A stretch of DNA of 64,000 nt from NCBI RefSeq assembly GCF_025398195.1, contig NZ_JAODNV010000004.1, forward strand, positions 62,001 through 126,000. Reading direction: 5' to 3'. This DNA comes from Chelativorans petroleitrophicus (lineage in GTDB: Bacteria; Pseudomonadota; Alphaproteobacteria; Rhizobiales; Rhizobiaceae). The translations under genes were made by a program, and so were the position numbers. Of the stretch, positions 1-64,000 are shown in pieces. How positions within the stretch are numbered: the first letter of the stretch is position 1; each line of letters opens with the position of its first letter. Below the pieces are notes generated by a model. It worked only from the letters and a program-made list of their open reading frames with translations. It made no database searches and had not been told where the DNA came from.

Positions 1-2
1 AC

Positions 3-323
3 CTGTTTGCGCTGCAGGCGGAGATCGAGCGCATCTGCCAGCGCATCGGGCTTGCGCCCGATCCGCGCAAGTTCACGCCGCACGTCACGCTCGCGAGGCT
101 GAAGAACGCCTCGCCTCATGCGGTGGCGAACTATCTTTCGGCACGCGGCAATTTCTCCGCACTGCCGTTCCGCGTGAACCGCTTCGTGCTCATGTCCTCG
201 CGCGAGTCGGTGGGTGGCGGCCCCTATATCGTGGAGGAAGCATGGCCGCTGCTGGCGGCCGAGCCATCCCAGGCGGCGAACCGATCCGCCAGCGCCTCGC
301 AGGCTTCGCGGATCCTGCCATAA
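3..323 (+). CDS. thpR: RNA 2',3'-cyclic phosphodiesterase (LigT/ThpR family), 3' part only
   Basis: The frame is open from base 3 and the start lies left of the window, so only about the last 106 residues are seen. It carries the second of the two HxT/S-x signatures of the 2H phosphoesterase family (HVTL, near base 80) and the late strand pattern ending in GGGPYIVEE, as in ThpR proteins that hydrolyse 2',3'-cyclic phosphates on RNA. Family members usually end a few residues after that motif. Here the frame runs about 25 residues further and overlaps the convergent phosphatase gene by 100 bp, so the stop seen may not be the ancestral one. Confidence 0.75.
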   Translation: MFALQAEIERICQRIGLAPDPRKFTPHVTLARLKNASPHAVANYLSARGNFSALPFRVNRFVLMSSRESVGGGPYIVEEAWPLLAAEPSQAANRSASASQASRILP

Positions 324-745
324 ACGGCTAGGAAATCCGCCTCGCCCCCATAATAGGGATCGGGCACTTCTTCCTCGCGGCCGAGCGCGAAGTGAAGCAG
401 CATGTGAATACGACCCTGTGCCTTCTCGGGCGCAAGCTGCCGCAGGCGGCGTACATTGGCCCGGTCCATACCGAAGATGAGGTCAAACCGTGCGAAGTCC
501 TCCGCCGTGATAAGTCGCGCCCGCTGGCCGGAGATATCGACGCCGAAGCGGTGCGCCACGGCGACCGAGCGCGAATCTGGCGGCTCCCCCGCATGCCAGC
601 TGCCGAGCGCGGCCGAATCGATCTCGAAGGCATTGCCGAGACCGCGCTCCGAAACCACGGCACGGAGGACGCCTTCGGCAAGGGGCGAGCGGCAGATATT
701 CCCGAGGCAGACAAACAGAATCGCGGTGCGGGGCTGTGCTGACAT
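224..745 (-). CDS. Low-molecular-weight protein-tyrosine-phosphatase
   Basis: A 173-residue LMW-PTP that hydrolyses phosphotyrosine in the cytoplasm. The P-loop C-x5-R-S is at residues 13-20 (CLGNICRS) and the general-acid loop DPYYGG lies near residue 128, so both catalytic elements are present. I chose the ATG at 745 because the family begins 8-12 residues before the P-loop; an upstream in-frame start at 802 would add an atypical tail. The C-terminus is slightly longer than usual and runs antisense into the thpR end. The gene is divergent from the pterin dehydratase, with 50 bp between the starts. The natural substrate cannot be read from sequence; exopolysaccharide tyrosine kinases are common partners in the family. 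Confidence 0.9.
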   Translation of the reverse strand: MSAQPRTAILFVCLGNICRSPLAEGVLRAVVSERGLGNAFEIDSAALGSWHAGEPPDSRSVAVAHRFGVDISGQRARLITAEDFARFDLIFGMDRANVRRLRQLAPEKAQGRIHMLLHFALGREEEVPDPYYGGEADFLAVYGRIREACEALADRFAAWDGSAASSGHASSTI

Positions 746-795
746 GACAGGCGCGTTATCCTTCCTTTCCTTGCGGATAGGCATGGAGAACAGCC

Positions 796-1092
796 ATGGC
801 AAGACAGAAGCTGGACCGGGCGGAGGCGGAAAAGGCGCTGGCCGGACTCGACGGCTGGCAGTTCGCGCGTGCGGGAAACGCCATCGAACGCCGCTTCACG
901 TTCCGCGATTTCAACGAGGCCTTCGGCTTCATGGCGCGGGTGGCGCTGACGGCGGAAAAGCTCGACCATCATCCGGAGTGGACGAACGTTTACAACAAAG
1001 TGGACGTTGTCCTGTCCACCCATGACGCCGGCGGCCTGACGCAGCTCGATTTCAAGCTGGCCAGGCGAATGAATGCCCTGGCGGGCAAGTAG
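796..1092 (+). CDS. phhB: 4a-hydroxytetrahydrobiopterin dehydratase (PCD/DCoH)
   Basis: A 98-residue protein of normal family length. It shows the active-site block DHHPEW (residues 56-61) followed by VYNKV and the [11 protein letters not shown] strand that define pterin-4a-carbinolamine dehydratase. The enzyme dehydrates 4a-hydroxytetrahydropterin back to the quinonoid form after aromatic amino acid hydroxylation. No phenylalanine hydroxylase gene lies nearby, so the substrate in this organism may be a molybdopterin-related or other pterin, a role proposed for stand-alone homologues. It is divergent from the phosphatase gene. Confidence 0.92.
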
Positions 1093-1167
1093 CGCTCGAC
1101 CTGAAAGTCGCGCCGCCATTGCACTTGCAGTGGTAGCTACCCACATTACCCATCAGGAGTGACGTGA

Positions 1168-1542
1168 ATGGATGACGTGAAGATCGGCGAGATTCTGTCT
1201 CCCGCCGGCCCCCACGAGGAGAGCCGCCGCTCGGAAAGCGTGCGCCGGAAGTTCTGGAGTACGGCGAAGAAAGCCGCGCGTCAGATTCCCTTCATGGAAG
1301 AGCTGGCAGCCGCCTATTTCTGCGCGCTGGACCGAGAGACGCCTGCCCGCGTGCGCGGCATCCTGATCGCGGCACTTTTCTATTTCGTACTGCCCTTCGA
1401 CACGATTCCTGATTTCCTCGCCGCCCTCGGCTTTACCGACGATGTGGCCGTTCTGGCGGCCGCACTTACCGCCGTGCGTTCGCACATTACGCCCGCCCAT
1501 CGCGAGGCTGCGCGGCGCGCGCTGAAAGACCCGCCCGAATAG
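1168..1542 (+). CDS. YkvA family (DUF1232) small membrane protein
   Basis: A 124-residue protein. Its core, a hydrophobic run followed by LPFDTIPDFLAALGFTDD, is the DUF1232 signature (aliphatic helix, then the IPD and DD motif). One or two hydrophobic segments lie around residues 68-105, so it is probably membrane associated. Function is unknown for the family. A plain ATG with an AGGAG-like sequence upstream (near 1156) supports the start. Confidence 0.85.
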   Translation: MDDVKIGEILSPAGPHEESRRSESVRRKFWSTAKKAARQIPFMEELAAAYFCALDRETPARVRGILIAALFYFVLPFDTIPDFLAALGFTDDVAVLAAALTAVRSHITPAHREAARRALKDPPE

Positions 1543-1790
1543 CCTTCCCGCCGGAGAGGCCCCGAAGCGGGTCAAACTCTTGCCTTTTTCGTTCGATTCA
1601 ACGGTTTCGGGTGTTGCCCGTTACCGGGCAGGCCGCTTCATCTTTCTTGATGTCTCAAAGAAAGGTCTCGGGGTGGGGAAATCCTGGTCGGCATCATCCT
1701 TTGGTAACCAAAATTAAATAGAAATGAAGCAATCGGGTCGAGCCTGATGGCTTTCGTAGTCTCATTTCAGGCAGAGGAAACGGTCAGACA

Positions 1791-2291
1791 ATGCACGCTT
1801 TCATCTCGTCGCTTCTACTGCTGATTACGGTCATTGCCGCCGGGCCGGCCTTTGCGCAGGCCACCGCTGTGGGACAGCATCGCGACTGGGGCACTTACAG
1901 CTACCGGTCCGACAACGGCAAGGTCTGCTACGTGATGAGCGTGCCGAAGCAGAAGGAACCGGCGAATCTGGATCATGGCGACATCTTCTTCTTCGTCAGC
2001 CAGAAGCCCGGGCAGAACGTAGCCTACGAGCCGCAATTCATCGCCGCCTATGACTTCCAGGAAGGGTCGAAGGTGACCGTGACGGTCGGCGACCGGTCCT
2101 TCATCATGTTCACGCAGGGCAAGTCGGCCTGGATGGAAAACGCGGCGGAGGAGCCGCAGCTCATCGCAGCCATGAAGGCCGGATCGGACATGAAGGTTTC
2201 CGCCGTTTCCAGGCGCGGCAACAATACGAGCTACACTTTCTCCCTGATGGGACTGACGGCAGCGCTCGATTCGATCCAGAGCTGCAAGTGA
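1791..2291 (+). CDS. Invasion-associated locus B (IalB) family periplasmic protein
   Basis: A 166-residue secreted protein. The first 22 residues are a typical Sec signal peptide ending AFA-QA. The rest matches the IalB pattern: WGTYSYRSDNGKVCYVMS early, FFFVSQKPG in the middle, a hydrophobic strand region and a C-terminal Cys that could pair with the early one. The family was named for Bartonella, where IalB aids erythrocyte invasion, but it is widespread in free-living Hyphomicrobiales, so no virulence role is implied. The gene stands alone, with 248 bp upstream in which I see no other gene. Confidence 0.85.
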   Translation: MHAFISSLLLLITVIAAGPAFAQATAVGQHRDWGTYSYRSDNGKVCYVMSVPKQKEPANLDHGDIFFFVSQKPGQNVAYEPQFIAAYDFQEGSKVTVTVGDRSFIMFTQGKSAWMENAAEEPQLIAAMKAGSDMKVSAVSRRGNNTSYTFSLMGLTAALDSIQSCK

Positions 2292-2526
2292 CTGGAGCCT
2301 ATCCGCTCTCCCAACGTTCCCATACAGCGGTTGAACGCCGGCCGGACACGCCGCCGGCGTGATTTTTTGACCAATCCCGGTACTCCCTTTGCGCGGGCCG
2401 GAATTCGCTTTTGTGCCCATCAGCATTCGACATCCATGCAAAACGGTGGCAGACTGTCCTGACACCGCCTTGGTGCACGGCGGGCGCATTCCGGGCGGTG
2501 GTCGAGGAACCCCATGGAGAGCACCC

Positions 2527-2715
2527 ATGTCTCTTGAATCCCATCTTGCAGAGCTGCGGAAGAAGCACGGCGACCTCCAGCGCGAGATCGACGACGCCAT
2601 GGCGCATCCCTCGGTGGATGCATTCGAAATCGCCCAGCTCAAGCGACGCAAGCTGGCCATCAAGGACGAAATGGAACGGATCAAGGCAGCCAAGGACAGT
2701 CAGACCAGGCACTGA
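2527..2715 (+). CDS. DUF465 / YdcH family small protein
   Basis: A 62-residue, highly charged helical protein starting MSLESHLAELRKKH, with heptad-like leucines and the xLKRRKLAIKDEMERI block typical of DUF465. Two coiled-coil helices are expected. The start is fixed by a GGAGAG ribosome site 6 nt upstream of the ATG at 2527; longer in-frame translations into the leader look non-coding. Function is unknown. The 2292-2526 leader contains no recognisable gene. Confidence 0.85.
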   Translation: MSLESHLAELRKKHGDLQREIDDAMAHPSVDAFEIAQLKRRKLAIKDEMERIKAAKDSQTRH

Positions 2716-2753
2716 CTGGCGCAACCGGAGCGCCGCTTAGTTTGGCGCCGGAT

Positions 2754-2773
2754 CCGCCTGCGGCAGCAGGCGG
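2754..2773. terminator. Hairpin between convergent genes
   Basis: Perfect 8-bp stem (CCGCCTGC / GCAGGCGG) with a 4-nt loop, placed between the convergent DUF465 and MFS genes. There is no T-run on either side, so it would be a weak or factor-assisted terminator. Confidence 0.35.
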
Positions 2774-2805
2774 GCCGGAATACGATACGCGCGAGCGTGG
2801 CGGAA

Positions 2806-4092
2806 TTACTTCACCGCCGCCGGTTCGGCCTTTTCCGCTGCCGGCTGATCGGCATCCTCGGCATCGGCGCGTGGATCGAGCATCACACTTTGCGGCGTAA
2901 CGGCCCGCTCTGCCGGAAGCACGGCGAAGGCCTCGCGCTCCTCGACAGGCACGGGCGCCCGGCGCGAGATGCGCAGCGCGGCGTAAACGGCAATGCCCAG
3001 ATGCGCAGCAGCCGTCACGAGGAAGAGGCTTTCGGGCCGCAGCCACTCCATCGCGGCGCCTGCAAGCAGCGGCCCCGCCATGGTGCCTGCGCCGTAAAGC
3101 AGCAAAAGCCCGCTCGACACCTTGACGAAATCCGTCGACGCGGCGTGGTCGTTCGCATGGGCCACGGCGATGGAATAGAGCGTATAGGCGAGCAGCCCGT
3201 ACAGGCCGGTCATGATGATGACGATCCAGCCCATGCGCGGCGCCATGACATAGACCGTAAGCCCGATCAGCGCCGCAGCCAGCGCAGCGCCCGCCAGCAC
3301 GAACCGGCGATCCGTACGGTCGGACAACCGACCCACCGGCATCTGCGCCGCCGCTCCGGCAATCACGGCCATGCTCATCATGACGGCGATCTCAAAGGTG
3401 GAAATGCCGATTTCCGCTCCATAGACCGCGCCGAGCGTGCCCCAGGCACCATTCGCCACGCCGATCAGAAAGCATCCGACGACGGAAATCGGCGAATTCG
3501 CATAAAGCCCCTTGAGGTCGAGCTTCACGTCCGCCAGCGGCGCGGGGGTTACCGCGGTGGAGACCGCCGTGGGCAGTAGCGCCAGGCAGAAAAGGATGCC
3601 GGTCGCCATGAAAAGATACGGCGTCGAGACGTCGCCCAGCACCACCGTCATCTGCCCCGCCATGATGGCAGCATGCGTGACCATCATGTAGAGGCCGAAG
3701 ACCGTGCCGCGCGTCTCGTTAGTGGAGCGCTCGTTGAGCCAGCTTTCGATGACCATATAGGCGCCGGCCATGGTGAATCCGGTACAGGAGCGCAGAAGAA
3801 GCCAGCCCGTCGCATCGATCCACATGCCCGAAACAAGAGCGACGATGGCACCCGAAGAAGCGAAGGCCCCGAAGGCCCGTACATGGCCCACGCGGCGGAC
3901 GAGCCGCGGCGCCAGGAAGCAGCCCGCAATGAAGCCAGCCGACCAGCCCGTGCCCAACAAGCCGAGCGCGGCGGTGGAAAAACCTTCCACCTGGCCGCGC
4001 AGGGGAAGCAGCAACCCGAAAAGCCCTGATCCTGCCAGGAGAAACGCCGTACCGAGGAGCAGCGCAAGAATGGATCCAAAGGAAGAGAGCAT
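2806..4092 (-). CDS. MFS transporter, YcaD-like
   Basis: A 428-residue inner-membrane protein with about 12 hydrophobic segments. The pattern resembles E. coli YcaD: VIESWLNE in the first half, MPVGRLSDRTDRR after the central loop, and LYSIAVAHAND in a later helix. The first half has the charged intracellular loop usual in MFS carriers. The soluble tail after residue 390 is acidic and Ala-rich and probably disordered. The start at 4092 (MLSSFG) puts helix 1 at the N-terminus; an in-frame codon at 4134 would add 14 residues. It lies just downstream of the DUF1192 gene on the same strand, so the two are probably cotranscribed. Substrate unknown. Confidence 0.85.
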   Translation of the reverse strand: MLSSFGSILALLLGTAFLLAGSGLFGLLLPLRGQVEGFSTAALGLLGTGWSAGFIAGCFLAPRLVRRVGHVRAFGAFASSGAIVALVSGMWIDATGWLLLRSCTGFTMAGAYMVIESWLNERSTNETRGTVFGLYMMVTHAAIMAGQMTVVLGDVSTPYLFMATGILFCLALLPTAVSTAVTPAPLADVKLDLKGLYANSPISVVGCFLIGVANGAWGTLGAVYGAEIGISTFEIAVMMSMAVIAGAAAQMPVGRLSDRTDRRFVLAGAALAAALIGLTVYVMAPRMGWIVIIMTGLYGLLAYTLYSIAVAHANDHAASTDFVKVSSGLLLLYGAGTMAGPLLAGAAMEWLRPESLFLVTAAAHLGIAVYAALRISRRAPVPVEEREAFAVLPAERAVTPQSVMLDPRADAEDADQPAAEKAEPAAVK

Positions 4093-4144
4093 GAAGGGCC
4101 GAGCCTCTCGAATCGGGCCGTATGGTGGGCCCACCGGCTAAATA

Positions 4145-4330
4145 TCAATTGCGGCGAAAGAGCGCTTCCGCCACTGCCTTGGTGGATCCCCTGGCCCGCA
4201 GCTCCCGCTCCAGCCGCTCGGCCTCTTCGCGCAGGAGCACGATGCTTCGTTCCAGTTCCTCCACGGAAAGGGTCGAAATATCCTGTCCGATAGTGTAGCC
4301 GGGCGGCCTTGCCGCCACATCGTCCTCCAT
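4145..4330 (-). CDS. DUF1192 family small protein
   Basis: A 61-residue protein with the family layout: short acidic start (MEDD), a GYTIGQDISTLSVEELE block, then a coiled-coil helix rich in Glu and Arg. Homologues are small cytoplasmic proteins of unknown function. The ATG at 4330 gives the normal family length; the longer frame to 4471 would be atypical. It precedes the MFS gene by about 50 bp and is divergent from the quinone oxidoreductase. Confidence 0.8.
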   Translation of the reverse strand: MEDDVAARPPGYTIGQDISTLSVEELERSIVLLREEAERLERELRARGSTKAVAEALFRRN

Positions 4331-4462
4331 GGTCCCATTCCGCAAATTCGTTGCAGGATGGACTGAGACAATACATAAGCGACCTACCGTGAGGCAATGT
4401 AATTCCTGCTGCCGGCGGTTTATGAAGTATTGCACGCAGCGTTCCCTGGAGAGGTCTCCGCC

Positions 4463-5473
4463 ATGACGCAACAGACGGATCTTCCCGAGACGATGACGGT
4501 GGTCGCCATCACGGAGCCTGGCGGGCCTACGGTACTCAAGCCGGAACAGCGGCCCGTGCCCTTACCCGGTGAGGGCGAAATCCTGATCCGGGTCAAGGCG
4601 GCAGGCGTGAACCGGCCAGATGTTCACCAGCGCAGAGGCACCTACCCGCCGCCTCCAGGCGCCTCGGATCTGCCCGGGCTGGAGGCGGCCGGGGAGGTCG
4701 CAGCTGTCGGCAGCGGCGTGAAACGCTGGCGGATCGGCGACCAGGTGACGGCTCTGACACCCGGCGGCGGCTATGCGCAATATTGTCTCGTGCACGAGAG
4801 CAACGCGCTTCCCATTCCGCACGGCTTTACCTTTACAGAGGCCGCCGCCCTGCCCGAGACCTTTTTTACCGTCTGGCACAACGTGTTCGAGCGTGGCGGG
4901 CTCAAAGCGGGAGAGACATTGCTGGTTCACGGCGGCTCCTCGGGTATCGGCACGACGGCCATTCAGCTCGCCACCGCCTTCGGCGCTAAGGTGATCGTCA
5001 CGGCCGGTTCGCCCGAGAAATGCGAGGCCTGTCTGAAGCTGGGTGCCGTCCGCGCCATCAACTACCGGCAGGAGGATTTCGTGCTGGCCGTGAAGGAGGC
5101 CACCGGAGGCGCGGGTGCCGATGTGATTCTCGACATGGTGGGCGGCGACTACGTCGACCGCAACTATGCGGCGGCGGCCGAGGACGGGCGGATCGTGCAG
5201 ATCGCCCTTCTGAGCGGCGCCAAGGCGGAGGCGAATTTCGCCAAGCTGATGATGAAAAGGCTGACCCACACCGGCTCGACCCTGAGGCCACGATCGGTCG
5301 CCTTCAAGGCTCGGATCGCTGCGGAGCTTGAAACCCGTGTGTGGCCGCTGCTTGCCTCCCGCAAAATCTCTCCGGTCATGGACATGATCTTTCCGCTGCG
5401 CGAAGCCTGGCGGGCCCACCAGCGCATGGAGGCGGGTGCGCATATCGGCAAGATTGTGCTGGACGTGGCATAA
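4463..5473 (+). CDS. NAD(P)H-quinone oxidoreductase, zinc-free MDR family (PIG3-like)
   Basis: A 336-residue medium-chain dehydrogenase/reductase. It has the GroES-like N-terminal fold (AGVNRPDVHQRRGTYPPPPG is the PIG3-type signature) and a Rossmann fold with LVHGGSSGIGTTAIQLA. The catalytic zinc ligands of alcohol dehydrogenases are absent, as expected for quinone reductases of this subgroup, which reduce quinones with NADPH. The ATG at 4463 follows a GGAGAGG ribosome site. nudC begins 3 bp after the stop, so the two form an operon. The shared 132-bp region with DUF1192 probably holds both promoters. Confidence 0.9.
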   Translation: MTQQTDLPETMTVVAITEPGGPTVLKPEQRPVPLPGEGEILIRVKAAGVNRPDVHQRRGTYPPPPGASDLPGLEAAGEVAAVGSGVKRWRIGDQVTALTPGGGYAQYCLVHESNALPIPHGFTFTEAAALPETFFTVWHNVFERGGLKAGETLLVHGGSSGIGTTAIQLATAFGAKVIVTAGSPEKCEACLKLGAVRAINYRQEDFVLAVKEATGGAGADVILDMVGGDYVDRNYAAAAEDGRIVQIALLSGAKAEANFAKLMMKRLTHTGSTLRPRSVAFKARIAAELETRVWPLLASRKISPVMDMIFPLREAWRAHQRMEAGAHIGKIVLDVA

Positions 5474-5475
5474 GC

Positions 5476-6441
5476 ATGAACCGCGCCTTGCATTCGCTCT
5501 TTCAGGGCACCAGTCCGGAGCCGAGCCGGCTAACCGCTTTTGCCGGCAACGGGCTCGACCGCAGGTCGGAAGCGCGGCCGGAAGGCTGCCTTGAGGAAGC
5601 GCTCCGGCATGAAAGGGCGCTGGCCTACGCCATCGCGGAAGGCCGGATCGTGCTTGCATCGGAAGGTTCCGCTCCGCAGGCGTTGTTCCGCCTGCGCGAT
5701 CTTTCCGCTCTCAGGCCCGATCTGGAAAACGCGGTGCTGCTTGGCTATGCGAGGGGCGAGGCGCCGCGGCTGATGGTCCCCGTCAGGGTCGATCCGGAGC
5801 AATTGCCGCCTGGCTTGAAGGCGGTCGATTGCCGCTCCCTTTACATGCAGCAGCTTCTGCCAGCAGCGTTGCTCGGCGAGGTGGCGCAGGGTGCAAGCCT
5901 CGTCACCTGGAATGCGTCTGCCCGCTTCTGCGGCCGCTGCGGCGGACCGACCCAAGCCGAATGCGGCGGATACCGGCGACGCTGCCGGGCCTGCGCGAAG
6001 GAGCTGTTCCCGCGCACGGACCCTGTGGTCATCATGCTTGCGGTGGACGAGCGGACCGATTCCTGCCTGCTCGGGCGCAGCCCGCATTTCCGTTCCGGCA
6101 TGTTCTCGTGCCTGGCCGGCTTCCTGGAGCCGGGCGAGACGATCGAGGACGCGGTACGCCGCGAAACGCGCGAGGAATCCGGCATCGTTCTCGGCCGCGT
6201 TCGCTACCATGCCAGCCAGCCTTGGCCGTTTCCCCACTCGCTGATGATCGGCTGCTACGGCGAGGCGCTGTCGGCGGAGATCCGGTTCGACGGCACCGAG
6301 CTCGAAGATTGCCGCTGGTTCTCCCGCGCCCAGGTGGTGGAAATGCTCGAAAACCCGACGGGCGAAGGCGTCTCGGTCCCGCCGGTTGGCAGCATCGCCC
6401 ACCGGCTCATTTCGGACTGGAGCCGAGGCGAGCTGCCCTAA
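5476..6441 (+). CDS. nudC: NAD+ diphosphatase NudC
   Basis: A 321-residue Nudix hydrolase with the three NudC hallmarks. A four-Cys zinc ribbon lies at C152, C155, C170 and C173. The full Nudix box (G-x5-E-x7-RETREE-x-G) runs from about G215. The downstream SQPWPFPxS motif lies near residue 248 and selects NAD(H) over other nucleotides. It cleaves NADH to NMNH and AMP, and in some bacteria removes NAD caps from RNA. It starts 3 bp after the quinone oxidoreductase stop, and its 3' end nearly meets the convergent fusion gene at 6460. Confidence 0.95.
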   Translation: MNRALHSLFQGTSPEPSRLTAFAGNGLDRRSEARPEGCLEEALRHERALAYAIAEGRIVLASEGSAPQALFRLRDLSALRPDLENAVLLGYARGEAPRLMVPVRVDPEQLPPGLKAVDCRSLYMQQLLPAALLGEVAQGASLVTWNASARFCGRCGGPTQAECGGYRRRCRACAKELFPRTDPVVIMLAVDERTDSCLLGRSPHFRSGMFSCLAGFLEPGETIEDAVRRETREESGIVLGRVRYHASQPWPFPHSLMIGCYGEALSAEIRFDGTELEDCRWFSRAQVVEMLENPTGEGVSVPPVGSIAHRLISDWSRGELP

Positions 6442-6459
6442 AGCAGAACCGGACCGCCG

Positions 6460-8475
6460 CTATCTCTGCCCCGATTCCAGCCAGCGCACGTCCTGCGGGG
6501 AAAGTTCTATGCCGAGGGCGCACAGACTATCGTCAAACTCGGAAAGGCGGCGCGGGCCAATGAGCGGCACGACCCGGAAGGGCTGGGCCAACACATAGGC
6601 CAGCGCGATGTGAATCGGCCGGCAGCCGAGCCTTCCGGCCAGCTCCACGGCGCGGTCGCGGCGCTCGAAATTTTTCTCCGAGTACCAGCAGCGCACCAGT
6701 TCCGCGTTGTCCCGCTTGTCGCGGTCGGCATTCTCGGTGAAGAAACCGCGACCCTGGCTCGACCAGGCGAAATTCGTCACCTGCCGTTCCATGAACCACG
6801 CTTTCCACGCATCGTCCGAGGCGGCCACGCAGCCGTCCCAGACCGGGTTTACCATCTCGGCCAGGGAGAAATTGTTGGAAAGCACTGCCGGAGCCGTCTT
6901 GCCGGTGCGTTTCGCATAGGCGATCGCGGCATCCATCCGCTCCCGCGTCCAGTTGGAGCCGCCATAAGGACCGCGGATGCGGCCCGCCTGCACCTCCGCA
7001 TCGATGGCATCCACGAACTCCTCCACCGGCACATCCAAATTGTCCCGGTGCATGAAATAGACGTCGACGTGATCCGTCTGAAGACGGTCGAGGGATTCGG
7101 CAAGCTGCCGGCCGATGATCTCGGGATAGGTGAGTGGAGAATGCGCCCCCTTGCCGATGATGACGACCTTGTCGCGCAGGCCACGGCTCTTGAGCCAATC
7201 GCCCAGGATGCGCTCGCCGCGCCCCGCATGATAGATCCACGCCGTGTCGAAGGCGTTCCCGCCCCTCTCATAAAAGGCATCGAGCAGAATAGCGGCGCTC
7301 GCGAAGGTGGGAAAGTCCTCGAAACCCAGGGCCACGCGCGAGATGGGCTTTTCAAGGCCGGGGATGGTCCCTCGCCCGATCACGTCGGAGCGCCTTTCAA
7401 GCTTTTCGCCCTTCAGCGTGCGGACTCTCAGCGCCGGTTTTTCGATTTCGTATTCGAGGCCGGCGTCCGCGCGCCACTTGTCCATGACCTTCAGATTGCC
7501 GAGCGTGTCGTCCCAGGTCATGCCGGGCGGGGCGAATTCCTGCCGGCCGGCACGGATGGCTTCCGCAGCTGCATCCGCCTCGAACGCATAGAGATGCCAC
7601 CCCTCGGTGACGGGAATGGTTTCGCGGGCACCGTCGCCGCGTATGATCTCGATGCAACCCGTCCCGCCTTCGCGCCCCGAGGCGAACCAGAAGTCCTTCA
7701 CCTCGATCCGCCCCCCAGTGCCGAAGATGCGCAGCACATTGTCCTGTTCCAGCGAGACGGAGCAGGACACTTCGGCTATGAGGCCGCTCGGGAAGCGAAG
7801 AACGGCGGAAGCCCATTCATCGACGCCGCTTTTGCCCAAATGGGCCGTTCCCATGACCGTGTCGGGCTCGCTGAAGGGCCGCCCCTCAATCGCCCCCGCG
7901 ATCAGCCGTGCCATCGAGACGGGATAGCCGCCGACGTCGAGAATACCGCCACCGGCCAGATGATTGGCATAGAGCCGATGTTCGGGGTCGAAGCGCGGCA
8001 TAGCAAAGCCGAAACTAGACTTGACCATGCGCACCTCGCCAATCGCGCCGTCACGTATGAGCGCGATGAGCTTCGCCGTCTGCGGGTGCTGGCGGTACAT
8101 ATAGCCTTCGCCCAGAAATGTGCCCGCCTTGTTGGCGGCATGGATGACGGCATCCGCCTCGTAGGCCGTGAGCGCCATGGGCTTTTCCACCAGAACATGC
8201 TTGCCGGCCCCCGCCGCCCTGATGGCCCATTCGGCGTGCGCCGGGTGCGGCGTGGCAATGTAGACCGCGTCCACGTCCGGATCGGAAAGCAGCGCAGCAT
8301 AGCCGTGATGCACCCGCGCGCCGGGAAAATGTTCGGCCAGTTCCGGCCTGCCAGGATTGCGTGTGGCGATGGCGGCCAGCGTTCCGGTACGCGAATCGGC
8401 TAATCCCTTGGCAAAGGCCCGGGCGATGGTTCCGGGTCCAATGATGCCCCAACGCAGGCGAGCCGTCTCGTTCAT
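6460..8475 (-). CDS. Two-domain protein: Gfo/Idh/MocA dehydrogenase fused to aldo/keto reductase
   Basis: A 671-residue single open frame. Residues 1-345 form a Gfo/Idh/MocA oxidoreductase: NAD(P)-binding GIIGPGTIA at 10-18, the EKP motif at 97-99, and LDVGGYPV in the C-terminal lobe. Residues about 365-671 form an aldo/keto reductase whose tetrad looks complete (D410, Y415, K442, H476) with GGSNWT and a C-terminal LIGPRRLSE cofactor segment. The family's first TIM-barrel strand is short here: the GLG that normally starts the AKR domain is reduced to RVALGFEDFP. Both halves act on sugars or polyols, so sequential oxidation and reduction of one carbohydrate (epimerisation) is a reasonable guess. 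No transporter or regulator adjoins it. Confidence 0.85.
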   Translation of the reverse strand: MNETARLRWGIIGPGTIARAFAKGLADSRTGTLAAIATRNPGRPELAEHFPGARVHHGYAALLSDPDVDAVYIATPHPAHAEWAIRAAGAGKHVLVEKPMALTAYEADAVIHAANKAGTFLGEGYMYRQHPQTAKLIALIRDGAIGEVRMVKSSFGFAMPRFDPEHRLYANHLAGGGILDVGGYPVSMARLIAGAIEGRPFSEPDTVMGTAHLGKSGVDEWASAVLRFPSGLIAEVSCSVSLEQDNVLRIFGTGGRIEVKDFWFASGREGGTGCIEIIRGDGARETIPVTEGWHLYAFEADAAAEAIRAGRQEFAPPGMTWDDTLGNLKVMDKWRADAGLEYEIEKPALRVRTLKGEKLERRSDVIGRGTIPGLEKPISRVALGFEDFPTFASAAILLDAFYERGGNAFDTAWIYHAGRGERILGDWLKSRGLRDKVVIIGKGAHSPLTYPEIIGRQLAESLDRLQTDHVDVYFMHRDNLDVPVEEFVDAIDAEVQAGRIRGPYGGSNWTRERMDAAIAYAKRTGKTAPAVLSNNFSLAEMVNPVWDGCVAASDDAWKAWFMERQVTNFAWSSQGRGFFTENADRDKRDNAELVRCWYSEKNFERRDRAVELAGRLGCRPIHIALAYVLAQPFRVVPLIGPRRLSEFDDSLCALGIELSPQDVRWLESGQR

Positions 8476-8584
8476 CTTCAGGTTCTCGTTCTTCCGGATC
8501 CGTCACAGGTGTTCACTGTTCCGGCGAAAGACGCAAGTCCGGAATGGGGCAAGCAGGCCTACTGTGCCGAAGGGCTCAGCCTGA

Positions 8585-8869
8585 TCAGATGTACGAAGCG
8601 CGGCGCTCGACTTCCACGCGACCGTCTACGACGCGCGCTCTGAAGACAAAACGGCTGCCATCCCGGTGCAATTGCACGGAAATGATGCCTTCCTCGCTAT
8701 GCGTCACTTCCGCATAATTGATGACGCCGGCTTCCATCAGTTCGGCGAAGTCGTCTTTGATCTTGCGGTCGAAGATCTTTCGCGCATCCGGCTCGTACAT
8801 CGTCTCCAGAAGCCTTTTGCGCACCATCCATCTTACGATTGCCAGTGCCTGGCTATTGCTGAACCCCAT
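8585..8869 (-). CDS. Small conserved-looking hypothetical protein
   Basis: A 94-residue protein not recognised. It is mixed alpha/beta with charged helices early (residues 5-50) and a strand-rich end (GIISVQLHRDGSRFVFRARVV). There is no signal peptide, membrane helix or cysteine. The ATG at 8869 follows an AAGGAA ribosome site at good spacing, and composition is protein-like. The N-terminal segment up to residue 35 (ALAIVRWMVRKRLLETMY) could be an amphipathic or DNA-contacting helix. It stands alone upstream of the fusion gene on the same strand. Confidence 0.55.
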   Translation of the reverse strand: MGFSNSQALAIVRWMVRKRLLETMYEPDARKIFDRKIKDDFAELMEAGVINYAEVTHSEEGIISVQLHRDGSRFVFRARVVDGRVEVERRASYI

Positions 8870-8967
8870 TACCGTTCCTTTCGGCCCAACCCCATTTTTT
8901 CTTTTCCTGATCAATATACGGGGGATTTCTTTGCTTTTCCTTGCGTCGCGTTGTCGCCCGCGTCTTT

Positions 8968-9297
8968 TCAGCCGAACACCGCCGCTTTCCGGCGGGCGGG
9001 GCCATGGAAGATCGCTCCATCAGCATGCATTCCATTTTGTGCTTGCGCCATTTGCGTTTTAGCGAGAAGGCCTTCGCCCCTTTCGAGAAGCTGGTCCACG
9101 GCCCACGCTTCCGTCACCACCTGGCCGCCCGCCACATCGCCGGGCACGACGGAGGGGTACTCACCGTCTTTGTCGTAGCAGTTGGCAGGATGGTCGGGAT
9201 TCGTCCGCAGACGCTCCGGCGGCCCGGCCAGCCGGGTCAGAAGGCTCGTGCCGCGCGCGCAGCCTTTCATGCCTGTTGTGGACGCCACGCGCGGCAT
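8968..9297 (-). pseudogene. Possible remnant of a staphylococcal-nuclease-like protein
   Basis: A minus-strand frame of about 109 codons from an ATG at 9297. The translation looks protein-like in its second half (NCYDKDGEYPSVV, then GGQVVTEAWAVDQLLERGEG, then QMAQAQNGMHADGAIFHGPA). That order loosely resembles the C-terminal third of thermonuclease-family proteins: Cys-x-Asp strand, V..GWA helix, A..A...GMW...F..P end. The expected N-terminal barrel and catalytic Arg/Asp/Glu are not found. I read it as a decayed remnant, but it could be an unrelated short gene. Confidence 0.3.
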
Positions 9298-9735
9298 TCG
9301 GCGCCCCACAACCACCGGGAGCCAGCGATCGCGCCGCACGACCGTGAAGGAACGATCTGGGCGCCGGGGACTGGATAGCGAGCTTCTTCTGGATTCGGCG
9401 GCGCGGCGCGTTCGCGCGGCTGCCCCCGCGGGCCATTGCTCAACCTCTCGCTCGATCGCATCGTCCCGCACCATGTGATGACCGGGCTCCGCCGCTGGGA
9501 ATTCGAGGCAAGAGTCCATGCGGGCTGGTGGTGGGCTGAATCCACAAGCCGGCCCCCACCATCGTGGAGCGATCCTTCGGAGCAGGCGGGCTTGTGGCGA
9601 CCACATTCCGGCTGACACAGGACGGAATGGGAGAGGACCCCGTGGCCATAACGCTTCTTTCGGCTCTCAACGAAACGGCAGCCGGGGATACGGAGATAGG
9701 GGATCGCCTTGGCCCGGCGGGTCCTTCCGTGCAGC
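9298..9735. other. No recognisable gene
   Basis: About 440 bp between the possible nuclease remnant and the carbonic anhydrase end. Frames here are short and Arg/Pro/Ser rich with no known motif. With the preceding 330 bp this is the longest poorly coding stretch on the left side of the window and looks like eroded sequence. Confidence 0.5.
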
Positions 9736-10389
9736 CTACAAAGTCTCGCCGAGGCTCGGCCGCACGAAGTCGCCGGTCTCGGCGTCCATCACCCACAGCT
9801 CTCCCTCGGAGATGTCGAACCAGGCGCCGTGCAGCGCGAGCCGGCCCTTCTCCTCCAGAATCCGCACGCAGGGAAAAGTGCGCAGGTTTTGGATCTGGTA
9901 GCGGATGGAGATGCGCTCCAGCGCCGTCTGTCGCTCGGCCGGCGTCATCAGCGTGTTGCTTGCGACCACTTCGGCAGCGGGCGCAACGAGGCCCATCCAC
10001 TGGCCGATGAAGTCGCCGGGGGAAAGCGGCTCCGCGGAAGGATTGAGAGCCGCGTGAATGCCGCCGCACCGGCCGTGCCCCATCACCACGATATTCTTCA
10101 CCTTCAGGCTCTGCACGGCGAATTCGAGCGCGGCCGAGGTGCCGTGGTGGCGGTCGTCCGGCGCGTAAGGCGGAACCAGATTGGCCACGTTGCGCAGCAC
10201 GAAGAGTTCGCCCGGTCCCGCATCGAAGATGGTCTCGGGGGCGGCCCGTGAATCGCAGCAGGCGATCACCATCGTCTCCGGCGATTGTCCCTCGCGGGCA
10301 AGAGAGCGGTAGCGGGCACTTTCGGCCGCATATCGTCCTGCCATGAAGTTGCGATACCCGGCGAGAAGACGAGGTGGAAACGGGGCCAT
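9736..10389 (-). CDS. Beta-class carbonic anhydrase
   Basis: A 217-residue cytoplasmic enzyme interconverting CO2 and bicarbonate. Zinc ligands and the catalytic dyad are visible: C-x-D-S-R at residues 44-48 (CCDSR), H105 and C108 in GHGRCGG. The length is typical. The start at 10389 (MAPFPP) fits the family; an in-frame extension to 10449 adds 20 basic residues without support. It probably supplies bicarbonate to carboxylases or controls pH. It is monocistronic, downstream of the UMF1 transporter on the same strand with 118 bp between. Confidence 0.92.
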   Translation of the reverse strand: MAPFPPRLLAGYRNFMAGRYAAESARYRSLAREGQSPETMVIACCDSRAAPETIFDAGPGELFVLRNVANLVPPYAPDDRHHGTSAALEFAVQSLKVKNIVVMGHGRCGGIHAALNPSAEPLSPGDFIGQWMGLVAPAAEVVASNTLMTPAERQTALERISIRYQIQNLRTFPCVRILEEKGRLALHGAWFDISEGELWVMDAETGDFVRPSLGETL

Positions 10390-10507
10390 GGGTCGCGAAT
10401 AAACACTAAGCGGCGCTGCCGCAAGACGCTTTCGTCCTCTGCCCGTCAATTCACATTTGCCGGAAGAAGCCTCGAACGATCAAAGCAGGCGGAACGACGC
10501 TGCCTCG

Positions 10508-11893
10508 TTATCCTCGCACCATCGGCTCGACGCGGGCTTTCACCATCGGCAGAAGCGCAAACCCCAGCATGAAAAGAACCAGGATCGGAGTCACGCCAAG
10601 CCGCTGGGCATCATTCGGCGAAAGCGCGAAGGCGCCGCTGGAGAACCAGGCGGTTGCCGCCGCCACCGAGAGCGGCCCGATGAAGGTGGTGGCCTTGCCA
10701 GAGAACGCGTAAAGGCCGAATGCTTCCGTCACCTCGGTGCGCGGCACCTGATCCACCAGCAACGTGCGCGAGGCGGCCTGAATCGAGCCGCCTGCAGCGC
10801 CGATGAGCGCACCGGCAGCATAGAAAAGCATGTCGGGCAGCCGCGATCCCTCTCCCACTTCGACAAACAGCACCTCCGTGCGGGTGGTGGAGATCACGAG
10901 CAGGCTGCACAGAATCAGTATGAGGATGGAGACGTTGACGACGAATTTGGGCCCGTAGGCCTGATCCGCCCGCCCGCCGGCCCAGGCGCCAAGGGCGCCG
11001 GTAACATTGGCGAGGATGCCGAAGAGGCCGATCTCCACGATGGACCAGTCCAGGATACCGGCGGCGTAGATGCCGCCGAAGGCATAGAGCGCATTGAGCG
11101 CATCGCGGTAGAACATGGAGGCGCCGAGAAAGCTGAAATAACTGCGCTGCGAGGGCAGACGGCGCAGCGTAGCTGCGAGCTGCCTCAGCCCCTGCCGCAG
11201 AGCGCCTGATCGGTTGCGGCGGGGCTGGTCCGGCGTGAAGAGGAACATCGGCAGCACGAAGATGATATACCAGAGCGCCGTGAGCGGGCCGGCTGCGCGG
11301 TCGCCCTCATGCGTGGCCGGATCGAGGGCGAAGACCGGCTTCAGTCCCGCGAGCGTGAGACCGCTTTCCGGCGAGGCACTCATGAAACCGAGCACGAGCA
11401 CCAGCGAGACAAGGCCACCCACATAGCCGAGCCCCCAAGCCGAGCCGGAAAGCCGGCCGAGTTCGCTGCGAGGCACGAGGTCCGGCATCATGGCGTTGTT
11501 GAAGACGGCGGCGAATTCCATGCCGAAAACAGCAAGCGCGATCGCGATCATCACGAGTGTCAGATCCGCCATGCCCGGCACGGCGAACCAGAGCGCCGCG
11601 CAGGACAGGACGCCGATCACGGAAAAGACGAAAACCCATGGCTTGCGCGGGCCGGCCGCATCCGCGATGGCACCCAGAAGCGGCGAGAAGAACGCGATCA
11701 GCAGCCCGCCGATCCCCGTCGCCAGCCCCCACAGCTCCTGCCCGCGCGCAGCGTCCGGAGCGACGACGGCCGCAAAATAGGGCGCGAACACGAAAGTGAT
11801 GATGAGCGTGTGAAAGGGCTGCTGCGCCCAGTCGAACAGCATCCATCCCCAGATACCACGACGGGGCGTGCGTTCCTCGCGGCTTCCGCTCAT
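10508..11893 (-). CDS. MFS transporter, UMF1/Atg22-like
   Basis: A 461-residue membrane protein with about 12 helices. The opening WGWMLFDWAQQPFHTLI is the signature of the UMF1 family (bacterial relatives of yeast vacuole effluxer Atg22), followed by PLLGAIADAAGPRKP. Yeast Atg22 exports amino acids, but bacterial members have no proven substrate. The ATG at 11893 is preferred; a TTG at 11914 would overlap the glutamate dehydrogenase stop. The tight 17-bp spacing behind that gene suggests cotranscription, and an amino acid link is attractive but unproven. Confidence 0.85.
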   Translation of the reverse strand: MSGSREERTPRRGIWGWMLFDWAQQPFHTLIITFVFAPYFAAVVAPDAARGQELWGLATGIGGLLIAFFSPLLGAIADAAGPRKPWVFVFSVIGVLSCAALWFAVPGMADLTLVMIAIALAVFGMEFAAVFNNAMMPDLVPRSELGRLSGSAWGLGYVGGLVSLVLVLGFMSASPESGLTLAGLKPVFALDPATHEGDRAAGPLTALWYIIFVLPMFLFTPDQPRRNRSGALRQGLRQLAATLRRLPSQRSYFSFLGASMFYRDALNALYAFGGIYAAGILDWSIVEIGLFGILANVTGALGAWAGGRADQAYGPKFVVNVSILILILCSLLVISTTRTEVLFVEVGEGSRLPDMLFYAAGALIGAAGGSIQAASRTLLVDQVPRTEVTEAFGLYAFSGKATTFIGPLSVAAATAWFSSGAFALSPNDAQRLGVTPILVLFMLGFALLPMVKARVEPMVRG

Positions 11894-11910
11894 GGCTTCG
11901 CGGGTGGCCG

Positions 11911-14900
11911 TCAAACGGCGAGGTCCGCCATCAGGCCGGCGGCGACGGACAGCCGCGAAACCGTAATATCGCCGCCATCAGTCAACGCCTGCAGCCGATC
12001 GCGCACGCGCACCAAGCGCTCCCCTCCTGCCTCGGCCCAGCGCGCCACCGGGTCGTCTTGGTCGGGCCAGGTGGTGAGGGCCGTGACTGTTATGGCGCGT
12101 CTCGCCGCGTCGATCCGGTCCATCGCCTGCGTCAGCGCCAGCCCGTCATAGTAATCCGACGGCGCGATCTGGCCCGCCGCCGCTTCAATGCGGCTCAGCC
12201 GGAAGATTTCGCTGACAGTGAAGAATGCGCCGGCGGCCTTGGCGAGGTCGGCCTGCCCCATCTCGGCGGCGAGCATGATGTCGGGCACCAGGAGGGCAAC
12301 GGGCAGATACGCCAGCCGCTCCGCAAGGGCGGGCGGTACTCCCTGGGCGGCAAGGGCCGCTGCATCCTCCGCGATACCATCCCTCAGGAAAGCAGACAGA
12401 ACAGAGCCGAGTCGCGGTTGCAGGGCCTCGCGCGCGGCGATGAGCTTACGAATGCGTTCGCCCACGGTCCCCCTGCCCTGCCCGTTCTTCAACTGCCAGG
12501 CCGTGGCGTCGAGAATAAGCCGCCAGACGCGCCCATAGAGGGATAGTTGCGCCTTTCCATCGATCCGGTTGTCGAGCGCATCGATGGCGGCGAACAGGGA
12601 GCGCAGCTCAAAGCCGTCGCGCACCACCGCGTAGGCCTCGACGATCTCATAGGCGGGCCGGCCGGTCATGTCCTGCAGCCGGGTGACGAAAGCGGGGCCG
12701 CCCCGGTCGATCACGTCGTTTGCGAGTTCCGTGGCGATGATTTCGCGGCGCAGCCGGTGCGCGCGGATTTCCGGCGCGTGTTTCTGCTGCATCTCAGCGG
12801 GGAAATAGGCGAACAGATCGGCCTCGAAATGCGGCTCGTCCGGCAGCGGGCTTGCCACCAGCTCATCGAACAGCACGAGCTTCGCATAGGCAAGAAGCAC
12901 GCCGATTTCCGGCCTCGTCAGCGCCTCGCCACGCGCCTGCCGCTCCGCGAGCGCTTCGGGGCCGGGCAGAAACTCCACCGCGCGATCGAGGTGACCCTGG
13001 CTTTCGAACAGCGCCATCATGCGCGCCTGATGCGGCAATTCGGAAAGGCCGCGATCCTCCACCATCGAGATGGCGAGCGTCTGACGGTAGTTGTTCCTGA
13101 GGACGAGCGCGGCCACCTCTTCCGTCATCGCCGCCAAAAGTTTGTTGCGCGCGTGCCGCGATAGCTTGCCCGAACGCATGGCGGAAGCCAGCGCGATCTT
13201 GATGTTGACCTCGAGGTCGGACGAGTTGACGCCTGCCGAATTGTCGATGGCATCGGAGTTGCAGCGCCCGCCCTTGAGGCTGAACTCAATGCGCCCGCGC
13301 TGGGTCATCCCCAGATTGGCACCCTCGCCCACTACCTTGGCACGGATCTCGGCCCCTGTGATTCGGATCACATCATTGGCGCGGTCGCCCACCTCCTGGT
13401 CGGTTTCGCCGGAAGCGCGCACATAGGTGCCGATGCCGCCGAACCACAGAAGGTCGACAGGCGCCTTTAGGATCGCGCGCATGATTTCGGCCGGCGATGC
13501 CGTAGTGCTCTCCAGCCCGATAGCCTCGGCGGCTTCCCTGCTAAGGGTGATCTGTTTCGTGGAGCGGGAAACGATGATGCCCCCTTTCGACAGCTTTGCC
13601 CTGTCATAATCCTGCCAGCTCGAGCGCCCCATCTCGAAGAGCCGCTTACGCTCGGCAAAGGAGACAGCTGGATCCGGATCGGGATCGATAAAGATGTCGC
13701 GATGGTCGAAAGCAGCTATGAGCCTGGTGCAAGGCGACCGCAGCATGCCGTTGCCGAATACGTCGCCCGACATGTCGCCGACGCCCACGGCGGTGAAGGG
13801 CTCATTCTGGATATCGCGGTTCATTTCACGGAAATGCCGCTTCACCGCCTCCCACGCGCCGCGCGCCGTGATACCCATCTTCTTGTGGTCGTATCCGGCC
13901 GACCCGCCGGAGGCGAAGGCGTCATCCAGCCAGAAGCCGTGACGCTGGCTGATTTCATTCGCCGTGTCGGAGAAGGTAGCAGTGCCCTTGTCGGCGGCGA
14001 CCACCAGATAGGGGTCGTCCACATCGTGGCGCACCACGCGTTCGGGCGGGATGACCTCCTCTCCCTCAAGATTGTCGGTGACCGACAGAAGCGCGGAAAT
14101 GAAGTTGATATAAGCGCGTCTACCCGCCTCGAAAACCTCCTGACGGCTGCCCCCTTTCGGAAGCTGGCGCGGATAGAAACCGCCCTTTGCCCCGACGGGA
14201 ACGATCACGCTGTTCTTCACTTGCTGCGCCTTGACAAGCCCCAGCACCTCGGTGCGATAGTCCTGCGCCCGGTCGGACCAGCGCAAACCCCCGCGTGCGA
14301 TGGGGCCATAGCGCAGGTGCACGCCCTCGACCTCCGGCCCATAAACGAAGATCTCGCGCCAGGGGCGCGGCTGCGGCAGGCCGTCGATGGCCCGCGAGTC
14401 GAGCTTCAGAGCAAGCGACGCACCGCCGGCAAAATGGTTGGTGCGCAGCGTCGCTTTGAGAAGGTTGAGGAAGCGGCGGATGATGGTGTCGTCATCGATG
14501 CTAGGCACATTCTCCAGCGCGTCCGTGATCTCCTTCTCGATCCGCTGCGCCTCCGCCTCCATGGCATCGCGATCCCGCGAGGGATCGAAGCGCGCCATGA
14601 ACAATTCCAGGAGCTTCGCAGCGATCTGCGGATAGCGATTGAGCGTATCGGAAATGAAGCCCTGGCTTTGCGGAATGCCGGCCTGGTGCAGAAAACGGCT
14701 GTAAGCTCGCAGTACGGCGATTTCCGAGGCCCTCAGCCCTGCCCGATGCGCCAGAGCGTTGAGCCTGTCATTGTCACGCTCTCCGCGCCAAACGGACAGA
14801 AAGACGTCATCAAACAGGGCGCCTCCATCGGAAAGATCGATGGCGGAGCCGAAGGCGCTTTCCAGCTCCATGTCGTGCAGGAAGACCCGCCCGCCGTCCG

Positions 14901-16674
14901 GTAGACCGATCTCGAACGTCCGCTCGGCGATGACCCGGAAGCCCATGTTCTCCAGAAGCGGAACCCGCCGACTGAGCACCACCGGCGCGCCGAAGTGATA
15001 GATCTTCAGCGCCGCCTGCGTCTCGTCCTGTTCCGGATGGCGATGAAAATCGATGACGATGGGATTGCCGTCCGACAGGGTAGCGATCCGGCTCGCGTCG
15101 AGAAGTGCCGTGTGCGGCTCGAAGCTGTTGCGATAGCCCTCGTCGAAGCGCGCAGCGATGGCTCTCACCTCGTCAGGCGCGCCCTCATCCTCGGCCGCCT
15201 CACGCAGGGCATCGTCCCAGGTGCGCACGATGTTGCGCACGGCGGCTTCCAGCTCCTCCGTCTCGATGCGCGGCGTGCGCCCGCCCGAGCGGCCGATGAT
15301 GAAATGCACGCGCGCGAGCGCCCCCTCGGGAAATGCCGGGTAGTAGGCAGACAGACGCCCCTCAAATACGGTTTTCAGGTAATCGCCTATTTTGGCGCGC
15401 ACGCGCGAATCATAGCGGTCGCGCGGCACGAAGACGATGACCGAAACAAAGCGGTCGAACTGGTCGATGCGGTAGAGCACGCGCACGCGCGGCCGGTCGC
15501 CCAGCGCCAGTATCGCCTCGGCGTGCTTGCGCAGCCGGGGCACGCCGATCTGGAACAGCTCGTCGCGCGGATAGGATTCAAGCACATTGATGAGCGCCTT
15601 GCCCGAATGATCTGTGGGCGCGAAGCCCGAACGGGCAAGCACTGCCTGCGCCTTTGCGCGCAGATAGGGAATCTTGAAGACCGAGCGCGTGTAGGCCGTG
15701 GAGGTGAAAAGGCCCACGATGCGCAGTTCGCCCGCTAGCTTGCCTTCCTCGCTGAAGGACTTGACCCCGATGTAGTCGAGATAGGCGCGGCGATGGACGA
15801 CGGATTTAGCGTTCGCCTTGGTGACGATGAGCGGCTCCGGCCCATGCAGGAACGCGCGGATTTCCGGCGTGGTCCCCGCCGTTTCGTCGCTGCGCCGCAG
15901 CACGCGCACCTCGGGAAAGGCGAGAATGCCCAGGCCCTTGCTGTCGGTGCGCTCGAGCGTGCCGTTTTTCTCGCCGCCCACATAGCGCATCTCGCGCATG
16001 CCGAGGAAGGTGAAGTTGTCGTCACGAAGCCACTCGAGGAACGCGATGGCCTCGGCCACCGATTCGCTCTCGAGCGGGATGGGAGCATAGCGCAGCCGCG
16101 TGATCTCCTGGTCGAGGCGGGCCAGCATCGGTTTCCAGTCGCTGACGGCGGCGCGCACCTGCGCCAGGATGTGAGCCAGCCGCTCCTTAAGCGCAGTGCA
16201 TTCCCCGGGCGACATGCGTGGCAGATGGATGTGGATGAGACTGACCTTCTCCGCGGCGCGCGAGGTTTTCGCCGCGCCGTCCCCGACGATCTCGTCGACG
16301 CCCGACGTTCCATGACGCACCAGCAGCACGGGGTGCAGCACCAGCGTGGGCTCCGCCCCGCGCTCGGTGATCTCCCCCAGCACCGAATCGAAAAGAAAGG
16401 GCATGTTGTCGTTGACGATGGTGACGGTCGAGGCCGCGCGGCCGCCGTGCTCGATGCCCGAAACGCTCTCGACCTCGATGATGCACTCACCCGGCTGGTG
16501 CTTCTTCAGCGCCGCCAGCGCAAGCTCCGCCGCCCGTTCCAGCGCCTTGGGCTCGTAGCCCTGAAGGTCTTCCGCTGGAGCACGCAGAATCATGAGCTCC
16601 CGCAGGCGCTCGGCTTCGGATGCCTTGGACGCTTGGACCCTCGGCGCTTTAAGTGCTTTCACCTTGGAGCTCAT
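11911..16674 (-). CDS. NAD-specific glutamate dehydrogenase, large (180-kDa) class
   Basis: At 1587 residues this is the largest gene in the window and typical of the GDH-180 class described in Streptomyces and Pseudomonas. It oxidatively deaminates glutamate to 2-oxoglutarate with NAD+. The N-terminal 700 residues are the regulatory part, with ACT-like folds (TIVNDNMPFLFDS near residue 80). The catalytic core follows, with RYGPIARGGLRWSDR and the substrate-lysine region VPVGAKGGF, then the NAD domain (GVGDMSGDVFGNGML). The C-terminal 350 residues are the helical extension of the class. The ATG at 16674 is the only sensible start. It sits between the L,D-transpeptidase and the UMF1 carrier on the same strand. 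Confidence 0.95.
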   Translation of the reverse strand: MSSKVKALKAPRVQASKASEAERLRELMILRAPAEDLQGYEPKALERAAELALAALKKHQPGECIIEVESVSGIEHGGRAASTVTIVNDNMPFLFDSVLGEITERGAEPTLVLHPVLLVRHGTSGVDEIVGDGAAKTSRAAEKVSLIHIHLPRMSPGECTALKERLAHILAQVRAAVSDWKPMLARLDQEITRLRYAPIPLESESVAEAIAFLEWLRDDNFTFLGMREMRYVGGEKNGTLERTDSKGLGILAFPEVRVLRRSDETAGTTPEIRAFLHGPEPLIVTKANAKSVVHRRAYLDYIGVKSFSEEGKLAGELRIVGLFTSTAYTRSVFKIPYLRAKAQAVLARSGFAPTDHSGKALINVLESYPRDELFQIGVPRLRKHAEAILALGDRPRVRVLYRIDQFDRFVSVIVFVPRDRYDSRVRAKIGDYLKTVFEGRLSAYYPAFPEGALARVHFIIGRSGGRTPRIETEELEAAVRNIVRTWDDALREAAEDEGAPDEVRAIAARFDEGYRNSFEPHTALLDASRIATLSDGNPIVIDFHRHPEQDETQAALKIYHFGAPVVLSRRVPLLENMGFRVIAERTFEIGLPDGGRVFLHDMELESAFGSAIDLSDGGALFDDVFLSVWRGERDNDRLNALAHRAGLRASEIAVLRAYSRFLHQAGIPQSQGFISDTLNRYPQIAAKLLELFMARFDPSRDRDAMEAEAQRIEKEITDALENVPSIDDDTIIRRFLNLLKATLRTNHFAGGASLALKLDSRAIDGLPQPRPWREIFVYGPEVEGVHLRYGPIARGGLRWSDRAQDYRTEVLGLVKAQQVKNSVIVPVGAKGGFYPRQLPKGGSRQEVFEAGRRAYINFISALLSVTDNLEGEEVIPPERVVRHDVDDPYLVVAADKGTATFSDTANEISQRHGFWLDDAFASGGSAGYDHKKMGITARGAWEAVKRHFREMNRDIQNEPFTAVGVGDMSGDVFGNGMLRSPCTRLIAAFDHRDIFIDPDPDPAVSFAERKRLFEMGRSSWQDYDRAKLSKGGIIVSRSTKQITLSREAAEAIGLESTTASPAEIMRAILKAPVDLLWFGGIGTYVRASGETDQEVGDRANDVIRITGAEIRAKVVGEGANLGMTQRGRIEFSLKGGRCNSDAIDNSAGVNSSDLEVNIKIALASAMRSGKLSRHARNKLLAAMTEEVAALVLRNNYRQTLAISMVEDRGLSELPHQARMMALFESQGHLDRAVEFLPGPEALAERQARGEALTRPEIGVLLAYAKLVLFDELVASPLPDEPHFEADLFAYFPAEMQQKHAPEIRAHRLRREIIATELANDVIDRGGPAFVTRLQDMTGRPAYEIVEAYAVVRDGFELRSLFAAIDALDNRIDGKAQLSLYGRVWRLILDATAWQLKNGQGRGTVGERIRKLIAAREALQPRLGSVLSAFLRDGIAEDAAALAAQGVPPALAERLAYLPVALLVPDIMLAAEMGQADLAKAAGAFFTVSEIFRLSRIEAAAGQIAPSDYYDGLALTQAMDRIDAARRAITVTALTTWPDQDDPVARWAEAGGERLVRVRDRLQALTDGGDITVSRLSVAAGLMADLAV

Positions 16675-16802
16675 GCTGGACTACCCCTCCGACGATCCTC
16701 TCTATCGTATGCCGGTGAGCCTGGCTTGACGACCCTCAAAGGCATCACTGCCAGAGCGGGTCCGCTCATCCCCGGAAAAGGTGTAATAATCATGGCCACC
16801 CG

Positions 16803-17372
16803 TCAGCGCAGGACCACGATGCGGGTTTTGCGGCCAAGCAGCAGCAGAAGCCGCGCCATGGCGCGCGGGGAAACCGCGATGCAGCCCGCCGTCGGCTCCA
16901 TGCCGGAGCCATTCGCCGCGCCGGGACGCGCGATATGCAGGAAAATGGCGCTGCCCCCGTTGCGCCGGCGCGGCAGCACATTCCAGTCCAGCACGACGCA
17001 GATGTCATAAAGCTGATCCTGGCGCATCATTTCTTCATATCGGCTGCGATAGGGCAGCCGCACCGGTCGGTTGTAGTTGCGGTCCTGCGGCAGATCGCAC
17101 CAGCCGAGATTTGGACGCACGGGAAGCGCGGGAAGCCGCACCGGCCCGATTCCCCATGGTCTTCGCTCCCTCCTGTAAAGGATCGCGAGCGGTCGCAGCA
17201 CGGCAAGCGGCGTGGCGCCATCACCTTCGCGCTTCAAGGCGCTCGTTCCGCTGCGCCCGAGCGCGCAGGGCAGAACGCCGGCACCAGTACTGATAAGGCC
17301 CTGCGTCCGCTTTCCGGGTCGGGCTCGCACCACGATAAGGCTTGCTCCGCGGCCAGTTTTGGACGACGACAT
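16803..17372 (-). CDS. L,D-transpeptidase (YkuD) family protein
   Basis: A 189-residue protein with a single YkuD domain. The catalytic Cys is C164 in TAGCIAV and the paired His is H146 in FLHIARPG, the family's HxxxxxxxxxxxxxGC arrangement. The early CALGRSGTSALKREGDGATP and DRNYNRPVRLPY blocks match the short alphaproteobacterial subgroup. Family members make 3-3 crosslinks in peptidoglycan or attach proteins to it. I see no clear signal peptide from the ATG at 17372, so export is not shown by the sequence. The frame stays open far upstream (to 18380), but that part is antisense to cenR. Divergent from cenR by 138 bp. Confidence 0.88.
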   Translation of the reverse strand: MSSSKTGRGASLIVVRARPGKRTQGLISTGAGVLPCALGRSGTSALKREGDGATPLAVLRPLAILYRRERRPWGIGPVRLPALPVRPNLGWCDLPQDRNYNRPVRLPYRSRYEEMMRQDQLYDICVVLDWNVLPRRRNGGSAIFLHIARPGAANGSGMEPTAGCIAVSPRAMARLLLLLGRKTRIVVLR

Positions 17373-17510
17373 TTTCCGCGGACGTTTTTGGAGTATAGTC
17401 GCAGCAGGGTTCAAAGGAGCGGTCGAGGCTTTCATAGTCGGCTCATCATGCGTAGATGAGACGTTCCGCGAAAACAGGGGCGGGGTCAACGTGATTGGAC
17501 GGATTGGAAG

Positions 17511-18194
17511 ATGACGCCACGCACCATCCTGATTGTGGACGATGACGAGGACCTGCGCGCCACGCTGATCGAGCAGCTCGCGCTCTATGAGGAATTCGAC
17601 CTTCTCCAGGAAGACACCGCTGCCAAGGGTATCCAGGCCGCGCGGAATTCTATGGTAGACCTTGTAATCATGGATGTCGGCCTGCCCGACATGGACGGCC
17701 GCGAGGCGGTCAAGATCCTGCGCAAGGGCGGCTATCGCGCCCCCATCATCATGCTGACGGCTCAGGATACCGATTCGGACACCATTCTGGGCCTTGAGGC
17801 CGGCGCCAACGACTATGTGACGAAACCGTTCCGCTTCGCGGTGCTTCTGGCGCGCATCCGCGCGCAGTTGCGGCAGCATGAGCAGAGCGAGGACGCCAAG
17901 TTCACCGTCGGCCCCTACACTTTCAAGCCGAGTCAAAAGCTTCTCATCGACCAGCGCGGCAGCAAGATCCGCCTGACGGAGAAGGAAGCTGCCATCATCA
18001 AATATCTCTACCGCGCCGAGCAGAAGGTCGTTACGCGCGACGTTCTGCTGGAAGAGGTATGGGGCTACAATTCCGGCGTGACCACGCACACGCTGGAGAC
18101 TCATGTCTACCGCCTGAGACAGAAGATCGAGCGTGATCCTTCCAAAGCCGAAATACTTGTGACAGAAAGCGGCGGATACAAGCTCGTTCCCTGA
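17511..18194 (+). CDS. cenR: OmpR-family response regulator, CenR-like
   Basis: A 227-residue two-component regulator. The receiver domain spans residues 1-120 with acidic pocket D10-D12, phospho-acceptor D55 (VIMDVGLPD) and K105. The winged-helix DNA-binding domain spans about 130-227 with HTLETHVYRLRQKIE. The sequence resembles CenR, the envelope-control regulator known from Caulobacter and Rhodobacter and conserved in rhizobia. No sensor kinase adjoins it, as is usual for cenR. It is followed by the cyclic-nucleotide-domain gene, with a strong terminator after that. Divergence from an L,D-transpeptidase gene fits an envelope role. The symbol is assigned by similarity and context. Confidence 0.75.
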   Translation: MTPRTILIVDDDEDLRATLIEQLALYEEFDLLQEDTAAKGIQAARNSMVDLVIMDVGLPDMDGREAVKILRKGGYRAPIIMLTAQDTDSDTILGLEAGANDYVTKPFRFAVLLARIRAQLRQHEQSEDAKFTVGPYTFKPSQKLLIDQRGSKIRLTEKEAAIIKYLYRAEQKVVTRDVLLEEVWGYNSGVTTHTLETHVYRLRQKIERDPSKAEILVTESGGYKLVP

Positions 18195-18258
18195 TTGATT
18201 CTCCGGGAGGTTGGGGGGCCTCCCACGCCTGGGGCAACGAGCCGGGGACGGACCGCAC

Positions 18259-18714
18259 ATGGCGCTGGACGACGACATTCGTATTCTGTCCGGCGTGAGA
18301 CTCTTTGAGGGCTTCACGCGCGAGCAGTTACGCCTTATGGCCTTTGGCGCCGAGACGATCTCGCTCGCTGCCGGACGCAAGCTCTATTCAGAAGGGGCAC
18401 CCGCCGACTGCGCCTTTGTCGTGGCCGCGGGGGAGGTGGCACTTTACCGGCAGGAGAATGCCCGGCGCAAAGTCATTTCCGTGCACGGGCCCGGCGCGAT
18501 CCTGGGCGAGCTGGCGCTGATCGCCGAAACGGAACGGCTCACCAGCGCCATGGCGCACACGGAGGTGAAGGTCATCCGCCTGAGCCGCTCCATGTTCCAT
18601 CGCATTCTGGAAGAATTTCCAGAGGCGGCGATCATCCTACGCCGGCGCATAGCTGAGGACTTGCAGGCGATGTTGGCTCGCATGCAGGCAGTAACAGAGA
18701 AGCTGGGGCGCTGA
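18259..18714 (+). CDS. Cyclic-nucleotide-binding-domain protein without DNA-binding domain
   Basis: A 151-residue protein made of one Crp-type cNMP-binding barrel (residues 10-125). The glycine turns are visible (SEGAPADCAFVVAAGEV and GPGAILGELALI), followed by a helix ending near residue 148. A Crp/Fnr regulator would continue with a winged helix-turn-helix; here the chain stops, so it is more likely a ligand-sensing partner than a transcription factor. The phosphate-binding R-S-A/T is replaced by ERLTSA, so the ligand is uncertain. It follows cenR by 64 bp and precedes a terminator, so the two form a unit. Confidence 0.75.
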   Translation: MALDDDIRILSGVRLFEGFTREQLRLMAFGAETISLAAGRKLYSEGAPADCAFVVAAGEVALYRQENARRKVISVHGPGAILGELALIAETERLTSAMAHTEVKVIRLSRSMFHRILEEFPEAAIILRRRIAEDLQAMLARMQAVTEKLGR

Positions 18715-18788
18715 CCCGACCTCAAGGAAAAGCGGATACCGGCTTTCCATCCGGAAGCGGCCGCCGGCGATGCGCATGGACGCATTTG

Positions 18789-18816
18789 AAAAGGCCGGCA
18801 CGGGGGCCGGCCTTTT
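18789..18816 (+). terminator. Intrinsic terminator of the cenR operon
   Basis: An 11-bp perfect stem (AAAAGGCCGGC / GCCGGCCTTTT) with a 6-nt loop, 75 bp after the cNMP-domain gene. The stem ends in TTTT, a textbook intrinsic terminator. The symmetry means it could also stop transcription from the opposite strand, downstream of rpmF. Confidence 0.85.
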
Positions 18817-18923
18817 CGGGTGTTGCCCGAGAGCTTGTGGTTCTGGCGCAATTCCAAAAAGCGGATGGCGATTTCCGTCAGGAAATGCGCAAGATAAATA
18901 GTTTGGAAAAGCTGAAAGAGACT

Positions 18924-19106
18924 TTAAGCCTCTTTCGGCTCCAGCACCTGCCGGCCGCGATACATGCCGGTCTTCAGGTCTATGTGGTGCGGACGGCGCA
19001 GCTCGCCGGAATCCTTGTCTTCCACATAGGCAGGTCTCTTGAGCGCATCGGCAGAACGGCGCATCCCCCGCTTAGACGGCGTCGTTTTTCTTTTCGGTAC
19101 AGCCAT
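18924..19106 (-). CDS. rpmF: 50S ribosomal protein L32
   Basis: A 60-residue basic protein, complete and of normal length, starting [20 protein letters not shown]. It lacks the CxxC zinc knuckle of some L32 proteins, as is usual in alphaproteobacteria. The ATG follows a GGAG ribosome site. It is a component of the large ribosomal subunit near the peptidyl transferase centre. Its 3' end faces the cenR operon terminator. Confidence 0.97.
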
Positions 19107-19247
19107 TGTATTCTCCGGTATCCGGTCAAGACCCTTGCGGCCCTTAGAGGGAACACCGCAATCCGGCCGATCTGAATTCGGGGCCGCCTATACACGGGAA
19201 CAGGCCGTTTGACCAGTGGGAGCGGCGATTTTTCGCGCTGCAACGCG

Positions 19248-19647
19248 CTATTCGTCGCGCTCAGCCTCAATCCCGTAGCTTTCGAGCAGTTCCGGATCGA
19301 TCAATCCCGCATGCAGCATAAGGAGGATGATCCGGGCGTCTCAATCGCCGCCTCCATCCGTGCGGCAAGGGCGGCAAGCCTGCCAGCCCATGATGGCGGA
19401 CAAATTCCTGCTCTCCCAGCACGCAGAACGCCATCATTGCGCCCACGGGCCGGTAGGAGGCAGACGGCGGTTCCCCGTCGCCCCCTTCAACCATCAGGCG
19501 GACGGCGGCAAGCTTGACGACTTCCGGTACAGTCGCGGCGACAAGTCCGGCCTGATTGAACGCCGCATCGGGAAGGCGCAGGTCTTCGGACCGCCGAACG
19601 GGTGAAGAAAGCCGATCGAGGAGCCACGCTTCACCATCGGCAGCCCC
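19248..19647 (-). pseudogene. Frameshifted ORF directly downstream of mtgA
   Basis: Reading on from the mtgA stop in the same frame gives a protein-like chain (LPDAAFNQAGLVAATVPEVV, then LMVEGGDGEPPSASYRPVGA, then MMAFCVLGEQEFVRHHG). Its continuation needs two frame changes. After a shift near 19375 the next frame gives AALAARMEAAIETPGS, and after a second near 19322 the third frame gives LMLHAGLIDPELLESYGIEA and stops at 19248. Each shift is explained by one missing base. There is no clean start codon after mtgA, so the gene may also be truncated at its 5' end. I do not recognise the family. Either a true decaying gene or a pair of sequencing deletions. Confidence 0.55.
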
Positions 19648-20397
19648 TCATTCCAGGCACCCCACATAGGCGCCCGCCCGGCGCGCACGCGTCTCGATGA
19701 TGGAGGCAAGGCGGTTGAGGCCCGCAGACGGCTTCGCCGGGTTGCGCACATGCGGATTGGGCAGCGTGACGGCGAGCAGAGCCGCCTGCCGCCGCGAGAG
19801 GCTTTTTGCAGGCCTGCCGAAATAATGCTGCGCCGCAGCCTCCGCGCCATAGATGCCCGGCCCCCATTCCACGATGTTGAGATAGATTTCCATGATCCGG
19901 CGCTTAGACATCATGGCGTCAAAATAGATGGCGAGCGGCAGCTCCAGCGCCTTGCGGATGTAGGACCGGCTGGACCATAGGAATAAATTCTTTACCGTCT
20001 GCATAGGGATCGTGGAGGCGCCGCGCGGGCGCTCTCCTGACAGAGCATCGTTAACGACGGCGCGAAACTCCCCAAGATCCACGCCGTGATGGAAGCAGAA
20101 CTGGCCGTCCTCAGCCATCATCACCGCATGCACGACTGCGCTGCCCATCTCTTCAAGCGGCGTCCAGCGCCGGTCATAGCCCCGGAAAGTGACGAGATCG
20201 GCCAGCATGAGCGTGGAGACCGGGTGCACCGACGGCGCACGATAGAGAAACGTGAGGCCCAAGGGCAGCAGGGCGAGAACGAGAAACATGGCGACGAGGC
20301 GCCGCAGCCAGCGCCGGATGAGCAAGCGACCGCGCCGCCGCGAAGCCTTGCGCCGCGGTTCCGCACGCTTTTCCGCTTCCACCACCGGTACCCGCAC
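19648..20397 (-). CDS. mtgA: Monofunctional biosynthetic peptidoglycan transglycosylase
   Basis: A 249-residue GT51 glycosyltransferase that polymerises lipid II into glycan strands at the periplasmic face. A basic N-terminus is followed by one membrane anchor (residues 33-52). The GT51 motifs follow in order: [14 protein letters not shown] with the catalytic Glu, [25 protein letters not shown], and [15 protein letters not shown] with the second Glu. There is no transpeptidase domain. The start is a GTG at 20397 preceded by GGAG. It is divergent from the prenyl synthase gene by 54 bp, which is suggestive because that pathway also feeds the undecaprenyl carrier. Confidence 0.93.
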
Positions 20398-20451
20398 ACC
20401 ATTCTCCGGTCATTCTTCCTCCCGGAATACCGGGAGCCGCAGGGACTCGCA

Positions 20452-21423
20452 ATGCCGAAGGCATCCGGCCTTGACGGTGACGGCGAATGGGGCCATCGCT
20501 CGGCCATGCAAGAGATGACACCGCTTTCCTTCGATGAACTGCTCGCCGTGCATGCCGGTGCGGTCGAGGATCTGCTTCGCAATCTGCTCGACGAACGCCC
20601 ACGCGAAGGCGAAATCGCTCGCCCGGAGCGCCTGCTCGCGGCCATGCGCCATGGCGCGTTGAACGGCGGCAAGCGGCTGAGGCCGTTCCTTCTCATCGAG
20701 AGCGCCCGGTTGTTCGGGGCGCAAGGCGAAGCAGTTCTGCGCGTTGCGGCGGCACTCGAATGCGTGCACTGCTATTCGCTGATCCACGACGATCTGCCGG
20801 CGATGGACGATGACGACCTGCGCCGCGGACAGCCGACGGTGCACAGGGCGTTTGACGAAGCGACGGCGATCCTCGCCGGCGACAGCTTGCTCACCTATGC
20901 CTTCGACATCATCGCCGATGAGGCGACCGCGTTGCCCGCGTCTACGCGGCTGGAGATCGTGCTGCGGCTCGCCCGGGCGGCCGGCATCGGCGGCATGGCC
21001 GGCGGCCAGGCGCTTGATCTGGAGGCTGAAAAGGCTCCCCCGGGCGAGGAGGGCATCGTACGACTCCAGGCCATGAAGACCGGAGCGCTGATCCGTTTTG
21101 CCTGCGAGGCGGGCGCCCTTGCCGGCGGGGCAAGCCCGGTCCACCGCGAAAGGCTGGTCGCATTCGGCGAGGCGATCGGGCTTGCCTTCCAGCTTGCCGA
21201 CGACCTCCTGGACCTGACGGCAAGCTCCGAAACGATGGGCAAGGCGACGGGCAAGGATGCGGCCGCCGGAAAGGCAACGCTCGCCGGATTGCATGGAGAG
21301 GATTGGGCCCGCAAACAACTCGAAGGGCTCATTACCCAGGCCGAGGAACTGCTGGAGCCTTTCGGCGAGAAAGCGGACATTCTGCGCGAGGCCGCCCGCT
21401 TCGTCGCTCGGCGTCAGCACTGA
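20452..21423 (+). CDS. Polyprenyl (farnesyl/geranylgeranyl) diphosphate synthase
   Basis: A 323-residue all-helical prenyltransferase of the IspA type. The first aspartate-rich motif is DDLPAMDDDD (DD-x4-D, the bacterial short-chain form) and the second is DDLLD, with GGKRLRP and LIHDD in place. It condenses IPP with allylic diphosphates to C15 (or C20) products for quinones and undecaprenyl-P. The residue before the first motif region (YSLIHDD) suggests farnesyl length, but product length cannot be fixed by eye. The ATG at 20452 has an AGGGA site; internal ATGs at 20506 and 20515 are possible starts. Confidence 0.88.
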   Translation: MPKASGLDGDGEWGHRSAMQEMTPLSFDELLAVHAGAVEDLLRNLLDERPREGEIARPERLLAAMRHGALNGGKRLRPFLLIESARLFGAQGEAVLRVAAALECVHCYSLIHDDLPAMDDDDLRRGQPTVHRAFDEATAILAGDSLLTYAFDIIADEATALPASTRLEIVLRLARAAGIGGMAGGQALDLEAEKAPPGEEGIVRLQAMKTGALIRFACEAGALAGGASPVHRERLVAFGEAIGLAFQLADDLLDLTASSETMGKATGKDAAAGKATLAGLHGEDWARKQLEGLITQAEELLEPFGEKADILREAARFVARRQH

Positions 21424-21524
21424 CGCATTAGGCGGTTTGGCGGAACCGGCACTGGCCGCCCCTTGTTTCGGCGGACGGGCTCAGCATATCGTGGGATAAT
21501 CAGGGCCCTTCAAAGGCAGGTGAC

Positions 21525-22691
21525 ATGGCCGGGACATTCGTCATCGCACAGGGCGGCGGCCCCACCGCCGTCATAAACCAGACCCTTGCTGGCGCGGCGC
21601 TGAAAATTAGCCGGCGTTATCCTGGCGCCCGCGTTCTTGGCGCGCTTCACGGCGTGCGCGGCGTGCGCGACGGGCGGTTCGTCACTCTGTCGGATCTTTC
21701 CGAAGCCGAGCTGCGGGCAATCGCGTCCACGCCGGGCGCTGCCCTCGGCTCGACGCGCGACAAGCCTGACGCCGCCTATTGCGACCTAATCCTGAAAGGT
21801 CTCAGGGCCGTGGGTGCAGACGCCTTCATCTATATCGGCGGCAACGACACCGCCGGCACGCAGGAGATACTGGCCGAGGCCTCAGGGGGGCGCATCGTCT
21901 GCGTGCATGCGCCCAAGACCATAGACAACGACCTCGTGGAGAACGACCACACGCCGGGATTCATCTCGGCGGCCGAATTCGTGGCGGGCGCGTTCCTGAG
22001 CGTGGACCTGGACTTCCGCGCGCTGCCCGGCATCTATGTCGGGATCGTGATGGGACGTCATGCGGGCTTCCTGACGGCCTCGGCTGCCGCCTGGTCGCTC
22101 GATGAAGGCGGCGCACCGCACCTCGTCTATGTCCCTGAACGGCCTTTCGAGCGCAGCCGCTTTATCGAGGACATCCGTGCAACGCTTGCCCGTCACAGGC
22201 GCTGCATCATCGCCATGTCGGAAGGCGTGTCGGGGCCGGACGGCAGGTCGCTGGTAGAGACGCTGGTTCCGCCGGAGATGCTGGAGCGCGACCCGCACGG
22301 CAATATCCGCCTTTCCGGCAGCGATCTCGCCCAGGCCGTGGAGCGGATTCTGGCTGAAGACCTGCCGGGAAAGCGGGCGCGGGTGGATACGTTCGGCTAT
22401 CTGCCGCGTGGCAATGTCGCCACCGTCAACACCACCGATGCAAAGGAGGCCTTCGAGGCGGGCGCGTTCGCCGTCGAGGCGGTCGAGCGAGGAGGCGGCT
22501 CGGTCACCCTGCAATTCGACGGCGAGAAGACCGTTTACGGACTCGTGCCGCTTGCGGCGGTGGCGGGCAAGACACGCCATATGCCTGAGCATTTTCTCGT
22601 ACCCGACGAAAACAGGCTGTCGGACGCGTGCCTCAGCTATCTCGCCCGCCTTCTGCCACGCAAATATGCGGTGGCCAGACCTTTCGTCTGA
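21525..22691 (+). CDS. 6-phosphofructokinase, PPi-dependent type
   Basis: A 388-residue PFK-family enzyme interconverting fructose 6-phosphate and fructose 1,6-bisphosphate. Lys131 in PKTIDND is the residue that marks pyrophosphate use (ATP enzymes have Gly there), and MGRHAGF binds the sugar phosphate. The nucleotide/PPi loop is GGNDT (105-109) where PPi enzymes normally read GGDD, so the first Asp is Asn. The catalytic Asp of TIDND is intact. It follows the prenyl synthase by 101 bp. A reversible PPi-PFK would serve organisms that rely mainly on Entner-Doudoroff glycolysis, as rhizobia do. Confidence 0.82.
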   Translation: MAGTFVIAQGGGPTAVINQTLAGAALKISRRYPGARVLGALHGVRGVRDGRFVTLSDLSEAELRAIASTPGAALGSTRDKPDAAYCDLILKGLRAVGADAFIYIGGNDTAGTQEILAEASGGRIVCVHAPKTIDNDLVENDHTPGFISAAEFVAGAFLSVDLDFRALPGIYVGIVMGRHAGFLTASAAAWSLDEGGAPHLVYVPERPFERSRFIEDIRATLARHRRCIIAMSEGVSGPDGRSLVETLVPPEMLERDPHGNIRLSGSDLAQAVERILAEDLPGKRARVDTFGYLPRGNVATVNTTDAKEAFEAGAFAVEAVERGGGSVTLQFDGEKTVYGLVPLAAVAGKTRHMPEHFLVPDENRLSDACLSYLARLLPRKYAVARPFV

Positions 22692-22695
22692 GCGA

Positions 22696-22866
22696 TTAGC
22701 GGGCAGAACCACCGTCGCCGCGATGCCGCGCGGGAGCCTCACCGGAAAGAACCATCGGCGCGAAGCCGAGCGGAGCGAATCGTGTCCCTCCAGCGGGACG
22801 CCTGGCGAGATAATCGTCACGCATGCCGAGAAGCAGCTTGTCGAGTGATACTTGAACGAACTTCAT
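22696..22866 (-). CDS. Possible 56-residue small protein
   Basis: A short minus-strand frame starting MKFVQVSLDKLLLGMRDDYL, then turning Gly/Pro/Arg rich. The support is an excellent GGAGG ribosome site 5 nt before the ATG at 22866 and a plausible amphipathic N-terminal helix. Against it are its small size, its position in the 275-bp gap between the PFK gene and the broken LysR gene, and a low-complexity C-terminus. No family recognised. Confidence 0.35.
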   Translation of the reverse strand: MKFVQVSLDKLLLGMRDDYLARRPAGGTRFAPLGFAPMVLSGEAPARHRGDGGSAR

Positions 22867-22966
22867 GGGAGCCTCCAATACCGGGCATGATGTGTGTTAC
22901 CCGCGATATAGGTGGTCCCCGCCCTTTCAGCCAATGGACTTTGCGTCACAGGGACTTGAACGAAAT

Positions 22967-23465
22967 TCAAGTGCTGGCGGCGAGCTGCTCCAGCCATCGG
23001 GTAACGCGCCGCGCCGCAGCCGTGGCGGCAATGCCGGCCGGACGGCAGAGATAATAGGCGGCGCCGCTCGGATCGGACGTACCGAACGGCGCGACCAGTT
23101 TTCCGCTTGCAAGCCGGTCATCGATGAGTAGCGTCCGGCCGATCGCCACTCCCAGGCGGGCAGCGCCAGCCGCACGACCTTTCGGCCATGACCGCCCGCA
23201 TCGCTTCGGTCGCTTCCTCGATGCGGCGGATCACCGGGTCGATCTCCTCCAGATAGCGCTGTCCCGCGGGCGTGAGCCTCGCGCCACCGCCCGTCCGGTC
23301 GGACAGCGCCACGTGCAGAAACTCCGCCAGGCGCCGCACTTGGTGGCTTACAGCCGATTCGGTTATGCCAAGGGCTTCCGCCGCATCGCGAAAACGGTCA
23401 TAGCTGGCAGCGGCGTGAAAGGCGCGCAGGGCCGCGAAAGGCGGCAGACGTGGTCGGTCTGGCAT
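22967..23465 (-). pseudogene. LysR-family regulator with internal deletion
   Basis: The 5' part from ATG 23465 encodes an intact LysR N-terminus of about 95 residues: FAALRAFHAAASYDRFRDAA with helix-turn-helix GITESAVSHQVRRLAE, then the linker helix. Near 23174 the sequence jumps, in another frame, to the last 65 residues of the effector domain (GVAIGRTLLIDDRLASGKL to the stop at 22967). A GcvA-type LysR is about 300 residues, so roughly 140 residues of the ligand-binding domain are missing and the frames no longer agree. The product could at most be a short DNA-binding fragment. Divergent from the ROK kinase by 55 bp, which it may once have controlled. Confidence 0.8.
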
Positions 23466-23520
23466 GAGGCGAGGATGACAGCGGCATGAGACGATTTCAA
23501 GCGAGAGAGGAAGGCCGGCC

Positions 23521-24450
23521 ATGATCATCGGCTTCGATATCGGCGGCACCACGATCAAGGGAGCGGCGGTATCGTCCCTTGATGCGGTAGGGCCGGTGCG
23601 GCGCCTTCCGACCCCGGGTAATGATTTTGAAGCCTTCGCGGCCGCGCTACGCAGCGTGATCGCCGAAAACGAGACTAAGCCGAATTGTGTAGCCATCGCC
23701 ATTGCCGGTGTCATTGACCCCGACTCACGCCGGGCGATCTGCGCAAACATCCCCTGCGTCCACGGCCGCACGATCGAAGCCGATCTCGAAAAGGCTTTGG
23801 GGCTGCCCGTCGTCATCGCCAACGATGCAGACTGTTTCGCGCTGGCCGAGGCGGTGGCGGGGGCCGGGCGCGGCCACCCCATCGTGTTCGGCACGATTCT
23901 CGGAACCGGGGTTGGCGGTGGGCTTGTAGCCCGCGGCAAGCTGATAAACGCGAGCGGCGGCTTTGCCGGCGAGTGGGGTCACGGTCCCGTCGCGGCAATG
24001 CTTGCGGGCGATCCGCCGGTCGCCATCCCGCGTCTGCGTTGCGGCTGCGGCCTGGAAGGATGTCTGGACGCCACCGTGAGCGCGCGCGGCATGGAGCGCC
24101 TGCACGCCCATCTGCACAACGGCGCGGTGCTTACCGCCGAGGCCATTCTTGCAGCCTGGCAGGCAGGCGACACAGACGCCACCCGCACGATCGGCGTTTT
24201 TGTCGATATCCTCGCCTCGCCGCTCGCCATGGTGGTCAACGTCACCGGCGCGACCATTGTGCCTGTTGGCGGCGGGTTGTCCAATTCCGAAGCGCTTGTG
24301 GCGGAGGTCGACAGGGCAGTGCGGGCGCGGGTTCTGCGCCGTTTCGAGCGGCCGCTCGTCGTCCGCGGAGCCTGCCGGATTGAGCCCGGGCTGATCGGCG
24401 CCGCAATCCTCGGCCTTGAGCGGGCTGGCCACGCGCTGCGCACGGCTTGA
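23521..24450 (+). CDS. ROK-family sugar kinase (glucokinase/N-acetylglucosamine kinase-like)
   Basis: A 309-residue kinase with the ROK layout. ATP loop DIGGTTIKG is at residues 5-13, catalytic Asp is in ANDADCF, EWGH contributes the sugar-binding Glu and the zinc His, and the zinc knuckle is CGCGLEGCLD. There is no N-terminal helix-turn-helix, so it is an enzyme, not a NagC/XylR-type repressor. It phosphorylates a hexose or N-acetylhexosamine, giving a sugar phosphate that the neighbouring phosphofructokinase pathway could use. The broken LysR gene lies divergently upstream, so regulation by it is probably lost. Confidence 0.85.
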   Translation: MIIGFDIGGTTIKGAAVSSLDAVGPVRRLPTPGNDFEAFAAALRSVIAENETKPNCVAIAIAGVIDPDSRRAICANIPCVHGRTIEADLEKALGLPVVIANDADCFALAEAVAGAGRGHPIVFGTILGTGVGGGLVARGKLINASGGFAGEWGHGPVAAMLAGDPPVAIPRLRCGCGLEGCLDATVSARGMERLHAHLHNGAVLTAEAILAAWQAGDTDATRTIGVFVDILASPLAMVVNVTGATIVPVGGGLSNSEALVAEVDRAVRARVLRRFERPLVVRGACRIEPGLIGAAILGLERAGHALRTA

Positions 24451-24757
24451 TGCTGTGCGCGGTTGTTCCTCAATCGGGTTCTCGGGCTCATCCGGTCGAG
24501 GCGGGACACCGTTTCGAAGCAGGTGCTGTCGGGAAGCGTGGCCAGCACTCGGCTTCGCTTCCTCCCATAGCCCGGCACCCCTCCGCGTGAAGCGCCAAGC
24601 GCGAGAGCATACTCCGCTTCATTGACAATCGTTCCCATCAGGGAAATCCTGGCGATGAAGCCCGCGCATATGAAAGAGACGCGATGCCTGCCATCCTGCA
24701 TTTCGAGGCGACCGAGGCCATTTGGAACGAAGCGCCCGACCTGAGGAGTCGCCAGCT
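24451..24757. other. Intergenic stretch with no gene recognised
   Basis: 307 bp between the ROK kinase and the aldolase-like gene. A minus-strand frame starting MGTIVNEAEYALALG reads through part of it but resembles nothing I know. The last 20 bp hold the GAGGAG ribosome site of the next gene. Confidence 0.5.
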
Positions 24758-25846
24758 ATGAACCCACTGAAGCCAAAGCCCGGCGATGCACTGGACACAC
24801 TCTCGACGCCCGTTCCCGTCATTGATGAGGATGTTATGGCGGGGAACATCGCGCGGGTGCAGGCCTATATGGACCGGCACAAGATCGCCTTCCGGCCGCA
24901 TATCAAGACGCACAAGGTAGTCGCCATCGCCGAGGCGCAGCGGGCCGCCGGCGCGCGCGGCATCAACTGCCAGAAGATCACCGAGGCGGAAATCTTCGCC
25001 AACGCCGGTTTTGACGACATCCTGATCACCTACAACATCCTCGGCCGGGAGAAGATCGCCCGACTGGCCGCCCTCAACCAGCGCCTTTCGGCACTGAAGG
25101 TGACGGCGGACAGTGCGGTGACGGTCGATGGCCTTGCGCAGGCGTTCAGCGGCAGCAAGCCGCTCACGGTTCTGGTGGAGTGCGACACGGGCGGCGGCCG
25201 CTGTGGTGTGCAAACGCCAACCGACGCGCTGGCGCTCGCCCGCCAGATCACCCGCGCCGAGGGCCTGACCTTCGGCGGTTTGATGACCTATCCTAAGCCG
25301 AAAAGCGCTGCCGCCATCGAATCCTGGTTTTCGGAAGCCCTTTCCCTGCTCAGGGCGGAAGGCATACCCTGCCCGATCGTCAGCAATGCCGGCACCCCGA
25401 GCCTCTTCGAAGCACACGAGGTGCCATCTGCGACCGAGCACCGCGCCGGCACCTATGTCTATAACGACCGGTCCATGGTGCGCGCTGGCCACTGCACCAT
25501 TGACCAGTGCGCCATGCACATCCTGGTCACCGTGGTTTCGTGCCCGACGGAAGACCGCGCCATCATCGACGCCGGTTCGAAGACGCTGACCTCCGATCTC
25601 CTCGGCTTTTCCGACTACGGCCACATCCTCGAATATCCGGACGCTGTAATCCGCGCGCTGTCGGAGGAGCATGGCACGGTTGATCTTTCGCGCTGCTCCG
25701 GCCCGCGGCCGAAGATCGGCGACCGGCTGCGGATCGTGCCGAATCACACCTGCGTGGTTTCAAACCTCTTCGATGAAATGATCTTCCATCGCGTCGGCCG
25801 CGTTACCCGCATCGAACCCGTCGCCGCTCGCGGTATGGTGTGGTAG
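24758..25846 (+). CDS. PLP-dependent D-threonine aldolase / D-serine dehydratase-like (DSD1) enzyme
   Basis: A 362-residue fold-type III PLP enzyme. The alanine-racemase-like barrel spans residues 20-260, with the PLP lysine in FRPHIKTHK. The C-terminal domain carries the metal-binding H-x-C pair in NHTCVVSN, characteristic of D-serine dehydratase and D-threonine aldolase. It removes or cleaves D-hydroxy-amino acids, giving pyruvate plus ammonia or glycine plus an aldehyde; which one cannot be told here. The ATG at 24758 has a GAGGAG ribosome site. It converges with parB across a 470-bp gap. Confidence 0.85.
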   Translation: MNPLKPKPGDALDTLSTPVPVIDEDVMAGNIARVQAYMDRHKIAFRPHIKTHKVVAIAEAQRAAGARGINCQKITEAEIFANAGFDDILITYNILGREKIARLAALNQRLSALKVTADSAVTVDGLAQAFSGSKPLTVLVECDTGGGRCGVQTPTDALALARQITRAEGLTFGGLMTYPKPKSAAAIESWFSEALSLLRAEGIPCPIVSNAGTPSLFEAHEVPSATEHRAGTYVYNDRSMVRAGHCTIDQCAMHILVTVVSCPTEDRAIIDAGSKTLTSDLLGFSDYGHILEYPDAVIRALSEEHGTVDLSRCSGPRPKIGDRLRIVPNHTCVVSNLFDEMIFHRVGRVTRIEPVAARGMVW

Positions 25847-25895
25847 GCGTCGCCCCGGGCAGGCTCACACAGGCGCGAGCACATTCGGGTGAACG

Positions 25896-26022
25896 GGCCT
25901 TAGAGCGCGGCGGCTTTGGGTCATTTCAGGTTTTTTATGAACGCTGCAATGATCCAAATTCTTGTATTTTATGAATTCCGGACGAAAACCGGTGGCCACT
26001 TTCTCGGGGAAGATGACGCGGT
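25896..26022. repeat. Probable rhizobial intergenic palindromic repeat remnant
   Basis: The stretch begins TTAGAGCGCGGCGG and contains CTTGTATTTTATGAATTCC followed by GGACGAAAACCGGTGGCCAC. This order (AGAGCG start, TTTGTTTT-like A/T run, GACGCAAAACCGGTTTCCACTTT core) resembles a repeat family I recall scattered between genes in Mesorhizobium and Rhizobium. The copy is diverged and no second copy was noticed in this window, so the call rests on recall. Confidence 0.4.
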
Positions 26023-26269
26023 ACTGGCGCTCTTTCTTACCGTCATCCAAACCACCCCTATCGTCATCAAGCCACCTCCCCACCGCCGACCGAGTTACGA
26101 TGGATGTGGCACTATTGGACCACGGTTAGGCGCTCCGCTGCTTCTGGATAACAATGCGAGATGCTTCACGGTTTCCGGAATGACGGAATTTGAGCGCCAT
26201 GGCTTCCTGCGGGATAAGGAAAAAGGGCGCCCACGACGCGCCAGCTTGGGCGGGTTTTATCTTGTTGCA

Positions 26270-26292
26270 GGGCCGGAAACAATTTCCGGCCC
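26270..26292. terminator. Hairpin between the DSD1-type gene and parB
   Basis: A 10-bp perfect stem (GGGCCGGAAA / TTTCCGGCCC) with a 3-nt loop, 28 bp beyond the parB stop in the gap between convergent genes. No strong T-run follows on either strand, but stem stability and position favour a terminator for parB. The rest of the gap (26023-26269) shows no gene. Confidence 0.5.
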
Positions 26293-26319
26293 CAGGCAGG
26301 CCAAGAGAGATGCGCGCCT

Positions 26320-27201
26320 TCAGACCGCCTGCCGCTGCAGGAGGCGGCAGAGCTCATCGAGCTGTTCGAGAGTGCGATATGCGATGCGCATCTCGCCGCC
26401 CTTTTCCTTGTGGTTAATCGTGACCTTGAGCCCCGTATGATCGCTCAGCAGCTTCTCGAGCGACAGCGTATCCGGGTCCTTCTCCTGGCGCACTGACGAG
26501 CGTTCCCGCCCGGCCGGCTTTTCGGGCGCACTGGCGAGCGCCTCCGCCTGTCGCACCGAAAGCCCTTCCTCGATGATGCGCCGGGCGAGCCCCACCGGAT
26601 CAGCAGCGTTGACGAGCGTCCTCGCATGGCCCGCGGTCAAAGATCCGTCTGCGACAAGATCAATGACAGCCGGAGGCAGCTTCAGAAGCCGCAGCGTATT
26701 GGCCACATGGCTGCGGCTTTTCCCGATCACCTGCCCCAGATCCGCCTGGGTGTAGTTGTGCTCGTCCATCAGCTGCTGATAACCTCGCGCCTCCTCGAGG
26801 GGATTGAGGTCTGTGCGCTGGACATTTTCGATGATGGCAAGCTCCAGCGCGGCCTTGTCGTCGACATCGCGGATGATCACCGGAATTTCTGCGAGCCCGG
26901 CACGCTGGGCGGCACGCCAACGGCGCTCGCCGGCTATGATCTCATAACGTCCGGTGCCTCCGGCGGGCCGTACCACCACAGGCTGCACGATCCCGTGCTC
27001 GCGGATTGACTGAGCAAGATCGGCGAGTTCGGCTTCAGCGAAATTGCGCCGGGGATTTCGCGGATTGGGCGAGACAAACTCTATCGGCACCGTGCGGTCC
27101 GCCCGCACCGACACCTGCTCCTGCGCCGGCGGCTTGTCGATTTCGCCGATAAGGGCTGCGAGGCCCCGGCCGAGGCGTTTACGTGAAAGATCTTCATTCA
27201 T
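26320..27201 (-). CDS. parB: Chromosome partitioning protein ParB
   Basis: A 293-residue CTP-dependent DNA clamp that loads at parS and organises the origin region. The CTP/parS domain shows GERRWRAAQRAG. The helix-turn-helix is YTQADLGQVIGKSRSHVANT, and a C-terminal dimerisation segment follows. The N-terminus RKRLGRGLAALIGE is the usual ParA-contacting motif. The start is the ATG at 27201, 28 bp after parA; a GTG three codons upstream is less likely. Four candidate parS sites lie within 4 kb. Confidence 0.97.
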   Translation of the reverse strand: MNEDLSRKRLGRGLAALIGEIDKPPAQEQVSVRADRTVPIEFVSPNPRNPRRNFAEAELADLAQSIREHGIVQPVVVRPAGGTGRYEIIAGERRWRAAQRAGLAEIPVIIRDVDDKAALELAIIENVQRTDLNPLEEARGYQQLMDEHNYTQADLGQVIGKSRSHVANTLRLLKLPPAVIDLVADGSLTAGHARTLVNAADPVGLARRIIEEGLSVRQAEALASAPEKPAGRERSSVRQEKDPDTLSLEKLLSDHTGLKVTINHKEKGGEMRIAYRTLEQLDELCRLLQRQAV

Positions 27202-27229
27202 GGCGTCCACCAGTTGACTTTACGCGGCA

Positions 27230-28024
27230 TCAGGCTGCCCGAAGGCGACGCTCCCGCCGGATGACCTCCGACGCGAGCTGCAGATATGCCTGGCTGCCCG
27301 AGCATTTCAGATCGTAGAGGATCGCCGGTTTCCCATAGGACGGCGCTTCGGACACCCGCACGTTCCGCGGGATCACGGTTTCATAGACCGTATCGCCCAT
27401 ATGGGCGCGGACATCCTCGACCACCTGATTGGCGAGGTTGTTCCGCCTGTCAAACATGGTGAGAACAATGCCCTGTATGGTTAAGGCAGGGTTAATGGAG
27501 CCGCGAATCTGCTCCACCGTCTGAAGAAGCTGACTGAGGCCCTCAAGCGCGAAGAATTCGCACTGGAGCGGCACCAGAACAGAATCCGCCGCCGCCATGG
27601 CATTAAGTGTAAGGAGGTTGAGCGAGGGTGGGCAATCGATGAGTACATAGGAGAAGGGGATACCACCAGTCACTTCACGCAAAGCGCGCCGTAGCTTCAG
27701 CACGCGGTCGGGCGCCGAGGAAATCTCCATCTCGATGCCAAGTAGGTCGAGCGTGGAGGGAATGATAGAAAGCCCCGGGACGACCGTTTCCATCGCGCTT
27801 TCCTTGACGCTCGCGCTTCCCGTCAGCACGTCGTAGGAAGACACCAGCCGCGCCTGACGGTCGATCCCGAGGCCCGTGCTCGCATTTCCCTGTGGATCGA
27901 GATCGACGATCAACACGCACTCTCCGATCGCCGCCAGTGCCGTCGCCAGATTAATGGCCGTGGTGGTCTTGCCCACGCCGCCTTTCTGGTTCGCCACGGT
28001 GATTATGCGTGATGGCTTATTCAT
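27230..28024 (-). CDS. parA: Chromosome partitioning ATPase ParA
   Basis: A 264-residue Walker-type ATPase that moves ParB-parS complexes to the cell poles. The deviant Walker A is KGGVGKTTTAINL (residues about 11-23), Walker A' is DLDPQGNASTGLG, and Walker B is LIDCPPSL. It has no N-terminal helix-turn-helix, so it is the short chromosomal type. The ATG at 28024 gives the normal N-terminus (MNKPSRIITVANQ). It lies in one minus-strand run with mnmG, rsmG and parB. Confidence 0.97.
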   Translation of the reverse strand: MNKPSRIITVANQKGGVGKTTTAINLATALAAIGECVLIVDLDPQGNASTGLGIDRQARLVSSYDVLTGSASVKESAMETVVPGLSIIPSTLDLLGIEMEISSAPDRVLKLRRALREVTGGIPFSYVLIDCPPSLNLLTLNAMAAADSVLVPLQCEFFALEGLSQLLQTVEQIRGSINPALTIQGIVLTMFDRRNNLANQVVEDVRAHMGDTVYETVIPRNVRVSEAPSYGKPAILYDLKCSGSQAYLQLASEVIRRERRLRAA

Positions 28025-28063
28025 GGATGCCCCTACAAGCAAAACTCTGAGCCATCGGCCGCA

Positions 28064-28693
28064 TCAGGCGCGGTGAAGATCGCGAATCTCCAGAATCACG
28101 CCGTCGCCGACCTTGTCGCGGTGTTCTACCAGATCGAATCGCCAAGCGTCACTGCTTTCTTCCAATTCCCTTTGGAAATCCCTGCCTTTATGCAGGAGAG
28201 CGCGAGCGCCCTGCCTCATCCAGGGTTCTATCAACAGAAACAGACGTGGAAGCGGCGCTAGTGCCCGAGCCGTAATGATCTGCGGCGCGGGAACATCTTG
28301 ATAACAATCCTCGATCCGTCGGGGAAGTATGCGGGTCGGCGCCTTCAAGGCAGCGAGGGTCGTTTGAAGAAAGGCCGCTTTCTTGCGGTTGCTTTCGATC
28401 AGAGTCACTTGAGAATCAGAACGCCGCGAAATGAGGATAGCAATGATGGCGCCCGGAAATCCGCCACCGGAGCCGAGATCTAGCCAGCGGGACGCCTCGG
28501 GAGCCAACGGCATAAGCTGCGCGCTATCAAGAATGTGCCGGTCCCAAAGCCGCGGCAGCGTCGAGGGGGCGGCCAGATTGATGCGGCTTGCCCAGCGGAG
28601 AAATTCGCTCTGAAAGGCTTCCAAATCGGCCAATGTTTCACGTGAAACGGGGCCAGAAATGGCCTGCAACTCACGATAGAGGTCTTCTCTCAC
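28064..28693 (-). CDS. rsmG: 16S rRNA (guanine(527)-N7)-methyltransferase RsmG
   Basis: A 209-residue SAM-dependent methyltransferase that modifies G527 of 16S rRNA. The SAM loop LDLGSGGGFPGAIIA and the ESNRKKAAFL acceptor region are typical of RsmG (GidB). It starts with GTG at 28693, sharing one base with the mnmG stop, so translation is probably coupled. A parS-type site lies inside its 5' coding region (28634-28649), encoding PVSRET. Confidence 0.95.
   Translation of the reverse strand: MREDLYRELQAISGPVSRETLADLEAFQSEFLRWASRINLAAPSTLPRLWDRHILDSAQLMPLAPEASRWLDLGSGGGFPGAIIAILISRRSDSQVTLIESNRKKAAFLQTTLAALKAPTRILPRRIEDCYQDVPAPQIITARALAPLPRLFLLIEPWMRQGARALLHKGRDFQRELEESSDAWRFDLVEHRDKVGDGVILEIRDLHRA
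28634..28649. other. parS site 1
   Basis: TGTTTCACGTGAAACG matches the conserved bacterial parS 16-mer TGTTTCACGTGAAACA at 15 of 16 positions. It lies within the rsmG coding sequence, 0.6 kb from parA. Confidence 0.85.
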
Positions 28694-30567
28694 TATGCAC
28701 TCTGCCTGCGCAAATTATTCCTAATTGTCATCAGAATCAGTGCGAGCGCAGCCGGGGTCATCCCGTCGATCCGCTGAGCTTCCGCAAGTGTGCGGGGGCG
28801 CCTGCGCTTCAACTTGTCCCGTAGCTCGTTCGAAAGCCCGGGGACCGCATCAAAATTCGTTTCCTCCGGTATAGCCGTTCTCTCTTCCTGCCTGATCATC
28901 TCGGTGTCGGCTGCCTGACGCTCCAGATAGACGGCATAACGCGCTTCCGTTTCCAGCCGCTCAGCAACCTTGGGCGGGATCGTACCGAACTCGGGCCAGA
29001 TGGACGAAAGGCGCTCGAGTGTCACATCCGGATAGGCCAGTAGATCATAGGCTGTGCGGCGGATGCCGTCCCGGTTGAGGATGATTCCATGCCTTTCTGC
29101 CTCATTTGGCGTGAGATCGCGGGACTTAGCCAATGAGCGTGCTTCCTCAAGAGCCTTTTCCCATGCCTCAAACCGCCTGCGCCGCTCCGCTGATGCAATG
29201 CCCCATTCGATTGCCAGAGGCGTAAGCCGCGTATCCGCATTATCTGCACGAAGCGATAGGCGAAATTCTGCACGCGAGGTGAACATGCGGTAGGGTTCCG
29301 TGACGCCGCGGGAAACGAGATCGTCCACCATCACGCCGATGTAAGATTGGGTGCGGCTAAGGCTCACCGGTTCCGCGCCACCGGCAAGTCGCGCCGCATT
29401 GATACCTGCAAGAATTCCCTGCGCGGCCGCCTCCTCATATCCGGTCGTGCCGTTAATCTGCCCCGCGAGGAATAGGCCGCGTACCCTGCGGGTCTGCAGC
29501 GTCGGTTCAAGTTCGCGCGGGTCCACGTGATCATATTCTATGGCGTAGCCCGGCTGCAGAACGCGGGCATTCTCCAATCCCGGGATAGTCCGCAAGAAGG
29601 CATGCTGCACATCCTCGGGCAGGGAGGTCGAAATACCGTTGGGATAGACGGTGTCATCGTTCAGCCCCTCCGGCTCGAGAAAGATCTGGTGCCCATCCCG
29701 ATCGCCGAACTTCACGATCTTGTCCTCAATGGACGGGCAGTAGCGCGGCCCGATACCCTCAATCGCGCCAGAATACATGGCCGAGCGATGGATATTCTCC
29801 CGAATGATGCGGTGCGTTTCGGGTATGGTCCTCGTGATCCCGCAGGAAATCTGCGGATTGGCCAGGCTATCGGTCAGAAGCGAAAAGAAAACGGGCTCCT
29901 CGTCCGGTTCCTGCCTGCCGAGACCGTCCCACATGATCGTGCGGCCGTCGAGGCGTGGCGGTGTTCCGGTCTTGAGCCGCCCCAAGGCAAAGCCGGCCGC
30001 TACCATGGATGCGGACAGACGCTGTGCGGCAGGCTCGTTCATGCGGCCCGCTGGTATTTTCCGCTCACCAATATGAATCAGTCCGCGCAGAAATGTGCCG
30101 GTGGTGAGGACGACAGCACCGCAATCGATGCGCCGTTCGCCGGAAAGGATGACGTGTGTGATTCGCCCGTTGCCGATACCCAGGGCGTGCGCTTCGGCCT
30201 CGATGACGGTGAGACCAGCCTGTTCCGCGATGGCGGTCTGCATGGCCTTGCGGTAAAGCTTCCGGTCCGCCTGAGTGCGCGGGCCTCGTACGGCCGGCCC
30301 CTTGCGCCTGTTCAGAAGGCGGAACTGGATGCTGGCAGCATCCGCTACACGGCCCATCAACCCGTCTAGCGCATCCACTTCACGCACGAGCTGGCCCTTG
30401 CCGATGCCACCGATGGCGGGGTTGCAGGACATTACGCCGATCGTGTCCCGCCGCAAGGTAACGAGCGCCGTGCGCGCGCCAGCGCGCGCGGCCGCCGCGG
30501 CAGCCTCGCAGCCGGCGTGCCCACCGCCGATGACAACAACGTCGAATGAAGTCTGCTCCGCAATCAT
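28693..30567 (-). CDS. mnmG: tRNA uridine-5-carboxymethylaminomethyl modification enzyme MnmG
   Basis: A 624-residue FAD enzyme that, with MnmE, installs the cmnm5 group on wobble U34 of several tRNAs. The FAD-binding [12 protein letters not shown] lies at residues 10-22, the [13 protein letters not shown] block is present, and the C-terminal helical domain that contacts MnmE ends the protein. Length is normal. The start is ATG 30567. It sits between the parS-containing gap and rsmG. Confidence 0.97.
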
Positions 30568-30614
30568 GGCGAGGAGATGCGTGCTTCTGCGCCTCGCGTC
30601 AAGCCCGCAGGAAA

Positions 30615-30630
30615 GGTTTCACGTGAAACC
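30615..30630. other. parS site 2
   Basis: GGTTTCACGTGAAACC, a perfect palindrome extended by A and T at the ends (30614-30631). It lies in the mnmG-mnmE intergenic gap and differs from the consensus 16-mer only in the outermost pair. Confidence 0.88.
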
Positions 30631-30648
30631 TGCTCACTCGAGCCGCAG

Positions 30649-30664
30649 TGTTTCACGTGAGTCA
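30649..30664. other. parS site 3
   Basis: TGTTTCACGTGAGTCA. The left half is exact and the right half has two changes (AAACA to GTCA-type). It lies 18 bp from site 2 in the same gap. Confidence 0.7.
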
Positions 30665-30684
30665 TGCGCGGTCCCTCGCATAAG

Positions 30685-30700
30685 TGTTTCACGTGAATCA
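30685..30700. other. parS site 4, overlapping the mnmE stop
   Basis: TGTTTCACGTGAATCA. The left half is exact and there is one change in the right half. Its last three bases are the mnmE stop codon read on the other strand, so coding and partition signals share sequence. Confidence 0.78.
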
Positions 30701-32026
30701 CTTGCCGACACAGAAGGTGGAGAAAATCTCGTCCAGTAAATGCTCCACATCAATTTCGCCTAGAATTTGGGCGAGCGCCTGTCCGGCGCGGCGGAGGTTT
30801 TCGGCTCTAAGCTCCAACCCGTCATTCTCCCGTTCAAGCGCAAAACCCAGCTCAGCCGCCGCCTCATTGAGAAGCGCCACGTGCCGGGCACGGAAGGGCA
30901 GTACGTTTCCAATACAGGACGAGAAGCCTTCACTTGCCTCCCGCAGAAGGCCGAGAAGACGATCGAGGCCTTCACCAGTATGGGCAGAGATGACGCAGTC
31001 ATAGTCTTGTGGCCGAGAACCGGGCGGGACCAAATCGCTCTTCGTTCCGATCCTGATGGCCTGCGCGCCGCCGGGTATCTCGACGGGATGCGGCGCGGCC
31101 ATATCCTCAAGTAGCAACACCAGATCCGCCTTGCGCGCCCGCTCCAGCGAGCGCTCGATACCGATGGCCTCGACTCGTCCTTCGGCTTCGCGGATACCGG
31201 CTGTATCGGCCAGCACTACCTTCATCCCGCCGATATCCAGAGCGACCTCCAGAACATCACGCGTGGTGCCCGGTTCATCGGTCACGATCGCTACCTCGCG
31301 GCGGGCGAGCGCGTTAAGCAGGGTGGATTTGCCGGCATTGGGCGCGCCAATGATCACCACCTGAAAGCCGTCGCGGATTATCTCGGCGTCGCGATAGGTT
31401 GCGGCATGGGCCGTAATGACATCACGCAGCGCTGCCACCTCTGGCCATACCGTGTCAGCCACCGAACCGGGCACGTCCGATTCATCGGCAAAATCGAGCT
31501 CCGCCTCGATCAGGGCACGGGCTCGTATGAGCTGTTGCCGCCACTTATCGTAGAGCTTGCGATGAGCCTCCGTGGTGTTGGCGAGAGCGAACCGCCTCTG
31601 TGCTTCCGTTTCCGCCGCAATCAGGTCGGATAGCGCTTCGGCGCCGGGCAAATCGATCTTGCCGTTAAGAAACGCCCGCCTGGTAAATTCTCCAGCCTCG
31701 GCCATCCGGAGACCCGGAAAAGCTCCGAGCGCTTCCAGAACCGCCGTCACCACGGCGCGCCCACCGTGGAGATGCAATTCGCCGCAATCCTCGCCGGTGA
31801 AACTCGCCGGTCCCGGGAAAAACAGAACCAGCCCCCGATCAAGCTGATTACCCTCGCCCGACTTTATGTCTCTCAGCTGCGCCTGGCGCGGCGGGGGAAG
31901 GGTACCAGCCATTTTCCGGATGACTGTGCGCGTGGCAGGCCCTGACAGCCGGACTACGGCGATGCCAGAGGGCAGCGCCCCGCTTGACAGGGCAAAGATT
32001 GTGTCGCGCGGCATTTGATCCGTCAT
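30698..32026 (-). CDS. mnmE: tRNA modification GTPase MnmE
   Basis: A 442-residue partner of MnmG in U34 modification. The N-terminal formyl-THF-binding domain is followed by the GTPase: G1 GAPNAGKSTLLNAL, G2 region TDEPGTTRD, G3 DTAGIRE, G4 GTKSDL. The C-terminal CxGK motif needed for modification is present as CVGK at the very end. The mnmE-mnmG gap carries three parS sites. Divergent from the thioredoxin-domain gene by 45 bp. Confidence 0.96.
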   Translation of the reverse strand: MTDQMPRDTIFALSSGALPSGIAVVRLSGPATRTVIRKMAGTLPPPRQAQLRDIKSGEGNQLDRGLVLFFPGPASFTGEDCGELHLHGGRAVVTAVLEALGAFPGLRMAEAGEFTRRAFLNGKIDLPGAEALSDLIAAETEAQRRFALANTTEAHRKLYDKWRQQLIRARALIEAELDFADESDVPGSVADTVWPEVAALRDVITAHAATYRDAEIIRDGFQVVIIGAPNAGKSTLLNALARREVAIVTDEPGTTRDVLEVALDIGGMKVVLADTAGIREAEGRVEAIGIERSLERARKADLVLLLEDMAAPHPVEIPGGAQAIRIGTKSDLVPPGSRPQDYDCVISAHTGEGLDRLLGLLREASEGFSSCIGNVLPFRARHVALLNEAAAELGFALERENDGLELRAENLRRAGQALAQILGEIDVEHLLDEIFSTFCVGK

Positions 32027-32071
32027 CTACGACGCTCTACCTTTGAAACGATCCGACAACAGGAGATGACC

Positions 32072-34099
32072 GTGGCCCTTCCTGCGAAGAACCTTCTCGG
32101 CAACGAGACCAGCCCCTATCTCCTGCAGCACAGGAACAACCCGGTGCATTGGCGCGCCTGGTCCGTGGAGGCTCTGCAGGAAGCCAAGGCGCTTGAACGC
32201 CCCATCCTCCTTTCCATCGGCTACGCGGCGTGCCACTGGTGTCACGTCATGGCCCACGAATGCTTTGAGGATGACGAGGTGGCGGAAGTCATGAACCGTC
32301 TCTTCGTGAATATCAAGGTGGACCGGGAGGAGCGACCCGACATCGACCAGATCTATATGACGGCGCTCGGTGCCATGGGAGAGCAGGGTGGCTGGCCGCT
32401 GACGATGTTTCTCACGCCGGACGCAAAGCCTTTCTGGGGCGGCACCTACTTTCCCAAAACCGCAAAATTCGGTCGCCCCGGATTTGTTGAAGTGATGAAT
32501 GCGGTGCATGCGGCCTGGCAGGAAAAGAAGCAGCAGCTGACGCGCAGTGCCGAAGCGCTTTCCGCGCATGTGCAAAAACGGCTTGCGCCTGCCGGTCGGA
32601 CAGGGCATGGCCTGGAGCCGCCCCTTCACGCACTCGCAGGCAAAATCGCGTCCGCGATGGATCCTCAGACAGGTGGGTTGCGGGGCGGACCGAAGTTCCC
32701 GAATGCGCCCTTTCTCGATCTGCTTTGGCTTGATTGGCTCAAACACCGGAGCGCAGAGCATCGCGACGCCGTGTTACGGACCCTACGTCACATGCTTTCC
32801 GGCGGCATTTACGATCACGTCGGCGGCGGACTTGCGCGCTATTCCACGGACGCACATTGGCTCGTACCTCATTTCGAGAAGATGCTATACGACAACGCCC
32901 AGCTCATCCGGTTGGCATGTTACGCCTATGGTGAAACGAATGACCAATTGTTCCGGATGCGAATCGAGGAGACGGTTGACTGGATGCTGCGGGAGATGCG
33001 TGTTGAAGGCGGCGCATTTGCCTCCAGCCTAGACGCGGATTCGGAGGGCGAGGAGGGCAAATTCTATCTGTGGAACCGCGCGCAGATCGAAGATGTGCTC
33101 GGCACAGAAGCGGATGAATTGCTGGCGGTCTACAGTCTGGCTAGCCCGCCGGGCTGGGAGGGTGACCCCATCCTTCACCGACTCGATCATCCGGAACCAC
33201 TCCCGCAGGAGCAGGAGAGGCGCCTTCGCGAGTTGCTCAACAAGTTGCGCGAGCGGCGAGATTCACGCGTCCGGCCGGCGCGGGACGACAAAATGCTCGT
33301 GGATTGGAACGGGCTGGCTATCACGGCTCTTGCCATCGCCGGCAGGCAGCTCGATCGGTCTAACTGGATCGAGGCTGCTTCAAAAGCCTTTCGTTCCGTA
33401 TGCGAATCGAGGCAGGAGGGCCGTCTTCCTCACAGCATAGGCGGTCAGAAATGCCTCTTCCCAGGCATTGCGAGCGACTATGCCGCCATGATCTCCGCCG
33501 CAGTGGCTCTCCATGGAGCGTTGCAGGATCAGCAATATATCCGGCAGGCCGAAGCGTGGGCGGAGATGCTCGACCGCTGGCACGGCGACGAGACGAGAAC
33601 CGGCTATTACCTGACCGCTTCCGACAGCCCGGATGTTCCCATCCGCATCCGAGGGGATGTGGATGAAGCCATTCCATCCGCCACAGCGCAGATCATTACA
33701 GCTCTCGTGCAGCTCTCCAGCGCCAGCGGCAATCACGCCTTCTATGAAAAGGCGACACAAGTTGCCGAAGCCGCGCTCGCCCGCTCGCTTGGACAGTTCT
33801 CTGGCCAGACGGGCATCGTTCACGCGGCATCCATAGCGCGGCAGCCGCTGAAACTGCTCATGAACGATCCTTCAGGCGAGACATTCGTTCCAGTCGCGAA
33901 TCGACTTCCCGATCCGAGGCGGGTCGATATTGTTCTCGGACCGGAAGAGGGACCGGCTGAGCGCCAGGCGGGCATAATAGTCGATCGTACCGTTCCCGCA
34001 GCATATCTCTGCATCGGCCAAAGCTGCCTTCCGCCGTTTCGCGACGCAACGACGCTGGAAGCAGCCCTGCGCTCGTCACTCGCGGGCGATCATGGTTAG
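32072..34099 (+). CDS. Thioredoxin-domain protein of the YyaL/DUF255 (SPATA20-like) family
   Basis: A 675-residue protein with an N-terminal thioredoxin-like domain (NLLGNETSPYLLQHRNNPVHW, then CHWCHVM as a CxxC site near residue 57) and a C-terminal alpha/alpha toroid like glycosidase or epimerase folds (residues about 200-660). Biochemical function is unknown. I place the start at GTG 32072, not ATG 32066, because the only good ribosome site (AGGAG) touches that ATG but lies 6 nt before the GTG. Many lines of descent keep this gene near the origin-proximal housekeeping genes. Confidence 0.85.
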   Translation: MALPAKNLLGNETSPYLLQHRNNPVHWRAWSVEALQEAKALERPILLSIGYAACHWCHVMAHECFEDDEVAEVMNRLFVNIKVDREERPDIDQIYMTALGAMGEQGGWPLTMFLTPDAKPFWGGTYFPKTAKFGRPGFVEVMNAVHAAWQEKKQQLTRSAEALSAHVQKRLAPAGRTGHGLEPPLHALAGKIASAMDPQTGGLRGGPKFPNAPFLDLLWLDWLKHRSAEHRDAVLRTLRHMLSGGIYDHVGGGLARYSTDAHWLVPHFEKMLYDNAQLIRLACYAYGETNDQLFRMRIEETVDWMLREMRVEGGAFASSLDADSEGEEGKFYLWNRAQIEDVLGTEADELLAVYSLASPPGWEGDPILHRLDHPEPLPQEQERRLRELLNKLRERRDSRVRPARDDKMLVDWNGLAITALAIAGRQLDRSNWIEAASKAFRSVCESRQEGRLPHSIGGQKCLFPGIASDYAAMISAAVALHGALQDQQYIRQAEAWAEMLDRWHGDETRTGYYLTASDSPDVPIRIRGDVDEAIPSATAQIITALVQLSSASGNHAFYEKATQVAEAALARSLGQFSGQTGIVHAASIARQPLKLLMNDPSGETFVPVANRLPDPRRVDIVLGPEEGPAERQAGIIVDRTVPAAYLCIGQSCLPPFRDATTLEAALRSSLAGDHG

Positions 34100-34142
34100 G
34101 GGCAGTAAAGCAGGTTTTTGCATCGTGCCCTCAAGCCGAAAA

Positions 34143-34165
34143 GGCCGGGCTGTTTGAGCCCGGCC
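34143..34165 (-). terminator. Intrinsic terminator of rho
   Basis: Stem GGCCGGGCT / AGCCCGGCC (9 bp) with a 5-nt loop, 64 bp past the rho stop. Read on the minus strand it is followed by TTTTC, so it terminates rho transcription. The plus-strand side has no T-run. Confidence 0.8.
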
Positions 34166-34228
34166 CATCTTCCAAAATAAAGCCGATTTCCTCCATGCCA
34201 CGGCTGAAGCGCCCATCTAAAAGGGCAC

Positions 34229-35494
34229 TCAGGTGTTCATGGAATCGAAGAACTCCGCGTTGCTCTTGGTCTGCTTGAGCTTGTCGATGAGGAACTCGAT
34301 CGCGTCCGTCGTGCCCATGGGCGCGAGGATGCGCCGCAGCACGAATATTTTCTGCAGGTCCTGGCGTGGCACCAGCAGATCTTCCTTGCGCGTACCGGAC
34401 TTGAGGATATCCATCGCGGGATAGATGCGCTTGTCGGCCACCTTCCGGTCGAGCACGATTTCCGAGTTGCCCGTACCCTTGAATTCCTCGAAAATGACCT
34501 CGTCCATCCGGCTGCCGGTGTCAATCAGCGCGGTTGCGATGATGGTGAGCGAGCCGCCTTCCTCGATGTTGCGCGCAGCGCCGAAGAAGCGTTTCGGCCG
34601 CTGCAGTGCGTTTGCGTCGACACCACCCGTCAGAACCTTGCCGGAGGAAGGCACGACGGTGTTGTAGGCGCGGCCAAGACGTGTGATCGAATCCAGAAGG
34701 ATGACCACGTCACGGCCGTGTTCCACCAGCCTCTTTGCCTTCTCGATCACCATCTCAGCCACTTGCACGTGCCGTGTGGCGGGCTCGTCGAAGGTCGAGG
34801 AAATCACCTCGCCCTTCACCGAGCGCTGCATGTCCGTCACTTCCTCGGGCCGTTCGTCGATGAGGAGCACGATGAGGAAACATTCCGGATGGTTCGTGGT
34901 GATCGAGTGCGCGATGTTCTGAAGCAGCACCGTCTTACCGGTACGAGGCGGCGCCACGATCAAGGCACGCTGCCCCTTGCCGAGTGGCGCCACCAGATCG
35001 ATGACGCGCGCGGACAGATCCTTCGTAGTCGGATTTTCGATCTCCATCTTCAGCCGCTCGTTGGGATAGAGCGGCGTCAGATTGTCGAAATGAATCTTGT
35101 GCCGGATTTTCTCCGGGTCCTCGAAATTGATCGTATTGACCTTGAGCAGGGCGAAATACCGCTCGCCTTCTTTGGGGCTGCGAATGGGGCCCTCCACCGT
35201 GTCGCCGGTCTTCAGCGAGAAGCGGCGAATCTGGGAAGGCGAAATATAGATGTCGTCCGGGCCCGGCAGATAGTTGGCCGTCGCGGAGCGCAGGAAACCG
35301 AAGCCGTCCTGCAAGACCTCGACCACACCTTCGCCGATGATCTCGATATCCTGCGTCGAGAGCTTCTTCAGGATGGCGAACATCAGCTCCTGCTTGCGCA
35401 TGATGCTGGCGTTCTCCACCTCAAGCGATTCGGCGAACGCGATGAGATCGGTCGGCGATTTGCTTTTGAGCTCCTGGAGTTTCATTTCCTGCAT
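34229..35494 (-). CDS. rho: Transcription termination factor Rho
   Basis: A 421-residue RNA-dependent hexameric helicase. The N-terminal helical and cold-shock-like RNA-binding domains ([18 protein letters not shown]) precede the ATPase domain with Walker [13 protein letters not shown] and Walker B VVILLDS. The start at 35494 ([10 protein letters not shown]) matches recalled rhizobial Rho proteins; an in-frame ATG at 35518 would add 8 residues. A gap of 200 bp separates it from hemJ on the same strand, and I see no gene in it. Confidence 0.96.
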
Positions 35495-35694
35495 AGGTGC
35501 GGACTCTGTTTGAAGCATTGGGAAGCACCGATGATAGAGGGTTGCCTAGGCGGCACCGGCCGTTCCGCAACCTGAAAAACGGCACCGGACATGGAGGGAG
35601 GAGCGCCTTTTTTATCGCCCCGGCGGAAAAAGAGCAAGGTGCCTTTTCGCTCGTCACGCCAGTCCGGCCGCATCCCGCGGCGGGGGCGATCGCG

Positions 35695-36228
35695 TCAAAA
35701 CGGCTTAACAATCACGAGTATGACGATCACCACCATCAGCAGGGCCGGCACCTCGTTGAGCATGCGCCAATGACGTGCTGGTTTAGTATTGCGGTCAGCC
35801 TCGAAGAGCCGCTGCGCCCGGGACAAATAGCCGTGTAGAGCCGAAAGAAGCAGCACCGCGGCTAGCTTGGCGTGAAGCCACCCGACCGCAAAACCAAAGC
35901 CTTTCCACGCCAGCCAGAAGCCGAACACCCATGAAGCGGTCATCGCGGGATTGATGATGAGGCGCAGAAGGCGCCGTTCCATGACCTTGAAGGTTTCTGC
36001 CTGGGGAGAACCGGCGCCTGCCTCGGCGTGATACACGAACAGTCGCGGCAGATAGAACATCCCCGCCATCCAGGAGATGACGGCGATCACGTGGAGGGCT
36101 TTGATCCAATTATATAGGTCGTCGGGCGCCACAAAAAAGAGGAGCGCCGTCAACACCGCGAAAATCAGCAACGCGATCGTCGCCCGCCGCGCCGCCTTCC
36201 GGCCTTCGTCACTTGCTTCCGCGCTCAT
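35695..36228 (-). CDS. hemJ: Protoporphyrinogen IX oxidase HemJ (UPF0093)
   Basis: A 177-residue membrane protein with about four or five helices. [20 protein letters not shown] carries the conserved haem-ligand His and the family signature, and a second conserved His lies in LHAKLA. HemJ oxidises protoporphyrinogen IX to protoporphyrin IX in bacteria that lack HemG and HemY. Its ATG overlaps the hemE stop by 4 bp, so the two late haem steps are translationally coupled. The N-terminal 20 residues are an extra charged tail. Confidence 0.92.
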
Positions 36229-37274
36229 GCTCTTGCGTCCCGCACCTGCCTTATCATCGCTTCCACGTGTTCAAGCGGCGTGTCGGGTGTAATCCCGTGG
36301 CCGAGATTGAAGATTAGGGGCCCCGATCCCAATACCCTCAGAATGGCCTCGACGCCTTCCGAAAGCGCCCGGCCTCCCGCCACAAGGCGCAAGGGGTCCA
36401 GATTCCCCTGCACCGCGCCTTCCTTCTGCAACCGCCGCGCATGTTCGAGCGGCACCGTCCAGTCAAGACCCAGCGCTGTCACGCCGGTTGCCTGGCGATA
36501 GCCCGATAAGAGCGCGCCCGCCCCTTTCGGGAAACCGATGATAGGAACTTGCGGGTGTTTTTTCTTCACCCGGCGCACGATTTCCGCGACGGGCCGCACG
36601 CACCAGCGATCAAAGCTCGCCTCATCGAGTATCCCGGCCCAGGAATCAAAGATCTGCACGGCGTCGACACCGGTCTCGATCTGGCGGATCAAATATTCAG
36701 CCGACCAGGCGGCGATCACGTCGAGAAGCCGCGCGAAGGCCTCGGGTGACCTGTATCCGAAAAGCCGCGCGGGCGCCTGATCTGGCGTTCCCCGGCCTGC
36801 CACCATATAGGTGGCGATCGTCCATGGCGCGCCGCAAAAGCCGATGAGCGCCGTTTCGGCAGGCAGCTCGTGCCGCAGGCGTCTCACCGCTTCATAAACC
36901 GGCGCCAGCCTCTCATGGAAGGACGAGCCATCTAGCCCATCTATGTCCCTTTCTAAAATCGGCGTCATCAGAGGGCCCGCGCCTTCTTCAAAACGCAAAT
37001 CCCGGCCGAGCGCATGCGGCACGACGAGAATGTCGGAAAACAGAATGGCGGCATCGAAACCGAAGCGCCGGATCGGCTGCAGCGTCACTTCGACGGCGAG
37101 ATCGGGATCGTAGCACAGGTCAAGGAACCCGCCCGCCTGTTTGCGTGTTTCCCGATACTCAGGGAGATAGCGTCCGGCTTGCCGCATCATCCAGATGGGC
37201 GGCGGGAAGACGGTCTTTCCCTTCAGTACGTCGAGGAATTTTCCGGCTACCACGTTCAGGACCTCTCGATTCAT
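36225..37274 (-). CDS. hemE: Uroporphyrinogen decarboxylase
   Basis: A 349-residue TIM-barrel enzyme converting uroporphyrinogen III to coproporphyrinogen III. The N-terminal [17 protein letters not shown] block holds the active-site Arg residues. IGFCGAPWT and the late [10 protein letters not shown] loop are also present. It is the first gene left of the replication origin and is transcribed away from it, the arrangement known from Caulobacter and Rickettsia. Start ATG 37274. Confidence 0.97.
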
Positions 37275-37646
37275 AAAATTTAAAGGAATCCAAAAGAGGA
37301 TTCTGATTCTAAGAGTCTGTTTGGAACGTGGATTAAATCCTGTCCACGCCGGCGCCGTTCGCGCGAGCGCGCATATTGCCGCGCTTTTGTGAAATCCACT
37401 GGCAAGAATAACGGGGAAAGCGCCGGATTACCATGAGCATTCAGCGCTTTGGCCTTGTCCATCTGTCGGTGGCATTCGAGCACTTATGTGGAGAAAATAC
37501 CTTTTTCCCGCAATTCTCTACAGCCGGATTTCCTTGTCCATCACGTGGCGGGATGTGGATGAAAGACCTGCTTTTCCATTGCCGCAGGTCTCGTCACGCC
37601 AAAGCCGGCGCGCTATCAACAGCTCTCCACAGCGGGAGCTAAAGAT
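37275..37646. other. oriC: Chromosomal origin of replication (oriC)
   Basis: The 372-bp gap between divergent hemE and ppsR. The hemE side is AT-rich (37270-37340) and contains five GANTC (CcrM methylation) sites within 50 bp: 37268, 37286, 37299, 37305 and 37313. DnaA-box-like 9-mers lie on the ppsR side: TGTGGAGAA 37487, TGTGGATGA 37554 (each 8 of 9 to TGTGGATAA), several 7 of 9 (37514, 37613, 37623), and TTATGCACA reversed at 37646 over the ppsR start. Alphaproteobacterial origins are known next to hemE, and the flanking genes here point away on both sides. The short plus-strand frames inside it are not convincing genes. Confidence 0.82.
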
Positions 37647-38456
37647 GTGCATAAGCCGCAGAGCTTCTTTCATCTGCATCTGATTTCCGATGCCACAGGC
37701 GAGACCCTTCTGGCGGCGGGGCGGGCTGCCGCCGCGCAATACAAGAACGTCCGCGCGATCGAGCACATCTACCCGCTTGTGCGCACGCAGAAGCAGCTTG
37801 AGAAAGTGTTCGATAATATCGACCGGCAGCCCGGCATCGTGCTCTACACGATCGTAGATCAGACGCTGGCGCGCTTGGTCGATGAACGCTGCGCCGCCAT
37901 GGGGCTGCCTAGCGTGTCGGTGCTCGAACCGGTCCTGAATGTCCTGCAGTCCTATCTCGGCCCGCCGGCGGGCCGGCGGGTTGGAGCCCAATATGTGCTT
38001 GATGCGGACTATTTCCGCCGGATCGACGCCCTCAATTTCACGATGGAGCACGATGACGGGCAGCTTCCCCAAGACGTCGATCAGGCGGAGATCGTGCTGG
38101 TGGGGATTTCACGTACCTCAAAGACGCCGACCAGCATTTATCTCGCCAATCGCGGCATCAGGACCGCCAACATACCCATCCTTCTGGACATGCCCCTGCC
38201 GCAGGAACTAGCGCGTGCGCGCGGTCCGCTGATCGTGGGCCTCGTCGCCTCCGCCGAGCGCATCGCGCAGGTGCGGCGGAACCGGGTTCTGGGCGCGGAA
38301 TGCAGCTCCTATACTGATCGGTCAGCCATCACCCAGGAGCTTGAATATGCGCGCCAGCTCTGCAACCGGCATGGCTGGCCGATCATCGACGTTACGCGGC
38401 GCTCGATTGAAGAGACCGCGGCCGCCATACTGGCCTTACGCGGCAAATCCTGGTGA
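37647..38456 (+). CDS. Bifunctional kinase/pyrophosphorylase (PPDK/PEP synthase regulator, DUF299)
   Basis: A 269-residue DUF299 protein. [14 protein letters not shown] is the N-terminal signature and [16 protein letters not shown] the P-loop. It switches pyruvate phosphate dikinase or PEP synthase off by ADP-dependent phosphorylation and on by Pi-dependent removal. The start is GTG at 37647, inside a DnaA-like box. Its position as first gene right of the origin matches the hemE-oriC neighbourhood of other alphaproteobacteria. It leads a run of plus-strand genes to dnaQ. Confidence 0.93.
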
Positions 38457-38472
38457 GCGGAGAGGAAAATCC

Positions 38473-39081
38473 ATGTCACAGCAGAACGCAACCCTCATCC
38501 TCGCCTCCACCAGCCCCTTCCGCAGGCAGCTTCTCGAAAACGCTGGGCTCTCCTTGCGGGTCGTAAAGCCGGGCGTGGACGAGCGGGCGCTGGAAACACC
38601 TTTGGAGGGAACAGGCACTGGCCCCGAGGACGTCGCGCTCATTCTTGCGGAAGCCAAGGCAGTGGACGTTTCGGAACGCCATCCCGAAAGCTGGGTGATC
38701 GGCGGCGACCAGACGCTTTCCCTTGACGATCGCATCTTTCACAAGCCCCCCGATATGGAGGCTGCACGCCGCCATCTTCTCACCCTATCGGGCCACACGC
38801 ATCATCTCAACACCGCGGTGGTTCTCGCCCGGGGCGGCGAGGCGGTCTGGCGGCATGTGGCGGTCGCGCGTATGACGATGCGCCGGCTCGATCCAGGCTT
38901 CATCGGACGGCACCTGGCGCGCGTAGGCGGCAAGGCACTGGAAAGCGTGGGCGCTTATCAGATAGAAGGCGAGGGAATCCAGCTTTTCGAGCGGATCGAG
39001 GGCGATTACTTCACCATTGTCGGGCTGCCCTTGTTGCCGCTGCTTGCAAAACTCAGAGAGGTCGGAGCCATCGATGGCTGA
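38473..39081 (+). CDS. maf: Maf-like nucleotide pyrophosphatase
   Basis: A 202-residue Maf/YceF/YhdE protein with [13 protein letters not shown] at the N-terminus, VIGGDQTL and the late [11 protein letters not shown] block. These enzymes hydrolyse non-canonical or modified NTPs such as m7GTP, dTTP or UTP. The GxYxIxG-containing strand with Ala-Tyr-Gln fits the YceF-like (m7GTP) side, but subgroup is uncertain. It ends inside the aroE start (8-bp overlap), so it is coupled to it. Confidence 0.9.
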
Positions 39082-39910
39082 GCATCCACGCGCTTTCGTC
39101 TGTGGACATCCAGTCGCACATTCGCGTTCGCCGCTCATTCACGGCTATTGGCTTCGGGAATATGGCATCGAGGGCACATATGAGCGCCGGGACGTTCTCC
39201 CGGCGGACTTCGCCGCCTTCCTCTCCGGAATAGGAGAAGAGGGCTACGCGGGCGGCAATGTCACCATACCGCACAAGGAGGCCGCCTACCGCCTGGCAGA
39301 ATGCCTCGATGAAACAGCCGAGGCGATCGGCGCCGTCAACACGCTCTGGTTTCAGGAGGGGCGCCTGCACGGAAGCAATACGGACGCCTACGGCTTTGCG
39401 GCGAATCTCGATGCGGCCCTGCCCGGATGGGACAGGGGCGTTGCCACCGTGCTTGGGGCGGGGGGCGCCGCCCTTGCCATCGTGCATGCGCTTCAAACGC
39501 GCGGCTTCGGCGACATCCGGATTGTCAACCGCACGCTCTCCCGTGCGCAGTCCCTGGTGGACCGCTTTAGGGGTGGCACGAGCGCCCATGGCTGGGATGC
39601 CGTTCCCGAGCTGCTTGCCGACACCACGCTTCTTATCAACACCACCTCGCTCGGCATGCACGGCAATGAAGGTCCGGCGGTCGATCTCGCCCGACTGCCG
39701 GACAGCGCGATCGTCACCGACATCGTCTACGTGCCGCTTGTCACGCCATTGCTTGCTGAGGCTGCCAAACGGAGCCTTCGCACTGTCGACGGGTTGGGCA
39801 TGCTTCTCCATCAGGCCGTACCGGGTTTCGAACGCTGGTTCGGAAAACGGCCGGAAGTGACCGAGGAACTGCGGCGTACCGTCGTGGCCGACCTGGAGGC
39901 CGGAAAGTGA
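39074..39910 (+). CDS. aroE: Shikimate dehydrogenase
   Basis: A 278-residue NADP enzyme reducing 3-dehydroshikimate to shikimate. The substrate region includes [11 protein letters not shown] and NVTIPHKE with the catalytic Lys. The Rossmann loop is [15 protein letters not shown], then NTTSLGM. The ATG at 39074 lies within the last codons of maf. The next gene, coaE, begins on the aroE stop (GTGA overlap), so maf-aroE-coaE form one transcript. Confidence 0.95.
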
Positions 39911-40494
39911 TTATCCTCGGCCTTACCGGCTCGATCGGCATGGGCAAATCCACAACCGCCCGCATGTTTGCGGAGGCCGGCGTGCCGGTGCACGATTCGG
40001 ACGCGGCGGTGCACCGGCTTTACGAAGGCGAGGCGGCGGCTCAGGTCGAAGCGCTTTTTCCCGGCACGACACTGAACGGAAAGGTGGACCGGGAAAGGCT
40101 GGCGAAGGTTGTGGTCGATGATCTCCAGGCGCTGCGCAAGCTCGAACAGCTCATTCACCCGCTCGTGCGCAAGGATGCCGGCCGCTTCGTGGAAGCACAC
40201 CGGAGAAAGGGCACACCGCTCGTCGTGCTCGACATTCCGCTGCTTTTCGAAACAGGCGGAACCGATCGGGTGGACAAGATCCTAGTGGTTACCGCGCCTT
40301 ATGAGGTCCAGCGCGAGCGCGTGCTCGCGAGGCCGGACATGACCGAAGAAAAGTTTGAAAAGATACTGGCCCGGCAGGTTCCCGATGCGGAAAAGCGCAA
40401 GCGCGCGGACTTTCTCATCGACACGAGCCTCGGCATGGAGGCTGCGCGCGAGGCGGTTCACCGGATCATCGCCGAGCTTACCTCAGTCAACTGA
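39907..40494 (+). CDS. coaE: Dephospho-CoA kinase
   Basis: A 195-residue P-loop kinase for the last step of CoA synthesis. Walker A is [14 protein letters not shown] (residues 5-18), with the [10 protein letters not shown] substrate motif and DIPLLFETG. The start is GTG 39907, overlapping the aroE stop by 4 bp. Length and motifs are normal. Confidence 0.95.
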
Positions 40495-40574
40495 CAGGAC
40501 GCTGGCGCTTATCCACCGCTTCCGCCTTGCCATGGGCGTCCGGCTCGCACATCCTCGCCTAGGGAGTGATTCGA

Positions 40575-41309
40575 ATGCGAGAGATCATTTTCGATACGGA
40601 AACGACCGGCCTCGATCCGCGGGAAGACCGGATCATTGAGCTCGGCTGCGTGGAACTGTCGAACCGCTTCCCGACCGGCCGCACGATGCACGTCTTCATC
40701 AATCCTGAAGGCCGATCCGTGAGCCCGGAAGCGCAGGCCATTCACGGCATTTCGGATGCTGACCTGGCCGACAAGCCGGTCTTCGCCGACATTCTCCAGG
40801 AGTTTCTGGATTTCATCGACGGGGCAAAACTGGTCGCCCACAATGCCAATTTCGATATCGGCTTCATCAACGCGGAGCTGGAGAGGCTCGGCCAGCCCTA
40901 CATCGACCCGTCACGGGTAGTGGATACGCTGGCTATCGCCCGCCGGAAGCACCCGATGGGACCGAATTCGCTCGATGCGCTCTGTCGGCGCTACGGCATC
41001 GATAACTCGCACCGCACGAAGCATGGCGCGCTTCTCGACGCGGAGCTTCTGGCCGAGATCTATATCGAGCTGGTTGGCGGTCGGCAGGCCACCTTCGGTC
41101 TCGAGGTCGCATCCCAGGGTGAGGCCGGAATGCTGCGCGAGGGCAGCACACCGGTTTCCCTGCCGCCGCGCCCGCGTCCGCTGCCCTCAAGGCTCAGTGA
41201 AGCCGAGCGCCAGGCGCATGAGGCGCTCGTGTCACAGATGGGCGAAAACGCTCTTTGGCTGAATTTGAAGCGCCTCGCAGACTCCGACGCCAGGGCGCAA
41301 ACCGCCTGA
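40575..41309 (+). CDS. dnaQ: DNA polymerase III epsilon subunit (proofreading exonuclease)
   Basis: A 244-residue DEDDh 3'-5' exonuclease. ExoI FDTETTGLDP, ExoII LVAHNANFDIGF and ExoIII HGALLDAELLAE give the D, E, D, D and His residues. The C-terminal 60 residues (after LPSRLSEAERQAH) would contact the polymerase alpha subunit. The ATG at 40575 has AGGGAG 8 nt upstream; a GTG at 40566 is the alternative. It is convergent with secB. Confidence 0.95.
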   Translation: MREIIFDTETTGLDPREDRIIELGCVELSNRFPTGRTMHVFINPEGRSVSPEAQAIHGISDADLADKPVFADILQEFLDFIDGAKLVAHNANFDIGFINAELERLGQPYIDPSRVVDTLAIARRKHPMGPNSLDALCRRYGIDNSHRTKHGALLDAELLAEIYIELVGGRQATFGLEVASQGEAGMLREGSTPVSLPPRPRPLPSRLSEAERQAHEALVSQMGENALWLNLKRLADSDARAQTA

Positions 41310-41348
41310 CGCTATCTGCTCTGACTTTTGGAAAACCGCATTCGCAGT

Positions 41349-41876
41349 TCAGGAAACCTGCACTTTCCTGCGGGCTTCTTCTTCCGCAAGGCGCTGCTGG
41401 AACATGCGCGCAAAGTCGATCGGGTCGATCATCAAGGGCGGGAAGCCGCCGTTGCGCGTGGCATCAGCGACGATCTGCCGCGCGAAGGGGAAGAGAAGGC
41501 GTGGGCACTCGATGAAGAGCAGGGGCAGCATGTGCTCCTGCGGAAAGCCCTGAATCCGGAAGACGCCGCCATAGACGAGCTCCACGTTGAACATCACGTT
41601 CTTGTCGACTTCCGCGCGTGCTGTCAGCGTCAGCACCACCTCGTATTCCGGGACGTTCAAGGGATTCGCGTTGACGTTGACATTGATGCTGATGGCGGGG
41701 GCCTTGTCGCGAACGCGCAGCGTCTGCGGGGCGCCGGGATTTTCGAAAGACAGGTCCTTGATGTACTGCGTCAGCACGGTGAGACTGGGCTGCTGCTTCT
41801 GCTGCGTGGTGTCGCCGGCCTTCGGCGCTTCGGCCGCCTGATTGTCCTTCTCGGTTTCACCGGGTTTCTTCGCCAT
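41349..41876 (-). CDS. secB: Protein-export chaperone SecB
   Basis: A 175-residue acidic chaperone with [14 protein letters not shown] and the long [12 protein letters not shown] strand. It keeps exported preproteins unfolded and hands them to SecA. The C-terminal tail is basic ([11 protein letters not shown]). The ATG at 41876 ([10 protein letters not shown]) is preferred over one six codons upstream. It is convergent with dnaQ and downstream of fxsA on the same strand. Confidence 0.96.
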
Positions 41877-41972
41877 CGCTTTCAATCCTTGCAATTACGC
41901 CTGACCGCGCCGCGGCCTCAACCGAGCGTTCGCTAGCACGGTTACGGCCGCCGATACAAGGTTGGAGCGAGC

Positions 41973-42458
41973 TTAGTTGTCGTCCTTCGGCTGCCAGGGA
42001 GATGAGCCGGAGCTGGCGGTGTAATCCTGAGCGTCGAGGTCGATGGTTCTCGTCTGCCTGTACTCGTAATGATAGCCGCGCCTCGTTTCCGTGCCGCCGA
42101 CGATGACGATGCGGTTCTTCACGAAGGCCCAGACGGCGTCTCTGACCACGGGAATGAAGAGCAGCAGGCCGAGCAGATCGGTCACTAAACCCGGCGTCAG
42201 AAGCAGAACGCCGGCGGCCAGCACCATGACGCCATGGACGAGCTCGCGGCCGGGCAGGCGGCCCTCATCGAGCGTGCGCCGCATTTGCATGACGATGCCA
42301 AACCCCTGCAAACGCAGGAGAATGGCGCCTGCGACGGTCGTTGCCAGCACAAGCCCGATGGTCGCAAGCACGCCGATCTTCTGCCCGACCATCACAAAAA
42401 CGGCGATTTCGACCAATGGAATGGCCAGCAGAAGGAATGGGATTAGGGCAAAGGGCAC
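41973..42458 (-). CDS. fxsA: FxsA family membrane protein
   Basis: A 161-residue inner-membrane protein with three to four hydrophobic segments in residues 1-125 and a soluble tail. FALIPFLLLAIPLVEIAVFV and GLVLATTVAGAILLRLQG are the FxsA signatures; the tail includes HYEYRQTRTIDLD. FxsA overproduction blocks phage T7 exclusion by the F plasmid in E. coli; its normal role is unknown. The start is GTG 42458. The 179-bp gap to timA is divergent and likely carries both promoters. Confidence 0.88.
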   Translation of the reverse strand: MPFALIPFLLLAIPLVEIAVFVMVGQKIGVLATIGLVLATTVAGAILLRLQGFGIVMQMRRTLDEGRLPGRELVHGVMVLAAGVLLLTPGLVTDLLGLLLFIPVVRDAVWAFVKNRIVIVGGTETRRGYHYEYRQTRTIDLDAQDYTASSGSSPWQPKDDN

Positions 42459-42637
42459 GTTTGGTCTAACCTCTCATTTGGGTTTGGGCCTTAAGCTTGG
42501 CCGAAAACCGGGACATAGGCATGTATGCCGACCATTTGAATGATCGCCTCGTGAGTTCTATATGGGCAATAATCGCGGCGGCGCCATATCTTGGGCCTTG
42601 GCGGGCGCAACACGACAGAGCGGCTTTGGCGGACACC

Positions 42638-43354
42638 ATGGAATTCTTTGATTTCGGCACGATTTTCTTCCTGGTCGCGGCAGTCGTGATCTTCATCCAG
42701 TTGCGCAACGTGCTCGGCCGCCGCACCGGGAACGAGCGCCCGCCCTTCGATCCTTATACAGCAGCGCGCACGCGCGCTGCCGAAGCCGGCAGGGAGGGGA
42801 AAACCGATACCGTCGTCTCGCTGCCGCGCCACGCCAAGGCGGCCAGCGGCGACAGCGAACAGAAATATACGGCCATCGATGCGGTGGCGCCCGTCGGCAG
42901 CGAACTCAACAAGGGGCTGCGCGCCATCAAGGACGCCGATCCTTCCTTCGACCCCGACGCCTTCGTGGAAGGTGCCAAGCTCGCTTACGAGATGATCGTC
43001 ATGGCCTATGCGGACGGTGACCGACGCACGCTCAAGAACCTGCTTTCGCGCGAGGTCTATGAAGGGTTCGTCGCGGCGATCGACGAGCGCGAGAAACGCT
43101 CCGAGAAGATCGAGTCCTCCTTCGTCGGCATCGACAAGGCCACCATCGTGGCCGCCGAAATGAAGGGGCACGAGGCTCATGTCACGCTTCGGATCGTCAG
43201 CGAGCTGATCTCGGCCACGCGCGACGGTGCAGGTACCATCATCGACGGCGACCCGGAAACGGTCGCCGAGGTGAAGGACGTGTGGACATTCGCGCGCGAC
43301 ACCCGTTCCCGCGATCCCAACTGGAAGCTGGTCGCAACCGAAGCAGAGGAGTAA
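42638..43354 (+). CDS. Tim44-like domain protein (TimA)
   Basis: A 238-residue protein with one N-terminal membrane anchor (residues 8-25, FFLVAAVVIFIQLRNVLG), a charged linker and a C-terminal Tim44-like domain (residues 100-235, AFVEGAKLAYEMIVMAYADG). Alphaproteobacterial relatives of the mitochondrial import component Tim44 are membrane-attached and may act near the Sec system or TonB-type complexes. The ATG at 42638 removes a non-coding-looking upstream extension. mltA follows 6 bp after the stop. Confidence 0.88.
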   Translation: MEFFDFGTIFFLVAAVVIFIQLRNVLGRRTGNERPPFDPYTAARTRAAEAGREGKTDTVVSLPRHAKAASGDSEQKYTAIDAVAPVGSELNKGLRAIKDADPSFDPDAFVEGAKLAYEMIVMAYADGDRRTLKNLLSREVYEGFVAAIDEREKRSEKIESSFVGIDKATIVAAEMKGHEAHVTLRIVSELISATRDGAGTIIDGDPETVAEVKDVWTFARDTRSRDPNWKLVATEAEE

Positions 43355-43360
43355 GCCCGT

Positions 43361-44509
43361 TTGCGAAGGCGACCGGGCAGGGGTGGCGCGGAATTGCCGG
43401 GTCTTTCAGGGCTGTCAGCCCTTGTTTCCTTTGATGCGATACCGGGGTGGAATGAGGACGAAGGCGTCGAACAGGCATTTGCAGCCTTCGCCCGGTCGGC
43501 CCGAGAGGCTCAAAAGCGGCCCTATAAGACCGGCTCTCTGGGCGTTTCTTTTGAATCCTTTGCAGAGTCCTTCGTCCAGGCGCTGAGCGTTACCCGAAGA
43601 CCCGGCAAAGCCGAGGCACGTGCGTTCTTCGAGCGGTATTTCGTTCCTTTCCGGTTTCGCCCCGAATCAGGGGCTGCCGGTTTCATGACCGGCTATTACG
43701 AGCCCGAGGCGCCAGCATCTTACCGCCGCACCGAACGGTTTCCTGTGCCGCTCTACCGCCCGCCGGACGATCTGGTGAAGGTCGACGGGGGAAATCGGCC
43801 CGAGGGTTGGGATCCCTCCATTACCTTCGCGCGAATGCAGGACGGCGATCTTGTTCCCTATCACGACCGCGAGGCGATCGAGCGGGGCGCGCTGACAGGC
43901 CGCGACCTGGAGCTTTGCTGGCTTGCGGACCGTGTAGATGCGTTCTTCATCCATGTGCAGGGCGCGGCGCGGCTGAAGATGACCGATGGCGAGTCGATGC
44001 GCGTCACCTACGCCGCCAAGTCCGGCCACCCTTTTACGGCTATCGGACGCGTGCTGGCGAACCTCGGCGAGATCCCGCTCGAGCAGGTCACGATGCAGAC
44101 GATACGGTCATGGCTGCGTGATCATCCGGAACGCCGCGACGAAATCCTCTGGAAGAACCGCTCCTACATCTTTTTCCGTGAGACGCCGTTCGGAGACCCA
44201 GAGCTCGGGCCCGTAGCCGCGGCCAAGGTGCAGCTTCAACCCGGGCGCTCGATCGCGGTGGACCGTTTGCTTCACACCTTTGCTACCCCGTTTTTCATCG
44301 CCGCCCCCGAGCTTCGCCATGTAGATGGCAGGCCCTTCCGCCGGCTGATGATCGCGCAGGACACCGGTTCGGCCATCACGGGCCCGGCACGCGGCGATCT
44401 TTTCATCGGCACCGGGCATGAAGCGGGCGAGATTGCAGGAACGATCCGTCATGCAGCGGATGTCTATGTGCTGGTGCCACGGCGGCTCGTGGAGGAACGA
44501 GACGCATGA
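43361..44509 (+). CDS. mltA: Membrane-bound lytic murein transglycosylase A
   Basis: A 382-residue MltA. The central barrel includes GFMTGYYEPE, and FIHVQGAARLKM and the C-terminal 3D domain carry the catalytic Asp in AQDTGSAITGPARGD. It cleaves the MurNAc-GlcNAc bond giving 1,6-anhydro ends. The frame opens with TTG at 43361, 10 nt after GAGGAG; I see no convincing signal peptide or lipobox from it, so the true start or export route is uncertain. The smr gene overlaps its stop by 4 bp. Confidence 0.88.
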   Translation: MRRRPGRGGAELPGLSGLSALVSFDAIPGWNEDEGVEQAFAAFARSAREAQKRPYKTGSLGVSFESFAESFVQALSVTRRPGKAEARAFFERYFVPFRFRPESGAAGFMTGYYEPEAPASYRRTERFPVPLYRPPDDLVKVDGGNRPEGWDPSITFARMQDGDLVPYHDREAIERGALTGRDLELCWLADRVDAFFIHVQGAARLKMTDGESMRVTYAAKSGHPFTAIGRVLANLGEIPLEQVTMQTIRSWLRDHPERRDEILWKNRSYIFFRETPFGDPELGPVAAAKVQLQPGRSIAVDRLLHTFATPFFIAAPELRHVDGRPFRRLMIAQDTGSAITGPARGDLFIGTGHEAGEIAGTIRHAADVYVLVPRRLVEERDA

Positions 44510-45054
44510 AGCGGGCAGGCGGGGAACATTTGACGGCGGAGGACCGGATTCTCTGGAGCCGTGTTGCGCGCACGGCAACCCCGCTTCCGGGCAAGGCGCT
44601 TCTGGAGATGGAGGAGGATGCCGCTGCCCTTTCAGCTCTCCCGCCGCGGGAGACGCGCACGCCCGACAGGCAACCGCGCGGGCAGGAGAAGACCGCCGCC
44701 GGGCACATCCATCATCGGCCGCACCGGCTGGATGCACAGACCCGCGAGAAGCTGGCGCGCGGCCGCCTCGACATTGCCGGCCGGGTGGATCTCCATGGCC
44801 TGACGCAGAGCGAGGCCCACACCTTGCTCCTGTCATTCCTCGGGCGGGCTTTCATGACCGGTAGACGCTATGTGCTGGTGATCACCGGCAAAGGATCGAC
44901 CGGCGGCGAGGGAGTGCTGCGCCGGGCCGTTCCTCAGTGGTTTGCCGCGCCGCCTTTTTCGGCCATCGTGGGCGCCTACGGGGAGGCCGCGCGCCACCAT
45001 GGCGGGGCCGGCGCCCTTTATGTGCGGCTGCGCCGCAGGCGGGACGGCAGATGA
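44506..45054 (+). CDS. Smr/MutS2-type endonuclease-domain protein
   Basis: A 182-residue protein with a charged, probably unstructured first 85 residues and a C-terminal Smr domain: VDLHGLTQSEAHTLL and ITGKGSTGGEGVLRR. Smr domains nick branched or mismatched nucleic acids; stand-alone short forms (YdaL, SmrA type) are poorly studied. It sits between mltA (4-bp overlap) and the XRE regulator (4-bp overlap), a coupled trio often kept together in rhizobia. Confidence 0.9.
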   Translation: MKRAGGEHLTAEDRILWSRVARTATPLPGKALLEMEEDAAALSALPPRETRTPDRQPRGQEKTAAGHIHHRPHRLDAQTREKLARGRLDIAGRVDLHGLTQSEAHTLLLSFLGRAFMTGRRYVLVITGKGSTGGEGVLRRAVPQWFAAPPFSAIVGAYGEAARHHGGAGALYVRLRRRRDGR

Positions 45055-45440
45055 CTCCCTTTGCCGCAAAGGTGCGGGCGCTCCGGCGGGCGCGCGGCGT
45101 GTCGCAGAAGGAGATGGCGGCTGCCCTCGGTGTCAGCCCTGCCTATCTGTCGGCGCTGGAGCATGGCCGGCGCAGTCCGCCCAACTGGGCGATGGTCCAG
45201 AAGATCATCGGCTATTTCAACGTCATCTGGGACGAAGCGGACGAAATGCAGCGGCTGGCCGAGCTGTCGCATCCGCGCGTGGTGGTGGACACCGCCGGGC
45301 TTCCCGCGACGGCCACCGCGCTCGCCAATCTGCTGGCCCGGAACATTGCCGAGCTAGAGGAGGGGGACCTCGAACGGCTTTACGCTGCGCTGCTTGATAT
45401 TTTGGAAGAGAAGCGGAAAAAGACCGAGAGCGGCGGATAG
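45051..45440 (+). CDS. XRE-family helix-turn-helix regulator
   Basis: A 129-residue protein. The N-terminal XRE helix-turn-helix is at residues 5-60 (GVSQKEMAAALGVSPAYLSA), followed by a helical region that may dimerise (TALANLLARNIAELEEGDLE) and a charged end. No ligand or metallopeptidase domain. It overlaps the Smr gene by 4 bp (ATGA), so it is the last gene of the timA-mltA-smr run and may control it. Confidence 0.9.
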   Translation: MTPFAAKVRALRRARGVSQKEMAAALGVSPAYLSALEHGRRSPPNWAMVQKIIGYFNVIWDEADEMQRLAELSHPRVVVDTAGLPATATALANLLARNIAELEEGDLERLYAALLDILEEKRKKTESGG

Positions 45441-45489
45441 TGCTGCCTTAAGGTGCCGGTTTCCTTGCGGAAGACGCTGCGGCCAGCAC

Positions 45490-46455
45490 TTACGATTCGG
45501 CGGCGAGCGCCTCGAGTTCCTCAAGCTTGTCGTTCACCAACCAGCCGTAATAGTTCTCTTCCGGCCATTTCAGGGCGCGACCATGCTTGCGCCGCAGCCG
45601 GTTCTCCGCTGCCAGCCTCGCCGCGCGTGTCTCGGGATTGCCCAGATTGTAGAGCGTGGCCGTGATGCCCGGATTCTTGCTGATGTCGAAGCCCGCGATC
45701 CGCGCATAGGCGTCGATGGACTTCTTCAGCGTCGCCGCGATGTAGGCGAGCGTGGTGTCGGGGTCCATGATCGCCCGGTACACCCCCTGCGGGTCGGTGT
45801 GGTTGATCTTCGCAAGCCCAGTCACCTCGTGGACCATATCCGTCATCTGCAGGGCGGTCAGCGGATTCAGCTGCCCGATCCCGAATGTCTGCCCGGCGAA
45901 GAAGGGCTGGAAGAAAACCGCGCTGAAACGGTCTTCGGGAAAGCGCTTGCCGCCGACTGTCCTGCCGCGGAAGACCTCATCCCACACATTCTCACGACAG
46001 CTCCACAGCGCGTAGCTGTCTTTCTCGCCGGCACAGGCGGCGAATTCCGGGCGCTGGAGAAACTCGTCGATCGTCTCCCCGCCGTAGGAGAAAGTGAAAC
46101 TGCTCCTGAAATAGGAGACCGCTTTCACATAGTAGGTCTGGAGCTGGTCGTACGCATCCACATTGTAGGTATGCTCGCCGACGATGGCCCCGATGATGTG
46201 GATCGGCTCGATCCCGAAAGCCGCGGCCGCGTTGCGAATCTTGGACCTGAGCGTGGCATCGTTCCTGAGAAGCTCGTAGATGCGGCGGTATTTGGTGGCG
46301 TAAGTGGTCTGGAGCGCGGCCGTGCGCCGGGCCGAGGCGCCGGGGATGGGTGGCTGCTCGACGTTGCGGTTGCCCGGAGGAACAAGCTCCACCGCCTCGA
46401 CGGGTGCCGCCGCCAGGTACAAAAACAGGATCAAGCCGCCTAGGATGCCCCGCAA
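45490..46455 (-). CDS. DUF1402 family exported protein
   Basis: A 321-residue protein with a Sec signal peptide (residues 1-20, GLILFLYLAAAPVEA) and a lysozyme-like helical body: AFGIEPIHIIGAIVGEHTYN resembles the catalytic helix of lytic transglycosylases with a Glu, and GQTFGIGQLNPLTALQ resembles the following strand. DUF1402 proteins are largely limited to Hyphomicrobiales and have no proven function; murein binding or cutting is my inference. The only start in frame after the upstream stop that keeps the signal peptide is TTG at 46455, preceded by GGTGG. Confidence 0.8.
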   Translation of the reverse strand: MRGILGGLILFLYLAAAPVEAVELVPPGNRNVEQPPIPGASARRTAALQTTYATKYRRIYELLRNDATLRSKIRNAAAAFGIEPIHIIGAIVGEHTYNVDAYDQLQTYYVKAVSYFRSSFTFSYGGETIDEFLQRPEFAACAGEKDSYALWSCRENVWDEVFRGRTVGGKRFPEDRFSAVFFQPFFAGQTFGIGQLNPLTALQMTDMVHEVTGLAKINHTDPQGVYRAIMDPDTTLAYIAATLKKSIDAYARIAGFDISKNPGITATLYNLGNPETRAARLAAENRLRRKHGRALKWPEENYYGWLVNDKLEELEALAAES

Positions 46456-46570
46456 GAATGACCACCGAACGCTGAATCGCTTAACGGCGGCAACCTAGAA
46501 AATGCAGCGGGGCAAGTCGAGGACGTTTTTCCCTGCCCGCAAGCTCTCCCTCCGGCCCGTGTCGTACGGG

Positions 46571-47881
46571 TCACAGAATGTAGCGCGACAGATCCGTGTT
46601 CCTGGCGAGGTCGCCGACATGCTCGTCCACATAGGCCGCATCGATCACGACACGCGAGCCGGAACGGTCGGGCGCGTTGAAGGAGATGTCGTCCAGCACC
46701 CGCTCCATTACGGTCTGCAGCCGCCGAGCGCCGATGTTCTCGACATTGGCATTGAGATCGACGGCGATTGCGGCGAGGCGGTCTATGGCGTCGTCGGTGA
46801 ATTCGAGCTCCACCCCTTCCGTCGCCATCAGCGCCACATATTGCTTGATGAGGCTCGCCTCCGTCTCGGTGAGGATGCGCCGGAAATCCTCCTTCTCAAG
46901 CGCGCGCAGCTCCACGCGAATGGGCAGTCGGCCCTGAAGCTCGGGCAGGAGGTCGGAAGGCTTCGATACATGGAAGGCGCCCGAGGCGATGAACAGGATG
47001 TGATCCGTCTTCACCGGTCCGTATTTGGTCGCCACCGTCGTGCCTTCAACGAGCGGAAGGAGGTCCCGCTGCACACCCTCGCGCGAAACACCCGCGCCCA
47101 GGCCACCCTCGCGCGCGGCAATCTTGTCGATCTCGTCGAGAAAGACGATGCCGTCATTCTCCGCAGCAGCCAGCGCACGGCGGACTACCTCGTCCTGATC
47201 GAGCAGCTTGTCGGATTCGTCATCGATCAGGAGCTTGTAGGAATCGCGAACGGTGGTCTTGATGGTCTTGGTGCGCCCGCCGCCCATCGCCTTCTGCAGC
47301 ATGTCGTTAATGTTCAGCACGCCGATATTAGCGCCGGGAAGGCCGGGAATCTCGAAGCTGCCAAGGCCGCTGCTCGTATCGGCCACCTGGATCTCGATCT
47401 CCTTGTCGTCAAGCTCCCCGTTCCTGAGCTTCTGGCGGAAACTGTCGCGCGTGGCTGGACTTGCGGTGCGGCCCACAAGTGCCTCCAGCACGCGCTCCTC
47501 AGCGTTCATGTGCGCGCGCGCCTTAACGCTCTCGCGCATCTTCTCGCGCGTGAGCCCGATGGAAACCTCCACGAGATCGCGCACGATCTGCTCCACGTCG
47601 CGGCCGACATAGCCCACTTCGGTAAACTTGGTGGCCTCCACCTTGATGAAGGGGGCGCCGGCGAGCTTAGCGAGCCTGCGCGAAATCTCAGTCTTGCCCA
47701 CGCCGGTCGGGCCAATCATCAGAATGTTCTTCGGCATCACCTCCTCGCGCAGACCCGGCTCGAGCTGCTGCCGGCGCCAGCGGTTGCGAAGCGCGATAGC
47801 CACCGCACGCTTTGCCTCCCTCTGGCCGATGATGTAGCGGTCGAGCTCGGAAACGATCTCGCGCGGGGAAAAATTGGTCAT
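46571..47881 (-). CDS. hslU: ATP-dependent protease ATPase subunit HslU
   Basis: A 436-residue AAA+ unfoldase. Walker [14 protein letters not shown] is followed by the inserted I-domain, with [14 protein letters not shown] around the middle and Walker [10 protein letters not shown]. The C-terminus [10 protein letters not shown] is the tail that docks into HslV and activates it. Its ATG overlaps the stop of the acetyltransferase gene (ATGA), so hslV, the acetyltransferase and hslU are one operon. Confidence 0.96.
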
Positions 47882-48423
47882 CTCGTCGTCTCTCGTGCGC
47901 TTGATTTGAATTGCATGATGAGGCTGTCGCCCGTGCGGCCAACCAGATGCGGCACCTGCCGGAAGCCCGCCTTGGTGTAGGCGCGCACGGCGCGCAGATT
48001 GGCCGGGTCCGGGTCGATGATGATGCTTTCGTGGCCATCCGCGACCAGCTTCTCCGCGAAGGCCTTCAGCGCCCTGGAGCCGATGCCCTGCGACAGCTTT
48101 GCGGGATCGCCGATGGAAAGATCCACGCCCACCGTATCGGCCGGGAGTTCCCTGAGCCAAGGAGTCTTTTCAAGCCATGATTCATTCTGGTGATGGCCCA
48201 CATACCAGTACTGAATGTAGCCCACCGGCTCACCTTCGAGCACGATGAGGAACGGCCTCGACGTATCCCGCCCCTCGATCATGTCGCGAATCATGGCGAG
48301 CTCCTCTTCCGGCTCGCCCCACCATTCCCTCATATGGGGCGCGTGCAGCCAACGGTCGAGCAGGGGCAGGTGCCTGTGCTCCACGGGCTCGAACCGGATC
48401 AAGGCGGCGTCAGCCTTCTTCAT
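47878..48423 (-). CDS. GNAT acetyltransferase, AAC(6')-like
   Basis: A 181-residue GNAT protein. Its layout follows AAC(6')-Ib aminoglycoside acetyltransferases: an EWWG motif near residue 35, [18 protein letters not shown] containing the acetyl-CoA loop, [20 protein letters not shown], and an end TGDSLIMQ. Chromosomal relatives may acetylate cell metabolites or siderophores, so drug resistance is not implied. It is embedded in the hslVU operon, overlapping hslV by 14 bp and hslU by 4 bp. The ATG at 48423 is used because longer forms enter hslV. Confidence 0.85.
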
Positions 48424-48961
48424 CCAGCGATTCCAGGATGATGTTATCGTTGGTGTAGACGCAAATGCTTGCGGCAATCTCCATCGCCCTGCGAGCGATC
48501 TCCTCCGCGCTCTTGTCCGTATCCATCAGAGCGCGGGCCGCCGCCAGCGCATAATTGCCGCCGGAGCCGATTGCCATCACGCCCCCTTCCGGCTCCAGCA
48601 CGTCGCCGGTACCGGTGAGCGCCAGCGTCACGTGGCGATCGGCAACCAGCATCATCGCCTCCAACCGGCGCAGATAGCGGTCCATCCGCCAGTCCTTGGC
48701 AAGCTCCACCGAGGCGCGCATGAGCTGGCCGGGATACTGTTCCAGCTTCTTCTCGAGGCGTTCCAGCAGCGTGAAGGCATCGGCCGTCGCGCCCGCAAAG
48801 CCGGCAATGACATCACCCTTGCCGATGCGCCGGACCTTGCGCGCATTGCCTTTCATCACCGTCTGACCGAGGCTCACCTGGCCGTCACCGGCAATGACCA
48901 CCTTCCCTCCCTTGCGGACGGTGACGATGGTGGTGCCGTGCATGATAAGATTGTCGCTCAT
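48410..48961 (-). CDS. hslV: ATP-dependent protease catalytic subunit HslV
   Basis: A 183-residue proteasome-like peptidase. The nucleophile Thr is T10 (or T11) in [12 protein letters not shown], so a 9-residue leader (MSDNLIMHG) must be removed; most HslV proteins have Thr directly after Met. Rhizobial HslV proteins commonly carry such a leader. The GDGQVSLG and [14 protein letters not shown] motifs are normal. It is the first gene of the operon and divergent from hisB by 159 bp. Confidence 0.95.
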
Positions 48962-49120
48962 AAGCCTGCTCCAGCTGCGCGCTGCGGGCGCATTCCGAGC
49001 GCTTATGTAAGCCGCCGCCGGAAGAATGCAAACGGTCCGCCCGTTAGCATCGTGCGCCGCTGGCAATCGCGTTTCACATGCACTAAAAGGCAGGCTTCTT
49101 TTCGCATTGAGGGATGAGCC

Positions 49121-49729
49121 ATGGCTGCCACGAACCAGCGCCGGGCCGAGATCAGCCGCAGCACGAACGAGACCAAGATCGCCGTGACCGTCGATCTCGA
49201 CGGCGAGGGCCGCTTTGAGATCGCGACGGGGGTTGGCTTCTTCGACCATATGCTGGAACAGCTTTCCCGCCACTCACTGATCGACATGACGGTCAAGGCC
49301 GAAGGCGACCTTCACATTGACGATCACCACACCGTAGAGGATTGCGGCATCGCCATCGGCCAGGCCATCGCCCGTGCGCTCGGCGAGCGGCGCGGCATCG
49401 TGCGCTACGCCTCGCTCGACCTTGCCATGGACGAGGCGCTGACGCGTGCAGCGGTGGACGTTTCGGGCCGGCCGTTTCTCGTCTGGCAGGTCAACTTCCC
49501 GTCCCCGAAGATCGGCACCTTCGATACGGAACTCGTGCGCGAGTTCTTCAACGCGCTGGCGCAGAATGCGGGCATTACGCTGCATGTGGTCAACCACTAC
49601 GGTGCCAATTCACACCATATCGCCGAAACCTGCTTCAAGGCGGTGGCGCGGGTGCTGCGCGCGGCCCTCGCGCCTGATCCGCGCCAGCCGGACGCCGTGC
49701 CGTCCACCAAGGGTACGCTGAGCGGTTGA
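49121..49729 (+). CDS. hisB: Imidazoleglycerol-phosphate dehydratase
   Basis: A 202-residue single-function HisB (no phosphatase domain) for histidine synthesis. Metal-binding HHTVED and [12 protein letters not shown] near the N-terminus and HHIAE near the C-terminus are present. The ATG at 49121 ([15 protein letters not shown]) fits. DUF2628 follows 5 bp downstream. Confidence 0.96.
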
Positions 49730-49734
49730 CCTCG

Positions 49735-50229
49735 ATGACGAGCTATCTGGTCATGGAGCCGCCACGGGCTGGGCCGGTCAAGGCCGAGGAAGCGCTGATC
49801 ATACGCGACGGATTTTCGCTTACGGCCTTCCTCTTTCCTTTGATCTGGTTCCTGTGGCACCGCATGTGGCTCGAGGCGCTCGCCTTCCTGGCGCTCGTTC
49901 TCGTGATCGGAGCGGTCGGAAGCTTCACGGAAGGAGATATCTTCACGCCGATCGTGTCAGTGCTTCTCGCGATTCTGATCGGGCTTGAGGCGCCGGCGCT
50001 TCGTGCAGCCGCGCTGCGCCGCCGGGGCTGGACCGATTGGGGTGTGGTCGAGGGCGCCAATCACGCCGAAGCCGAATTGCGTTATGCCGCCGAGGCGGGC
50101 GAGGAGGCACCGGCCGCGCAGCCATCAGCTGTCCCGCCCGCTTTTAGCGCAGGGAGGCCGGTCTCTCCGGGGAGTATGAGAACGCGGGGTCTCGCCTTCG
50201 GCCTGATCGACTATCCGCGGAGGGGCTGA
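49735..50229 (+). CDS. DUF2628 family membrane protein
   Basis: A 164-residue protein with two to three hydrophobic helices in residues 30-85 ([18 protein letters not shown], then [17 protein letters not shown]) and the [10 protein letters not shown] motif typical of DUF2628. The C-terminal third is Ala/Pro-rich and likely flexible. Function unknown; the gene sits between hisB and hisH in rhizobia by recall. The ATG at 49735 is preferred to a TTG three codons earlier. Its stop shares a base with the hisH start. Confidence 0.85.
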
Positions 50230-50879
50230 TGCGCGTCGCTATCATCGACTACGGCTCTGGCAATCTGCGCTCCGCCACGAGGGCGTTCGAGCGGGCAGCG
50301 GCGGAGGCTGGGATTTCCGCTGAGATCGATCTGACGGACGATCCCGAACGAGTCCGCACTGCGGACCGCATCGTGCTTCCCGGGGTCGGCGCCTATGCGG
50401 ACTGCCGCGCCGGTCTCGATGTCGTTCCGGGCCTCACCGAGGCTATCGAGGAGGCGGCCATCTGCAAGGGGCGTCCCTTCTTCGGCATCTGCGTGGGAAT
50501 GCAGCTCATGTCCGAGCGCGGGCTCGAAAAGACGGTGACCAGGGGTTTCGGCTGGATCAAGGGGGATGTGAAGGAGGTCACGCCCAACGATCCCGCGCTC
50601 AAAATTCCGCAGATTGGGTGGAACACGATTCACGTGAAACATTCTCACCCGCTGTTTGAGGGCATTCCCACCGGGCCGGACGGGCTGCACGCCTATTTCG
50701 TGCATTCCTACCATCTCGATGCCACGCGCGAGGAGGATGTGTTGGCCACTGCAGACTATGGCGGTGAGATCACCGCCGCCGTTGCGCGCGGCAATCTCGC
50801 TGGCACGCAGTTCCATCCGGAAAAGAGCCAGACGCTGGGCCTGGCTCTGATCGCCAATTTTCTGAGGTGGAAGCCATGA
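50229..50879 (+). CDS. hisH: Imidazole glycerol phosphate synthase glutaminase subunit HisH
   Basis: A 216-residue class-I glutamine amidotransferase. The nucleophile Cys is in [11 protein letters not shown], and the His/Glu pair is in QFHPEKS. It supplies ammonia to HisF, which should act in the same complex but is not encoded in this run. A parS-like sequence (14 of 16) occurs in the coding sequence near 50626, probably by chance. Confidence 0.96.
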
Positions 50880-51622
50880 TCCTCTTCCCGGCCATCGATC
50901 TAAAGGACGGGGAATGCGTGCGGCTGAAGCTCGGCGAGATGAGCGAGGCCACCGTCTACAATCCCGATCCGGCCGCGCAGGCCAGGGCCTTCGAGGAGCA
51001 GGGCTTTGAATGGCTGCACGTGGTGGATCTCAACGGCGCTTTTGCCGGCGAGAGTCGCAATGGCGAAGCGGTCGAGGCAATTCTGAAGGCCACGAAGAAC
51101 CCGGTTCAGCTTGGCGGCGGCATCCGGTCGATGAAGCAGATCGAAGCCTGGCTGGACAAGGGACTCGCGCGCGTGATCCTGGGTACGGCGGCGGTGCGCG
51201 ACCCCGTGCTGGTGCGCGAGGCGTGCGCCGCATTTCCGGGCAGGATCGCCGTCGGAGTCGATGCGCGCGGCGGCAAGGTCGCGGTGGAAGGCTGGGCGGA
51301 AATCTCCGACCTCACGGCCATCGAACTGGCGCGACGCTTCGAGGGAGCAGGCGTGGCGGCGATCATCTATACGGATATCGATCGCGATGGCGTTCTTACC
51401 GGCATCAACTGGGAGGCAACGATTGCGCTTGCGGATGCCGTGTCGATCCCCGTCATCGCCTCCGGCGGGCTTGCCTCGATGGCCGATATCGAACGCATGA
51501 CGCAGTCCGACGCGGCAAAGCTCGAAGGAGCGATCTCCGGACGGGCGCTCTATGACGGCCGCATCGATCCGAAAGAGGCACTTGCCCTCCTGCGCAAGGC
51601 TCGTGCGGGCCAGGGTGCATAA
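50876..51622 (+). CDS. hisA: ProFAR isomerase HisA
   Basis: A 248-residue TIM barrel isomerising ProFAR to [19 protein letters not shown] holds the first catalytic Asp, [13 protein letters not shown] the second, and GGGIRSM and ASGGLASM bind phosphates. Its ATG overlaps the hisH stop by 4 bp. In related genomes hisF and hisE follow; here a hairpin and a different cluster follow. Confidence 0.96.
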
Positions 51623-51629
51623 AGCACCC
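51613..51629 (+). terminator. Hairpin at the hisA stop
   Basis: GGGTGC / GCACCC (6 bp) with loop ATAAA containing the hisA stop codon. A short stem without a T-run, but it lies exactly where the operon ends in this genome. Confidence 0.35.
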
Positions 51630-51748
51630 ATGATAACGAGAGAGCTGTGTACAGAGCGACTGAGCGCCTGACGCGCTCGGCGGCGCGAACCCACGGCACT
51701 TACCGCGTCTGTGCCTCCACAGCATCGTTTGTTCAGTCTGAGCGGCCA

Positions 51749-51765
51749 TGGCCGGAAACCGGCCA
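51749..51765 (-). terminator. Hairpin downstream of the Gfo/Idh gene
   Basis: TGGCCGG / CCGGCCA (7 bp) with loop AAA, 60 bp past the Gfo/Idh stop on the minus strand. No T-run. Candidate end of the transporter operon. Confidence 0.35.
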
Positions 51766-51826
51766 CGGTATTTGACGATCCGCGCCCGGCGTCCTCCTCG
51801 CAGGGCGCTCTTCAGGCGCGCGCTGA

Positions 51827-52912
51827 TTACAAATTGATCGCTCGCCCCTCCTTGATGCTCCTTTCAGCCGCGAGCACGATGCGCAGGCTGTTGACGGCGG
51901 CTTCCATGGATTCGGACAAATCCAGATCTTCGCGGATGGCGCGCAGGAAGAATTCCTGCTCGCGGTTGCAGAGCTCCTGGTGATCGGGCTCGTCCTTCAT
52001 GTTCAGGATCTCGTCCTTGCGGACAAAATTCTTGTTCTCGTCCACCTCCGCATAGTGGATCTTGATGGCGTCCGTCTTGGTGTGCTGGTCGATATCCGCC
52101 GAATCGGAAAGCTCGTCCGTCGCGCGGTCGCTCCTTTCCTGCTGCCCCGCAACGATGGAGACGGCGCCCTTGGGCCCCACCACATCCTTCACGAAGTAGG
52201 CGATCTCGCTCATCATCGGGCCCCAGCCGGCCTCGTACCAGCCGACGGACCCGTCATCGAAGGTGACATGCAGGTGGCCGTAATTCTGCTGCGCGGCCTC
52301 GGCCCAGAGCTTTGCTCCGATGCCGTGCACGCGAACAGGCTTCGCACCCGTGAGCTGGCACATCACATCCACATAATGCACGCCACAATCGACGATGGGG
52401 ATGAGCGAATCGATTAGGTTCTTGTGCCAATGCCAGGCCGGGCCGCTCGATTGCTGGTTCAGGTTGAGGCGCATGACCAGCGGTTTGCCGAGCGTGCGGC
52501 CCACCTCGATGAATTTCATCCAGGACGGATGCACGCGCAGGATATAGCCGAGCACCAGCTTGCGGTTCTCTGCCCGCGCGGCTGCCACCACTTTTTCCGC
52601 ATCCTCGATATTGGTGGCGAGCGGTTTTTCCATGAACACATGGCAGCCCGCCTCGATCGCCTTCAGCGCATATTCGGCGTGCGTGTTGGGCCATGTGTTG
52701 ATGGAGACGGCATCCGGCTTCGTCTCGGCCAGCGCCTCTTCAAAATTCTCGAAGCGCGGATAGCCCGAAATCGGTTCGGGCAGTTCGTGGCTCTTGATCG
52801 TGCGGCTCATAAGGCCTACGATCTCGAACCCGTCGAGCTTGTGATAGGCCTTGGCGTGCGAAACGCCCATATTGCCCAGACCCACCACGAGTATCTTAAC
52901 CTTGTCGGGCAC
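51827..52912 (-). CDS. Gfo/Idh/MocA family dehydrogenase
   Basis: A 361-residue NAD(P)-dependent oxidoreductase. The Rossmann motif is VVGLGNMGVSHAKAYH (residues 8-23), with MEKPLATN carrying the catalytic-loop Lys, and DCGVHYVDVMCQLTG in the C-terminal lobe with the Asp/His usual for inositol- and sugar-dehydrogenases. Substrates in the family are sugars, polyols or aminosugars. It is the last gene of the minus-strand transporter run, 88 bp after the binding protein, so it probably acts on the imported compound. Confidence 0.85.
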   Translation of the reverse strand: MPDKVKILVVGLGNMGVSHAKAYHKLDGFEIVGLMSRTIKSHELPEPISGYPRFENFEEALAETKPDAVSINTWPNTHAEYALKAIEAGCHVFMEKPLATNIEDAEKVVAAARAENRKLVLGYILRVHPSWMKFIEVGRTLGKPLVMRLNLNQQSSGPAWHWHKNLIDSLIPIVDCGVHYVDVMCQLTGAKPVRVHGIGAKLWAEAAQQNYGHLHVTFDDGSVGWYEAGWGPMMSEIAYFVKDVVGPKGAVSIVAGQQERSDRATDELSDSADIDQHTKTDAIKIHYAEVDENKNFVRKDEILNMKDEPDHQELCNREQEFFLRAIREDLDLSESMEAAVNSLRIVLAAERSIKEGRAINL

Positions 52913-53000
52913 TTTTCCCTCCCTGCAATTACAAGCTTCGCATCAGGCGGGAGGCGCGCTGCACCGCCCGCCACGCAAGGTCATCCGGTCCCGGCCGCAA

Positions 53001-54149
53001 TCACACGGCGTTGTCGAACATGTGCGCCTGGATGTTTTCCACGTCGATCGCGGCGAACTCCTCAGACAGCTGGTAAGCTTCCGCGTCGGCCTTGACCTTC
53101 TCATGGTCGAAGTCGTTGGCGGCCGCGATCAGCTCGTTGGTGCAGACATCCTCCGCCTTCACCGGCTTGGTGATCTGCCCGATGGCGTGGATCTGATCGA
53201 AGAAGGCCTGCCAGCTTGACATGTCGTGCCAGCCCCAGCCCTCTCGATTCTCCATATCCCCGCGGAAGACGTTGATCTGCTGCAGGATCGATGTTGTTCC
53301 GAGCTCGGGGCCGGTATTGCTGGCGAAGGTCGGGAACTGCTCATAGACCGCCTCGACTGCGGCGCGCGGGTTCAGATAGCCGAATTCGAGGCCCATGGCC
53401 CAGCCGCGCAGATACTTCTCCAGAAAAGCCTTGCGGTCGGGGTCCTCCAGATCCGCGCTGCGCACCACGAAGGTGTTGGCGGGCAGCGTGGAGTGCTGGA
53501 CGCCGAGCCAGTACTCGAATTCGAGGCCGTTGGCGATCCATTCGGCGCGCAGGCCTTCCCAGGACAGCGCGGCATCGCCCTGGCCGGCGGCAAGCGCGGT
53601 GGCCCAGGTCGGCCAGCCCGCCTCCACGTAATTGACCTTGGTTATATCGACGCCTTGGGCTGCCAGCATCGGGTCCACGATCGACTGCCAGGCGGCGGAG
53701 CCCAAAAGGATGGTCTTGCCTTCGAGCTGCTTCAGGTCCCGCGTTCCCTCGCCCTTGCGGAAGGCGATGGAGAAGGTGTCGCGCGCGCCCATATGGAACA
53801 CGGACTTGAGATTCATCCCGTTCTCGATGGCGAAGGAGAAGACGCCGGGCGAGGGGAAGCCCATGTCCGCTTGGCCGACATCGACGAACTTCACGGTTGC
53901 CGTGCCGTCGGAGGGCCCGGGCTGCATCTCGGTCTTGAGATCGCCGAAATAGCCCATCTTCAGTGCGGACCAGTAGGGATAATCGTCCAGCACCTCCAGC
54001 GTGCCGCGCGGCGAAATCCAGGTGAAGGTGTCGTAGGGCTCTGCGCGTGCCTGCAAGGCCGAGCCGCCCAGCGCGGTCGCCGTCACCAGGCCGCTGCCCG
54101 TCACCTGCAGGAAGTAGCGGCGGCTCATGCCGGATTGCAGCTTCGTCAT
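53001..54149 (-). CDS. ABC transporter substrate-binding protein, SsuA/TauA/NMT1-like
   Basis: A 382-residue periplasmic binding protein with a Tat-type signal (MSRRYFLQVTGSGLV, residues 8-22, and an ARA-E cleavage region). The mature part follows the SsuA/NMT1-like fold order: ISPRGTLEVLDDYPYW, then FVDVGQADMGFPSPGVF, then a LKQLEGKTILLGSAAW segment. These proteins bind sulfonates, nitrate, pyrimidine precursors or riboflavin-like rings; this one is longer than usual. Start ATG 54149 with GGAGAG upstream; an extension to 54188 is possible. The Tat signal means it is exported folded. Confidence 0.85.
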   Translation of the reverse strand: MTKLQSGMSRRYFLQVTGSGLVTATALGGSALQARAEPYDTFTWISPRGTLEVLDDYPYWSALKMGYFGDLKTEMQPGPSDGTATVKFVDVGQADMGFPSPGVFSFAIENGMNLKSVFHMGARDTFSIAFRKGEGTRDLKQLEGKTILLGSAAWQSIVDPMLAAQGVDITKVNYVEAGWPTWATALAAGQGDAALSWEGLRAEWIANGLEFEYWLGVQHSTLPANTFVVRSADLEDPDRKAFLEKYLRGWAMGLEFGYLNPRAAVEAVYEQFPTFASNTGPELGTTSILQQINVFRGDMENREGWGWHDMSSWQAFFDQIHAIGQITKPVKAEDVCTNELIAAANDFDHEKVKADAEAYQLSEEFAAIDVENIQAHMFDNAV

Positions 54150-54219
54150 CTTTGCTCTCCCATTCTCCACAACGCTTTGTTCCGTCATTCTTGTTTCATG
54201 CGGCCATGCCTGGCGGCAC

Positions 54220-55068
54220 TCATGCCTCCCAACTTGCCCATTTCTTCCCGATGAGGAAGAACAGCATGTAGATCAGGATGCCGAGTATCGAGAGGATCAA
54301 CACCACCGCGAAGAACTGCGGCATCTGGATCATTGAGGAATAGGTGGTCAGCCGGTTGCCGAGCCCGAAGCCGCCGCCCACCATCTCCGCGCCCACGGCC
54401 GTCAGCAGGCCAAAAATCGCGCCGATCATCAGGCCCACCAGGATCATGGGCAGCGCCATGGGAGCGCGAATCTTCCAGAAGATCTGCAGCGTGCTTGCGC
54501 CATAGGAACGGGCAAGCGCGATCTTGGCGCTATCCACCCGGCGGAAGCCGGTGGCCGCGTTGATCATCACCATCGGCCCGGCAGCCAGTGCCACTGCCAC
54601 GATGCGCGGCTCGTAGCCGAAGCCCAGGCGCAGGATGAGAAGCGGCACAAGCGCCAGCATCGGCGTGGTCACCAGAAGCAGGATATAAGGGGCGATGATC
54701 TTTTCGAGAAACGGGACCTGCGTGATCACCGCCGCCATTACGAGGCCGATGCTCGCGCCGATGGCGAAGCCCGCCAAAAGCTCCACCAGCGTGTGGCCGA
54801 GATGCGGCGCGATGTGCGGGAACTCCGTGATGAGCGCCATGAAGATTGTGCTCGGAGGCGGCAACACATAATGCGGCACCTGAAAGAACCGCAGCAGGAA
54901 CTCGGCCCCGCCTATTATGAGCACGGCAACGGCGGCAATGGCCGCCACCTCCCACAAGGAACGGACGCCCGGCCCTGAGGTGAGGGCCGACATGTTGGTG
55001 AGGCTGACATCCGCGCCATCGGCGGCGCTTCGCTTTGGGAATTCGGGGATTGCGTCCGTCCCTGACAC
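54220..55068 (-). CDS. ABC transporter permease, SsuC/TauC-like
   Basis: A 282-residue inner-membrane permease with six predicted helices. The coupling-loop region GASTLQIFWKIRAPMALPMI is the EAA-type segment that contacts the ATPase. GHTLVELLAGFAIGASIGL near the middle is shared with sulfonate and nitrate permeases. I put the start at GTG 55068, 10 nt after the ATPase stop with GAGG upstream. GTG 55119 would overlap the ATPase by 41 bp, and ATG 54993 would trim a soluble lead. Confidence 0.85.
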   Translation of the reverse strand: MSGTDAIPEFPKRSAADGADVSLTNMSALTSGPGVRSLWEVAAIAAVAVLIIGGAEFLLRFFQVPHYVLPPPSTIFMALITEFPHIAPHLGHTLVELLAGFAIGASIGLVMAAVITQVPFLEKIIAPYILLLVTTPMLALVPLLILRLGFGYEPRIVAVALAAGPMVMINAATGFRRVDSAKIALARSYGASTLQIFWKIRAPMALPMILVGLMIGAIFGLLTAVGAEMVGGGFGLGNRLTTYSSMIQMPQFFAVVLILSILGILIYMLFFLIGKKWASWEA

Positions 55069-55078
55069 CGTCGCGACC

Positions 55079-55894
55079 TCAGCTTGCGTGTTGCACTTCG
55101 CGGACCGTCTCCCCCGCACGCTTGCGCGAGCCGACGATCTCCCTCTTTATGGCGTTGGTGAGGTCGAAGACCTCTTTGGTGGCCATGATCTCCAGCGAGC
55201 GCGGTCGGGGGAACGGCACCTCGTACTCCGCCTGGACCCGGCCCGGCCGGGGCGACAGGACCACGACCCGGTCGGACAGGAAGATCGCTTCCTCTATGCT
55301 GTGGGTGATGAAGACGATCGTGGTGGGTGTATCGAGCCAGATTTCCTCTACCAGCCGGTTCATCTCCTCGCGGGTGAAGCTGTCGAGCGCGCCAAAAGGC
55401 TCGTCCATCAGAAGCACGGAGGGCTTCAGGGAAAGCGCGCGGACAATCGAGGCGCGCTGCTGCATGCCGCCTGAAAGCTCGCGCGGGTATTTGCCGCCGA
55501 AGCCTCCAAGGCCCACGCGATGGAGCAGATGGTCTATCCACTCGTTGTCGGGTGTCTGCCCCTTGATCTCGAAAGGAAAGCGGATATTGGCGTCAAGGTC
55601 CCGCCAGGGCAGGAGATTGGCTTCCTGAAACACGAGCCCGATGTCGGGATGCGGTCCCGTGAGCGCCTGCCCGTCGAGCAGGATTTCGCCCTGCGTCAGG
55701 CTGTGCAGGCCGGACATTGACCACAGCAGCGTGGTCTTGCCGCAGCCCGAGGGACCGACGACGGAGACGATCTCGTTTCTGCCGATCTCGAGATTGCAGC
55801 GGTCGAGGGCGAGAAGATCGCCCGACGCGGTGCGGTAGACCTTTGTTGCCGAACGGACAGCCAGCTTTACAGGCTTGGCATCGACTGCGTTCAT
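55079..55894 (-). CDS. ABC transporter ATP-binding protein, SsuB/TauB-like
   Basis: A 271-residue ATPase. Walker A GPSGCGKTTLLW, Q-loop QEANLLPW, signature LSGGMQQRASIVRAL, Walker B LLMDEPFGALDSF and switch His in FITHSIEEA are all present. It is the first gene of the minus-strand run, with the permease and binding protein behind it. Divergent from the RpiR regulator across 261 bp. Confidence 0.93.
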   Translation of the reverse strand: MNAVDAKPVKLAVRSATKVYRTASGDLLALDRCNLEIGRNEIVSVVGPSGCGKTTLLWSMSGLHSLTQGEILLDGQALTGPHPDIGLVFQEANLLPWRDLDANIRFPFEIKGQTPDNEWIDHLLHRVGLGGFGGKYPRELSGGMQQRASIVRALSLKPSVLLMDEPFGALDSFTREEMNRLVEEIWLDTPTTIVFITHSIEEAIFLSDRVVVLSPRPGRVQAEYEVPFPRPRSLEIMATKEVFDLTNAIKREIVGSRKRAGETVREVQHAS

Positions 55895-56155
55895 CTACCC
55901 CTCGAAGGTCACGGTGATCTGCGTCACCTTGTCGTACCGGGGCAGTCTGTGACTTTCCTACTATCCTGTCAAGGCGGCGCTTGGGGGATGGTCTTCGCCC
56001 TGCCCGTGACAGGACTGAAGCCCTTGCGTTTCCTGATTGCAGCCCCGCCTTGCAAAGCGTGTTGGTTTCTTACATAGTCATCAATCGCGGGCATGGCGGC
56101 TGACCGTCGCGGCGCCAGCGCGCGAAGCCCATGCGGCGAGCTGGAGGGGATCGGC
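55895..56155. promoter_or_regulatory. Divergent control region of the transporter cluster
   Basis: 261 bp between the ATPase and RpiR genes, transcribed in opposite directions. It should hold both promoters and an RpiR-type operator. I see no clean inverted repeat or strong -35/-10 pair; an in-frame start for RpiR at 56093 lies inside it but lacks a ribosome site. Confidence 0.5.
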
Positions 56156-57115
56156 ATGACGGGTGCCCGCGCAAATGCCGGGTCAGGGCCGGAGGAGACA
56201 GGAGCGGACGCTCCGCCCGTGGCTGCGCCCCGGCGCATTCCGGACATCATCTCCCAGATCAAGGATTTCTATCGCGATCTGCGCCCTTCCGAGCGGCGGG
56301 TGGCCGATGTGGTGCTCGAGGATGTGAAATTCGCGGTCGATGCGTCCAACGCCGCGCTTGCAAACCGCGCCAATGTGAGCGAGCCGACCGTAACGCGCTT
56401 CTGCCGGGCCATCGGGTGCGAGGGGGTGCGCGACTTCAAGCTGAAGCTCGCCCAGAGCCTCGTCGTCGGCGCTCTCTACCTTTCCATTCCCCGCGAGTCT
56501 CTCCAGCGCGAGGACAGCGGCCTGCCCTGCTGGAAAGCGGTTTTCGACGAAGCGCGCCGCGCGATCGACGAGGCGGAACATCAGATCGACCCTCAGCAGG
56601 TGCAGCAGGCGGCAAGCCTCATCGCGCAGGCCCGCCAAATCACCGTCTTCGGACTTGGTGGCAGTTCCTCCGCGCTGGCGCAGGAAACCCAGTACCGCCT
56701 GTTCCGCTATGGGCTCGCCGTCAGCGCGCACAGTGACCCGTATCTCATGCGTATGACGGCCTCCACCCTTGGCAAGGACGATGTGGTGATCGCGATTTCC
56801 GCCACGGGCCGCACGCCCGAAGTCATCGAGGCGGTGGAGCTTGCCCGGCACTATCGCGCGAAGGCCATCTGCATCACCGCGCCGGACACCAATCTGGCGC
56901 GCGCCTGCGATGTCGCCCTGTCGGTGGCGATCCCCGAATATCCGGACACGCTGAAGCCCACGGCCTCGCGCTTTGCCTTCCTGGCAGTGATAGACCTTCT
57001 GTCCTCAGCCGCCGCCTACAAGCTCGATACGCATGCGCGCGAAACGCTCAGGCGCATAAAGTACAATGTGCTGAGCCACCGCGGCGGGAAGGAACTGGAG
57101 CCACTCGGCGACTGA
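56156..57115 (+). CDS. MurR/RpiR family transcriptional regulator
   Basis: A 319-residue regulator. The N-terminal RpiR helix-turn-helix domain (residues 25-100) includes ERRVADVVLED and NVSEPTVTRFCRAIG. The C-terminal SIS domain (about 120-265) has VFGLGGSSSALAQE and ISATGRTPEVIEAVELA. SIS domains bind phosphosugars, so the effector is probably a phosphorylated sugar derivative, which would hint at the substrate class of the cluster. The ATG at 56156 follows GGAGGGG. The monooxygenase gene follows 34 bp downstream. Confidence 0.88.
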   Translation: MTGARANAGSGPEETGADAPPVAAPRRIPDIISQIKDFYRDLRPSERRVADVVLEDVKFAVDASNAALANRANVSEPTVTRFCRAIGCEGVRDFKLKLAQSLVVGALYLSIPRESLQREDSGLPCWKAVFDEARRAIDEAEHQIDPQQVQQAASLIAQARQITVFGLGGSSSALAQETQYRLFRYGLAVSAHSDPYLMRMTASTLGKDDVVIAISATGRTPEVIEAVELARHYRAKAICITAPDTNLARACDVALSVAIPEYPDTLKPTASRFAFLAVIDLLSSAAAYKLDTHARETLRRIKYNVLSHRGGKELEPLGD

Positions 57116-57149
57116 ACTGTGAGCAGAGGCAAAGAAAGAAGGGGAATCC

Positions 57150-58916
57150 ATGCTCGACAGATCACCCACCCAGCAGGCGGCCATCTGGCTTCACAGCTTC
57201 TCCGAGGCTCTGGAAAGCGGGAATGTGGCGGCAGTAAGCGCGCTGTTTCTTGAAGAGTGCTACTGGCGCGACCTTCTGACCTTCACCTGGAACATCAAGA
57301 CGATGGAGGGGCGCAGCGCCATCGAGGCGATGCTCTCGGCCACGCTTGCCCGCACGAAACCTTCCGACTGGCAGATCGCGGGCGAGGCGACAAGGGACGG
57401 CGATACGGTCGAAGCCTGGTTCACCTTCGAGACGGCCGTGGCGCGCGGCGAAGGCATCCTGCGGCTAACGGACGGGCGCTGCCGCACGATTCTCACTGCC
57501 ATGCGCGAGCTAAAGGGCCATGAGGAAAAACGGGGCCGCCGCAGGGCGCTCGGCGTGCGGCATGAAGCCGATCCGAACCGCGAAACCTGGCTGGAGGCGC
57601 GCCGGCGCGAGGAAGCCTCGCTCGGCTACAGCAAGCAGCCCTATTGCGTCATCATCGGCGGGGGGCAGGGCGGCATCGCGCTCGGCGCGAGGCTGAAGCA
57701 GCTTGGCGTTCCCACCATCATCCTGGAGAAGAACGCGAGGGCGGGCGATTCCTGGCGCAAGCGATACCGTTCCCTCGTGCTGCACGATCCCGTGTGGTAC
57801 GACCACATGCCCTACATCCCCTTTCCCGACAACTGGCCAGTCTTTACGCCCAAGGACAAGATGGGCGACTGGCTGGAAATGTATGCAAAGGTGATGGAGC
57901 TCAACTACTGGCCCTCCAGCCGATGCCGCCGCGCCTCCTATGACTCGGAACGCAAGGAATGGACGGTGGAGGTCGACCGGGGTGACGAGAGCGTGGTGCT
58001 AAAGCCCCGGCATCTCGTCTTCGCCACCGGCGCCTATGGCCCGCCGCGCGAAATCGAGCTGGCGGGCACTGAGGATTTTGCCGGCGAAATCCTGCATTCG
58101 AGCCGCTACAGCGACGGAACGCGCTTCAAGGGCAAGAACTGCGTCGTGGTCGGTGCCGCAAGCTCGGCCCATGACGTTGCCGTCGATCTGTGGGAGAGTG
58201 GTGCCAAGGTGACGATGGTGCAGCGCTCGCCCACCACCGTCGTCCAATCCGGCACGCTGATGGAGCTTGCCTTCGACATCTATTCGGAAGCGGCCATCGA
58301 ACGGGGCATCACCACCGAGATCGCGGACATGAAGGTGGCCTCGATGCCCTTCGCCCTTCTGCCGGAGACGCAGAAGCCGCTCTATGACAGGATCCGCGCG
58401 CGGGACGCTGATTTCTACGAGAAACTCGCGCAGGCCGGCTTCGCGCTTGATTTCGGTCCTGATGAGACCGGCCTCATGATGAAGGCCTATCGCACGGGTT
58501 CCGGCTATTACATCAATGTCGGCGCCTCCGATCTCATTATCAAGGGCGAGATTGCGGTCAAAAGCGGCACCGAGATCGAGAGGCTTACCCGCAACACGAT
58601 CAAGTTCCGCGACGGAAGCGAGATTCCGGCCGATGCCGTCATTGCGTGCACGGGTTATCATTCCATGCATGAAACGGTGGCCGAGATCGTCTCGCGCGAA
58701 GTGGCGGACCGGGTTGGTCCATGCTGGGGCCTTGGTTCGGGAACGCCCGGTGATCCCGGCCCTTGGCAGGGCGAGCTGCGCAATATGTGGAAGCCCACCG
58801 CACAGGAAGCGCTCTGGTTCCACGGCGGCAACCTCGCCCTTTCGCGCTTCTATTCGAAATTCGTTGCGCTGCAGCTCAAGGCGCGGATGGAAGGCATCGA
58901 AACGCCGGTCTATTAA
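57150..58916 (+). CDS. NTF2-like domain fused to flavin-containing monooxygenase
   Basis: A 588-residue protein. Residues 1-130 look like a SnoaL/NTF2-like barrel (SALFLEECYWRDLLTFTWN, IEAMLSATLA). From about residue 165 a flavoprotein follows: FAD motif IIGGGQGGIALGARL, the FMO identifying sequence FAGEILHSSRY (F-x-G-x3-H-x3-Y) near residue 310, and NADPH motif VVGAASSAHDVA near 335. The order matches class B flavin monooxygenases, which insert one oxygen into N, S or carbonyl compounds. It is coupled to the RpiR regulator and faces the transporter run, so it likely oxidises the imported compound. Substrate unknown. Confidence 0.85.
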   Translation: MLDRSPTQQAAIWLHSFSEALESGNVAAVSALFLEECYWRDLLTFTWNIKTMEGRSAIEAMLSATLARTKPSDWQIAGEATRDGDTVEAWFTFETAVARGEGILRLTDGRCRTILTAMRELKGHEEKRGRRRALGVRHEADPNRETWLEARRREEASLGYSKQPYCVIIGGGQGGIALGARLKQLGVPTIILEKNARAGDSWRKRYRSLVLHDPVWYDHMPYIPFPDNWPVFTPKDKMGDWLEMYAKVMELNYWPSSRCRRASYDSERKEWTVEVDRGDESVVLKPRHLVFATGAYGPPREIELAGTEDFAGEILHSSRYSDGTRFKGKNCVVVGAASSAHDVAVDLWESGAKVTMVQRSPTTVVQSGTLMELAFDIYSEAAIERGITTEIADMKVASMPFALLPETQKPLYDRIRARDADFYEKLAQAGFALDFGPDETGLMMKAYRTGSGYYINVGASDLIIKGEIAVKSGTEIERLTRNTIKFRDGSEIPADAVIACTGYHSMHETVAEIVSREVADRVGPCWGLGSGTPGDPGPWQGELRNMWKPTAQEALWFHGGNLALSRFYSKFVALQLKARMEGIETPVY

Positions 58917-58925
58917 CCGGTATTG

Positions 58926-58946
58926 GGCCGGCTAAGCGGACCGGCC
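58926..58946. terminator. Hairpin between convergent FMO and arfB genes
   Basis: GGCCGG / CCGGCC (6 bp, 9-nt loop) in the 30-bp gap between converging genes; TTAA follows on the plus side. Weak but well placed. Confidence 0.35.
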
Positions 58947-59381
58947 TTAATCGAGCTTGAGCTTGCCGCGCAGTTTCTTGGTTGATGAACGCTCCGCCTT
59001 TTCCTTGAGCCGCTTTTCGACCGCCGCGCGCGACGGCTTGGTCTTCTTGCGCGGCCGGGGCGGAGGCTCTGATGCCCGGCGCAGAAGCTCGGTGAGCCGG
59101 GCGCGGGCGTCGGCGCGGTTCTGTTCCTGCGTGCGATAGCGGGCCGCCTCGATGATGATGTGCCCGTCCTTGGTGGCGCGGCTGCCGGCAAGCTTCAGCG
59201 CGCGCTCGCGGACGCGCTCGGGCAGGTGGCGCGCATGGGCGGCGTCAAAGCGAAGCTGCACCGCCGTCGCCACCTTGTTCACATTCTGGCCGCCCGGGCC
59301 GGAGGCGCGGATGAACTGCTCCTCCAGCTCGTCCTCCTCGACGAAAATGCCCGGGCGGATGTCGAGACCGCCGCTGCTCAT
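58947..59381 (-). CDS. arfB: Alternative ribosome-rescue factor ArfB (YaeJ)
   Basis: A 144-residue peptidyl-tRNA hydrolase. The GGQ motif is at residues 30-32 (SGPGGQNVNKVATAVQLRF) and the C-terminal tail is strongly basic (KKTKPSRAAVEKRLKEKAER), which enters the empty mRNA channel of stalled ribosomes. It releases nascent chains on non-stop complexes independently of stop codons. It lacks the release-factor decoding domains, as expected. Monocistronic. Confidence 0.94.
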   Translation of the reverse strand: MSSGGLDIRPGIFVEEDELEEQFIRASGPGGQNVNKVATAVQLRFDAAHARHLPERVRERALKLAGSRATKDGHIIIEAARYRTQEQNRADARARLTELLRRASEPPPRPRKKTKPSRAAVEKRLKEKAERSSTKKLRGKLKLD

Positions 59382-59519
59382 GCGGCATCTCCCCGAATGC
59401 GCGGCTTCCTTTTTGCCCTTCTATGTTCAACTTCGGTTCGATGCCAAGGAGGAAATGGCGCTTAACGCAAAGGGTTGTCGTTCGCTAAAGCCACACAATG
59501 TGAGCCATATGCATGAAAA

Positions 59520-59547
59520 GAGCGGGCGAACAATGTTCGCCCCGCTC
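59520..59547 (-). terminator. Intrinsic terminator of pckA
   Basis: Stem GAGCGGGCGAAC / GTTCGCCCCGCTC with one bulged base and a 3-nt loop, 19 bp past the pckA stop. On the minus strand it is followed by TTTTC. Confidence 0.8.
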
Positions 59548-59566
59548 CTGTGCGCTGATGCTGATC

Positions 59567-61177
59567 CTACTCCGCCGCCTGGCGGAGCTGCGGAGAAGCG
59601 TTCAGCACATCGGCTTCGACATGGGCTTCGAACTTCGCGAAGTTCTCGACAAACATGCCCACGAGGCGGCTCGCCTGGGCGTCATAGGCGGCCCGGTCGG
59701 CCCAGGTGGCGCGCGGATCGAGGATGGCCGCGTCAATGCCGGGCACATTCACCGGAACGGCGAAGCCGAAATTCGGGTCCGTGCGGAACTGTGCCTCGCG
59801 CAGCGAGCCGTCGAGGGCGGCTGCGAGCAGCCCGCGCGTCACCCTGATCGGCATGCGGTGGCCGACGCCATAGGCGCCGCCCGTCCAGCCCGTGTTGACG
59901 AGCCAGCAATCCACATTGTGCCGGGCGATGAGATCCCGCAGGAAATTGCCGTAGACGGAGGGGTGGCGCGGCATGAAAGGCGCGCCGAAGCAGGTGGAGA
60001 AGGTGGCTTCGGGCTCGACCACGCCCTTTTCCGTCCCCGCCACCTTCGCCGTGTAGCCCGAAAGGAAATGATACATCGCCTGCGCCGGTGTGAGCTTGGC
60101 GATCGGCGGCATGACGCCGAAGGCGTCCGCCGTCAGCATGATGATGTTTTTCGGTTGGCCAGCGCGACCGGTCTTGCTGGCATTGGGGATGAAGTGCAGC
60201 GGGTAGGCGCAGCGCGTGTTCTCCGTCCGGCTGCCGTCGTGGAAGTCCGGCACACGATTTTCATCGAGCACCACATTTTCGAGCACCGTGCCGAAACGCT
60301 CGGTGGCGGCGTAGATTTCCGGCTCGGCCTCGCGGCTGAGCTTGATGGTCTTCGCATAGCAGCCGCCTTCGAAATTGAAGATGCCGTGCGGTCCCCAGCC
60401 ATGCTCGTCGTCACCGATGAGCGTGCGCGAGGCGTCGGCCGAAAGCGTGGTCTTGCCCGTGCCCGAAAGGCCGAAGAAGAGTGCCACGTCACCTTGAGCC
60501 CCCGCATTGGCCGAGCAGTGCATGGGCATGACACCGCGGGCGGGCAGCAGGTAGTTAAGAACGGTGAAGACCGATTTCTTCATCTCGCCCGCGTAGGACG
60601 TGCCGCCGATGAGCACGATCATGCGTGTGAGATCGATGGCGATCACCGTCTCGCTGCGGCAGCCGTGGCGTGCCGGATCCGCCCGGAAGGAGGGCAGATC
60701 GATGATCGTCATGCGCGGCTCGAAAGTCGCCAGCGCTTCGCGCGACGGCCGGATGAGGAGATTGCGGATGAAGAGCGAATGCCAGGCATATTCGGTAACG
60801 ACGCGCACTGACAGCGCATGGTCGGGATCGGCGCCGCCCACGAGATCCTGCACGAAGAGGTCTCGCCCTTTCACGTGGTGCAGAAAGTCGGCGAGCAGGC
60901 GGTCGAACGCCTCCCGCGCCATGGCCTTGTTGTTGTCCCACCAGATCGTGCCTTCGGTCTCGGCGTCGCGAACGATGAATTTGTCCTTGGGCGAACGGCC
61001 CGTATGCTGGCCCGTCTCGGCGGTCAGCGCCCCGTGAGCCGAAAGCTGCGCCTCGCCGCGCCGGACCGCCTCCTCGTAAAGCTGCGGTTCGAGCAGGTTA
61101 AAATAGACGGTCCCCGCAGTCTGCACGCCGATCTTATCGATGCCAATTGCGGGATTGCGGAGGCCGGACTCGTTCAT
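59567..61177 (-). CDS. pckA: Phosphoenolpyruvate carboxykinase (ATP)
   Basis: A 536-residue enzyme converting oxaloacetate to PEP with ATP, the entry step of gluconeogenesis. The P-loop is [13 protein letters not shown], the Mn site includes [10 protein letters not shown] (upstream His) and [11 protein letters not shown], and [12 protein letters not shown] ends the nucleotide pocket. The ATG at 61177 ([10 protein letters not shown]) is usual. It is divergent from chvI by 364 bp; this pairing is classic in Agrobacterium and Sinorhizobium. Confidence 0.96.
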
Positions 61178-61284
61178 GGGATCACTTTTCGACTCGCGTT
61201 GATGGAAAACGGCGGAAGGCCGGATGAGCACGGCCGCATAGAGCGTCCGTAGCCTGTCTGAAGCAGAAAAACCAAGTGATTTCA

Positions 61285-61335
61285 AATCATTAATCGATTT
61301 AAAAAATTTAAGCGCCGGCTAAATCGTTTAAATGA
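61285..61335. promoter_or_regulatory. AT-rich operator-like region upstream of pckA
   Basis: Two similar AT-rich elements with a central CG lie about 30 bp apart: TTAATCGATTTAA (61290-61302) and TAAATCGTTTAAA (61320-61332). They resemble LacI-type half-site pairs. In rhizobia pckA is controlled by the LacI-family PckR; I infer these as candidate PckR sites. They also lie upstream of chvI. Confidence 0.4.
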
Positions 61336-61541
61336 TAGAGGGTCGGCGTACGGCGGTGCCGACGTTCTGATTGCAAGAAGAAGAAGCGACAATCCCGCGT
61401 TGCGTGAAACCGTCGCACCGGGCCGGTGCTGGTGACTTGATCGGGAGAATGTGCCACATTTTGTACCCAATTTGTCCTGCTACTGCGCGCAACGCTTGCT
61501 GCAGGAAGGGACGTCTGCCGATGATGAGGGAGCCTCCAGAC

Positions 61542-62243
61542 ATGGCGACAATCGCGCTTGTTGATGACGACCGCAATATTCTGACGTCCGTCTCAATCGC
61601 GCTGGAATCCGAAGGCTACCGCGTGGAGACTTACACGGACGGGGCATCGGCGCTGGAAGGATTGACCGCGAGGCCCCCGAATCTGGCCATTCTCGACATC
61701 AAGATGCCGCGCATGGACGGCATGGAGCTTTTGCGCCGGCTGCGCCAGAAGAGCGACGTTCCGGTGATCTTCCTGACGTCGAAGGACGATGAGATCGACG
61801 AACTCTTCGGTCTCAAGATGGGCGCGGACGATTTCGTGAGAAAACCGTTTTCTCAGCGGTTGTTGGTGGAGCGTGTGCGCGCCGTGCTGCGCCGGGCGAG
61901 CAGCCGCGACAGCGGCGCGAAGGCGGCGGACAAGCAATCGCGCTCGCTGGAACGCGGCCATCTGGTGATGGACCAGGAACGCCACACCTGCACCTGGAAA
62001 GGCGAGCCGGTGACTCTGACCGTCACCGAGTTTCTGATCTTGCATGCGCTGGCGCAGCGCCCCGGCGTGGTGAAAAGCCGTGACGCGCTGATGGATTCGG
62101 CTTATGACGAACAGGTCTATGTCGACGACCGGACGATCGACAGCCACATCAAGCGGCTGCGCAAGAAGTTCAAGGCGGTCGACCCCGAGTTCGACATGAT
62201 CGAGACCCTCTATGGAGTCGGCTATCGGTTCCGCGAGGTGTAG
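61542..62243 (+). CDS. chvI: Two-component response regulator ChvI
   Basis: A 233-residue OmpR-type regulator. Receiver: acidic pocket D8-D10, phospho-Asp D52 ([11 protein letters not shown]), K101. Winged helix from about 140 with [18 protein letters not shown]. Near-identical opening to recalled rhizobial ChvI ([20 protein letters not shown]). It is the acid- and envelope-stress regulator controlled by ChvG and periplasmic ExoR. The ATG at 61542 has GAGGGAG upstream. chvG begins 12 bp downstream. Confidence 0.95.
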
Positions 62244-62255
62244 CGAATTGGCTGA

Positions 62256-64000
62256 ATGGTCATAGAGGCACAAGAAAAGCGCATATCCTCGTTCCAGGGC
62301 GGGTCCGCGCGAGCGGCCGGCGCTTCCCGGCTGCTCGGACGGTTGGCCGTTCCCGTCCGCCGCGTGCTCGGGCACTACATGTTCTCCAGCCTGACGCGGC
62401 GCATCCTCATTCTAAACTTCGCCGCCATCAGCGTGCTCGTGATCGGCGTCCTCTATATCAACCAGTTCCGTGACGCGCTTATCGACGCGCAGATCGAGAG
62501 TCTCAGGACGCAGGGGCAGATCATCGCGGGCGCCATCGCCGCCTCCGCGACGGTGGAGACCGACTCCATCATGATCGATCCGGAGAAGCTTCTGGAGCTG
62601 CAGGCGGGCGAGAGCCTGCCGCCACGCACCGATCAGCTGGAAAGCCTGCGCTTTCCCATCAATCCCGAGATCGTCGCCCCGCTGCTCAGGCGCCTGATCA
62701 CGCCCGGCAAGACGCGTGCGCGCATCTACGACCGCGACGCCAACCTGCTGCTCGACTCGCGCCATCTTTATTCGCGCGGGCAGGTGCTGCGATACGACCT
62801 GCCGACCATCGGCGATGAGAAAGAGAGCTTTTTCGAACAGCTTAAGAAGCGCTTAACGGCGTTCTTCCAGAGCAGCGATTTGCCAATCGACAAGGAGCAG
62901 CCGGGCGGCAGCGGCCTTGCCTACGAAGAAGTCATGACCGCCCTGAACGACGGCAGGACCGAGGTGGCGCGCCGGCGCAGTGAGCAGGGCGAGTACATCA
63001 TCTCCGTGGCCGTTCCCATCCAGCGTTTCCGCGCCGTTCTTGGTGCGCTGCAGCTTTCCACCCAAGGCGATATCGACCGCATCATCGCCGAGGAGCGGCT
63101 GGCGATCCTGCGCGTCTTCGGCGTTGCCGCGGCTGTCACGGCCGTTCTGTCGCTTCTGCTTGCCTCCACAATCGCAAATCCGCTGCGGCGGCTGGCGGCG
63201 GCGGCCATCCGCGTGCGCCGGGGCGTGCGCACGCGCGAGGAGATTCCCGACTTTTCGCACCGCCAGGACGAGATCGGCAATCTTTCCATCGCGCTGCGCG
63301 ACATGACCAAAGCGCTCTACGCGCGCATCGACGCCATCGAAAGCTTTGCCGCTGATGTCGCGCATGAGCTGAAAAATCCGCTCACCTCCCTGGGCAGCGC
63401 CGTGGAGACACTGCCGCTTGCGAAGGATCAGAAGTCGCGCGACCGGCTGATGGAGGTGATCCAGCACGACGTGCGCCGGCTAGACCGGCTGATTACCGAC
63501 ATTTCGGATGCCTCACGCCTCGATGCGGAGTTCGTGCGGGAAGACGCCGAGCCGGTCGATCTGAAGAAGCTCGTGGGCGACATCGTAGCCGCTGCGCGCG
63601 ACCTGGGCAGCAGAAAGAAGGTCAATATCGAGTTTGTTACTGAGGGCAAGCCAGACCAGAACTTCATCGTTCAGGGCCATGACCTGAGGCTTGGTCAGGT
63701 CCTCACCAACCTGATCGAGAATGCACGTTCCTTCGTGCCGGAAGGGGAGGGGCACATAAAACTGACGCTGTCGCGGTCCGGCCTCCGCATTCTGCTCACC
63801 GTGGACGATAACGGCCCCGGCATCCGCGCTGACGATATCGAGCGGATCTTCGAACGGTTCTATACGGACCGGCCTGCTGGCGAAGCGTTCGGCCAGAACT
63901 CCGGGCTGGGCCTGTCGATCAGCCGGCAGATCGTCGAGGCCCATGGCGGTACGCTGACGGCGGAGAACATTCCCGGCACCAAGCCCGGCGAGGTGCGGGG
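62256..64000 (+). CDS. chvG: Sensor histidine kinase ChvG, 3' end beyond the window
   Basis: The frame stays open from ATG 62256 to the right edge (581 codons seen). Two membrane helices flank a periplasmic sensor: TM1 near residues 50-68 and TM2 near 285-310. A HAMP segment precedes the H-box ADVAHELKNPLTSLG with H370. The N-box (LIENARSFV), G1 (DDNGPGI) and G2 (NSGLGLSISRQIVEAHGG) are present, so only the extreme C-terminus is missing. It phosphorylates ChvI; in rhizobia its periplasmic part is repressed by ExoR. Confidence 0.95.
   Translation, partial: MVIEAQEKRISSFQGGSARAAGASRLLGRLAVPVRRVLGHYMFSSLTRRILILNFAAISVLVIGVLYINQFRDALIDAQIESLRTQGQIIAGAIAASATVETDSIMIDPEKLLELQAGESLPPRTDQLESLRFPINPEIVAPLLRRLITPGKTRARIYDRDANLLLDSRHLYSRGQVLRYDLPTIGDEKESFFEQLKKRLTAFFQSSDLPIDKEQPGGSGLAYEEVMTALNDGRTEVARRRSEQGEYIISVAVPIQRFRAVLGALQLSTQGDIDRIIAEERLAILRVFGVAAAVTAVLSLLLASTIANPLRRLAAAAIRVRRGVRTREEIPDFSHRQDEIGNLSIALRDMTKALYARIDAIESFAADVAHELKNPLTSLGSAVETLPLAKDQKSRDRLMEVIQHDVRRLDRLITDISDASRLDAEFVREDAEPVDLKKLVGDIVAAARDLGSRKKVNIEFVTEGKPDQNFIVQGHDLRLGQVLTNLIENARSFVPEGEGHIKLTLSRSGLRILLTVDDNGPGIRADDIERIFERFYTDRPAGEAFGQNSGLGLSISRQIVEAHGGTLTAENIPGTKPGEVR

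Follow-up and report, generated by a model that had tools for sequence, protein, structure and literature searches.

A predicted chromosomal origin between hemE and ppsR carries a conserved, GANTC-bearing triplet array that resembles a DnaA-trio unwinding element

The window, by which we mean the whole 64-kb stretch of DNA analysed here, lies on a 315,491-bp contig (C34) of a 3.96-Mb draft genome in 69 contigs. Within it, two genes that are transcribed outward, as the first-pass annotation had described (hemE on the minus strand, ppsR on the plus strand), enclose a gap of 372 bp:

36225–37274, minus strand: hemE, uroporphyrinogen decarboxylase (PF01208, Pfam), start codon at 37272–37274
37275–37646, no strand: intergenic gap, predicted chromosomal origin (from skew, parS-like sites, boxes and instability)
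37647–38456, plus strand: ppsR, kinase/pyrophosphorylase (PF03618, Pfam), GTG start

A gap between divergent hemE and ppsR is the setting of the alphaproteobacterial hemE-side origin, and we take ppsR to be the RP001-type gene of such origins. The hemE–ppsR arrangement was found in 79 of 80 named loci and in 181 of 185 further loci, all of which were chosen by their ppsR; the exceptions, dropped for want of a hemE match, are L080 in the first set and L110, L118, L190 and L191 in the second. The order is represented by 40 loci from 130 genomes with a match and the class by 27 loci from 99 genomes with a match, with one family member (L087, from G114) tallied under the order. A ppsR match was absent from 33 of the 151 family genomes. 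No Rfam family reached its gathering threshold in the window.

A skew profile had been proposed in the first-pass annotation as a check on an origin at this position. On contig C34 the cumulative GC skew falls to a broad minimum at 100–115 kb and then rises, and the gap, at 99.5 kb, lies within about 16 kb of this minimum, the turn being one seen on a single 315-kb contig. In a relative (G379), from which 20 stretches amounting to 400 kb of 4.84 Mb were sampled, the skew is noisy: it averages +0.022 after the motif and −0.016 before it, with the wrong sign in 2 of 10 stretches of the half after the motif and 3 of 10 of the half before. Five parS-like sites occur in the window, and none in shuffles:

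28634–28649, plus strand: parS-like site, 1 mismatch
30615–30630, plus strand: parS-like site, 2 mismatches
30649–30664, plus strand: parS-like site, 2 mismatches, with GAGTC at 30659
30685–30700, plus strand: parS-like site, 1 mismatch, with GAATC at 30695
50626–50641, plus strand: parS-like site, 2 mismatches, with GATTC at 50627

Since three of the five contain a GANTC site (30659, 30695, 50627), methylation may extend to partition sites near the origin. By nearest-neighbour energies, the block at the hemE end of the gap ranks as the least stable DNA of the window at 100 bp and as the second least stable at 50 and 80 bp:

37247–37346, no strand: the 100 bp of lowest stability in the 64-kb window

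DnaA-like boxes are concentrated in the same region, as in a hemE-side origin:

37327–37335, minus strand: DnaA-like box, plus-strand CGTGGATTA, 7 of 9, 13 bp from the array described below
37487–37495, minus strand: DnaA-like box, 8 of 9
37514–37522, plus strand: DnaA-like box, 7 of 9
37554–37562, minus strand: DnaA-like box, 8 of 9, six columns invariant in a 26-sequence alignment
37613–37621, plus strand: DnaA-like box, 7 of 9, with TTATCCACA at the aligned position in several Mesorhizobium rows
37623–37631, plus strand: DnaA-like box, 7 of 9
37646–37654, minus strand: DnaA-like box over the ppsR start, 8 of 9

These seven boxes within the 436 bp of 37225–37660 compare with 0.79 on average, and 5 at most, among 146 window tiles, the tiles of the gap included. 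The first-pass annotation had listed two boxes at 8 of 9 and several at 7 of 9; there are three of the former, while the latter part stands with four. It had also placed a box over the ppsR start, which is present at 37646 (minus-strand TTATGCACA, fully matching TTATNCACA), and had seen no perfect box, and TTATCCACA is indeed absent from the gap. Its suggestion that initiation relies on weak boxes fits the family, where 76 of 115 gaps lack a perfect TTATCCACA, the other 39 containing one or two. The skew turn, the box cluster, the parS-like sites, the unstable DNA and the conserved gene context together give good support to the original reading of this gap, which is very probably the chromosomal origin. 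Origins beside hemE are a known kind; what was found here is a conserved, GANTC-bearing triplet array followed by a short spacer.

The GANTC sites are the following:

37268–37272, no strand: GANTC site 1 (GATTC), over hemE codons 1–3
37286–37290, no strand: GANTC site 2 (GAATC), away from a triplet centre
37299–37303, no strand: GANTC site 3 (GATTC), its adenine the centre of triplet 5, phase by position
37305–37309, no strand: GANTC site 4 (GATTC), its adenine the centre of triplet 3, phase by position
37313–37317, no strand: GANTC site 5 (GAGTC), at the array/spacer junction, with an equivalent in 105 of 112 anchored family genomes

The adenines of sites 1 and 2 are thus off the triplet centres, and site 1, because it overlaps the first codons of hemE, falls just outside 37275–37646. 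A recount bore out the reported five sites in 50 bp (starting at 37268, 37286, 37299, 37305 and 37313, and spanning 37268–37317). The chance rate of one per 256 bp that had been set against them is not the local rate, since GANTC is depleted in the window, with 148 sites (one per 432 bp) against a mean of 319 in dinucleotide shuffles. Five sites within 50 bp arose in none of 300 fourth-order Markov simulations and in one of 300 second-order simulations, the latter being over-supplied with GANTC (mean 242 sites). Among the 612 sites of the contig this is the tightest five-site run, the next tightest spanning 195 bp. The compactness that had been singled out is therefore real, but dense GANTC is common to the relatives: in a set of 80 rows, made up of the window and 79 named loci that are mostly from Mesorhizobium and Chelativorans, the maximum within about 60 bp was three sites in 58, four in 14, five in 6 and two in 2. 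Among 115 family loci it was five or six in 8, four in 32, three in 23, two in 36, one in 15 and none in 1, with more distant family members mostly having one to three per 60 bp. By these counts, the relatives share the feature and the window is among its denser cases. On the minus strand of 37286–37303, two of the sites build an inverted repeat, GAATCC-N6-GGATTC, which is terminator-like and lies in the hemE leader (one found against a shuffle mean of 0.6).

Three further elements complete the block:

37290–37313, plus strand: triplet array CCA AAA GAG GAT TCT GAT TCT AAG, candidate DnaA-trio-like unwinding array
37314–37317, plus strand: 4-bp spacer AGTC
37318–37326, minus strand: degenerate DnaA box, plus-strand TGTTTGGAA, 5 of 9 against TGTGGATAA, counted by eye

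The plus-strand order is thus array, spacer AGTC, TGTTTGGAA and then CGTGGATTA. In an alignment of 26 gaps, the sequence around CTGATTCTAAGAGTCTGTT at the hemE end hardly varies. The 21-mer core of this stretch is single-copy in the genome even with up to 3 mismatches allowed, and its 15-mer occurs exactly once in each of 37 of the 151 family genomes, against none for the reversed control. Of 30 such 15-mer loci that were read out, 28 have hemE and ppsR on the two sides, and the remaining two lack a ppsR match in one case and a hemE match in the other.

To compare the block across the family, we anchored 115 loci and left out three that scored under 7.5 (L274, L295 and L300), giving 112; removal of 9 duplicates left 103 distinct sequences for triplet composition. 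Shared descent was handled through a single hemE tree of 91 tips, the other 21 of the 112 having no hemE protein over 250 aa. Counted outward from the spacer, triplets 1–5 have A or C at the centre at frequencies of 0.85, 0.96, 0.57, 0.81 and 0.59, with T frequent at the centres of triplets 3–5. The outer bases are mostly fixed as T (0.66–0.99), or as G (0.93) at the inner edge, the exception being triplet 3, where the first base varies (G 0.50, A 0.33, T 0.17). On the tree, third positions of triplets 2–5 changed 0–2 times, first positions 2–15 times and centres 5–19 times. A coding cause for this periodicity was ruled out, since the block stands out of frame with hemE (the distances divide 42/36/34 modulo 3).

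A generic trio detector built on five NAN triplets was uninformative: on the plus strand it flagged 18 of 115 loci, where 18.5 were expected, and on the minus strand 41. Outside the family the anchor scores were mostly low, and counts were kept to the family. In 11 loci, mostly of Mesorhizobium (L034, L038, L039, L045, L047, L048, L051, L057, L060, L077 and L078), about 85–115 extra bases separate the block from the extrapolated hemE start, and in L022 even more, while the distance from the block to ppsR is unchanged. In other alphaproteobacterial groups another array type, of TNG triplets, was seen close to hemE in 6 of 26 class loci (L120, L132, L135, L136, L141 and L142) against 0.08 expected, with none on the other strand.

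The layout of the block resembles that of a DnaA-trio array, and we compared it with the published rules for such arrays, which are a box with at most two mismatches 0–16 bp from the array and at least three consecutive A-centred triplets, the most common array-to-box spacing in that survey being 13 bp (PMC8287927). In the window, CGTGGATTA has 2 mismatches and lies 13 bp from the array, in accordance with the first rule. The triplets outward from the spacer read AAG, TCT, GAT, TCT, GAT, GAG, AAA and CCA, so that the A-centred run next to the spacer is only 1, short of the second rule; with C accepted as a centre, the run is 8, counted by eye. In B. subtilis, C can stand for the central A because its amino group is read by Asn187 (PMC10721633). 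Across the family, a box of at least 7 of 9 adjoins the array in 24 of 112 genomes, a random position in the gap having one in some 18% of cases; three or more A-centred triplets in a row occur in 6 of 112, and both rules fail in at least 82 of 112. Within the named set, a 7- or 8-of-9 box occupies the 13-bp position in 7 of 79 loci (low-scoring row L022 kept).

A reading of the A and C centres through Asn187 would fit the array, but is weakened by the DnaA of this genome (L337), which has Trp at the aligned position. Trp stands there in all 49 family proteins examined (L369–L417), with Ala at 190. The 45 class proteins (L340–L368 and L418–L433, two of them from the order of the window) have Tyr in 35, Phe in 6, His in 2, Asn in 1 and Val in 1. 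The sole carrier of Asn, G239, has an array that ends AAG TAG TAG, and the six class loci with TNG arrays belong to carriers of Tyr (four), His (one) and Phe (one). These few cases hint that the reader residue of DnaA and the array type may change together. Elsewhere in the genome, a second short frame of 151 aa with a DnaA C-terminal domain (L338, G000:C9:92098-92298) possibly encodes a DnaA-related regulator.

Our main reading, to which we give a probability of roughly 70%, is that the gap combines the origin with a DnaA-trio-like unwinding element at its hemE end. DnaA would load on weak boxes scattered through the gap and open the DNA at the hemE end, where the T-rich plus-strand array (~37290–37313), the 4-bp spacer and the two abutting degenerate boxes would act as the unwinding element; judging from the sequence pattern, the array block is the probable site of opening. 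The five GANTC sites inside or beside this element would bear CcrM methylation, so that the first DNA to melt would be methylated on both strands before S phase and on one strand only just after firing. Such marks would slightly tune melting or DnaA contact, an on/off switch being less likely.

The genome encodes a CcrM-type protein (N6_N4_Mtase and RAMA domains, Pfam) and a gene of the GcrA family. The RAMA domain is present in 151 of 151 family genomes, which leaves no contrast by which the presence of CcrM could be related to the junction site. CcrM control of origin firing had been cited in the first-pass annotation as known in Caulobacter, but the published data do not show a need for it. 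Caulobacter cells deleted for ccrM have a normal DNA-content profile, and while excess CcrM gives extra chromosomes, initiation control is intact after ccrM deletion (PMC3973325); in Agrobacterium, both depletion and excess of CcrM altered ori2, and the DnaA-type ori1 was not visibly changed (PMC11514494). Since the more distant members of the family mostly have one to three sites per 60 bp, Agrobacterium may have a similar number. For the clade with dense GANTC, a modest effect of methylation is a tentative proposal, at about one chance in three.

GA(G/C)TC stands at the junction in 105 of the 112 anchored family genomes and in 77 of 79 loci of the named set; along the 91-tip tree, 11 changes fall on its N, all of them swaps between G and C, as against 3 on G, 2 on A and none on T or C. 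This pattern fits selection on the CcrM site together with a preference for G or C in the spacer. The family anchor, however, was chosen as the best match to patterns that include GA[G/C]TC, which biases it toward the junction site and toward fixed letters there, and the neighbouring GT at +5/+6, with 1 and 0 changes, is equally fixed, so fixity is not special to GANTC. Within triplets 1–7, the GANTC adenines stand at triplet centres in 108 of 109 cases in the family and in 143 of 143 in the named set, a phase that is largely forced because a T-rich TCT array hardly permits another. This last point favours a rival explanation, by which the GANTC density is a by-product of TCT/GAT array composition (which yields GATTC) and methylation there does nothing, as do the dispensability of CcrM for initiation control in Caulobacter (PMC3973325) and the 43 of 112 relatives that have no GANTC adenine in triplets 1–7 (the junction site is missing from 7 of 112). 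Against it stand the G/C flips of the junction N beside an unchanging T and C, the depletion of GANTC across the window, and the sequence GAT at triplet 3 followed by TCT in 40 of 40 cases, though shared descent confounds that count. We consider this explanation unlikely, if not very much so.

Another explanation takes the GANTC block for a promoter or leader of hemE under CcrM/GcrA control and places unwinding elsewhere in the gap. The end of the array lies 22–87 bp upstream of the extrapolated hemE starts, a position suited to a promoter, and a GcrA family gene is present. In Caulobacter, GcrA binding depends on methylation (PMC3667746), and hemE transcription has a bearing on replication (PMC8959179). 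A sigma-70-type scan, though, found only one promoter-like sequence, at 37540–37513 on the minus strand, and none over the block; the triplet pattern persists, by eye, in relatives that keep no −10-like hexamer, and the block ranks among the least stable stretches of the window. We hold this account improbable. That the gap is not the origin and initiation takes place at dnaA or elsewhere is very improbable indeed, because although the skew of this 69-contig draft comes from contig C34 rather than the whole genome, with a broad minimum there and noise in G379, dnaA itself sits on a different contig, next to a frame that by eye looks like dnaN, whereas the skew turn, DnaA-like boxes and parS-like sites are at the hemE–ppsR gap.

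We therefore keep to the reading of an origin with a trio-like unwinding element at its hemE end, that is, a known kind of origin with a variant-looking unwinding element and a conserved methylation site, for which a role of methylation is a candidate. A bolder version, which we hold to be improbable, is that in this rhizobial family DnaA (Trp, Ala) and the array (T-[A/C/T]-T) changed together with CcrM sites built in, such that methylation licenses melting and hemimethylation makes the origin refractory. If it were true, the methyl groups would sit on N6 of the triplet-centre adenines, providing a once-per-cycle device at the unwinding step itself. For the question of how CcrM methylation bears on alphaproteobacterial initiation, this clade offers a better testing ground, because a CcrM site borders the probable melting site and as many as six sites fall within some 60 bp. 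The apparent alphaproteobacterial link between DnaA residue 187 and triplet type would, in turn, make the trio code testable by comparison.

The 13-mers of the E. coli origin begin with GATC. Like E. coli oriC, with its Dam and SeqA, the gap has adenine methylation sites enriched in the origin and overlapping initiator sites (GATC in that case, PMC4285127), with another enzyme and another motif. The origin GANTC sites also recall Agrobacterium ori2, of a repABC chromid, where timing is CcrM-dependent (PMC11514494, PMC6090056), although that origin depends on RepC and its GANTC sites are partly in promoters. The likeness to Caulobacter crescentus and other hemE-side alphaproteobacterial origins lies in the hemE flank, the weak DnaA sites, the AT-rich part, the several GANTC sites and the presence of CcrM and GcrA in the genome. 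Unlike Caulobacter, whose origin has five CtrA boxes (PMC8959179, PMC3973325), the region 37201–37700 has no full CtrA site (TTAA-N7-TTAA), as would mark a CtrA-controlled origin, and TTAA occurs there only at 37280 and 37333; a further difference is that the GANTC sites here form a compact block in a T-rich triplet array, the Caulobacter features compared being those of published descriptions. In the open-access literature we found no paper linking GANTC sites with DnaA-trios, subscription work on the Caulobacter and S. meliloti origins being outside the scope. As in the DnaA-trio unwinding systems of B. subtilis and others (PMC8287927, PMC10721633), the array lies 5′ of its boxes, which have the orientation of TGTGGATAA on the strand of the array, with a 4-bp spacer, 13 bp to the better box and a first triplet of AAG or TAG. 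It differs from them in that the centres alternate between A and C (with T also in relatives) instead of being uniformly A, that the box adjoining the array is weak in most relatives, that DnaA has Trp and Ala in place of Asn187 and Ile190, and that methylation sites are embedded in the array itself.
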